From positions 1 to 35,705 of the forward strand of contig JAGQHB010000032.1 of NCBI GenBank assembly GCA_020432045.1: 35,705 nt of DNA, given 5' to 3'. The notes under the pieces were generated by a model. The model was not told where the DNA came from, did not search any database, and saw nothing but the letters and a program-made list of their open reading frames with translations. The translations under genes were made by a program, and so were the position numbers. How positions within the stretch are numbered: position 1 is the first letter of the stretch; the number at the start of each line of letters is the position of its first letter. Positions 1-35,705 of this stretch are shown one piece after another. This DNA is from Dehalococcoidia bacterium. GTDB lineage: Bacteria; Chloroflexota; Dehalococcoidia; Tepidiformales; Tepidiformaceae.

Positions 1-217
1 GCAAGGCTGGCCCCGCGTCCGCCTCAGATGGAGGTCGCCATGCCCTGACGAGCAACCCCACCGCTTACCTTCTGGAGACCGGCATCACCCTGGCGATCTA
101 ACCCGGCATCACCCCGGCGATTGACATTCTCCGTGCCATCGACCTGCGACCGGATCCGGAGCACTGGTGCTGCGGACCAGCTTGGACATGTCGGCACCGA
201 TCGAGGATGGTTGAACC
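1..217. other. Left edge, no confident gene
   Basis: On the plus strand a reading frame is open from the window edge (base 3) to a TAA at 99-101 and could be the last 32 codons of a gene that begins outside. The peptide ends in ETGITLAI and I do not recognise it. Two near-identical 19-base units (CCGGCATCACCCTGGCGAT at 79-97 and its one-mismatch copy at 103-121) lie at the end of this frame with a 24-base period. I see no promoter strong enough to call. Confidence 0.2.
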
Positions 218-418
218 ATGAACGACGACGACACGAAAACACGAGAGGCAAAACTCGACAGCATGCTGTCAGACTCCTTTCCGGCGAGCGATCCTCCGTC
301 CTTTACTCCAGTGGTTGGGATGGGGTGCTCCACGCCCGAAGGCTCGCCTTCAGACCACATGAGACATGGAGTCAAAGGCGACCGCCGATCTGGCGACCCC
401 GCGGATCGCTCGCTATGA
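218..418 (+). CDS. Small SFPASDPPS-motif protein
   Basis: This is a 66-residue protein of unknown function. Residues 14-28 read LDSMLSDSFPASDPP followed by SF. An acidic stretch ending in SFPASDPPS is a recurrent signature of small bacterial hypothetical proteins that I recognise, although no function is attached to it. The ATG at 218 is preceded by a GAGGA-like ribosome site at about 203-207. The C-terminal 35 residues are rich in Gly, Ser, Asp and Arg and look disordered. There is no signal peptide or membrane segment. It lies just upstream of a decayed DUF488 gene, and much of the surrounding kilobase is degraded, so the C-terminal half may also have drifted. I infer that it is real from the motif and the ribosome site only. 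Confidence 0.5.
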   Translation: MNDDDTKTREAKLDSMLSDSFPASDPPSFTPVVGMGCSTPEGSPSDHMRHGVKGDRRSGDPADRSL

Positions 419-447
419 CGGACAACGCTGTTTAATCGGCCCGCGTT

Positions 448-815
448 GTGGTGTGCCGAGCCTACGAAGCGCCAGGGCCGGACGACAGCTACCGGGTGCT
501 CGTGGACCGGGTTTGACCCCGTGCCGTTTCGCGCGGCCATCTGCACAGTTGGCTGAATAGATCCGAGTGGTTGCACCGAGCAGCGAACTTCGGCGTTGGT
601 ACGGGCACCAGCTGGAATGCTGGGAGCAATTTCGCGAAAAGTATCGCGTCGAGCTCTCGAATGGCCCGCAGCTGACGGAAGTTGAGAACCTTATCGAGCG
701 AACCCGAGCCGGCCGGCGGACGCTGGTCGTGGGAGCGCGCGATGCGGAGCACAACCAGGGTACCGTCTTAGGCGCTCCAATAATCGAGCGACTCGAAGCC
801 GGGTGGTCGGCGTAG
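448..815 (+). pseudogene. DUF488 family protein, broken by stop and frameshift
   Basis: Two pieces of a DUF488 protein (about 120 residues when intact, function not established) can be read in different frames. From a GTG at 448 the frame gives a Y-E-A-P start and then DDSYRVLVDRV, which matches the family's GYRVLVDRLWPRG block. A TGA at 514-516 stands where the conserved Trp should be. The same frame continues to about 558 (SWLN). The frame must then shift to the one starting near 561, which reads VAPSSELRRWYGHQ, WEQFREKYRVEL and ARDAEHNQGTVL, the family's C-terminal blocks, and ends at 815. With both a nonsense codon and a frameshift, I call it a pseudogene. A sequencing error could explain one lesion but hardly both. 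Confidence 0.75.
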
Positions 816-1030
816 TTCAGTCCCCATCAGCAGTGGTTTGCAGGCCGGAAGCGATGGCTGGTTGCCGGTGGGAGTGTGAGGGCGAGCGAAGTTGTAGTCA
901 TCGAGGAATGGTTAGAGGTCTGCATGGTCCGGCACTGGGTTCCGAGCGGCCGTCCCGGATGCTCAACAGTCTGCCTGGGTGGCCACACGCTATCAGTCGA
1001 TGATCTCTGCCCGGCGAGCGGAGGGCCGTA
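816..1030. other. Gene-poor decayed DNA
   Basis: No reading frame here has a recognisable protein. It lies between the broken DUF488 gene and the sigma-factor remnant, and I see neither repeats nor a convincing terminator. Confidence 0.4.
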
Positions 1031-1303
1031 TCAGACCGAACAGGAGGCGGATCGTAGCCGACCTTCGGGCGCCGTTTGCCCACGAGGAAGCCGAAGACCG
1101 CGCTGCGGGCCACGTCCAACGTGATCGGGTAGCAACTTGCCGACCGCTACGCGACGCCGTGCAAGTTCGTCATTTCGGACCGCGGCGTCCTCGGGTCCAG
1201 CCTCGTGGGCGAGCGCCTTCGTCTGCTGGCACTGGCCGTGCCCGGCGATCACGATCGACTTTGTCGATAACACGCAGTAGCCCATCGTCCTGGGTCGCAG
1301 CAC
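1031..1303 (-). pseudogene. Decayed second copy of the ECF sigma factor
   Basis: The minus-strand frame reads GPEDAAVRNDELARRRV and then KLLPD at about 1198-1124. The intact sigma factor at 2194-2841 reads GPEDAAVRNDELARLRV and KLPPDQ at the same place. At DNA level, 1161-1195 matches 2366-2400 in 34 of 35 bases, and the similarity fades on both sides. Past KLLPD the frame is lost, and the sigma region 4 helix-turn-helix cannot be read without frameshifts. No N-terminal region 2 is visible to the right of 1303. This is therefore a fragment of a duplicated sigma gene, lying on the far side of the anti-sigma gene from the intact copy. Confidence 0.75.
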
Positions 1304-1365
1304 CGATGGCGGCGGTACCGGGGCCGAGACGTGGCACGGACCGCCGCACCCTCCGTCTTGCCGTA

Positions 1366-2190
1366 CTAATTCGTCGGGATGGAGAAGTCGAATGAGAACC
1401 GAAGCGGTGGCCCGATTGGCACTGCCGCCGGTGTCACCAGTCCCGGCGTTTCTTGTCCGATTGCCTCGCTGCCCTGGTCGCCGCGGTGCGTAACCGTCAC
1501 CTCGAGCCGAAGGCGCAGACCGCCCGATTCCAATACCAGACCGGTTGTGTCGTAGGCGTAGAGCATCTGCGCGGTGCCCGGCGGAAGGTCCCGATCCAGG
1601 ACATCCGACTGCCCCCGCAGCCCCACCCCTCCAACACGTCGGAGTTCAAGTTCGCCACTGCTGAGTGCTTCCCCCACGGAATATGCCCGCGCCCCGCCCG
1701 GGAGGCCGCTGACCGTGAATTGCACCATCAGCGGGATATACTCCAACAGGGATCCGTCGGCACCTCGCTCCTCGATCATCGTTCCGTCAAAGACAACATG
1801 GTCCACGGTTACGGTGATCCCGCCGATCGTCTGGCTGAGCCCGATGGAGTGGCTGCCTTCGTGACGTGGCGTGTCTCCGAAGTTTCCGAACATCCGATCG
1901 GCGAGTCCAGAACCGGTGACGGCGGCATACCCCACTGCCGTCAGAAGCAGAGCCGCGGCGGCAGCCGCGATGCTGCCCGTCAACCGCCATGAACGTGCCC
2001 GTGGGCCTGGTGTTGTCGACCGGACGCCGCCGTCGGTGAGGCCGGCGTCTGCCCAGTTGTAGGCAGGCGGCGGGCCGGGTGGGTTGTAGATCGTTGTGAA
2101 CGCCGCCTCCAGGTCGTGCGTCAGCGACGCCATGGCGACCTCGTCGGTGGTAGTAGGCGGCCGATTCCATTTACGAAGGAGGTTGAGCAT
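1366..2190 (-). CDS. Probable membrane anti-sigma factor (DUF4179-like)
   Basis: This 274-residue protein has a cytoplasmic N-terminus of about 68 residues (MLNLLRKWNRPP and then a helical acidic stretch). One membrane segment follows at about residues 72-92 (SIAAAAAALLLTAVGYAAV), and then an extracytoplasmic beta-rich domain that includes SQTIGGITVTVDHVVFDGT. That outer domain resembles the DUF4179-type domains of sigma-regulatory membrane proteins. The gene starts 3 bases after the stop of the ECF sigma gene, so the two are almost certainly translated together. The role as anti-sigma is inferred from order and topology. I see no zinc-binding HxxxCxxC anti-sigma motif, so it would be a non-ZAS type. 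The signal it senses is unknown. Confidence 0.7.
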   Translation of the reverse strand: MLNLLRKWNRPPTTTDEVAMASLTHDLEAAFTTIYNPPGPPPAYNWADAGLTDGGVRSTTPGPRARSWRLTGSIAAAAAALLLTAVGYAAVTGSGLADRMFGNFGDTPRHEGSHSIGLSQTIGGITVTVDHVVFDGTMIEERGADGSLLEYIPLMVQFTVSGLPGGARAYSVGEALSSGELELRRVGGVGLRGQSDVLDRDLPPGTAQMLYAYDTTGLVLESGGLRLRLEVTVTHRGDQGSEAIGQETPGLVTPAAVPIGPPLRFSFDFSIPTN

Positions 2191-2193
2191 GGG

Positions 2194-2841
2194 TTAGCGG
2201 CCCTTTCTGATCGTCTGGAGGCCTCGCCAGAGTCGCATTTGGGTGGCGGATTCGGACTTGCCGATGACGGCGGCTATTTCGCGAACGGAAAGCCCGGACG
2301 CGAAGCGGAGCACGAGGACGTCCCGCTGATCGGGTGGCAACTTGCTGATCTCCACGCGAAGGCGTGCAAGTTCGTCGTTTCGGACCGCGGCGTCCTCGGG
2401 GCCAATCTCGCGGGCCACGGGCGCCGTCATCTCCGGGACATCGTCCCAGGGGACAGTCTGGTGTCGACGGCGGCGATTCGCGTCGATAGCCAGGTTATGC
2501 GCGATACGGAACAGCCACGCAGCGAAGCTGCTTCCTCGCGGGCGGTAGCGGTGGAGGTTGTGGAAGGCCTGAACGAAGACTTGCTGGGCCAGGTCGGCGC
2601 TGTCTTCGTGGGTCTGCGTTCGGGCGCGGCAGTAGCGATAGACGCGGTCGTAGTAGCGCCCGTAGAGGAGGCCGAAGGCGGCGGGCTCGGTTGCTGCGGC
2701 TTTGACGAGCGCGTCGTCGGTGTCGATGTTCTCGTCACGGCGGGGTTGAACTGCGAACGTCGTTGTCTCTTGCCCGGTCATAGCCGGTGGTGACCGTTGA
2801 GCATCTGGTTCTCTCCCGGTGAAGGATTGCGGCGCGCCCAT
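2194..2841 (-). CDS. ECF RNA polymerase sigma factor (sigma-70 family)
   Basis: This 215-residue sigma factor directs RNA polymerase to a small set of promoters. Region 2 spans about residues 50-118 (FGLLYGRYYDRVYRYC, DLAQQVFVQAFHNL, FAAWLFRIAHNLAIDANRRRR). Region 4 spans about 155-212, with the LPPDQRDVLVLRF helix and the recognition helix-turn-helix LSVREIAAVIGKSESATQMR. A non-conserved N-terminal tail of about 40 residues precedes region 2. The ATG at 2841 has only a weak ribosome site, and an internal ATG at 2781 (MTGQE) is the alternative start. It is followed immediately by the probable anti-sigma gene. A decayed copy of its C-terminal part lies at 1031-1303. ECF factors often control their own operon, but I cannot name a promoter here. 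Confidence 0.93.
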   Translation of the reverse strand: MGAPQSFTGREPDAQRSPPAMTGQETTTFAVQPRRDENIDTDDALVKAAATEPAAFGLLYGRYYDRVYRYCRARTQTHEDSADLAQQVFVQAFHNLHRYRPRGSSFAAWLFRIAHNLAIDANRRRRHQTVPWDDVPEMTAPVAREIGPEDAAVRNDELARLRVEISKLPPDQRDVLVLRFASGLSVREIAAVIGKSESATQMRLWRGLQTIRKGR

Positions 2842-3064
2842 ATCACCAAGAACGTTGCACGCTGGAAAACCTCACATCGCGACCATGAGGCTGCATTGAG
2901 TCAAAGAACGGGCGGCCTGCGATGTTGCCGCCCCAGGGGCCGCGCTTCGACCCTTCCGGAGGCGATCTCCGGTCTCCGGCGCCTCCTCCAAACCCTGCCA
3001 GCTTTCAATCGTCAGCAGCGGCGGAGTGTGGGACGGGCCCGATGCCAGACGCCATAATTGACTG
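2842..3064. promoter_or_regulatory. Divergent promoter region, sigma factor / capA-like gene
   Basis: These 223 bases separate two divergent genes. CATAAT at 3053-3058 ends 6 bases before the ATG at 3065 and looks like a -10 box, with no ribosome site between. If it is used, the CapA-like transcript would be leaderless or nearly so. No good -35 box is seen at the right distance. Confidence 0.3.
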
Positions 3065-4150
3065 ATGACGCCGGGACCCAGCCAGCCCAAGTATGTGCTG
3101 CTCCTGGGCGGTGCGGCGGCCATTGTGATCGCTCTCGTGTTCGCCACAATGGCCGCGGCCGTGGATTCGGGTGTGACTGAAACATCTCCTCTTTCCACAA
3201 CTGCTGTTGAGTCGCCGGCGCTCGTCGCGACCACTGCTACCGCAACACCCACGGTCGCCGAGGCGGCACCCATTTTGAGGGAGCGTCGCGCGGTCACGCT
3301 GGCAGCCGTGGGGGACGTGATGCTCGGACGGACCGTCGCCTCTGCGATTACGGCCTCCCACCCGGATGGGCCATTCGCCGGGGTTGCGGACCTGCTTCGA
3401 AGCGCGGATTTGGCCGTTGCGAACCTGGAATGCGTCGTCAGTGAGCTCGGTTCGCCAGAGCCGAAGGCATACACCTTCGCGGCCCCTCCGGCTGGCGCCA
3501 CCGGCCTCGCCACCGCCGGGATCGACCTCGTGTCGCTTGCCAACAACCATAGCCTCGATTTTGGGGCGGATGGGCTCGCGGATAGCATTGCGAACCTCTC
3601 GAACGCGGGGCTGAAGACCGTCGGCGCCGGCCGCAACGACCGTGAGGCATGGGATGTTGAACTGGTGGAGGTGAACGGGACGAGGTTCGCCTTCCTGGCA
3701 CTGGCGGAGGTGCCTGATGAAGCCGCATACGACATGCATGCATGGACGGCAGGGCCGAGCTCTCCAGGCATCGCCTGGGTCGATGAACAACGAATGAGGT
3801 CGGCGATCAAGGACGCGGGATCGTGGACGGATGTGGTGGTGGTGATGCTCCACTTCGGCAGCGAAGGGACATCCGTTGTGTCCGAGCGCCAGCGAACCCT
3901 GGCCCACGCTGCCGTAGACGCGGGCGCCCGGCTCGTCCTTGGGTCTCATCCCTACGTCCTGCAAGAGGTCGAGGACTACAACAATGGCGTCATCGCCTAC
4001 AGCCTCGGTAACTTCGTGTTCGATGGGTTCGATGGGCTGGCGAACGAAAGCGGCATCCTGAACGTGACTTTCGAGCCCGGTGGCTCGGTGCGTTGGCGGC
4101 TCCAACCCGTGAGCCTTGACGGCCAGGGGCTTCCGTCCGTCACGGGGTGA
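3065..4150 (+). CDS. CapA family metallophosphatase-fold protein
   Basis: This 361-residue protein belongs to the CapA/PGA_cap family, named for poly-gamma-glutamate capsule export but found in many bacteria with no such capsule. The N-terminus has a single hydrophobic anchor at about residues 10-31 (VLLLGGAAAIVIALVFATMA), then a Thr/Ser/Ala-rich linker, so the catalytic domain should sit outside the membrane. The fold's metal-ligand blocks are visible in order: AAVGDVMLGR near residue 80, VANLECVVS near 118, SLANNHSLDFG near 156, VVMLHFGSE near 260 and LGSHPYVLQ near 293. The length is usual for the family. No capB/capC neighbours are present, so a capsule role is not supported. Its place may instead be cell-envelope phosphoester or polymer metabolism. 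Confidence 0.9.
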   Translation: MTPGPSQPKYVLLLGGAAAIVIALVFATMAAAVDSGVTETSPLSTTAVESPALVATTATATPTVAEAAPILRERRAVTLAAVGDVMLGRTVASAITASHPDGPFAGVADLLRSADLAVANLECVVSELGSPEPKAYTFAAPPAGATGLATAGIDLVSLANNHSLDFGADGLADSIANLSNAGLKTVGAGRNDREAWDVELVEVNGTRFAFLALAEVPDEAAYDMHAWTAGPSSPGIAWVDEQRMRSAIKDAGSWTDVVVVMLHFGSEGTSVVSERQRTLAHAAVDAGARLVLGSHPYVLQEVEDYNNGVIAYSLGNFVFDGFDGLANESGILNVTFEPGGSVRWRLQPVSLDGQGLPSVTG

Positions 4151-4367
4151 GCACGCTCGCATCGTGGGCGCCGGGCTCTTGTCATACGTGGGCGCTCGCT
4201 GCGACCTTCGAATCTGGCGGGGAACGGTAGCAGTATGACCGTAAGCGATTTGTACCACTCCTCCCGCCAATGTGTCCGTCAAATCGGGGCAGCTCAATTC
4301 CGATGCACCTGGGCCCACTCTGAGGAAACGCCAGGATTGCCAGGGCAATGCCGGCCGCCACACCCAT

Positions 4368-5516
4368 TCATCTCATCGACTGGAGCACGTGCACAAGACA
4401 CACCGGGCCAATTCCGACCATATGGGTGAGCCCTACCCGCGCGTTGGGCTGCTGCCGCACGCCGGCTTCGCCGCGCAGTTGGCGGACTGTCTCCATGACC
4501 TGCCCCACACCGGTTGGTCCCAGGGGGTGGCCCATGCTGAGAAGGCCACCGCTGGCGCTCACCGCCACCTTGCCGCCGATGTCATAGGCGCCGGCTTCCA
4601 GCTCGGACGCGGCCTGGCCCTTTTCGCAAAAGCCCATCGCTTCTACATAGAGGAGCTCCTCGATGCTGAAGGCATCGTGGACTTCCAGGATCTCAATGTC
4701 CTTTGGCCCGACCCCTGCCTGCTGGTAGGCGAGTTCGGTGGTGACCATGGTGAGGGCCACGTCCGGGTTCTTCTCTTCGCTCGCCGGGAGTTCGGACTTG
4801 GAAACGGAGGTGAGCACCTTGACGGCGCGCTTGCGATCGAAGCCGTGCCGCTTGATGCCCTCTTCGGACATAACGATGATGGCTGCTGCGCCTTCCCCCA
4901 CGGGGGTGCATTGGAGTTTGGTGAGGACTCCGCTGATGACGGGCGGTGCGAGCACCTCTTCCAGAGTGTAGGCCCTGGGCCGTTGGGCGTACGGGTTGTG
5001 GGAGCCATTTCTGTGGTTCTTCACGGAGACAAGGGCGATCTGTTCGGCGGTGGCGCCGGTTTCGCGCATGTACTTGTCTGTGATGAGGGCAAATGAGGTG
5101 AATGGCGCGTTAAGGTCGTCGGCGAGACCACGGACGGCCGCCTTCGCCGGGCCGAGGCGCCACGTGTCAACGGTGTCGACGCCCATGGCGAGGGCAATGT
5201 CTGTGTAGCCCGCGGCAACCTCCATGCAGGCCTGCCGAAAGGCTGTCGAACCGCTTGCGGATGCGTTCTCCACCTGTGCGAACGGAATCCCGGTCACGCC
5301 AAGATAGCGGAGCATTGCAGCACCGGCCGCCATACCAACGAGGGCGTTGCCGACGTATGCCGCCTCCACATCGGGCCAGTTGATGCCCGAGTCGACGAGG
5401 GCCTCGCGCACGGCGCGCAAACCCAACTGAGCATAGGAAGCGCCAGAACGGTACTGGTAGGGATGGGCGCCAATGCCGGTAACGTAGACGGGGCGCATGT
5501 CCTTGAGGGTCTTCAC
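4368..5516 (-). CDS. Thiolase-superfamily protein without nucleophilic Cys (Ltp2/SCP2-thiolase type)
   Basis: This 382-residue protein has the SCP2-type thiolase fold. The block that normally carries the acyl-accepting Cys reads VENASASGSTAF, with Ser86 (codon TCC) in its place. His280 (EVHDAFSIEEL) and His330 (SMGHPLGPTG) are kept. The C-terminal second Cys is also missing (LTHMVGIGP). Ordinary thiolysis is therefore doubtful. Ltp2-type enzymes, which are steroid side-chain aldolases, use this fold with a DUF35 partner and no thiolase cysteine chemistry, and here a DUF35 gene lies immediately upstream with a 4-base overlap (5513-5516). I infer a retro-aldol or acyl-transfer role in the acyl-CoA pathway encoded at 4368-8538. 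The start ATG at 5516 overlaps the end of the DUF35 gene, which argues for coupled translation and a complex. Confidence 0.88.
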   Translation of the reverse strand: MKTLKDMRPVYVTGIGAHPYQYRSGASYAQLGLRAVREALVDSGINWPDVEAAYVGNALVGMAAGAAMLRYLGVTGIPFAQVENASASGSTAFRQACMEVAAGYTDIALAMGVDTVDTWRLGPAKAAVRGLADDLNAPFTSFALITDKYMRETGATAEQIALVSVKNHRNGSHNPYAQRPRAYTLEEVLAPPVISGVLTKLQCTPVGEGAAAIIVMSEEGIKRHGFDRKRAVKVLTSVSKSELPASEEKNPDVALTMVTTELAYQQAGVGPKDIEILEVHDAFSIEELLYVEAMGFCEKGQAASELEAGAYDIGGKVAVSASGGLLSMGHPLGPTGVGQVMETVRQLRGEAGVRQQPNARVGLTHMVGIGPVCLVHVLQSMR

Positions 5517-5893
5517 TCCGCAGCCTCCAATTGGAAGGCGAGACGCTGGCCGCCGCCAATTTCGAGGCCAATGCCCCGGTAGCGGGCAGCGTGGCGAGGT
5601 TCGCCTTCGCCGGTGAGGAGGGCGCGGATGACGTGGCCGGAATCGAGCTTCAATTCAGCCATGGTAAAGGGCACCGGGAAGGTGGCGTGGGTGTGAACAA
5701 CGACGGCGGCGACGAGCGTGCCGTGTGCGGGTATGTCAGCAGCGGTAAGTACGTCCCCGTGAGCGCCGCATGTGGTGCAGCCGTATTCCTGCGGGGGAAA
5801 GACTATTGTTCCGCACCGGGCACAGTGGCGGGCATGGATGACAGCGCCACCGGGGGTGGCCGACCAGGTCCGTGCGGGAGCGTCTTCGGGCAT
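5513..5893 (-). CDS. DUF35 zinc-ribbon/OB-fold protein, partner of the thiolase-like protein
   Basis: This 126-residue protein has an N-terminal rubredoxin-like zinc ribbon (CARCG near residue 24 and CTTCG near 38, two CxxC pairs) and a C-terminal OB-fold. Typical blocks include AHGTLVAAVVVH and PFTMAELKLDSGHVIRALL. DUF35 proteins bind thiolase-superfamily partners. In the steroid side-chain aldolases, the DUF35 part of ChsH2 holds the Ltp2 dimer in active form. Its stop overlaps the start of the thiolase-like gene by 4 bases, and it lies 12 bases after the acyl-CoA dehydrogenase gene. It is stand-alone here and not fused to a MaoC hydratase. The prediction is a heterotetramer with the 4368-5516 product. 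Confidence 0.9.
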   Translation of the reverse strand: MPEDAPARTWSATPGGAVIHARHCARCGTIVFPPQEYGCTTCGAHGDVLTAADIPAHGTLVAAVVVHTHATFPVPFTMAELKLDSGHVIRALLTGEGEPRHAARYRGIGLEIGGGQRLAFQLEAAE

Positions 5894-5905
5894 GGTTAGG
5901 CTCTC

Positions 5906-7066
5906 CTACTGAATGGCCGAGATGCCGGTGAGCCGGCGCCCGACCACAAGCTTCTGGATTTCGGTGGTGCCGTCGGGAATGGAGAGTGCGCGGCCATCGC
6001 GGAAGTAGCGTTCAACCGGGTAGCCCTCCAGGAGGCCCAGGGCGCCATGGATTTCGACGCAGTGGGAGGCGACGCGGTGAGCGACTTCGGTGGCGAAGCC
6101 CTTGGCGAGCGCAGCCTGCCAGGTCGAGTCCTCCCCCTTATCTTGCATGGCGATGGCCCGATACGTGAGGAAGCGTGCGGCTTCGGTTTCGGCCACCATC
6201 TCATAGATCATCCCCTGCACCAGCTGGAAACTGGCGATCGGGCGGCCGAACTGGACACGATCCTGGGAATACCGGATTGCAGCATCCACCGAAGCCTGCG
6301 CGATGCCCGTGGCGAAGGTGGCGAGCATGGTGCGCGGGGACTGGAAGTTCCAGACGCGCTTGCCCTGCGCGCCGGCGCTCGCCTTCGGGTCGTTCATGTG
6401 GGTGCGCGGGACGCGCACGTCATCGAAGCGGAGTTCGCCGTTTGCCCAGGCCTTGAGGCCAAAGAGCTCGTTATTGCGGACTACCTGCCACGGGTGGTTC
6501 TTGCGATTCATGCGAAAGGTGCGGATGGTGTCGCGCCCGCCGCCGGGCTTGAGCGAGGCGTGGACGGTGATTCGGTCAGCGACGGGACCGTTGGAGATCC
6601 ATGTCTTGGTGCCTGTGATGACGTAGTCGTCGCCATCTTCCACCGCGATGGTGCTCATGTACGAGGCGTCGGAGCCATGGTCCGGTTCGCTGATTGCACC
6701 CGCCGAGATGGTTTCGCCGGCGCGGATCATGTCGCGAACCTCGTTGCGCTCGGTGTCAGGGACGTCATTGGAGGGTTGGGAGCCGGCGATCCAGATCAGG
6801 CCGGCCAGGCCCGCCCAGACACGGGCAAGCTCTTCGTTGATCATCGCGTAGGTAAGGGCACTGAGGTTGGAGCCGCCGTACTCCTCGGTCATGTGGCCGT
6901 TATAGAAACCGAAGGGCATGAGTTGCTTAATGAAGGAGATGGTCTGCTCACGGTTGAGCGGACCATGCTTTTCGTAGTCGTGAACCTGTGGCGCGAGTTC
7001 TTTTTCCGCGAATTCGCGTACTGTCTTCTTGAGCATCAGTTGCTCTTCTGTGTAGTCGAAGTCCAT
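5906..7066 (-). CDS. Acyl-CoA dehydrogenase
   Basis: This 386-residue FAD enzyme would oxidise an acyl-CoA to the 2-enoyl-CoA. The N-terminal helical domain begins MDFDYTEEQLMLKKTVREF. The middle domain has the FAD/substrate blocks SAGAISEPDHGSD (about 121-133) and TGTKTWISNG (about 151-160). The C-terminal domain has QDRVQFGRPI (about 268-277), EIHGALGLLEGYPVERYFRD and IPDGTTEIQKLVVGR. At the position of the usual medium-chain catalytic Glu (YEGT), this protein has Asp365 (PDGT). This is a conservative change seen directly in the sequence, but it may alter substrate or mechanism. The gene is in line with the CoA-transferase upstream (74-base gap) and the DUF35 gene downstream (12 bases). The electron acceptor (ETF) is not encoded here. 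Confidence 0.95.
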   Translation of the reverse strand: MDFDYTEEQLMLKKTVREFAEKELAPQVHDYEKHGPLNREQTISFIKQLMPFGFYNGHMTEEYGGSNLSALTYAMINEELARVWAGLAGLIWIAGSQPSNDVPDTERNEVRDMIRAGETISAGAISEPDHGSDASYMSTIAVEDGDDYVITGTKTWISNGPVADRITVHASLKPGGGRDTIRTFRMNRKNHPWQVVRNNELFGLKAWANGELRFDDVRVPRTHMNDPKASAGAQGKRVWNFQSPRTMLATFATGIAQASVDAAIRYSQDRVQFGRPIASFQLVQGMIYEMVAETEAARFLTYRAIAMQDKGEDSTWQAALAKGFATEVAHRVASHCVEIHGALGLLEGYPVERYFRDGRALSIPDGTTEIQKLVVGRRLTGISAIQ

Positions 7067-7140
7067 GGCGAATACCTTTCTGCTGTGCTCCGCGTCGGAG
7101 ATTACCCGCGGGTGCGACTGGAGATGGCCTGCGCGAGCGG

Positions 7141-8538
7141 TTAGGCGCCCGTCGTCCCGGGGAGAAATGTACGCGTTCCGAGTCCCACCGACTTGCGTGC
7201 AGCCTCCCGGAGTTCGGGCCGAAAATCCGGATGGGCGATGGCGATTAGTTCTTGTGCCCGCTCGCGTTCAGTCTTCCCGAGCAATCGGGCAACCCCGTAC
7301 TCGGTGACGACCATGTCGGCGAACTGCCGGGAGATGCTGGCGGCGCCAGGCGGCGTGAACTCGCTAACGATGGTAGAAACCAACTCGCCCGTCGCGAGCC
7401 TCTTACGTGAGATCACGCCGTGGATAGAGCGACCGCCTTTCGAAAGCAACGCTCCGGTGACGAACTCCACCTGCCCGCCAACGCCCCGGAAGTATCGAGG
7501 GCCGACGCGCTCACAGCCGATCTCGCCCCACAGCGTCACTTCAAGCGGGGCATTGACCGCCACAAGGTTATCGTTCTGGGCGATATATCGCGGATGGTTG
7601 TTGACGTACATGTCCCGGAGGTCGATCGTCGGGTTCCCATCGATCCAGTCGCACTCTTCCCCGCTCCGCGGAATGAACCCGGTAAGCGACGTCTTGCCAG
7701 GGACGAGGTTCCGTTTCCGATTCGTAATCACGCCCTTTCTAGCCAGGTCAACGGGGAAGATGACCTCACTGTGGCACCCGAGGTCCTCCTTGTCTTCAAG
7801 GAACGGGGCCAGCCGGATCGGGATGGACCCGCCGCCGAACATCACCGTATCGCCGTTGTGGATTAGCTCCGCGGTGTAGGCGCAACAGACCGCACTGGCG
7901 TCTATTTCTTCCTCCGGCGTCGGAGCAAAGAAGGCCTGCTCGGCCGGCGATTCCCCGCTAACGAAGTAGTCGAACGCAGTCGCCGGCATCCAGTTGTCAC
8001 CACCGGGAATCACCGGAAGGTCGTCGCGCACTTCACCGATGACGATACGGGCGTTCCGCATCTGCACGCGGGCGTTCCAGAGGTTGGTCCCGAAGGTCAC
8101 GAAGCCTGCCCCGGATGGGGGTGTCACCGTAACGACGAAGACATCGGCACCCGTGTAGCGCCGCGTGAACTCGTCACGCTCCGGACGGTTCGCGAACCAG
8201 CCCATGAATGAGGGATTCATCGGTGCGTAGTTCACCTGCTCCGAGTGCGCAGCCAGCGCGCTGTACTCCGCCGCTGTATAGGCGAACACCGACGACGTCG
8301 CCCACGAGGTCTCAGTTCCTGGCTGCAGGAGCGTTGCAGCGGCCCCGGACCAGGATGTGTCGATGGTCACATCCCGGAGTTCGCCAGCACGAGCGGCAAG
8401 TGCGCGATGAAACGCAAATGGCGTCATTTGCGGCGAGGCCATAGCGCTTACCACGTGATCCCCGCTCTTCACGGGCTGCGCTGCGGTAGCTGCGTCGATG
8501 TGGCGTGCGGGTCCTGAAGCCCGGCGCATCCAGTCCAT
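7141..8538 (-). CDS. Acetyl-CoA hydrolase/transferase family CoA-transferase
   Basis: This 465-residue family I CoA-transferase resembles 4-hydroxybutyrate and butyrate CoA-transferases. The second-half blocks are clear: a glycine-rich GGGSIPIRL, then EDLGCHSEVIFPVDL, whose Glu is the expected acyl-carrying residue, then KGVITN, RYIAQNDNLVAVN, RGVGGQVEFVTGA and VTEYGVARLLGKT. I place the start at the ATG at 8538 because a GAGGAG ribosome site lies 9 to 14 bases before it. A longer open frame to 8667 has no ribosome site and would run through the likely promoter. It is the first gene of the minus-strand operon, and I infer that it activates the free acid that the acyl-CoA dehydrogenase then oxidises. 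A dyad at 8609-8622 just upstream probably binds the nearby TetR protein. Confidence 0.9.
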   Translation of the reverse strand: MDWMRRASGPARHIDAATAAQPVKSGDHVVSAMASPQMTPFAFHRALAARAGELRDVTIDTSWSGAAATLLQPGTETSWATSSVFAYTAAEYSALAAHSEQVNYAPMNPSFMGWFANRPERDEFTRRYTGADVFVVTVTPPSGAGFVTFGTNLWNARVQMRNARIVIGEVRDDLPVIPGGDNWMPATAFDYFVSGESPAEQAFFAPTPEEEIDASAVCCAYTAELIHNGDTVMFGGGSIPIRLAPFLEDKEDLGCHSEVIFPVDLARKGVITNRKRNLVPGKTSLTGFIPRSGEECDWIDGNPTIDLRDMYVNNHPRYIAQNDNLVAVNAPLEVTLWGEIGCERVGPRYFRGVGGQVEFVTGALLSKGGRSIHGVISRKRLATGELVSTIVSEFTPPGAASISRQFADMVVTEYGVARLLGKTERERAQELIAIAHPDFRPELREAARKSVGLGTRTFLPGTTGA

Positions 8539-8608
8539 CGGCTCGTCTCTCCTCGATTGCTGACGATTCCAGAGCGCACATGAACGGTGCCTCTCTCTGG
8601 TTGCCATC

Positions 8609-8622
8609 CAACCGTTTGGTAG
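8609..8622. promoter_or_regulatory. Putative TetR operator before the CoA-transferase gene
   Basis: The sequence CAACCGTTTGGTAG is an imperfect dyad (ACC-GTTT-GGT) 71 bases upstream of the CoA-transferase start. It matches the site at 8754-8767 in 11 of 14 positions. The shape is typical of TetR-family operators for acyl-CoA genes, and a TetR gene lies at 9621-10223. The binding itself is inferred. Confidence 0.45.
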
Positions 8623-8753
8623 GTTTCCTGTGGCGGCAAAGTACGTGCTCGGCCTTGTCGCTGTCAACAGGCGATGCTGTGTAACTTCATTATGCTGCGA
8701 GTACCTGTCTCTACCCAGGATTGACGTGCATCGGTGCCAGTACTAGCGTTGTC

Positions 8754-8767
8754 CGACCGTTCGGTTG
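8754..8767. promoter_or_regulatory. Putative TetR operator before the enoyl-CoA hydratase gene
   Basis: The sequence CGACCGTTCGGTTG contains the perfect arms ACCG-TT-CGGT and ends 22 bases before the hydratase start codon, where a repressor would block transcription or elongation. It pairs with the similar site at 8609-8622 on the other side of the divergent promoter region. Confidence 0.5.
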
Positions 8768-8789
8768 ATTCCACGATAGGAGTGGCCCC

Positions 8790-9569
8790 GTGCCCGCAGC
8801 AGAATTCTTCGCCACAGTAAAGCTCGACTGGCCAGCACCCGAGGTCGCGCGCCTCACCTTGAATCGCCCGGAGGCAGGGAACAGCCTCAGTTCACAGCTC
8901 GTCAAAGACCTCACCGCTGGCGTGACCGCCGTTCGAGGAGATCCAGGCTGTAAAGTCCTGCTCATCACCGGTTCCGGTCGATTCTTCTGCGCCGGGGCGG
9001 ACCTCAAGGAAAAGGATCGGCCGTCGAGCTGGATCTGGGACCTCCGCCGGGCTTTCGATCTGATCGAGGAATTGCCCGTTCCAGCGGTGGCACTCATCAA
9101 CGGTTCCTGCATGGGTGGCGGTACCGAACTCGCCCTGGCCTGCGACTTCCGGATAGCCCTCAGTTCAGTCTCACTCGGACTCCCGGAGATCCAGTTCGGC
9201 GCACTCCCGGCAGCAGGTGGCCCACAGCGCTTATTGCGCCTCGTCGGGCCGGCCCTCGCCAAGCTGCTCATCATGTCCGGCGAACACATCCCAGCCGCGC
9301 GCGCCCTGGAAATCGGCCTCATCGAGGAATGTGTCGACGAAGACCTCGATGCAGCCGGCCTGGTATTCGCCGAACGTCTCGCATTGCGTGCGGGCTATGC
9401 GGTGCGAGCGACCAAGTTCCTCATCAACCGGGGAATCAACATGCCGCTCCACGACGCGCTCGCCCTCGACTACCAGGTCATCGACAGCATGGGCACGCCA
9501 GAGGAACGACGTGCGGAGAGGGAGAAGGCCGTAGCCCGGAGCACAACCTACGCGAAGATCTTCTCCTGA
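8790..9569 (+). CDS. Enoyl-CoA hydratase/isomerase (crotonase family)
   Basis: This 259-residue crotonase-fold protein would add water to a 2-enoyl-CoA. The oxyanion-hole and CoA blocks are GRFFCAGADLKE (about 63-74) and NGSCMGGGTELALACDFRIA (about 105-124). Both catalytic acids of true hydratases are present: the Glu in GGGTELAL and the Glu in GLPEIQFGALPAAGG. The C-terminal helix region (ATKFLINRG) is complete. The start is a GTG at 8790 with a TAGGAG ribosome site at 8777-8782. It is divergent from the CoA-transferase/dehydrogenase operon and 51 bases ahead of the TetR gene, so it probably hydrates the product of the acyl-CoA dehydrogenase. No hydroxyacyl-CoA dehydrogenase follows. Confidence 0.93.
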   Translation: MPAAEFFATVKLDWPAPEVARLTLNRPEAGNSLSSQLVKDLTAGVTAVRGDPGCKVLLITGSGRFFCAGADLKEKDRPSSWIWDLRRAFDLIEELPVPAVALINGSCMGGGTELALACDFRIALSSVSLGLPEIQFGALPAAGGPQRLLRLVGPALAKLLIMSGEHIPAARALEIGLIEECVDEDLDAAGLVFAERLALRAGYAVRATKFLINRGINMPLHDALALDYQVIDSMGTPEERRAEREKAVARSTTYAKIFS

Positions 9570-9620
9570 ACGCCTAAGTTGAAGTCAGCGCGTTCTGCGG
9601 CGCTGGAGGGGGAATCCACG

Positions 9621-10223
9621 ATGGGACGGGCACCGGCCAGCGCAACCGGCAATCGACGGGAAGACCTGCTCCGCGTCGCCGCCCGCCTGTTTAGCAGGCG
9701 CGGATTCCATGGCACGTCCATGGGAGCGATCGCGGAAGAGACCGGTATCCATAAGGCCAGCCTTTATCACTGGATCGAATCCAAGGAAGACCTCCTGTAT
9801 CAGGTCCTCAGCGGAGCGCTCGACGCTCTCATCGCCCAGGCACAGTCGATCGCACGCGATGTGAGCCTCAGCTACGCAGATCGCCTTCGCGGCCTTGTGG
9901 CACTCCACGCCAACTATGCCGTGAGCCACGCAGACACAATGCAGGTCTTCTACGCCGAGTCCAAATGGCTCAGCGGACCGCGCGGACGTCAGATCCGTGA
10001 CGTCCGGCGACAATACTTTCGTATCTACGAGGACCTCTTCCGCGAAGCACGCGAACGAGGTGAGTTCCAGGTCAAAGAGCTGGACATCCCTGTCTACGTG
10101 AACTGCCTCTTCAGCATGGCGAGCTTCATGTCCAACTGGTATCGCCATGAGGGCCCGTACAGTCCAGGCGATGTCGGCAATCTGATGAGTGAACTGGTGC
10201 TCGGTGCCGTTCTCCCGGACTAG
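9621..10223 (+). CDS. TetR/AcrR family transcriptional regulator
   Basis: This 200-residue repressor-type regulator has its DNA-binding domain at about residues 14-62: REDLLRVAARLFSRRGFHGT, then the helix-turn-helix MGAIAEETGIHKASLYHWI and SKEDLLYQVL. The remainder is the all-helical ligand and dimer domain. I chose the ATG at 9621 because a GGAGGGGG ribosome site ends 8 bases before it. An upstream TTG at 9579 in the same frame has no such site. It follows the enoyl-CoA hydratase gene and is presumably co-transcribed with it. The two dyads at 8609-8622 and 8754-8767 are its likely targets, giving feedback control by an acyl-CoA of the pathway. The ligand is unknown. Confidence 0.93.
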   Translation: MGRAPASATGNRREDLLRVAARLFSRRGFHGTSMGAIAEETGIHKASLYHWIESKEDLLYQVLSGALDALIAQAQSIARDVSLSYADRLRGLVALHANYAVSHADTMQVFYAESKWLSGPRGRQIRDVRRQYFRIYEDLFREARERGEFQVKELDIPVYVNCLFSMASFMSNWYRHEGPYSPGDVGNLMSELVLGAVLPD

Positions 10224-10504
10224 CAGGCCGGGCGTCAATTCCTCGTATGACCCCTTGCCGCCCCTGCACCTCCGTCCCGAAGCCCACACGGCCAATCATG
10301 ATCCGCGCAACGTGCGGCAGCCCGTTCCACAAGGACACGGCCTCCATCCATCCACTTTGAGAGGTGGTGGACAGGTAGGATGCAATGGAAAGGAAAACTC
10401 CACCCTGCTATCCCAAGGCACCCTCCCCAACCTCCCGCCTGTGACGACCTTCAGAAGAAATAGAGCCAAGTGTTGAATGCCGTGATTCCGGGCGGAACCG
10501 GTGT

Positions 10505-12343
10505 ATGACAGCGGTTGCCGCTGCCGCGCGCCAATATCCGTTCGTTGCGCTGACAGTGCTGGTCGGGGCTCTTGCCCTGGCGCTCAATTGGACCGCGGCA
10601 TCCGCTGTGGTCCAGTGGCTGCTGCCGCTGTACTCGCTGGGCATTGCGGTGCGCGAGTCAGTATCGATGGTTCGGCGCCTCCTCCAGCGAGAGTTCGGCC
10701 TCGATGTCCTTGCGGTGACCGCAATCATTGCTACGGTCGCGGTTGGAGAATTCTGGGCGAGCCTCGTGATCGTGTTGATGCTCACCGGAGGCGAGGCACT
10801 TGAGGATTTCGCCGCCGGTCGTGCCCAGCGGGAGCTAAAGGCGCTACTAAGTCGCGTTCCCCAGATTGCACATCGATTTGGTGAGTCTGGCGAGCTTGTC
10901 GACGTGCCGGTTAGCGCGGTCGCCGTCGGCGATCGCCTCGTGGTTCGGCCCTCTGAAATTGTTCCCGTCGATGCTGTGCTGATTTCGGCGTCAACCTCAA
11001 TGGATGAATCCTCCCTCACCGGAGAAAGCATGCCGGTAGAGAAACTGGCCGGCGATCTCGTACTCAGCGGTTCAGTCAACGGGTCCGAGGCGGTGACCGT
11101 CACGGCAGCCGCACGAGCCTCAGACAGCCAGTACCAGAGAATTGTGCAACTTGTGAGCGAAGCTGCCGCGAGTAAGCCACCACTCGTGCGCCTGGCCGAT
11201 CGGTACGCAGCGCCATTCACCCTTCTTGCCGTCGGCCTGGCAGCGATAGCGTGGTGGCTCTCGGGTGATTCCACCCGGTTCGCTGAAGTACTTGTCGTCG
11301 CGACTCCGTGCCCGCTCCTGATTGCGGCGCCGGTCGCGTTCATGGCGGGTATGTCGAGTGCCTCCTCTCACGGGGTGGTCGTGAAGAATGCGGGCACCCT
11401 CGAAGTGCTTGCGCGCGCGAGGACCGTTGTTTTTGACAAGACCGGCACGCTGACGAACGGAAGTCCCGAAGTGGCCGGCATTCGGCCAGAGGGAGGGCGC
11501 AGCGAAGAAGCACTGCTCACCCTGGTTGCGGCGGCAGAGCAGTATTCTTCACACGTACTTGCGGCCTCACTCGTTAAGGAAGCGCTGGCTCGGGGCTACA
11601 AGCTGCCCTCAGTTACTGATGCACGCGAAGTCGCGACTCATGGAGTTACCGCCCGCATCGGCTCCGAAACCGTGACTGTAGGAAAGCCGGCCTTTGTCGC
11701 TGAACAGGCGCCGGGGCTCACTCGTCTTGAGCTGTCCAGCGGCGAAGCAGCCGTCTACGTGGCGATCGATGACCAGTATGCAGGCGCTATCGTCCTGCGC
11801 GATGAGGTGCGGGCGGAAGCACCCAGAATGCTGAAAGACCTCAGGAAACTGGGCATCCGGAAGACCCTGATGGTGACGGGCGACGTGGAACAGACGGCAC
11901 GGAAGGTTGCCGACGAACTGCAGTTAAGCGAGGTCCACGCCGAGTGCCTTCCCCAGGACAAGGTGCGCATCGTGCATTCCGTGACACCGCGACCGGTCGT
12001 GATGGTCGGAGACGGAGTCAATGATGCACCAGTGCTTGCCGCTGCCGACGTGGGCATCGCAATGGGGGCAAAGGGCTCCACGGCTGCTAGCGAGTCCGCC
12101 GACATAGTGATCCTGGTCGATGACCTCTACCATGTGGTCAGTGCGGTGTCGGTCAGTCAGCGCACTGTCAGCATTGCACTCCAGAGCATCTGGATCGGAA
12201 TCGCCATTAGCGTCGGACTCATGCTCGTGGCGATGACCGGGGTGCTCCCCGCTATCGTCGGCGCCGGTCTGCAAGAAGTCGTGGACCTTGTGACGATCGT
12301 TAACTCATTGAGGGCACTGAGCCTCGGACGCAAGCTTCTCTAG
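10505..12343 (+). CDS. P1B-type heavy-metal-transporting ATPase, TPC motif, no HMA domain
   Basis: This 612-residue membrane pump uses ATP to move a metal cation. Membrane segments lie at about residues 11-50 (two), 65-97 (two), 236-280 (two) and near the C-terminus (two, IGIAISVGLMLVAMTGVLPA onward). The actuator motif is SSLTGES (169-175), the phosphorylated Asp is D311 in DKTGTLT, and the hinge is GDGVNDAPVLAAADVGIAMG. The membrane metal motif is ATPCPLLIA (Thr267-Pro-Cys-Pro) instead of CPC or SPC, and the last segment carries LQEVVDLVTIVNSLRAL with acidic residues. There is no N-terminal metal-binding HMA domain or His-rich tail. The nucleotide-domain His is kept (SSHVLAASL) but not as His-Pro. 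The metal cannot be named from this. It stands alone between the TetR gene and a decayed region. Confidence 0.93.
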   Translation: MTAVAAAARQYPFVALTVLVGALALALNWTAASAVVQWLLPLYSLGIAVRESVSMVRRLLQREFGLDVLAVTAIIATVAVGEFWASLVIVLMLTGGEALEDFAAGRAQRELKALLSRVPQIAHRFGESGELVDVPVSAVAVGDRLVVRPSEIVPVDAVLISASTSMDESSLTGESMPVEKLAGDLVLSGSVNGSEAVTVTAAARASDSQYQRIVQLVSEAAASKPPLVRLADRYAAPFTLLAVGLAAIAWWLSGDSTRFAEVLVVATPCPLLIAAPVAFMAGMSSASSHGVVVKNAGTLEVLARARTVVFDKTGTLTNGSPEVAGIRPEGGRSEEALLTLVAAAEQYSSHVLAASLVKEALARGYKLPSVTDAREVATHGVTARIGSETVTVGKPAFVAEQAPGLTRLELSSGEAAVYVAIDDQYAGAIVLRDEVRAEAPRMLKDLRKLGIRKTLMVTGDVEQTARKVADELQLSEVHAECLPQDKVRIVHSVTPRPVVMVGDGVNDAPVLAAADVGIAMGAKGSTAASESADIVILVDDLYHVVSAVSVSQRTVSIALQSIWIGIAISVGLMLVAMTGVLPAIVGAGLQEVVDLVTIVNSLRALSLGRKLL

Positions 12344-12344
12344 T

Positions 12345-12640
12345 GATCATTGACGCACTCATCGGATACGGGCCCGGCGGGATCGACGTTGATGAATCGG
12401 TTTCGCCCACTGAGACGCCTCGCCGCCGCAAGACCCCACCGCCGTTGTTTCCGCCGCCGGCCGACCACGGGACTGGGTTGTCCCCGGCCAGGAGCCCCGC
12501 CAGCCGTGCCAGTTGGAGGCCGGCGTTCTCCATCATCCGGGCCAGGAGGATGCCAAAGTCTTCGACCATCAATCCGCCGACCTCGCGCACTTGCGCTTGG
12601 GTCACCGAAGGGAACGCCGGGCTGCTGATCGTCGGAACCT
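12345..12640 (-). pseudogene. Remnant of NAD(P)H-hydrate epimerase (YjeF_N domain)
   Basis: On the minus strand, about 12638-12435 reads TQAQVREVGGLMVEDFGI, then ARMMENAGLQLARLAGLL and WSAGGGNNGGG. This is the start of the YjeF_N domain (mREvDrlmveefGI, MMENAGr.la, aGGGNNGGGG), the repair enzyme for hydrated NAD(P)H. The frame loses family likeness directly after GGGNNGGG. The next conserved block, DALIGYG, is found at 12345-12380 on the opposite strand (IIDALIGYGPGG). A broken and partly inverted gene would explain both. The second piece is short and could be chance, so only the first is firm. The C-terminal kinase domain that often accompanies it is absent. Confidence 0.65.
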
Positions 12641-12755
12641 GGTGCAGGCTCACGATCCCTGACCTGCGCGTGGCGGCACACGCAGACAACGAACTACCGC
12701 AAAGCAGGTGGCTCCGAACCGCCGCTAGCACGGGCCCGGAGGCAAGGAGGGATCC

Positions 12756-13529
12756 ATGACCAGCCCAATTGCACTCGGAATAGACATTGGTGGATCAGGC
12801 ATAAAGCTCGCTCTCGTGAACACGGAAACAGGGGCTCTGGCGACATCGCGGCGGAGGATCGACACGCCAAGGCCCGCCACTCCGAACGCCGTGAGCGGCG
12901 CGCTGCGCAAACTCGCTTCGCAGGAGCCGGGCATACGGGCATCAGCCCCGGTCGGGATTGGCTTTCCCGGAGTGATCCGCGGCGGGAAAGCCCAAACAGC
13001 AGCGAACCTTGGCAAGGCCTGGATCGGCACTGACGTACGAACACTGGGCGATGTGGCCGCCGGAAGGGCCGCTACCGTTGTGAATGATGCGGATGCTGCC
13101 GGCCTAGCTGAAGTGCGCTTTGGTGCCGGGCGCGGGCAACAGGGCCTTGTCGCAATTATCACGCTGGGCACAGGAATTGGTTCCGCCCTCGTCTACGCGG
13201 GCCATCTCTTGCCGAACTCGGAGCTCGGACACATCGAGATCCGGGGGAAGGATGCTGAGAAACGCGCAGCTGCTTCAGTGCGCGTTCGAAAGGGCCTGAG
13301 CTGGAAGGCCTGGTCACGCAGAGTCGAAGAATATCTCCTCACGCTGGACCGGCTCGTCTCACCCGATCTGGTGATCATTGGTGGAGGCATCAGCAGAAAT
13401 GCGGACAAGTTCCTTCCTCGCATTCACGTTCGCCCACGCGTTGTCCCCGCCAGCCTCGGCAACGATGCCGGGATTATCGGTGCGGCACTCTGGGCACGGG
13501 ACGCGGCCGATGTCGAAGGTGACGAATAA
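12756..13529 (+). CDS. ppgK: Polyphosphate glucokinase (ROK family)
   Basis: This 257-residue ROK-family sugar kinase phosphorylates glucose to glucose-6-phosphate using polyphosphate and often also ATP. The phosphate-binding block is GIDIGGSGIK (residues 8-17). The sugar-binding and catalytic segment has VVNDADAAG with Asp111 or Asp113 as base, followed by ITLGTGIGSAL, then PNSELGHIEI with the sugar-binding Glu/His. The final IIGGGISRNADKF and GNDAGIIGAALWA are typical of PPGK rather than ATP-only ROK glucokinases. It lacks the CxCGxxGC zinc motif of classical ROK glucokinases, as PPGKs do. The ATG has an AGGAGG-like site (CAAGGAGGG, 12741-12749). It lies 213 bases before the transketolase operon and would feed it glucose-6-phosphate. 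Confidence 0.9.
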   Translation: MTSPIALGIDIGGSGIKLALVNTETGALATSRRRIDTPRPATPNAVSGALRKLASQEPGIRASAPVGIGFPGVIRGGKAQTAANLGKAWIGTDVRTLGDVAAGRAATVVNDADAAGLAEVRFGAGRGQQGLVAIITLGTGIGSALVYAGHLLPNSELGHIEIRGKDAEKRAAASVRVRKGLSWKAWSRRVEEYLLTLDRLVSPDLVIIGGGISRNADKFLPRIHVRPRVVPASLGNDAGIIGAALWARDAADVEGDE

Positions 13530-13742
13530 ATCTAGTTCGTAATCCAATACCGGTGACCCCCGTCACTTCTTTCCCGAGCCTTGGGGGCTACAGTGAATTG
13601 ATATGTAGCAGAGTCAGGCAGCACTCCGCGGCTGGACGATTCGAACGTGAGACCCGCCGAGTCGCGTTTGACCACCGGGCAAGCACAGCGATGGGCCCGG
13701 TTCGAAGACCATGCCGGATAGGCAAGCAAGTGAGAAGACAAG

Positions 13743-15794
13743 ATGACCAATGGGCGCGGGAATACCGATGAGCTTTGTATAAACACCTTGCGCACCCTGG
13801 CGATGGACGCTGTACAACGAGCGGGCTCTGGCCACCCCGGAACAGCGATGGGAGCAGCAGCAGCGGTCTACACGCTCTGGTCTCGCCACCTCCGCCACAA
13901 TCCCGCGAACCCGGACTGGCCGGACCGTGACCGGTTTGTGCTTTCGCCGGGCCACGCTTCAATCCTGTTGTATAGCCTGCTTTCCCTCACCGGCTACGAC
14001 CTTCCGATAGACGAATTGGGCAGGCTTCGGCGCTTTGGCAGTAAGACTCCCGGTCACCCCGAACGTGGACTTACACCGGGAGTGGAACTCACAACGGGAC
14101 CACTCGGCGCCGGATTCGCCATGGCAGTCGGCCTGGCGATGGCCGAGCGATTCCTGGCAGAGCACTTCAATCGTCCAGGATTCACGATCGTCGACCATCG
14201 AACCTTCGGACTATGTAGTGACGGCGACCTCATGGAAGGTGTCGCATCTGAGGCGGCATCGCTCGCCGGCACCCTCGGCCTCGGCAAACTCATCTTCCTG
14301 TACGACGACAATGGGATCTCCATCGAAGGTTCGACGGACCTCGCGTTTCGAGAGGACGTGGTGGAACGTTTTCGCGCGTACGGCTGGCACGTCCAATCCG
14401 TTGATGGCGAGGATGTCGAGGCCGTCGATCACGCCCTCCTCGCTGCGCGGGAAGCGGAGGATCAGCCTTCATTGATCGTCGCACGAACCACCATTGCCTA
14501 CGGCAGCCCGGGCAAGTCCGGCACGGCAGCCGCCCATGGCGCACCCCTTGGGGCCGACGAAGTAAGGTTGACGAAGCGCGCCCTTGGATGGCCCGAGGAA
14601 TCGAGCTTCTCCGTCCCCGACGAGGCACGACGTGAGTTCCAGCGGGCAATGCCCCGCGGCCGCGATTTGGAAGATGAGTGGACTGCGCAGTTCGAACGAT
14701 ATGCATCTGCCCATCCGGCCGAGGCAGCCCGATGGGACCGCGTCGTGGCCGGAGCTCTCCCATCCGGATGGGATAACGTACTCCCGAGATTCGAGGTCGA
14801 AGACGGCCCAATGGCCACCCGCGCTGCGTCCGGAAAAGTCCTGAACCAACTGATCACCGTTCTCGACGAGGTCGTCGGCGGCTCAGCAGACCTCGCACCT
14901 TCCACCAACACATACCTGAAGGGCTACGGAGACCTCGGCTTCGACGAGTGGTGCGGGCACAATATCCATTTCGGCGTCCGCGAACATGCGATGGGCTCCA
15001 TTACCAACGGAATGGCGGCTCACGGCGGACTCATTCCCTACTGTGCGACTTTCTTCGTCTTTTCCGACTACATGCGGCCCTCGATTCGGCTGGCAGCGTT
15101 GATGGGCGTGAAGACCATCTTCATCTTCACCCACGACAGCATCGGTGTCGGAGAGGACGGCCCGACCCATCAGCCGATTGAGCACCTTGCTTCACTGAGA
15201 GCGATGCCGGGACTGACAGTCTTGCGTCCTGCCGACGCCAACGAGACCACAGCTGCCTGGAAAGTGGCCGTCGAGCGAAGCGGACCTACGGCCCTCGTTC
15301 TTTCAAGGCAGGGCCTCGCTGTGTTGCCGGATACCGGGCGAATTCACGAAGGCGTGCCCAGGGGTGCATATGTCCTTGTCGAAACTGGCATTGGATTGCC
15401 CGATGTAATCCTGATGGCAACGGGATCCGAAGTCGGGATTGCACTCGAAGCTTCCCGGGCCCTCGCGACCGATGGCGTGGCAGTCAGGGTCGTCAGTATG
15501 CCCAGCTGGGACCTGTTTGAAGCGCAGTCCGCGGAGTATCGAGAAGCTGTGCTTCCAGTCGCTGTCCGGGCGCGGGTCGCAGTCGAGGCGGCTGCTTCGC
15601 TCGGGTGGCATCGCTACACCGGTGACCTCGGCGAGGTCGTTGGCCTCGACCACTTCGGTGCCTCCGGCGCGGCCGGAGTTCTCTTCCAGGAGTTCGGGAT
15701 CACCCCTGAGGCGCTGGCAACGGCGGCTCGACTGTCACTGGCGCGCGTCGGCAGTGACAGTCAGAGGCCGGCTCACGCCGCGGACTCGAGATGA
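13743..15794 (+). CDS. tkt: Transketolase
   Basis: This 683-residue thiamine-diphosphate enzyme exchanges two-carbon units between pentose, triose, hexose and sedoheptulose phosphates. The N-terminal block [17 protein letters not shown] and the LSPGHAS segment bind sugar phosphate and cofactor. The ThDP/magnesium motif is [18 protein letters not shown], about residues 159-176. The central domain has [20 protein letters not shown] with the catalytic Glu, and [20 protein letters not shown]. The C-terminal domain is complete ([15 protein letters not shown], GHxF-like [10 protein letters not shown]). The length is usual. It opens the pentose-phosphate run, and its TGA overlaps the next start (ATGA, 15791-15794). 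The 213-base gap upstream is the most likely place for the operon promoter, though I cannot identify boxes with confidence. Confidence 0.97.
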
Positions 15795-16261
15795 ACGTCG
15801 CTGTTGCTTCCGACCATGCTGGTGCGCTGCTCCACGACGCTATCGTGGCCGAGCTCGCCGGGCTTGGTCACGCGGTGACCGACACCGGGAAGCCCAACGG
15901 CCCCGTTGACTACCCGGATGCGGCGGCAAAAGTAGTGACCCTCATCGCCACCGGAGCCGTCGAACGGGCAGTCCTGATTTGCGGCAGTGGGGTTGGCATC
16001 AGCGTCGCGGCAAATAAAGCACCCGGTGTGCGGGCCGCTATTTGTCACGACTCATTTTCGGCACACCAGGGCGTCGAGGATGACGCGATGAATGTTCTCT
16101 GCCTCGGCGCAAGGGTCATCGGTCGTGAACTCGCCCTGGAACTGACGAAGGTCTTTATGAAAGCGTCCTTCTCGGGCGCGCCACGCCATCTGCGACGACT
16201 ACGCAAGGTCGAAGCACTCGAACGGCCAGGGGGATCACTGGCGGAGGTCCATCTTGACTAG
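15791..16261 (+). CDS. rpiB: Ribose-5-phosphate isomerase B
   Basis: This 156-residue RpiB/LacAB-family isomerase converts ribulose-5-phosphate and ribose-5-phosphate. The N-terminal substrate block is [13 protein letters not shown], and DYPDAA supplies the phosphate-side residues. The catalytic Cys lies in [15 protein letters not shown] (Cys at about residue 65). The anion hole and active-site His/Asp segment is [28 protein letters not shown]. It starts inside the transketolase stop (ATGA). Its own end overlaps the TTG start of the truncated transaldolase by 8 bases, so it is the second gene of the operon. Around 10 extra residues at the C-terminus compared with short RpiBs are unremarkable. 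Confidence 0.95.
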
Positions 16262-16586
16262 TTCAACCCAGGCAGTGCCGGTTACCAGGGCAATCCACGC
16301 CCTTGGGCAGAGCGCCTGGCTTGATTTCATCGAGCGGCGCTTCCTTTCCTCGGGCGGCGCGGAGCGAATGGTCCGCGACGGTTGGCTGAGGGGAGTCACT
16401 TCAAATCTATCGATTTTTCAGCAGGCGTTGAGCGATGGGCTCGCGTCATTTGCAAGAGACTTCGAGGAACTGCCGGCGAGCATCACAACATCCATGAAAG
16501 ACGCGAGGCGGATGACGGCGAAGTTTGCCGCCCCGGTCGGAGCATCATCCGGTCTGAACGGCCTGAAGGAAGGAACCAGGAAATGA
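16254..16586 (+). pseudogene. Truncated transaldolase (N-terminal fragment only)
   Basis: This 110-codon frame starts at a TTG overlapping the end of rpiB and ends ATGA-style at the gnd start. Residues 14-53 read IHALGQSAWLDFIERRFL and then GGAERMVRDGWLRGVTSNLSIFQQAL, which is the N-terminus of transaldolase (LGQSxWLDxIxR, GVTSNPTIFxxAI). The usual Pro in TSNP is Leu here. After about residue 57 nothing more of the 350-residue barrel is seen, including the Schiff-base Lys. The last 50 residues are not recognisable. It cannot be an active transaldolase. The preserved start and stop overlaps show that the frame still works as a translational bridge between rpiB and gnd. A re-purposed small protein is possible but unproven. 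Confidence 0.8.
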
Positions 16587-17500
16587 CGCAAAGCATCGAC
16601 TCGAACGTGAGAAAAACTGATAAGGCGATGACGATTGGCATGGTGGGCCTCGGCCGCATGGGGGCGGGCCTTTCAGGAAGGCTCAGGGCGGCAGGCCACA
16701 AGGTGGTTGGCTATGACCGCAACTCCGATATCTCCGAAGTCGGCAGCATCGCTGAAATGGTCTCGAAACTCCCTGCTCCCCGGGTGGTCTGGCTGATGGT
16801 ACCGTCCGGCGACATCACTCAATCGACAATGGAAGCTGTCGCTTCAGAACTTGCTCACGGCGACATCGTCATCGACGGCGGCAACAGCTATGTGAAAGAC
16901 ACCGTGAGGCGGGCAAGAGAACTACGCGAGCGTGGCATCCATTTTGTGGATGCCGGGACTTCGGGCGGAATCTGGGGGGAAGAAAACGGATTCTGCCTGA
17001 TGGTGGGAGGCGAACGAGATGCAGTCGCCATCGTCGAGCCGCTCTTCCTCACGCTTGCTCCGCAGGACGGCTACGCGCACGTCGGTGGCCCAGGGGCAGG
17101 CCACTTCACCAAGATGGTGCACAACGGCATTGAGTACGGAATGCTGCAGGCATTTGCCGAAGGGTTCGACCTGCTTCACTCGGCCACCGAATACGATCTC
17201 GATCTTCATCAGATCGCTGGCATCTGGAATCACGGCAGCGTCGTGCGTTCCTGGCTGCTCGAACTCGCTGAGGACGCGTTTGCGAAGGATGCCAGGCTGG
17301 ACTCCCTTAAAGGCTACGTCGACGACTCCGGCGAGGGCCGATGGACCGTTCTCGAGGCCGTGGAGCGAGGCGTGAATGCCGGTGTGCTTGCCCAGTCGTT
17401 GTTCGCACGGTTCACCTCACGCGAGGACAACGCGTTCTCGATGCGCGTCATCGCTGCCCTCCGCAACGAATTCGGCGGGCACCCGGTGAAGTCCGTATGA
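16583..17500 (+). CDS. gnd: 6-phosphogluconate dehydrogenase (decarboxylating), short type
   Basis: This 305-residue enzyme oxidises and decarboxylates 6-phosphogluconate to ribulose-5-phosphate and NAD(P)H. The Rossmann block IGMVGLGRMGAGLSGRL lies at residues 17-33. The substrate blocks are IDGGNSYVKDTVRRA, VDAGTSGGIWG and GPGAGHFTKMVHNGIEYGM, in which the Lys and the following His-Asn are the expected catalytic residues. At about 300 residues it is the short GndA/YqeC-like form without the long C-terminal helical tail of the 470-residue enzyme. I placed the start at the ATG at 16583 because it has an AGGAAGGAACCAGG ribosome region and overlaps the previous stop. A longer frame upstream is only out-of-frame DNA of the transaldolase fragment. 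ATG at 16628 is a second option. Confidence 0.95.
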   Translation: MTQSIDSNVRKTDKAMTIGMVGLGRMGAGLSGRLRAAGHKVVGYDRNSDISEVGSIAEMVSKLPAPRVVWLMVPSGDITQSTMEAVASELAHGDIVIDGGNSYVKDTVRRARELRERGIHFVDAGTSGGIWGEENGFCLMVGGERDAVAIVEPLFLTLAPQDGYAHVGGPGAGHFTKMVHNGIEYGMLQAFAEGFDLLHSATEYDLDLHQIAGIWNHGSVVRSWLLELAEDAFAKDARLDSLKGYVDDSGEGRWTVLEAVERGVNAGVLAQSLFARFTSREDNAFSMRVIAALRNEFGGHPVKSV

Positions 17501-18912
17501 GCCTCGAACGCCCCCAGGACCAGGATATCGTCATCGTTGGGGCCACCGGGGATCTCGCGAGCCGGAAGCTACTACCGGCGCTGTTCAACCTCCAGCTGGC
17601 GGCACTGCTGCCCGAAAAAGGCCGCATTGTCGGCTGCGGGCGAACAGCTATGACAGTTGAGGAGTTTCGGAATCTCGCGAAATCCGCGTTGGAAGAGTTC
17701 TCACGCTCCAGACCGTCCCCTGCCCAGTGGAGTGCCTTCGCTGAACGCCTCTCCTACTGCGACACGGCCTCCAACGGTTTCGAGGGACTTGCTTCCCGCC
17801 TGACGCAGTCGAACCGCCTCATCTACCTGGCCATTCCTCCATCGGCCTTCGCGACAACGGTGCAGGCAATTGGCTCGGCCGGGCTGGTAGACGGGACGCG
17901 CATGATCATCGAGAAGCCGTTTGGGCACGACCTCGCCAGTTCACGGGAGTTGACTCGGTCCGTTCATGCTGTCTTCGACGAGGCACAGGTCTTCCGAATC
18001 GACCATTTCCTTGGCAAGGAAACGGTGCAGAACATCCTCGTGTTTCGATTTGGGAACGCGATTTTTGAGCGGATCTGGAACCGGGACTCGATCGATCACG
18101 TTCAGTTCACTGTTGCCGAATCTATCGGCATCGAAGAACGGGGAGCTTTTTACGAAGAGACCGGTGCGCTTCGCGACATACTGCAAAACCACGTCTTCCA
18201 GGTGCTCTCGCTTCTTACCATGGAGGCGCCCGCCTCGTTGCATTGCGAGGCGGTCAGGGATGAGAAGTCGAAGCTGTTCGAGGCCATGCGGCCACTGACT
18301 CCGAATGATCTTGTTCGCGGCCAGTATGCGCGTTCCGTTATCGATGGGAAGACAGTAAAGGGCTACTCGGAAGAGGACGGTGTCGCAGCCGATTCAGACG
18401 TGGAAACGTACGCCGCCGTACGGCTTTTCATCGACAACTGGCGTTGGGGCGGCGTCCCCTTCTACCTTCGTACAGGTAAACGCCTGCCTCGCCGGGCCAC
18501 AGAGGTCACGGTTGTCTTTCGGCCAGCTCCGATCCACCTCTTCTCTGGCTCTGGCAGCGATGGCTTAAAGCCGAATGTCCTGAACCTGTGCATCCAGCCA
18601 GACGAGACAATTAGTCTCCAGTTCCTCGCGAAGGCGCCAGGACCGGAGATTGAGGTTCAACCTGTCGATATGCAGTTTTCGTACGAGAAGTCGTTCACGG
18701 CTACGGCGGATGAAGCCTATGAACGGCTGATTCACGACGCGATGGATGGAGACAATACTCTCTTCGCCCGGGCCGATGCCGTGGACCGGGCCTGGAGCGT
18801 GGTCGAACCAGTACTTCGAGACTTGCGACCGGTGGAACTCTATCGCGCGGGGAGGTGGGGACCCGAAGCAGCCAACAAGCTGATCGCGCCACACCTCTGG
18901 CACCTGCGATGA
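17497..18912 (+). CDS. zwf: Glucose-6-phosphate dehydrogenase
   Basis: This 471-residue enzyme is the first step of the oxidative pentose phosphate pathway, glucose-6-phosphate to 6-phosphogluconolactone with NADP. The nucleotide-binding block is IVIVGATGDLASRKLLPALF (residues 11-30). IEKPFGHDLASS lies near residue 138, and the signature RIDHFLGKETVQN lies near 167-179 with the catalytic His and the substrate Lys. The C-terminal beta domain is complete (WRWGGVPFYLRTGKRLPRR, then PDETISLQF). The ATG at 17497 overlaps the gnd stop by 4 bases. No 6-phosphogluconolactonase gene is present, so that step is spontaneous or encoded elsewhere. The reverse order gnd-zwf with tkt and rpiB makes a complete NADPH- and pentose-producing set apart from transaldolase. 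Confidence 0.97.
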   Translation: MSLERPQDQDIVIVGATGDLASRKLLPALFNLQLAALLPEKGRIVGCGRTAMTVEEFRNLAKSALEEFSRSRPSPAQWSAFAERLSYCDTASNGFEGLASRLTQSNRLIYLAIPPSAFATTVQAIGSAGLVDGTRMIIEKPFGHDLASSRELTRSVHAVFDEAQVFRIDHFLGKETVQNILVFRFGNAIFERIWNRDSIDHVQFTVAESIGIEERGAFYEETGALRDILQNHVFQVLSLLTMEAPASLHCEAVRDEKSKLFEAMRPLTPNDLVRGQYARSVIDGKTVKGYSEEDGVAADSDVETYAAVRLFIDNWRWGGVPFYLRTGKRLPRRATEVTVVFRPAPIHLFSGSGSDGLKPNVLNLCIQPDETISLQFLAKAPGPEIEVQPVDMQFSYEKSFTATADEAYERLIHDAMDGDNTLFARADAVDRAWSVVEPVLRDLRPVELYRAGRWGPEAANKLIAPHLWHLR

Positions 18913-18937
18913 AACACCGGCTGATCGTCGCTGAGAA

Positions 18938-19021
18938 GTGGGTAACACGTTGAAAATCATCGCTGCCGCCGCGGCCGCTCAGAAGGGTCTGATTTGGGAC
19001 GTGCCGGGAGCTGCCGGGTGA
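18938..19021 (+). CDS. Possible 27-residue bridging ORF
   Basis: A GTG at 18938 opens 27 codons (peptide starts MGNTLKIIAAAAA and ends DVPGAAG) that stop with a TGA at 19019-19021, overlapping the GTG start of the glucosidase by 4 bases. This fits the overlap habit of the operon and might keep ribosomes coupled across the only gap (zwf to glucosidase). The ribosome site is weak, an in-frame TTG at 18953 is an alternative start, and the peptide is not recognised. It may be chance. Confidence 0.25.
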   Translation: MGNTLKIIAAAAAAQKGLIWDVPGAAG

Positions 19022-21720
19022 CCAGTGTGAGCTCCGAGCCGCACACACCGGACCTGTCAGCTGAACAGAGGCGGCTCCGTGAAGCGAATGATGGCGTGCC
19101 GTGGCGGCAGTGGGGACCCTATGTAGCGGCCCGGCAATGGGGCACCGTTCGCGAAGACTACTCCGAGGGCGGCACGGCCTGGGAATACTTCCCGCACGAC
19201 CATGCCCGGTCGCGAGCGTACCGTTGGGGCGAAGACGGGATATTCGGTGTCTCCGACCACCACGGGCTCCTCAATTTCGCGCTCTCGATGTGGAATGGCA
19301 CCGACCCAATCCTGAAGGAGCGGTTCTTCGGACTTACCGGGAACCAGGGGAACCATGGCGAGGACGTCAAGGAGTGCTACTACTTCCTGGACAATACGCC
19401 GACGCACTCGTACATGAGGGCGCTCTACAAATATCCACACCTTGCATTCCCTTACCAGCAGCTAATTGATGAGAACGGCCACCGAGGTCGAGATCAACCA
19501 GAGTACGAATTGGTCGATACTGGCATCTTCAATGAAGGGCGCTACTTCGACGTGAGCGTTGAATATGCGAAGGCCGGCCCTCATGATCTCGTTATTCGAA
19601 TCTCGGCCATTAACCGCGGCCCTGAATCGGCCACGCTTCACCTTCTGCCGACGCTCTGGTACCGAAACACGTGGGCATGGGGCTACTCGCCTGTCCGGCC
19701 AAGCTGCACCGAACATTCTCCCAACCCTGGATTCCGGACAATAAGGGCGAGCCACGACGAACTTGGCGATTACTGGCTCGCCTGCGAGGGCGTTCCGGAA
19801 CTGCTGTTTACCGGGAATGACACAAATTTCGAACGCCTCTGGGGCGTCCCAAACAGCAACAGCTTTGTGAAAGACGGCATCGGCCGCTCGGTCGTCGATG
19901 GCTCCACGGACGCTGTCAATCCTCGTCATGAGGGAACCAAGGTTGCCGCGCACTACGTACTGGATCTCGCTGCCGGCAGCACGGGCAGCGTTCTTCTGCG
20001 GCTCTCGAACCGTCCGATAGATTTTCCGTTCACTGATGCCGCGCAAGTGCTGGAAGCTCGGCAGCTTGACGCCGAAGAGTTTTATCGCGGCTTCGGGGCG
20101 AGCGAGCTTTCAGCCGATGAACGCCTCATTCAGCGGCAATCGTTCGCGGGACTCCTGTGGAATAAGCAGCTCTATCACTGGGATGTCGACGTTTGGCTGA
20201 ACGGAGATCCGGCCGGGCCGGTCCCGCCGCAAGCACGGCTCCAGGGCCGGAACCACACGTGGCGGCACCTCAACGCCATGGATATTCTGTCAATGCCGGA
20301 TACTTGGGAGTTCCCGTGGTTTGCCGCCTGGGATCTCGCGTTCCATTGCATCCCCCTCGCCCTAATTGACCCGGAATTTGCGAAGGGTCAGCTCATCCTG
20401 CTGTTGCGGGAATGGTACATGCACCCAAATGGGCATCTGCCGGCCTACGAATGGGCCCTGGGTGATGTGAACCCGCCTGTTCATGCCTGGGCGGCCCTTC
20501 GTGTCTTTCGCATCGAAGGCAGGCTCACCGGAAACCTGGACTACGACTTCCTCGAACGTGTCTTCCACAAGCTCCTGCTGAATTTCACCTGGTGGGTGAA
20601 CCGGAAGGACAGCGAAGGTAACAACGTCTTTGGAGGAGGGTTTCTCGGTCTCGACAACATCGGCGTGTTCGACCGCTCCAACGAGGCTCCGGAAGAAGGA
20701 CACCTCGAACAGGCCGACGGCACGGCCTGGATGGGCATGTTCAGCCTCAATATGCTGGCGATCGCCCTTGAGCTCGCATCCAGGAACCCGGTCTACGAAG
20801 ACGTTGCCACTAAATTCTTCGAACATTTCCTGTACATCGCGGCCGCTTTGAACAACATCGGCGGCCATGGGATACAACTCTGGGACGAGGAAGACCAGTT
20901 CTTCTATGACGTCGTCCATGAACCTTCCGGAGCATCCATGCCCCTCAAGGTGCGGTCACTTGTGGGACTGATCCCTTTGCTCGCAGTCGAAACCATCGAA
21001 CCGGACATCCTTGACCGGCTGCCCGGTTTTCGCCGGCGGCTGGAATGGTTCCTGGCGAACCGGCCAGACCTTGCTGACCTTGTCGCGAGCATGGACTCCC
21101 CCGGTCAGGGCGAGCGGCGCCTTCTCGCGCTCGTCCAGGGTGAGCGGCTCCGGCCGCTTCTCTCGCGGATGCTCGACCGGGAGGAGTTCCTCAGCGACTT
21201 CGGCATCCGTTCGCTTAGCCGCTATCACGCCGGACGTCCGTTCGAGCTCTCCATGGGCGGAGTTCAACGCCGCGTGGACTACGAACCCGGAGAGTCCCGG
21301 ACAGGTGCATTTGGCGGGAACTCCAACTGGCGTGGTCCTGTCTGGTTCCCGATCAACCACCTCATCGTTGAGGCCCTCCAGAAATTTCACTGGTACTACG
21401 GCGACGAGTTCACTGTCGAATGCCCCACCGGCTCGGGCGATGTGATGGATCTCTGGCGGGTCTCGCGGGACCTGTCGCAACGGCTGACGAGCATCTTCCG
21501 TGCTGGCCCGGATGGTCGCCGCCCGGTGAACGCAGGTAACCGCGAATACGCTGAAGACCCGGCCTGGAAGGACCTCGTGCTCTTCCATGAGTACTTCCAC
21601 GGTGAGACGGGCGCCGGCCTGGGCGCCAACCACCAAACCGGCTGGACGGCACTGATTGCGAAGCTCCTCGAACAGTCTGCACGATATCCGACGGCGCCCA
21701 GCCACCGGGACTTGCGTTGA
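19018..21720 (+). CDS. GH63-like alpha-glucosidase (MGH1-like domain)
   Basis: This is a 900-residue glycoside hydrolase of the MGH1/GH63-like type with an (alpha/alpha)6 barrel, expected to release glucose from alpha-glucosides. An N-terminal beta-sandwich holds WEYFPHDHARSRAYRWGEDG and FFGLTGNQGNHGEDVKECYY. The barrel contains WFAAWDLAFHCIPLALIDP near residue 435, whose Asp is the likely acid, then PNGHLPAYEWALGDVNPPVH, AWMGMFSLNMLAIA and GNSNWRGPVWFPINHLIVEAL. There is no signal peptide, so the substrate is cytoplasmic. The start is uncertain: the GTG at 19018 has GGAG 7 bases upstream, while the TTG at 18994 also has a GGG-rich site. It overlaps the debranching-enzyme start (TTGA), so the two hydrolases probably act on the same glucan or glucosyl compound. 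Confidence 0.88.
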   Translation: MTSVSSEPHTPDLSAEQRRLREANDGVPWRQWGPYVAARQWGTVREDYSEGGTAWEYFPHDHARSRAYRWGEDGIFGVSDHHGLLNFALSMWNGTDPILKERFFGLTGNQGNHGEDVKECYYFLDNTPTHSYMRALYKYPHLAFPYQQLIDENGHRGRDQPEYELVDTGIFNEGRYFDVSVEYAKAGPHDLVIRISAINRGPESATLHLLPTLWYRNTWAWGYSPVRPSCTEHSPNPGFRTIRASHDELGDYWLACEGVPELLFTGNDTNFERLWGVPNSNSFVKDGIGRSVVDGSTDAVNPRHEGTKVAAHYVLDLAAGSTGSVLLRLSNRPIDFPFTDAAQVLEARQLDAEEFYRGFGASELSADERLIQRQSFAGLLWNKQLYHWDVDVWLNGDPAGPVPPQARLQGRNHTWRHLNAMDILSMPDTWEFPWFAAWDLAFHCIPLALIDPEFAKGQLILLLREWYMHPNGHLPAYEWALGDVNPPVHAWAALRVFRIEGRLTGNLDYDFLERVFHKLLLNFTWWVNRKDSEGNNVFGGGFLGLDNIGVFDRSNEAPEEGHLEQADGTAWMGMFSLNMLAIALELASRNPVYEDVATKFFEHFLYIAAALNNIGGHGIQLWDEEDQFFYDVVHEPSGASMPLKVRSLVGLIPLLAVETIEPDILDRLPGFRRRLEWFLANRPDLADLVASMDSPGQGERRLLALVQGERLRPLLSRMLDREEFLSDFGIRSLSRYHAGRPFELSMGGVQRRVDYEPGESRTGAFGGNSNWRGPVWFPINHLIVEALQKFHWYYGDEFTVECPTGSGDVMDLWRVSRDLSQRLTSIFRAGPDGRRPVNAGNREYAEDPAWKDLVLFHEYFHGETGAGLGANHQTGWTALIAKLLEQSARYPTAPSHRDLR

Positions 21721-23759
21721 ACCGCGGCCAGGCGGCGATTACGGACGTGCCACTTGTCTCGTTTGGCCGTGAGGTGTGCGGTGACCTGAACACCGCGTTG
21801 CGCCGCGAGTGGCTGGTCACGAACGGACTTGGTGGATTCGCATCCGGCACAGTCGCCGGTGCCAATACCCGGCGCTATCACGCACTGTTGATGACGGCGA
21901 ACAATCCGCCGGGGGACCGCTTTGTCCTCGCGGGCGGACTTGTGGAAGAGGTGGAGTACAACGGCGAGCGATGGCCGCTGTCCACCCACGAATGGGGAAG
22001 CCGCAGCATCGAACCCGGCGGATTTGTCCACTGCGAATCCTTCCGGCTCGAGGGCATGCTTCCGGTGTGGACCTACGCCTTCAGCGATGCACTCATTGAG
22101 AAACGCATCTGGATGGCGCACGAGCAGAACACTACCTATGTGTCCTTTACCGTGCTCCGCGCGAGTCAGCCCCTGTCGATCTCGATTCGTCCGCTGCTAA
22201 CATGCAGGCCATTCCATTCTCTCCAGGTATCGCCGGGCTGGCCGGGCGATTTCGATGCTGTCGATGCGGAGATTCGCGTGCCGCTCCCGGCCGGCCTCGC
22301 TCCGCTACGGGTGCTCGCCGGTGAGATGGAATTCACGGCGATTCGCGAGTGGTACTGGGACTCTTACCTGCGCGAAGAAGGCGCCCGCGGCCTCGATACA
22401 CGCGCCGATCTCTTCGTCCCCGGCGAGTTTCGGCAGGTGCTCGGTGCGAACGAGTCCTGCGCGATTGTATTCGCGAACGACGCTGGCCCGGTTGTTGCCT
22501 GGCCGGAGGCACTCGCGGCTGCCCGCCAGCGTCAACGAGACCTGCTGAAAGTCGCATCCGCTGATGGTGACGACCCGGTCATCCAGCAACTTGTGCTTGC
22601 CGCCGACCAGTTCATCGTTCAACGTAACTTCTTGCCTGGTGCCGGCCCGGCCTCCGGGGCCGAAGCCCGTACCGGACGCACCATCATCGCTGGCTATCAC
22701 TGGTTCGGGGATTGGGGCCGGGACGCCATGGTCGCCTTGCCCGGCCTCACCCTGGCCACTGGCCGGTTTGACGAGGCCGCGGAGGTCCTCCGCACCTTTG
22801 CCCGCCACGAAAAGGACGGCTTGCTCCCGAACTTCCTGCCAGACTCGGCAACCGGCGAGCCGGAGTACAACTCCGTCGATGCAGCCCTCTGGTTCGTCTA
22901 CGCCCTGCGTGCCTACCGGGATGCCACGAATGACCACCAACTCGTGAAGGAGCTCCTGCCGGCGGTGCGACAAATTATCAGTTCGTATGCGGTGGGCACG
23001 CGCTTCGGTATCGGGGCTGATCCGTCCGATGGCCTTCTCCGGGCGGGCGACTCCTCGACTCAACTCACGTGGATGGACGCCAGGGTTCGCGGACAGCCGG
23101 TCACTCCGCGTTCGGGTAAGACGGTCGAAGTCAACGCCCTCTGGTATAACGCTTTGCGCGCCTTTCACAGCTTTCTCGACAGCACGCAGGCCGAGGCTCA
23201 GACCGTCGCCGCCATGGCGGATCGCGTCCGTGGCTCGTTTCGCCAGCGCTTCGTGGATGAAGGCGGGTTCCCCGTGGCGGACGGAGTCGACGGACCGGAC
23301 GGCGACGACTTTGCCCTTCGGCCAAATGCAATCTTCGCTGCTTCGCTGCGCGAGCCGCTGTTAGATCGTCGCGAGTCAGCAAACTTTGCCGAGAGTGCGG
23401 GCCGGGCGCTGTACACCAGCTATGGATTGCGGTCCCTTGCCCGAGGTGAGCCCGGGTATCGCGGGCACTACGGCGGGAACATGGAGACCCGTGATGGCGC
23501 TTATCACCGGGGAACCGCGTGGAGCTGGCTAATCGGGCCCTGGGTCGATGTTCAGATTCGCCTCTCGTCTGATCCTTCTTCCGCGGCACAGTGGCTCAAT
23601 CCAATGCGCGACCACGTGCATGATGCCGGGCTGGGCACAATCTCTGAGATTTTCAGCGGCGATGCACCGCATACGCCGGCCGGCTGCATCGCCCAGGCGT
23701 GGGGCGTGGCGGAGGTGCTGAGAGCCCTGCGCCTGGTCTCATCGCCAGCAGGAGCCTGA
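21717..23759 (+). CDS. Glycogen debranching enzyme (amylo-alpha-1,6-glucosidase type)
   Basis: This 680-residue protein has an N-terminal GDE_N domain (EWLVTNGLGGFASGTVAGAN, TRRYHALLM) and a C-terminal amylo-alpha-1,6-glucosidase barrel. Visible barrel blocks are GYHWFGDWGRDAMVALPGLT, KDGLLPNFLPD, EYNSVDAALWFVYALRAY, STQLTWMDARV and VEVNALWYNALRAFH. The Asp residues in GDWGRD and WMDAR are the expected catalytic and binding acids. It would hydrolyse alpha-1,6 branch points to free glucose, which suits the polyphosphate glucokinase upstream. It starts at a TTG within the stop of the glucosidase gene and closes the sugar operon. No signal peptide is present. Confidence 0.92.
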   Translation: MNRGQAAITDVPLVSFGREVCGDLNTALRREWLVTNGLGGFASGTVAGANTRRYHALLMTANNPPGDRFVLAGGLVEEVEYNGERWPLSTHEWGSRSIEPGGFVHCESFRLEGMLPVWTYAFSDALIEKRIWMAHEQNTTYVSFTVLRASQPLSISIRPLLTCRPFHSLQVSPGWPGDFDAVDAEIRVPLPAGLAPLRVLAGEMEFTAIREWYWDSYLREEGARGLDTRADLFVPGEFRQVLGANESCAIVFANDAGPVVAWPEALAAARQRQRDLLKVASADGDDPVIQQLVLAADQFIVQRNFLPGAGPASGAEARTGRTIIAGYHWFGDWGRDAMVALPGLTLATGRFDEAAEVLRTFARHEKDGLLPNFLPDSATGEPEYNSVDAALWFVYALRAYRDATNDHQLVKELLPAVRQIISSYAVGTRFGIGADPSDGLLRAGDSSTQLTWMDARVRGQPVTPRSGKTVEVNALWYNALRAFHSFLDSTQAEAQTVAAMADRVRGSFRQRFVDEGGFPVADGVDGPDGDDFALRPNAIFAASLREPLLDRRESANFAESAGRALYTSYGLRSLARGEPGYRGHYGGNMETRDGAYHRGTAWSWLIGPWVDVQIRLSSDPSSAAQWLNPMRDHVHDAGLGTISEIFSGDAPHTPAGCIAQAWGVAEVLRALRLVSSPAGA

Positions 23760-23891
23760 CCCGGGCAGCGGCGGCCGGATCAGCTTCCGTCGAAGCCCCG
23801 CTTTCGAAGCACACGAAGGCCGCGATGGCAGGCGCGACCTTCGGTGACGCGGGTCACTGGCATACGAACACGGGGACGCTATCGTTCCGTA

Positions 23892-25133
23892 ATGAGTCGT
23901 TCGAATCACCTTGGAGCAGTCACATCCCTGCCACTGCTCGCAGCAGTCCTTGTATCGGCTTGCTCCGGCGATGGTGGCGGACAGTCCCACTCCGCGCCGT
24001 CATCAACAGCAGCGCCCGGCGCCAGGCCGGCCTCGCCGTCGTCGACCGACGGTGCCAGCAGGTTTCCAGACTGGCCAGAGACTGACTTCACGCGCGTCGA
24101 AGTCAACCTCGACCAGGTGATCCGAGGTTGTCCGGGCCGCGACTGCATCCCGCCGCTCGACGCCGAAGGAGCAGTCTCTATTCCCGGTGAGCGTGGTGGC
24201 CAGGCGAAGTTCGTGAGTGTTGCCGAGGCTGGCATTGAACCGCAGATGCCGGTGGCCGCGGTGGTGGTCAATGGCGAAGCACGGGCATACCCGCTCCACA
24301 TCCTCACCTGGCACGAGATTGTCAACGACAACCTCGGGGGCGTTCCCATCGCCGTTACCTTCTGCCCGCTGTGCAATACCGCGATCAGCTTCGACCGTCG
24401 CGTTGGCGACGAGACCCTGGACTTCGGTGTATCCGGAAACCTCCGCAATTCGGACCTCATCATGTGGGACCGGCAAACGCACAGCTGGTGGCAGCAGGCG
24501 ACAGGCGAGGGAATCGTCGGCACGCACGCGGGTGCTCTCCTGAAGGTGTTGGCGACGAGCATTATCTCGTTCCAGGACTTCCAATCGGCCTATCCCGGCG
24601 CACTGGTACTGAGTGAAGACACCGGCATTGCCCGCGAGTACGGCATCAATCCCTATGAGGGATACGACAGTTCCGGCAGCCAGCCATTTCTCTTCGATGG
24701 GCGGATCGACGACCGGCTCGACGCACTGGAGCGTGTCGCTACCATCGAACATGAGGGAGACTTCCTCGCGCTTCCGTTCTCAGCGCTGTCGACGGCGGGC
24801 GTCGCGAACGTGACAGTTGGGTCAGCCCCATTCGCGGTGTTTTGGAGCGCTGGGACGGTCTCAGCTCTTGGCGCCGCGAACATCGCGTCCGCGCGGGACG
24901 TCGGAGCGGCTGCTGTGTTCGACCCACGCCTCGATGGCCAGACCCTCACCTTCACGCAGGCGGGGCACGCCGAGTTCCGGGACGACCAGACGGGCAGCAC
25001 CTGGACAATCACAGGCAGGGCGACGGAGGGAAGCCTCGCCGGCAAGCAGCTCGTTGCCGTATCGCACACGACGCAATTCTGGTTTGCGTGGGCGGCATTC
25101 CATCCGGACACAGAGATCTGGGAGCCGTCATGA
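23892..25133 (+). CDS. DUF3179 lipoprotein
   Basis: This 413-residue protein has the DUF3179 domain, whose function is not established. The N-terminus is a lipoprotein signal (MSRSNHLGAV, then a hydrophobic stretch and the lipobox VSAC at about residues 20-23), so the protein should be anchored outside the membrane. A Ser/Ala/Pro-rich linker follows. The domain blocks are EVNLDQVIRGCPGRDCIPPL, PVAAVVVNGEARAYPLHIL, TWHEIVNDNLGG and the signature PIAVTFCPLCNTAISFDR with paired Cys, then FGVSGNLRNSDLIMWDRQT and SWWQQATGEGIVG. The CPLC pair suggests metal binding or a disulfide, which is my inference. I chose the ATG at 23892 because it gives the signal peptide at the very N-terminus. It lies 132 bases after the debranching gene and may be a separate unit. 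Confidence 0.88.
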   Translation: MSRSNHLGAVTSLPLLAAVLVSACSGDGGGQSHSAPSSTAAPGARPASPSSTDGASRFPDWPETDFTRVEVNLDQVIRGCPGRDCIPPLDAEGAVSIPGERGGQAKFVSVAEAGIEPQMPVAAVVVNGEARAYPLHILTWHEIVNDNLGGVPIAVTFCPLCNTAISFDRRVGDETLDFGVSGNLRNSDLIMWDRQTHSWWQQATGEGIVGTHAGALLKVLATSIISFQDFQSAYPGALVLSEDTGIAREYGINPYEGYDSSGSQPFLFDGRIDDRLDALERVATIEHEGDFLALPFSALSTAGVANVTVGSAPFAVFWSAGTVSALGAANIASARDVGAAAVFDPRLDGQTLTFTQAGHAEFRDDQTGSTWTITGRATEGSLAGKQLVAVSHTTQFWFAWAAFHPDTEIWEPS

Positions 25134-25160
25134 TGGCTGCCAGGATGGGATCCTGATGGA

Positions 25161-25451
25161 GTGTACGCTCCCGGGCATGTGTTCGGCCGGTCACCCGGCG
25201 GAATGCCTCTTCCGGTTTGCGTCCGTCCGGCTCCAGTGGAGAAGTGCCCCCGCCATTCGCTCGTCCATCGGCCGCTTACCAGGACGGTATTGCGAACGGG
25301 CCCGGTCCTGGGGACGGTCCTGAACGCCATCAACCAGGAGAACACGCTCCTCAGCGGCGTGCTCCCGTCCAAACTCTTTTGGAAGATCCCGCTCACCTGC
25401 TGCGTTCCTTACATGGTCTCCAGCTGGGCAGCGCCGCGTATCGCGCGTGTG
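25161..25451 (+). pseudogene. NrtS-like small membrane protein, probably decayed or extended
   Basis: Within the 566 bases between the DUF3179 gene and the peptidase gene, one plus-strand frame reads RTVLRTGPVLGTVLNAINQE and then FWKIPLTCCVPYMVSSWAA. This resembles NrtS, a small two-helix nitrate/nitrite transporter (VGTiLnlINq, w.KilLTylVPyxVS). NrtS proteins usually end soon after the second helix. Here the frame has no stop and runs on to 26024, deep into the next gene in a different frame, so the natural end appears lost. Starts could be the GTG at 25161 or the ATG at 25203. Transport activity is not supported. The family match rests on the two blocks and is moderate. From 25452 to 25699 I see nothing else. 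Confidence 0.45.
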
Positions 25452-25699
25452 CGAGCCCCACAGCAAGGCCCGCTCCCGGAAGGCTGTTGCTTTATCAAGA
25501 TGGGAAGAAAGCTCGAAGGCATACCGGAGTCATACTTCGAGCCGCACGTTGTCCCGGTCCTTCGACTGTTCGTCAAGTGCATCAGGAGGTGGACGCAATA
25601 CGCGGCACTCCCCGGCGCCCTGGCCCTGCACTCGGCGTATTGTTGCCGATGGCAGCGCATATCCACCAAGTTGCATCAGGCTCGATGGGAGGTTGAAAT

Positions 25700-26554
25700 A
25701 TGGTTCAAGAGCAGGCAGTGCTCGGGACGCTGGTCCTGGTCGGCGGTGGGGACTATGAGCAATCGGAGCAGGTGGACCGCTTCCTGCTGGAGCTTGCTGG
25801 CGGCCTTGACACTTCGGTCGTCTTCCTGCCGACGGCACAGCCGTCTCGTCGCATGGGCGAGAAATTCACCGCATACTACCAATCCCTCGGGGCGCGCGAT
25901 GTCCGTGTGGCGCCGGTCTATGAGCCGGAGGATGCCAGTAGTGAGGAGAACGCACAGCTCCTGCTCGACGCTGGCCTTATCTTTATCGGCTGGGGAAGCG
26001 ACACCCGCCTGCAGAGGATCGTGACGAACACGCCGGTGCATGCCGCGATCGAGGCCGCATACCAGCGGGGTGCTGTGCTGGCGGGGACCAGTGCCGGGGC
26101 GCGTGCGGCCGGCGAACTCGTCATCTCCCCGGCGAATGGCCCGGTGGGGCTTCGGGGAGGCCTGGACGAAGGCCCACCCAGCATCGAGATGGGGGTGCCG
26201 ATGGACCAAAAGACGGTGCTCCAGGTCTGGCCGGGCTTCAACTGGCTGCCGGGTTTCGGGGTCGAGGCACATCTCGCGGAATGGCAGCGCTACGGACACC
26301 TGCTGCTGTTGGGAGCGATTCGCCCGGAACTCACCTGGATCGGCCTTGACGAGCGCACCGCACTCGTAATTCATCCCGGCGGTGAAGCCGAGGTTGTGGG
26401 CAGCGGCAATGTGATCGTGATGCGGCGGTCACCAGCAGTCCGAGCAGTGCCGCCGGCACCGGGTAAGGCCCTCGAAGCCCGCGGACTGCACCTTGACGTG
26501 CTGGCACACGGAAGCCGGACGACCGTTGATGAGCTGCTCCGCCCCCGCGAGTGA
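25700..26554 (+). CDS. Cyanophycinase-like peptidase S51 / type 1 glutamine amidotransferase-like protein
   Basis: This 284-residue protein has a flavodoxin-like class I amidotransferase fold with a serine nucleophile. It opens with LVLVGGGDY, then VVFLPTAQPS and a strand LIFIGWGSDTRLQRIV. The nucleophile elbow is AVLAGTSAGARAAGELVI (Ser at about residue 130), as in cyanophycinase and dipeptidase E. The later EMGVPMDQKTVLQVWPGFNW and FGVEAHLAEWQRYGHLL hold the position of the active-site His and Glu. Cyanophycinases cleave the aspartyl-arginine polymer, but a cyanophycin synthetase is not present, so the substrate is open. A clear GGGAGG ribosome site lies 8 to 13 bases before the ATG. It has no signal peptide. 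Confidence 0.85.
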   Translation: MVQEQAVLGTLVLVGGGDYEQSEQVDRFLLELAGGLDTSVVFLPTAQPSRRMGEKFTAYYQSLGARDVRVAPVYEPEDASSEENAQLLLDAGLIFIGWGSDTRLQRIVTNTPVHAAIEAAYQRGAVLAGTSAGARAAGELVISPANGPVGLRGGLDEGPPSIEMGVPMDQKTVLQVWPGFNWLPGFGVEAHLAEWQRYGHLLLLGAIRPELTWIGLDERTALVIHPGGEAEVVGSGNVIVMRRSPAVRAVPPAPGKALEARGLHLDVLAHGSRTTVDELLRPRE

Positions 26555-26679
26555 CGGCGCAGCGGCTCGAGCACGGGCGTACTATTCCTGGTGCCGGCGG
26601 TGGCTGTCGCGCCCTCCGTCCCATTCGAGGGTGACGTGGAATTGTGAGCGGCCGGCTGGGCAAGATAGAGGAGCAGTCG

Positions 26680-27666
26680 ATGCGCGCAGCGATCGTCACG
26701 CGACCAGGTGGACCTGAGGTCTTTGCGATCCGCGACATGCCGGATCCTTCGTTCGCTGCGGACGAGGTGCTCGTCGCCGTGCACGCGTGCGGCGTGAGCC
26801 GCCCCGACCTCGGCTTGCGCGAACGCGGAGGCACGCCCGATGGGGGCATCGCAGCTGCGATTCCCGGCGTGGAGATAGCCGGCACGATCGAAGCCCTCGG
26901 CGCCGCGGTCAAGGATTGGCACGTGGGTGACCGGGTGATGGTGCGGACCAGCGGCGGCGGGTACGGCTCGAAGCTTGCCGTGCATGCGGGGCTTCTCGTG
27001 CCGATTCCTGCTGCACTCGACTTCGATCAGGCAGCAGCCGTGCCGGATGCGTTCTGGACGGCATTCGACGCGCTATTTCTCCAGGCGCACCTCCAGCCGG
27101 GAGAGTCGGTACTGATCCACGCCGTCGGTTCGGGCGTGGGCACCGCGGCCGTACAACTGGCATCGGCAGCTGGCTGCCGGGTGTTCGGCACCGCGCGCTC
27201 TGACCAGAAGCTCGCGAAAGCGCGCGAGCTTGGGCTCAACGTCGCGATCCACGCCGGGGAGCAGCCCTTCGCCGACGTGATCGCGGACGAGACTGCCGGC
27301 CAAGGCATCGATGTCATCCTCGACCTTGTCGGAGGCTCGTACTGGACGCCGAACCTTCGCTCCGCCGCGCTAATGGGACGGTTGCTCGTCATCGGCACAT
27401 TGGGTGGTGCCACTGTCGAGACGGATCTGCGGCTCTTACAGGGCCGGCGGCTACGAATCTTCGGCACCAATCTGCAACGCCGAACAGTCGCTGAGCGTGT
27501 CCTGCTGGCGGACGAAGTACGGCGAAAGGTCGTTCCGCTATTCGAACGGCGGGCCGTCTCACCAGTCGTAGATCGTGTCTACCCGCTCGCCGAAGTAGCC
27601 GGCGCGCACCGCCGGATGGAGTCGAACGAGGCGTTCGGCAAACTCGTGCTGCGCCATGGCCCGTAA
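26680..27666 (+). CDS. Quinone-oxidoreductase-type medium-chain dehydrogenase (NADPH-dependent)
   Basis: This 328-residue MDR-superfamily enzyme is of the zeta-crystallin/quinone reductase kind. The N-terminal domain reads MRAAIVTRPGGPEVFAI, VHACGVSRPDLGLRERG and PGVEIAGTIEALG. The nucleotide-binding domain has VLIHAVGSGVGTAAVQLASA (the GxGxxG-type loop), FGTARSDQKL, and then DVILDLVGGSYW. The zinc-ligand Cys/His set of alcohol dehydrogenases is absent. The ATG at 26680 is preceded by GAGGAG. A longer frame from a GTG at 26644 lacks a site. It is 125 bases after the peptidase gene and convergent with the isocitrate-lyase-like gene. The substrate (an enone or quinone) cannot be told. Confidence 0.92.
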   Translation: MRAAIVTRPGGPEVFAIRDMPDPSFAADEVLVAVHACGVSRPDLGLRERGGTPDGGIAAAIPGVEIAGTIEALGAAVKDWHVGDRVMVRTSGGGYGSKLAVHAGLLVPIPAALDFDQAAAVPDAFWTAFDALFLQAHLQPGESVLIHAVGSGVGTAAVQLASAAGCRVFGTARSDQKLAKARELGLNVAIHAGEQPFADVIADETAGQGIDVILDLVGGSYWTPNLRSAALMGRLLVIGTLGGATVETDLRLLQGRRLRIFGTNLQRRTVAERVLLADEVRRKVVPLFERRAVSPVVDRVYPLAEVAGAHRRMESNEAFGKLVLRHGP

Positions 27667-27919
27667 CCACCGCGAGCTGATGAGTGCGAGAAGGAGCCCC
27701 GAACATTCAATCGCCCGATTCATTCGCGGCTGGGAAGATGGCAGCGTTTCGGAGTGATGATTCCCAGGTCTATTGCAGCAGCGCGTGGTCGACCAGGGCC
27801 CTGCGCCGGGAATGCTGAGCCTGTAGCGTTCAGTCGCTGACTCGTACCTGGCGCGCCCGGGCAAGCGCGCGCATCGATCGTCTCCCCCGTCAGTCAGCGC
27901 AGGACCAGCAGATCCATAG

Positions 27920-28732
27920 TCAGGCGGAACGCACGCGCACCCCTTCCGGTGGCAATCCATCCTTGATCCCGGCTGCGAAACCATCCAACACACCGTAGAG
28001 GTCGCGGAACAGGCTCGTCGCGTACGTAACACGCCGGATGCCCAGCGTCGCGAAACGCGCGAGCGGGGTATTTCCGTTGCGTCGCGTGTTGATATTCACC
28101 GGAATTTTGGCCGCCTGTACGAATGCAGCGAGAATCGCCTCGTCCTGCAGACCGATTGGGTAGAGGCAGTCCGCCCCTGCTTCCCGGTACAGCTGGGCGC
28201 GACGGATCCCCTCTGCGAGCTGCTCCTCCGGCGTACCGGCGTGATGGATAAAGACATCCACACGCGCGTTCAGGACAAGATCAACACCGAGAGCCCGGGC
28301 CGCCGCGCGGCATGCCGCGATCCGCTCGGACTGCGCATCCGCACTGACCAGGATGCCGGCACCATGATGGTCGGAGTCCTCGATGTTGCAACCGGCCGCA
28401 CCGAGGCCAACGACCCGCCGCATCAGTTCTGCCGGCGCCAACCCATAGCCGGCTTCGAGGTCGATGGTGACTGGGATGGCCACTGCGCGGGCAATCCGGC
28501 CCGCCGCAGCGAGCATCTCCTCCGCCGGGGCATCTTCGTGGTCTTTATATCCGAGGCTCTGCGCAACGCCGCCGCTGGTCGTCGCGATTGCGGGAAAACC
28601 AGCCGCAGCGAAGGCGCGCGCACTTGCCGCGTCCCACGCGTTGGGCATCACCAGCATGCCCGGGCCCGTGTGCAACTGGCGGAAGGCCGCTGCCCGTGCT
28701 GCCACGATCTCCGTCGGTGGTACGTCGTTCAT
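27920..28732 (-). CDS. Isocitrate lyase / PEP mutase family protein
   Basis: This 270-residue TIM-barrel enzyme belongs to the ICL/PEPM family, which forms or breaks C-C or C-P bonds next to a carboxylate. The blocks are MLVMPNAWDAASARAFAAAG, AIATTSGGVAQSLGY, PVTIDLEAGYG (metal-binding acids) and AAGCNIEDSDH (the Glu-Asp pair). The lysine-cysteine loop (KKCGH) of true isocitrate and methylisocitrate lyases is absent, so it is not one of these. Family members of this shape include carboxyvinyl-carboxyphosphonate-like enzymes and oxaloacetate decarboxylase-like enzymes. It starts at the ATG at 28732. The gene lies 103 bases downstream of the selenoprotein candidate on the same strand. Confidence 0.9.
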   Translation of the reverse strand: MNDVPPTEIVAARAAAFRQLHTGPGMLVMPNAWDAASARAFAAAGFPAIATTSGGVAQSLGYKDHEDAPAEEMLAAAGRIARAVAIPVTIDLEAGYGLAPAELMRRVVGLGAAGCNIEDSDHHGAGILVSADAQSERIAACRAAARALGVDLVLNARVDVFIHHAGTPEEQLAEGIRRAQLYREAGADCLYPIGLQDEAILAAFVQAAKIPVNINTRRNGNTPLARFATLGIRRVTYATSLFRDLYGVLDGFAAGIKDGLPPEGVRVRSA

Positions 28733-28835
28733 GTGTCGTAACCCTGCGCATGCACCATATGGGCCGTGGATCCGCCAGGAACCTTAGTCCCGCGAGAATC
28801 GAGATTCGAGGCTGAGAGGATGCGCCGGCTCGCGG

Positions 28836-29402
28836 TCAGTGCTGTACCGGTGGCGTGATCCCCCTCATCTGGCAGACGTTCTGCGACTCCACGTCGAACG
28901 CCCGATTGAACCGCGCCCGATAGTTTTCCATCGCGATCGTAGCGACGAGTTCGACCATTTGCGCCTCGGAAAACCACTTACGTGCGTTTTCAAACTGCTC
29001 ATCCGAAACGTCCACCGGCGTGTATGTCATGGCCTCGGCCAGTTCCAGCGCCGCCTGTTCCGCTTTGCTGAAGAGTTCACTCGTCCGAAATGATGCGAGG
29101 GCGGCGATTTTTTCGTCGGAGGCTCCAGCGACACTGCTCCCGGCAGTGTTGGTATCCATTCAGAAGGGGCAGCCGACCAGTTCCGCGGCTCGCAGGCAGA
29201 CGAGTGAACGGAGTTGCGCATCGAGTAGCCCGCTTTTTGCTGGCGCGGCGCCAAGTGCCCGGCTGGCTTCGAGGATGACTGGGGCGTACGCCTGGATACC
29301 GGCGCCGATCGCAGGCTGGCCCAGCCAACGCTCGCCAGCTTCCAGTGTGACTCGCAGGTCTCCCTCGACGTCGTCTTTCGTAAGCGGTCGAATCCGTGCC
29401 AC
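28836..29402 (-). CDS. Carboxymuconolactone decarboxylase / AhpD-like selenoprotein (candidate, CxxU)
   Basis: Read through an in-frame TGA at 29160-29162, this is one 188-residue CMD-family protein of usual length. The first half has MARIRPLTKDDVEGDL, YAPVILEASRALGA and LRSLVCLRAAELVGCPF. The second half has SDEKIAALASFRTSELFSKA, ALELAEAMTYTPVDVSDEQF, VELVATIAMENYRARFNRAF and DVESQNVCQ. In this family the middle reads GCPFCxDxN. Here the second Cys is TGA (Cys78-Pro-Phe-Sec81-Met-Asp-Thr-Asn). A hairpin that fits a bacterial SECIS follows the TGA. The start is the last of four GTG codons, with AGGAGG at 29411-29416 8 bases ahead; the third GTG (29405) is also possible. CMD/AhpD-like proteins use the CxxC pair for peroxide or disulfide chemistry. 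The Sec biosynthesis genes are not in this window. The alternative is a nonsense mutation. Confidence 0.8.
29131..29162 (-). promoter_or_regulatory. Putative bacterial SECIS element with its UGA
   Basis: On the minus strand the UGA (29162-29160) is followed by 10 bases and then the perfect hairpin ACACTGC-CGGGA-GCAGTGT (29149-29131, 7 bp, 5-base loop). The loop begins at the 18th base after the UGA and its second base is G. This matches the known bacterial SECIS rule of a loop 16-37 bases after UGA with an early G. A CCA/TGG pairing beyond a small bulge can extend the stem. It lies within codons that still encode a family-like linker. Confidence 0.7.
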
Positions 29403-29787
29403 CACCACCACCTCCTGGTTACCGATTGCCAACCATGAGGTTTTACCAGCACGGTTGAAGGGACACCGGGTTCTCCGCACCGATCGTCCTGGGGCGAACG
29501 GCCAGGGCGGGGCACCCGAATTCAGCGTCCATATCGTAACACGACATGACCGTTTCAGCTCACAAGCTAGGAGGGATCCTTTGGCAGCCGCTGCACCCGT
29601 TGAGCTCCGGAGGCCCGGGGCTCCCGCCTCATTTGGCAGCCGCTGTGAAGGGCGAGGGCGAACTGCGCTTCGGTGTTGCGTCCGAAGTCCGATCGTTAGT
29701 CTCCGGGCGGCACCCGGGCCGGAGACGGATCTCACGGGTTGCCTGGAAGGGCCACTATTTCGCACCAGGACGAGCCCGCTGCTAAGG
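29403..29787. other. Intergenic region before the selenoprotein candidate
   Basis: These 385 bases between the CMD-family start and the end of the CocE-like hydrolase gene hold no recognisable protein on either strand. The AGGAGG ribosome site for the CMD gene is at 29411-29416. I see no clear promoter boxes or terminator hairpin. Confidence 0.5.
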
Positions 29788-31497
29788 CTATTCCGAAGCG
29801 GCCCAAACGCCGCCGCTATCTATTGGAATGACGGGCAGCAGGATCGATGACGGGTACTCCCGGTCATGGAAGACCCTGTTCGTTGAAACGTACGGGCAGG
29901 GTTCCACCTTGGGGAACGTCGCGTTCATCACATCCACCCGCAGCCGTTGCCCGCGCCGGAGGAGCTGGCTCGTCGGCCAGACCTCGATCTCCATTCGGTA
30001 CACCTTGCCCGGCGAAACCGCTTCCGGGCTCTCGTGTGACTGCCGATGGCTCGCCTTGAGCAGGCCGTCGGTCATGAGCCACGACTTCCCGTCCTCGTGT
30101 ACGCGCGTGAGATGCACGATCCAGTCCTGGTCGCTCGCAGAACTCGAAGCGAACAACTCGACGGTGATCGGGCCTGTAATTTCCAGGTCGCTATCCAGGG
30201 CCTCCGTCGTGTAGGTGAGCACCTGGCCCGAGGACTCGTCCGGGCGTTGGTCGCTCCCCGGATTGTTGCCCCCGATGGCGAGATTCCGGAAGCTGATGCT
30301 ACCCGGGAGGTCCTTGGACCCCGGGTCGTAGGCGAGAGTGTCAGCATCTTCCGCGCCCGGGGGGTCGACGCTGAGAGAGCCGTCATTTGGAGAAGACGCT
30401 GAACCCGACTTCTTCTGGCGGAAGTAATAACGTCTGAATTCTGTCCGGGCGATCGGCCATTCGCGTTCGAGACGCCACCGCCCCGACTGCGGTCCTTCTG
30501 CTGCGGCGTCGGCCCCAACCACAAAGGTGCGCACCGGGAACTCGAGTGCTGCATCTACCTGCGGGCTGGACTGGCCGGTGAGCCAGTGGTCGAACCAGGC
30601 TTCCTCTAATTTCAGCACCCACGGTTCTTCTATCGCCGCATGAATCCACGGACCAAGAATGAGCACCTGCGGGCCGGCCTTGGGGTTCGACGAGAAGCCG
30701 AAGTAGTTCTGGATGTTCCCCCGCTCGAACTGGTCATACATTCCGGCGACATGGATCGTCGGCACGGCCACACTGTCGTACTTGTCGTCGATCGACTGCT
30801 GGCGCCAGTAGTCGTCGAACGCCGGGTGCTGGTAGGAGTCAATGAGAAAGGTCGTTGCAAACGGGTTTCCCTGGCCTGCCCGCATTCGTTCGACCACCTG
30901 CCGCGCCCGGTTCAGGTGAACATCTCGACGTCTATTCACCGTTTCCGCGTCGCCCCCGCCGTCCAGGAACGGCTTTGGGCCTGTGTTCATTTCGACGAGC
31001 TGTGCCCAGTAGGCCCCGTGGGCGGCGTGCCACATCCCACCGCGCCAGCGGCCGTCTAGGTAGTTGTTGGATGTGCCGAGCATCATCACCATCGCAGCGA
31101 GTCCCCTGGGTTGCGTGGGCGCTGCGAGATACCCGGCGTTGGCGCCGTAGGAGGTGCCGAATACACCGACCTTCCCCGTACACCACGGCTGCTCGGCGGT
31201 CCATTCGATGGTGTCGTGCCCGTCAGCCGCGTCATCGAGGTAGTAGTGGTAGTCGCCCTCCGAGTGTCCGCTGCCACGGCAGTCCTGGACCAGCACGGCA
31301 TAGCCCCTGGCGGCCCAGCGGAGCGCACGCTGGACGGCGCCCTGCCCGATCAGCCCATCTTTGCCGTACGGGGACCTTGTCAGAAGGGACGGGAACGGGC
31401 CCGGCTCATCCGGCAGGTAAATGTCCGTGGCGAGGCCAACTCCATCGCGCATCGGCACATAGACGTCTTTGCGGACCCGTGGTGCTGTTTCGGCCAT
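29788..31497 (-). CDS. CocE/NonD family alpha/beta hydrolase (X-Pro peptidase S15-like)
   Basis: This 569-residue hydrolase has three parts. The N-terminal alpha/beta-hydrolase domain reads VRKDVYVPMRDGVGLATDIY, SPYGKDG and QDCRGSGHSEGDYH. The nucleophile Ser is in VGVFGTSYGANAGYLAA at about residue 116. A helical cap follows. The rest of the triad is the Asp in HVAGMYDQFERGN and the His in LGPWIHAA. The C-terminal jelly-roll domain begins around residue 340 and contains ITGPITVELFASSSASDQDW. The family includes cocaine esterase, glutaryl acylase and X-Pro dipeptidyl peptidase, and the substrate cannot be chosen from the sequence. No signal peptide is seen. The neighbouring genes on the same strand are more than 100 bases away, so it is probably monocistronic. 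Confidence 0.92.
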   Translation of the reverse strand: MAETAPRVRKDVYVPMRDGVGLATDIYLPDEPGPFPSLLTRSPYGKDGLIGQGAVQRALRWAARGYAVLVQDCRGSGHSEGDYHYYLDDAADGHDTIEWTAEQPWCTGKVGVFGTSYGANAGYLAAPTQPRGLAAMVMMLGTSNNYLDGRWRGGMWHAAHGAYWAQLVEMNTGPKPFLDGGGDAETVNRRRDVHLNRARQVVERMRAGQGNPFATTFLIDSYQHPAFDDYWRQQSIDDKYDSVAVPTIHVAGMYDQFERGNIQNYFGFSSNPKAGPQVLILGPWIHAAIEEPWVLKLEEAWFDHWLTGQSSPQVDAALEFPVRTFVVGADAAAEGPQSGRWRLEREWPIARTEFRRYYFRQKKSGSASSPNDGSLSVDPPGAEDADTLAYDPGSKDLPGSISFRNLAIGGNNPGSDQRPDESSGQVLTYTTEALDSDLEITGPITVELFASSSASDQDWIVHLTRVHEDGKSWLMTDGLLKASHRQSHESPEAVSPGKVYRMEIEVWPTSQLLRRGQRLRVDVMNATFPKVEPCPYVSTNRVFHDREYPSSILLPVIPIDSGGVWAASE

Positions 31498-31605
31498 AGT
31501 GCGCGGAGCATACGCCGCACGCCCGGCCCTCGCTCGGCGTTTAGACGGCTATGGCAGGCGATCCGCCCCTCGATGGCCACGAAGCGCGGCGGCCGAAACC
31601 AGCCA

Positions 31606-34600
31606 TTAGGGACGCACCCCGAACACCCGGTGCATCCCCTCGAACCCCTTCAGTGTCACTTCGCGCACCCCGTCCCATGCGAACGCCGTGCCCAACCGCT
31701 CCCGCACCACCTCCGAAACCAACACCTCACCACCCAGCGCCGCCGACGCCACCCGCGCCGCGTAGTTCACCTCTCGCCCGAAGAAGTCCTCCCCCTGCCG
31801 TACTGCCGACCCGGTATGCAGGCCGATCCTCACCCGGATCCCGTCCAGTAGCGTCGCCTCTCGTCTCCCCTCGCCCGCGGCAGCGGGAGAGCGGCCGGGG
31901 GTGAGGGCCGCCTGGATCGCCAGCGCACACCGCACGCCAGCTTCCGGCGAGGGAAACGCGACCATGTAGCCGTCGCCGATCGTCTTCACCGTCCGCCCGC
32001 CGTGGGCCGCCACCTCGCGGTCGACCAGGTCGTTGTGGGCGCGCAGCACCTCCATCCAACGCACATCGCCCAGCCGCTCGTTCAACGCCGTGGAACCCTC
32101 GATATCGCTGAACATCAACGTCACTGTGCCGTCGGCGGCAGCGTGTAGCGACACGTCCGGCCTCTCACGCCCCACCGCGGTCGAAACAGCGACGATAGAC
32201 GTGTAAGGGTCGGAGCCGGCCAGCCCCTGCAGTTCCACCTTCTTGGCGATCACTTCATCGAGGTACCGCTTCGCCCCCATCCGTTCGAATCGCGAACCGG
32301 CATCGTCGAGAAGCGAGAGGGCTCGATCGCGGCTTCCGTGAGCAGCCTCCACTTCCCCTTCGATCTGCAAGCATCGAGCGGCCACCAGCCATCGGCGCTC
32401 TCGTTCTCCCCAAGCGAATCCTTCTCGCAGTTCTGTGGCAGCCTCCTCCGCTCGCCCAAGCCGAATTAGCAACAGGGCAACCCGGTCTGATGCGAATTTG
32501 GTGACCCCGTTCAGGCCTTGTTCGATTTCAAGACTGAGAGTCGCCATTTCGTGACTCAGCAGGTTCACGAACGGGCGGTCGCCGAAGAGGAGCGATCCTC
32601 CGCCGCTCGGTACCCAAGTAGCGGGCAATCTGGCCGCTTCAGCGCGTGCTTCGTTGACCTGTCCGGCATACCACAAGGCTCTCACGCGTGTCACCACAAG
32701 CAATCTCCATAATACCGGAGCCGCGCCGATGGCATCGGGGTCTGGAACGTGGCGCAACGCACGGGCGGAGTCGCCTACGATGTCCGCCGCGAAACTGAGG
32801 GCACACCAGCCTCCCACCGCATCGGGAATCAGTCCTCCTAAACGTTCGCAATCTGTCCAGCGTCCGTCCGCGATTGCGTCCAGCATCTGCCACCAGACGC
32901 AGTTCGCCCAAACACGTCCGTTGTGAGCCGCCAGTGCGAGGTCCGTTGCCGCAGTCAACTCACCCTCATACTCGGCTCTCGGCAGGAATGTCCTTCCCCA
33001 TGCGGCGATCTGGTTATGAACTTCACTGGCTGCAAGGTGGTCGCCCTCGCTCGCCAACAGCTCGGCGGCGTCTCGGAGGAGCCGAACGGCCTCCTCAGCC
33101 CGACCTTTTGGAGCCAGCTGCCTCGCCTTGAAGGCAGCGATGTCGGCTGCAAGCCTTCCATTACGGAGTCCGAGGGACAGGCGCTCAGCCTTTTCACAAT
33201 AAGCCCACGCTTCTTCGGCTTTTCCAAGCTCAGCAGATGAGGCGGCGGCGCGAATCGAGAGTTCGGCACATACGCCCAACGCCAACCCGTCGGAGTGTCC
33301 CCGAGCTTCGCGGCAGAGGAGTAGCCGTTCGGTGGCCTGCATGGGCTGCGAGTAATAGGTGTAGGTAGCATCCCTGCACGTGTCGGCGAAACGCCTCCAT
33401 TCACCACTTGCCCGCAGCAGTGAAAGCGCCGCGCGCCAATGTTCGGCCGCTCGCCTCGCTGCGTCTTCGAATCCCGAGAACCGCTCGTTCGTGGCAAGCC
33501 GGGCGAGGGCGGAAGCTTCATCGAACGCCATACGCGGTGCCATCCGTCCCACCTCAAGCGCTCGCTCGAGCAGCTTGACGGCTTCTGCGAACGCGGAGTG
33601 GCTTTCCGCTTGTGCTCCAGCGAGGAGCAGGAATTTGAGGGCCCGGCCGGCGTGCTCCTCTGTCAGAATGGCGCTCTCGCTGAAATGGTTCGCCAGCCGG
33701 CTCGCATACTCCTCCGCCCTATCCCCCCACCTCCGCTCCAGCGCCTCCCCCACCTGGCCGTGGAGGCGCACCCGTCGCGTCGTCGAGAGCTCACCCAGCA
33801 ACGTCTCCTGCATGAGAGCGTGCGTGAAGCGGTAGCGGCCCGGCTGCTCCATCTCCTCCACTACCCGCGCCTCCAGCCCCTCCTCGATCAGGTTCAGGAG
33901 TGCGTCGTCGTCACCCGCGTGCAACAGCTGCATCGTGTCGTAGGTGAACTCCCGTCCCACCACCGCCGCCACCTGCAGCAGCGACGTCGCCTCGTCCGAG
34001 ATCCGGTCCAGCCTTCGCCCCAGCGCTTCCCGTACCCCGTCGGGGATGTGAATATCCGAGACCGACTCGCTGGCCAGCGTCCCCTCCTGTGTCAGCAGGT
34101 TCACCACTTCGCTCAGGAAGAACGGGTTGCCTTCCGTCTCCTCGTAGACCCGCTCCACCAGCGCACTCGATGGCTGCAGGCTGGCGGCGCCACGGATGTA
34201 GGCCCGCGTCTCTTCTTTCGACAGTCCCCTGAGCACCACCCGCTCGAACCCAGGGTCCCTGTTGAGGTTGGCCAGTGCCTCGCTCAAGGGATGCGTGCGC
34301 ACCAGGTCCGTGTCGCGGTAGGTGCAGACCACCAGCACCCGCATGCGCGAAAGCTCTCTCGCAAGATGCTGTAACAGCTGCAACGTCGGCTTGTCCGACC
34401 AGTGGAGGTCGTCGAGCGTGATCACCGTCGGCTTCGCTTCCGAGATGAGCCGTACGAAGCTGCTGAAGGCATCGAACAGCCGGAACTGTGCAGCAGCCCC
34501 GTCCTGCATCAGCGGCGGCTCAACAAAACCATCAACTCCCCTGAGTTCTGGGAACAGCCGCGCAAGGTCACCACCACCGGCTGCAAGGAAGGAAGAGAGC

Positions 34601-35705
34601 GAGTTCACGTCGTTCGTGCTTCCCCAGTGGCGTCCCACCTGCACCCACGGCCAGAAGGCAGGAGCTCCCGAGTTCTCATGGTTCCGTCCCCACAGCACCT
34701 GCGCCCCCCGCATGCGCGCATAGGTTTCCAGCTCCTGTGCCGTGCGCGTCTTGCCGATGCCCGGCTCGCCCACCAGCATCACCAGCCCGCCATGACCCGA
34801 GAGCGCCTCGTCGAAGGCCTTGCGCAGGCGGTCCAGTTCCTTCTCCCGACCGACGAAGACCCCGCGCGCCAGCCGTTCAAGGACATGGCCCTCGCTGCGC
34901 GGGGCAGGACGTTCCTCGGGGTCCACCTTCTCCAGCAAGGCAAGCACTTCCGCAGCATCGGCAGGACGCTTCCCGGGGTCTTTTTCCAGCAGACGGAGGA
35001 GCACGCGCTCAAGGCCGGGCGGACAGTCCTCGCGGTGCCAGGATGGTGCTACCGGTGGCGTGTTCAGGTGCTGGGAGATGATTGCCGTGGGGTCGTCGCC
35101 CACAAAGGGTGGCCTTCCCGTGAACACCTCGTAGAGCAGCGCCCCGAAGGAGTAGAGGTCGCTCTTTGCCGTGACCTCGCCGCCGACCGCCTGTTCCGGC
35201 GGCATATAGGCGACCGTCCCGACGAACGTCCCGTGCTGGGTGATGCGCGACAGGTCGGCAGCCATCGCCAGTCCGAAATCGCCGACCTTGGCCGTGCCGT
35301 CCTTCGCGAGGAAGACATTTGCCGGCTTCAGGTCGCGGTGCACGACGCCCGCGCGATGGATGAACGCCAGCGCCGCGGCGATATCCTTGGCCACACCGAG
35401 CACGCGAGCGACCGCCATGGGTTCCGGGCCGACGGCAAGGTCGCCGCCGTCCATGTACTCCTGGACGAGATACGAGTCTCCCGCTTCCTCGCCGATGTCG
35501 TGGATCGCCACGAGGTTGGGATGGGCGCCGATGCGGGCCATCGCCCGGGCCTCACGCTGCACCCGTTCTCGGCCCATGGCATCGAGACCCTCCGTACGGA
35601 TGACGGCGAAGGCCACGTCCCGGTCCAATCGCTCGTCGTGGGCGAGGTAGACCCGTTTCCGAGCACCCTCCCCGAGCAGGCGCAACACCCGGTAACGCCC
35701 CGAGA
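31606..35705 (-). CDS. Ser/Thr kinase - AAA ATPase - TPR - adenylate/guanylate cyclase fusion (5' end cut by window)
   Basis: At least 1366 codons are visible; the frame is open at the right edge with GRYRVLRLLGEGARKRVYLA, the usual start of a kinase domain, so only the first few residues are missing. The kinase (about the first 265 residues) has VVHRDLKPANVFL, VGDFGLA and YMPPEQAVGG. The ATP-anchoring strand reads DVAFAVIRTEG, with no Lys at the VAIK place. An AAA/AfsR-like ATPase domain follows, with Walker A MLVGEPGIGKTRTAQE and Walker B VITLDDLHWSD. Then comes a long helical TPR-like region. The C-terminal class III nucleotide cyclase has TLMFSDIEGSTALNERLG and VKTIGDGYMVAF with both metal Asp, and IGLHTGSAVRQGEDFFG and VNYAARVAS. 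The cyclase has a 16-residue insert made of repeat-like DNA (31857-31912). It is likely a signal integrator making cAMP. Confidence 0.93.
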   Translation of the reverse strand, partial: SGRYRVLRLLGEGARKRVYLAHDERLDRDVAFAVIRTEGLDAMGRERVQREARAMARIGAHPNLVAIHDIGEEAGDSYLVQEYMDGGDLAVGPEPMAVARVLGVAKDIAAALAFIHRAGVVHRDLKPANVFLAKDGTAKVGDFGLAMAADLSRITQHGTFVGTVAYMPPEQAVGGEVTAKSDLYSFGALLYEVFTGRPPFVGDDPTAIISQHLNTPPVAPSWHREDCPPGLERVLLRLLEKDPGKRPADAAEVLALLEKVDPEERPAPRSEGHVLERLARGVFVGREKELDRLRKAFDEALSGHGGLVMLVGEPGIGKTRTAQELETYARMRGAQVLWGRNHENSGAPAFWPWVQVGRHWGSTNDVNSLSSFLAAGGGDLARLFPELRGVDGFVEPPLMQDGAAAQFRLFDAFSSFVRLISEAKPTVITLDDLHWSDKPTLQLLQHLARELSRMRVLVVCTYRDTDLVRTHPLSEALANLNRDPGFERVVLRGLSKEETRAYIRGAASLQPSSALVERVYEETEGNPFFLSEVVNLLTQEGTLASESVSDIHIPDGVREALGRRLDRISDEATSLLQVAAVVGREFTYDTMQLLHAGDDDALLNLIEEGLEARVVEEMEQPGRYRFTHALMQETLLGELSTTRRVRLHGQVGEALERRWGDRAEEYASRLANHFSESAILTEEHAGRALKFLLLAGAQAESHSAFAEAVKLLERALEVGRMAPRMAFDEASALARLATNERFSGFEDAARRAAEHWRAALSLLRASGEWRRFADTCRDATYTYYSQPMQATERLLLCREARGHSDGLALGVCAELSIRAAASSAELGKAEEAWAYCEKAERLSLGLRNGRLAADIAAFKARQLAPKGRAEEAVRLLRDAAELLASEGDHLAASEVHNQIAAWGRTFLPRAEYEGELTAATDLALAAHNGRVWANCVWWQMLDAIADGRWTDCERLGGLIPDAVGGWCALSFAADIVGDSARALRHVPDPDAIGAAPVLWRLLVVTRVRALWYAGQVNEARAEAARLPATWVPSGGGSLLFGDRPFVNLLSHEMATLSLEIEQGLNGVTKFASDRVALLLIRLGRAEEAATELREGFAWGERERRWLVAARCLQIEGEVEAAHGSRDRALSLLDDAGSRFERMGAKRYLDEVIAKKVELQGLAGSDPYTSIVAVSTAVGRERPDVSLHAAADGTVTLMFSDIEGSTALNERLGDVRWMEVLRAHNDLVDREVAAHGGRTVKTIGDGYMVAFPSPEAGVRCALAIQAALTPGRSPAAAGEGRREATLLDGIRVRIGLHTGSAVRQGEDFFGREVNYAARVASAALGGEVLVSEVVRERLGTAFAWDGVREVTLKGFEGMHRVFGVRP
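31857..31912. repeat. REP-like palindromic element inside the cyclase coding region
   Basis: The stretch around CCCGC-GGCA-GCGGG with outer CTCTCCC-like and GGGGGTGAGGGC sequences forms an imperfect hairpin. It codes in frame for a Pro/Gly/Ala/Arg-rich insert (LTPGRSPAAAGEGRRE). In cyclases this point, between IQAAL and IRVRIGLHTG, is normally a short loop. From general experience, elements of this composition are common dispersed intergenic repeats in high-GC bacteria. No second copy is in this window, so the family assignment is inference. Confidence 0.5.

Follow-up and report, generated by a model that had tools for sequence, protein, structure and literature searches.

AhpD-like and CMD-domain selenoproteins with a CxxU motif were reported in 2005 from the Sargasso Sea (PMC1088965), and the table of a 2026 review gives TIGR01926, PF02627, NF041238 and NF041047 as AhpD/CMD CxxU families (PMC13188914). 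The main text of the same review makes no mention of Chloroflexi or of NF053654 (GroundWater_YciW), the NCBIfam family described as 'YciW-related (seleno)protein'. In AhpD-like proteins a proton relay formed by Glu, Cys, His/Tyr, Cys and His has been described, while the gamma-carboxymuconolactone decarboxylase members carry neither the CxxC motif nor the peroxidase residues (PMC3141380).

We have analyzed a gene related to these proteins in a Dehalococcoidia bacterium. The window, i.e. the whole stretch of 35,705 nucleotides under study, is contig 92 of a 3.48 Mb genome that is 97% complete. A gene on its minus strand is almost certainly decoded through SelB as a single 188-residue AhpD-like/CMD selenoprotein. 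The features of the locus are the following:

27920..28732, minus strand: PEP-mutase/isocitrate-lyase-superfamily protein, co-directional, 103 bp downstream (Pfam PF13714, 258.8 bits)
28836..29402, minus strand: predicted CMD/AhpD-like selenoprotein CDS, GTG start at 29402-29400, 188 residues with Sec81, stop TGA at 28838-28836
29131..29149, minus strand: predicted bSECIS hairpin ACACTGC-CGGGA-GCAGTGT, indicated by covariation, codon freezing and fit to the published model
29160..29162, minus strand: in-frame TGA, predicted Sec81; TGA in 16/16 of the closest set and 36/40 of the wider clade, Cys in L087, L091 and L093
29169..29171, minus strand: codon of Cys78, first residue of the Cys-Pro-Phe-Sec motif, from the translation; invariant in close orthologues
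29411..29416, minus strand: Shine-Dalgarno AGGAGG, 8 nt ahead of the GTG start, read from the sequence

The initial annotation had given the right coordinates for this gene and left the strand unstated. The + strand of the same interval yields no sensible product, and translation of the minus strand with TGA as U gives VARIRPL...VGCPF-U-MDTNTAGSS...PPVQH-stop. There are two in-frame TGA codons, one internal (codon 81) and one terminal (codon 189), and the GTG at 29402 is aligned with the ATG starts of the orthologues. The joined protein matches Pfam CMD (PF02627) with 44.5 bits (cut-off 23) along residues 46-124, spanning the TGA, and neither half searched alone against Pfam gave a match. The domain is thus found only in the joined protein, which requires read-through and agrees with the earlier description of one complete CMD-family protein if the TGA is decoded.

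With the AhpD-like and CMD-like CxxU selenoproteins the window protein shares the Pfam CMD domain, the CxxU motif and a bacterial SECIS after the TGA. It aligns full length with NF053654 (139.2 bits, residues 2-176 of 179), below the 310-bit cut-off of this family, and the members of its clade score between 122 and 133 bits. A member of NF053654, L072 (358.7 bits), has a TGA at the same column followed by a homologous hairpin, but the motif of the family is GCEFUQDIN instead of the GCPFUMDTN of the window protein, which groups in a different clade, one with 16 members. The match to TIGR01926 (peroxidase-related/AhpD-like) was weak, with 35.1 bits for a cut-off of 81.8. Judging from these comparisons, the clade is a new and well-supported branch of the AhpD/CMD-like Cys-x-x-Sec selenoproteins known since 2005, real but no surprise to a specialist. 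That AhpD-like selenoproteins are a known idea, as had been said of this locus, was correct but understated, since the AhpD/CMD CxxU proteins are listed families. Because the branch lies below the current family cut-offs, annotation pipelines would probably split the gene into two wrong genes. Many other CMD paralogues with an in-frame TGA were found in the same order (genomes G008, G011, G016 and G027-G035). Two examples, L040 and L041, read NGCRY-U and represent another CxxU group far from NF053654 (49 bits for L040).

The TGA is conserved well beyond this genome. An order-wide search retrieved four orthologues with 70-77% identity, each with one TGA at the homologous codon. When the contigs of named genomes were scanned with a single sequence no matches appeared, whereas the alignment-based scan gave eight, all with TGA, four of them new and four from the same genomes as the order-wide orthologues; six of the eight are labeled as Dehalococcoidia or other Chloroflexota and one as Holophagae. 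In a sample of 400 genomes from the phylum there was a match in 65, and nearly all the better-matching loci had the TGA at the same column. Phylum-wide, 44 of the 72 rows used for a maximum-likelihood tree were CxxU TGA forms, and the tree required 7 label changes for the Sec forms vs 22 with shuffled labels. The inner clade with the window protein contained the TGA in all of its 16 members, which belong to different genera and families, and the wider clade (n=40, mostly Chloroflexota) included 36 Sec forms and four Cys-type motifs. Cys was found at the TGA column in L087, L091, L093 and others. L087, from family f61, is a close sister to the Sec forms L085, L086, L095, L097 and L098, providing a direct Cys/Sec pair. 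The relatives thus show either TGA or Cys at residue 81, in line with the original placement of the TGA at the second Cys of the redox motif. In the nine closest genes the pN/pS was 0.33 for the part preceding the TGA and 0.35 for the part beyond, indicating that both are equally constrained, and loss of the C-terminal half, looked for in the close relatives, was seen in none.

Two other observations concern individual members of the tree. L051 (PQAJ01000245.1, labeled Holophagae, Acidobacteriota) sits within the Dehalococcoidia branch, reflecting either horizontal transfer or a mis-binned contig. In L076 there is a second in-frame TGA at codon 107 of the matched protein (RDGH-TGA-RNLEAL), where its sister L078 reads CW; this could be a sequencing error, a Trp-to-stop change or a second Sec.

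The hairpin that follows the TGA has a perfect 7-bp stem (29149-29143/29137-29131) and the loop CGGGA (29142-29138). The stem starts at the 11th base after the TGA and the loop at the 18th (17 nt between), so that stem and loop had been correctly recognized in the initial annotation but it is the loop, not the stem, that begins at the 18th base. The published model for bacterial SECIS includes a loop of 3-9 nt, a stem of 4-16 bp, a G among the first two nucleotides of the loop, a spacing of 16-37 nt and a free-energy limit (PMC13188914). The four properties compared, loop size, stem length, loop G and distance to the TGA, are all within this model, supporting the fitness for SelB read-through that had been proposed. 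By itself the hairpin is only moderately rare and statistically not strong. Among the 913 TGA triplets of the window, three are followed by a hairpin of this kind whose loop begins at a distance of 16-25 nt, and synonymous resampling of residues 82-101 yielded a 7-bp stem at a spacing of 16-37 in 1.4% of the cases. The folding energy of the 71-nt region showed no unusual stability (z = -0.02) and for this reason was not taken as evidence. The decisive evidence is that the TGA and the hairpin are conserved in many genomes.

In a set of 28 sequences the helix had 13 double-change cells vs 4.9 in shuffles, and structures slid along the alignment fared worse by all three measures, namely paired cells, double changes and covariation. 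The pair between columns 16 and 30 (position 1 of codon 86 and position 3 of codon 90) was kept in 28/28 by GC, AU, GU and UA pairs. The two outer pairs were kept in part of this set only, and a C-A mismatch interrupts the stem of L053, a close relative. Among more distant sisters a C-G pair closes a loop with the sequence GUG or GGC, still within the SECIS model. The use of codons also appears frozen, with codon identity at conserved residues exceeding the expectation by 0.30 in the hairpin vs 0.06 elsewhere. Gly88 is GGG and Ser89 is AGC in 16/16, where codon usage predicts about a third, and the stem codons ACT and AGT are locally rare, making up about 8% and 7%, respectively, of the codons in their families.

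The four components of the Sec machinery that had been proposed as a check, selA, selB, selC (tRNA-Sec) and selD, were all found in the same genome. The tRNA-Sec is intact, with anticodon TCA (70 bits, cut-off 47), SelA (E 8.9e-129) and SelD (E 4e-106) are present, and SelB (310 bits, cut-off 242) is a full-length open frame of 630 aa that extends into the C-terminal part, the one responsible for SECIS binding in known SelB proteins. The selD gene (L018:1531-1533; G000:C2:37669-38601, + strand) itself contains an in-frame TGA at the site where Sec is usually found (TSCGG-TGA-ASKAG), followed by a hairpin, and is apparently a second selenoprotein gene of this genome. A distant CMD-like match with one in-frame TGA (G000:C13:17688-18032, + strand) is possibly a third.

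We have also compared the distribution of SelA and of the TGA forms. Within the order the association was clear, with SelA in 20 of the 22 genomes that have a TGA-bearing CMD match vs 6 of the 16 others (Fisher p 0.001), and the six genomes of genus g16 were without both. At the level of the phylum it was only suggestive (41/44 vs 289/356, p 0.057), because most Chloroflexota have SelA. The SelA-negative genomes with TGA forms, G036 (72% complete) and G020 (81%) in the order and G253, G321 and G224 (84-86%) in the phylum sample, are all five incomplete assemblies.

A single base separates TGA from TGC or TGT and some of the wider relatives have Cys at this site, so that an ordinary Cys gene interrupted by a nonsense mutation or a sequencing error has to be considered. 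The recurrence of the same TGA in all 16 closest members, across genera and families, already refutes this explanation, and the selection acting beyond the TGA, the covarying hairpin and the complete Sec machinery make it extremely improbable. Two separate genes, one for a protein of 80 residues that stops at the TGA and one for a 107-residue protein from the next ATG, are suggested by the sequence TGAATG, in which the ATG directly abuts the TGA in the window, and by the gene finder, which calls a 107-aa ORF at 28836-29159. Yet this ATG is not conserved (the relatives read ATT, GCG, CAG, ACC or GCC), neither half is recognizable as a domain, the CMD core would be cut within its catalytic motif and the Cys homologues are single proteins, which leaves this arrangement very unlikely. 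Reassignment of TGA in this genome, for example to Trp or Gly, or read-through without Sec would account for a translated in-frame TGA. However, the same gene terminates with a TGA, the homologous residue is Cys in the Cys-type relatives and a specific tRNA-Sec and SelB are present, and we give this explanation hardly any probability. A selenoprotein with Sec at position 81 is by far the most probable product of the gene.

AlphaFold2, from an alignment of nine rows, predicted an all-helical model (pLDDT 79) in which Cys78 lies just ahead of the helix 79-91 and Sec81 near its start. The best PDB matches to the model were the debrominase Bmp8, Atu0492 and PA0269/AhpD. Together with the placement of the helix, these matches locate Sec81 where AhpD has the second Cys of its active site (Cys133 in M. 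tuberculosis). M. tuberculosis AhpD and P. aeruginosa PA0269 have in common with the window protein the two-helix hairpin and the CxxC/CxxU at the helix start, with Sec at the second Cys. Cys78 and Sec81 correspond to the CxxC (or CxxU) active site of classical AhpD, but the Glu, His/Tyr and His positions of the relay do not: the equivalent residues are Ser66, Cys78, Phe80, Sec81 and Asn85, with Ser66, Phe80 and Asn85 in place of Glu118, His132 and His137, so that three of the five AhpD residues are missing. Peroxidase chemistry is not assured given this incomplete relay. A selenol needs no general base to be ionized at neutral pH, and Sec may for this reason compensate for the lost residues. 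In L085, a relative from the wider set, Glu, Tyr and His are retained alongside Sec, indicating that the use of Sec is independent of the loss of the relay. Gamma-carboxymuconolactone decarboxylase shares with the window protein the Pfam superfamily name and a related fold, but the CxxU distinguishes the latter.

In the mechanism that we propose, the ribosome would start at the GTG at 29402 and, on reaching the UGA at codon 81, SelB with Sec-tRNA(UCA) would bind the downstream hairpin, Sec being inserted instead of termination taking place. The product would adopt the all-helical CMD/AhpD fold, and Cys78-Pro-Phe-Sec81 would lie where one of the helices begins. The selenolate of Sec81 might then attack an oxidized substrate (a hydroperoxide or another electrophilic or oxidized compound), Cys78 would resolve the intermediate as a selenenylsulfide and a donor of the thioredoxin or lipoyl type would reduce it again. 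The most likely activity is that of a selenol/thiol oxidoreductase, and a role in peroxide or general thiol/selenol redox chemistry seems reasonably probable.

The genomic context provides some hints about the function. A gene of the PEP-mutase/isocitrate-lyase superfamily accompanies the selenoprotein gene in six of the nine close loci. In L050, L052, L053 and L055 a relative of the window neighbor (54-60% identity) is located 0-103 bp upstream of the selenoprotein gene, and in L056 a relative lies 987 bp upstream, while in the window the order is reversed. The preservation of the adjacency in two different gene orders suggests that both genes are functionally linked. The neighbor scored far under the cut-off of every characterized family and does not, therefore, name a pathway. 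Farther along the window (31606-35688, minus strand) there is a protein of 1360 aa that combines Ser/Thr kinase and AAA ATPase domains with an adenylate/guanylate cyclase domain at the C-terminus.

This linkage, the loss of the AhpD relay positions and the likeness to Bmp8 (6ohi, 6ohj), the best PDB match both by sequence (E 1.2e-10) and by fold (TM 0.76), might point to a real selenoprotein with a chemistry other than peroxide reduction, such as a reductive step in which an electrophilic metabolite loses a group, comparable to the debromination of bromopyrroles by Bmp8, within the pathway to which the PEP-mutase-family neighbor belongs. On the other hand, Bmp8 has Cys where the window protein has Sec, the resemblance is one of sequence and fold at about 22-23% identity, and several AhpD-like proteins match the fold equally well; we regard this alternative as possible but rather unlikely. 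Still less probable is a more specific version, a Chloroflexota subfamily with CxxU and without the three relay residues in which Sec would reduce an electrophilic metabolite, perhaps one that is halogenated or activated in another way, in a reaction coupled to the PEP-mutase/isocitrate-lyase-superfamily enzyme encoded next to it. If true, it would represent a new selenium-dependent metabolic step and not peroxide defense.

As an AhpD/CMD-like selenoprotein, the window protein belongs to a broad branch, whose Sec forms in the wider clade extend across many Chloroflexota families. Its recognition enlarges the known selenoproteome of the Chloroflexota and supplies an alignment and a SECIS ready for annotation, and the conserved linkage to the PEP-mutase family gives a testable hint to the function of uncharacterized CxxU proteins.
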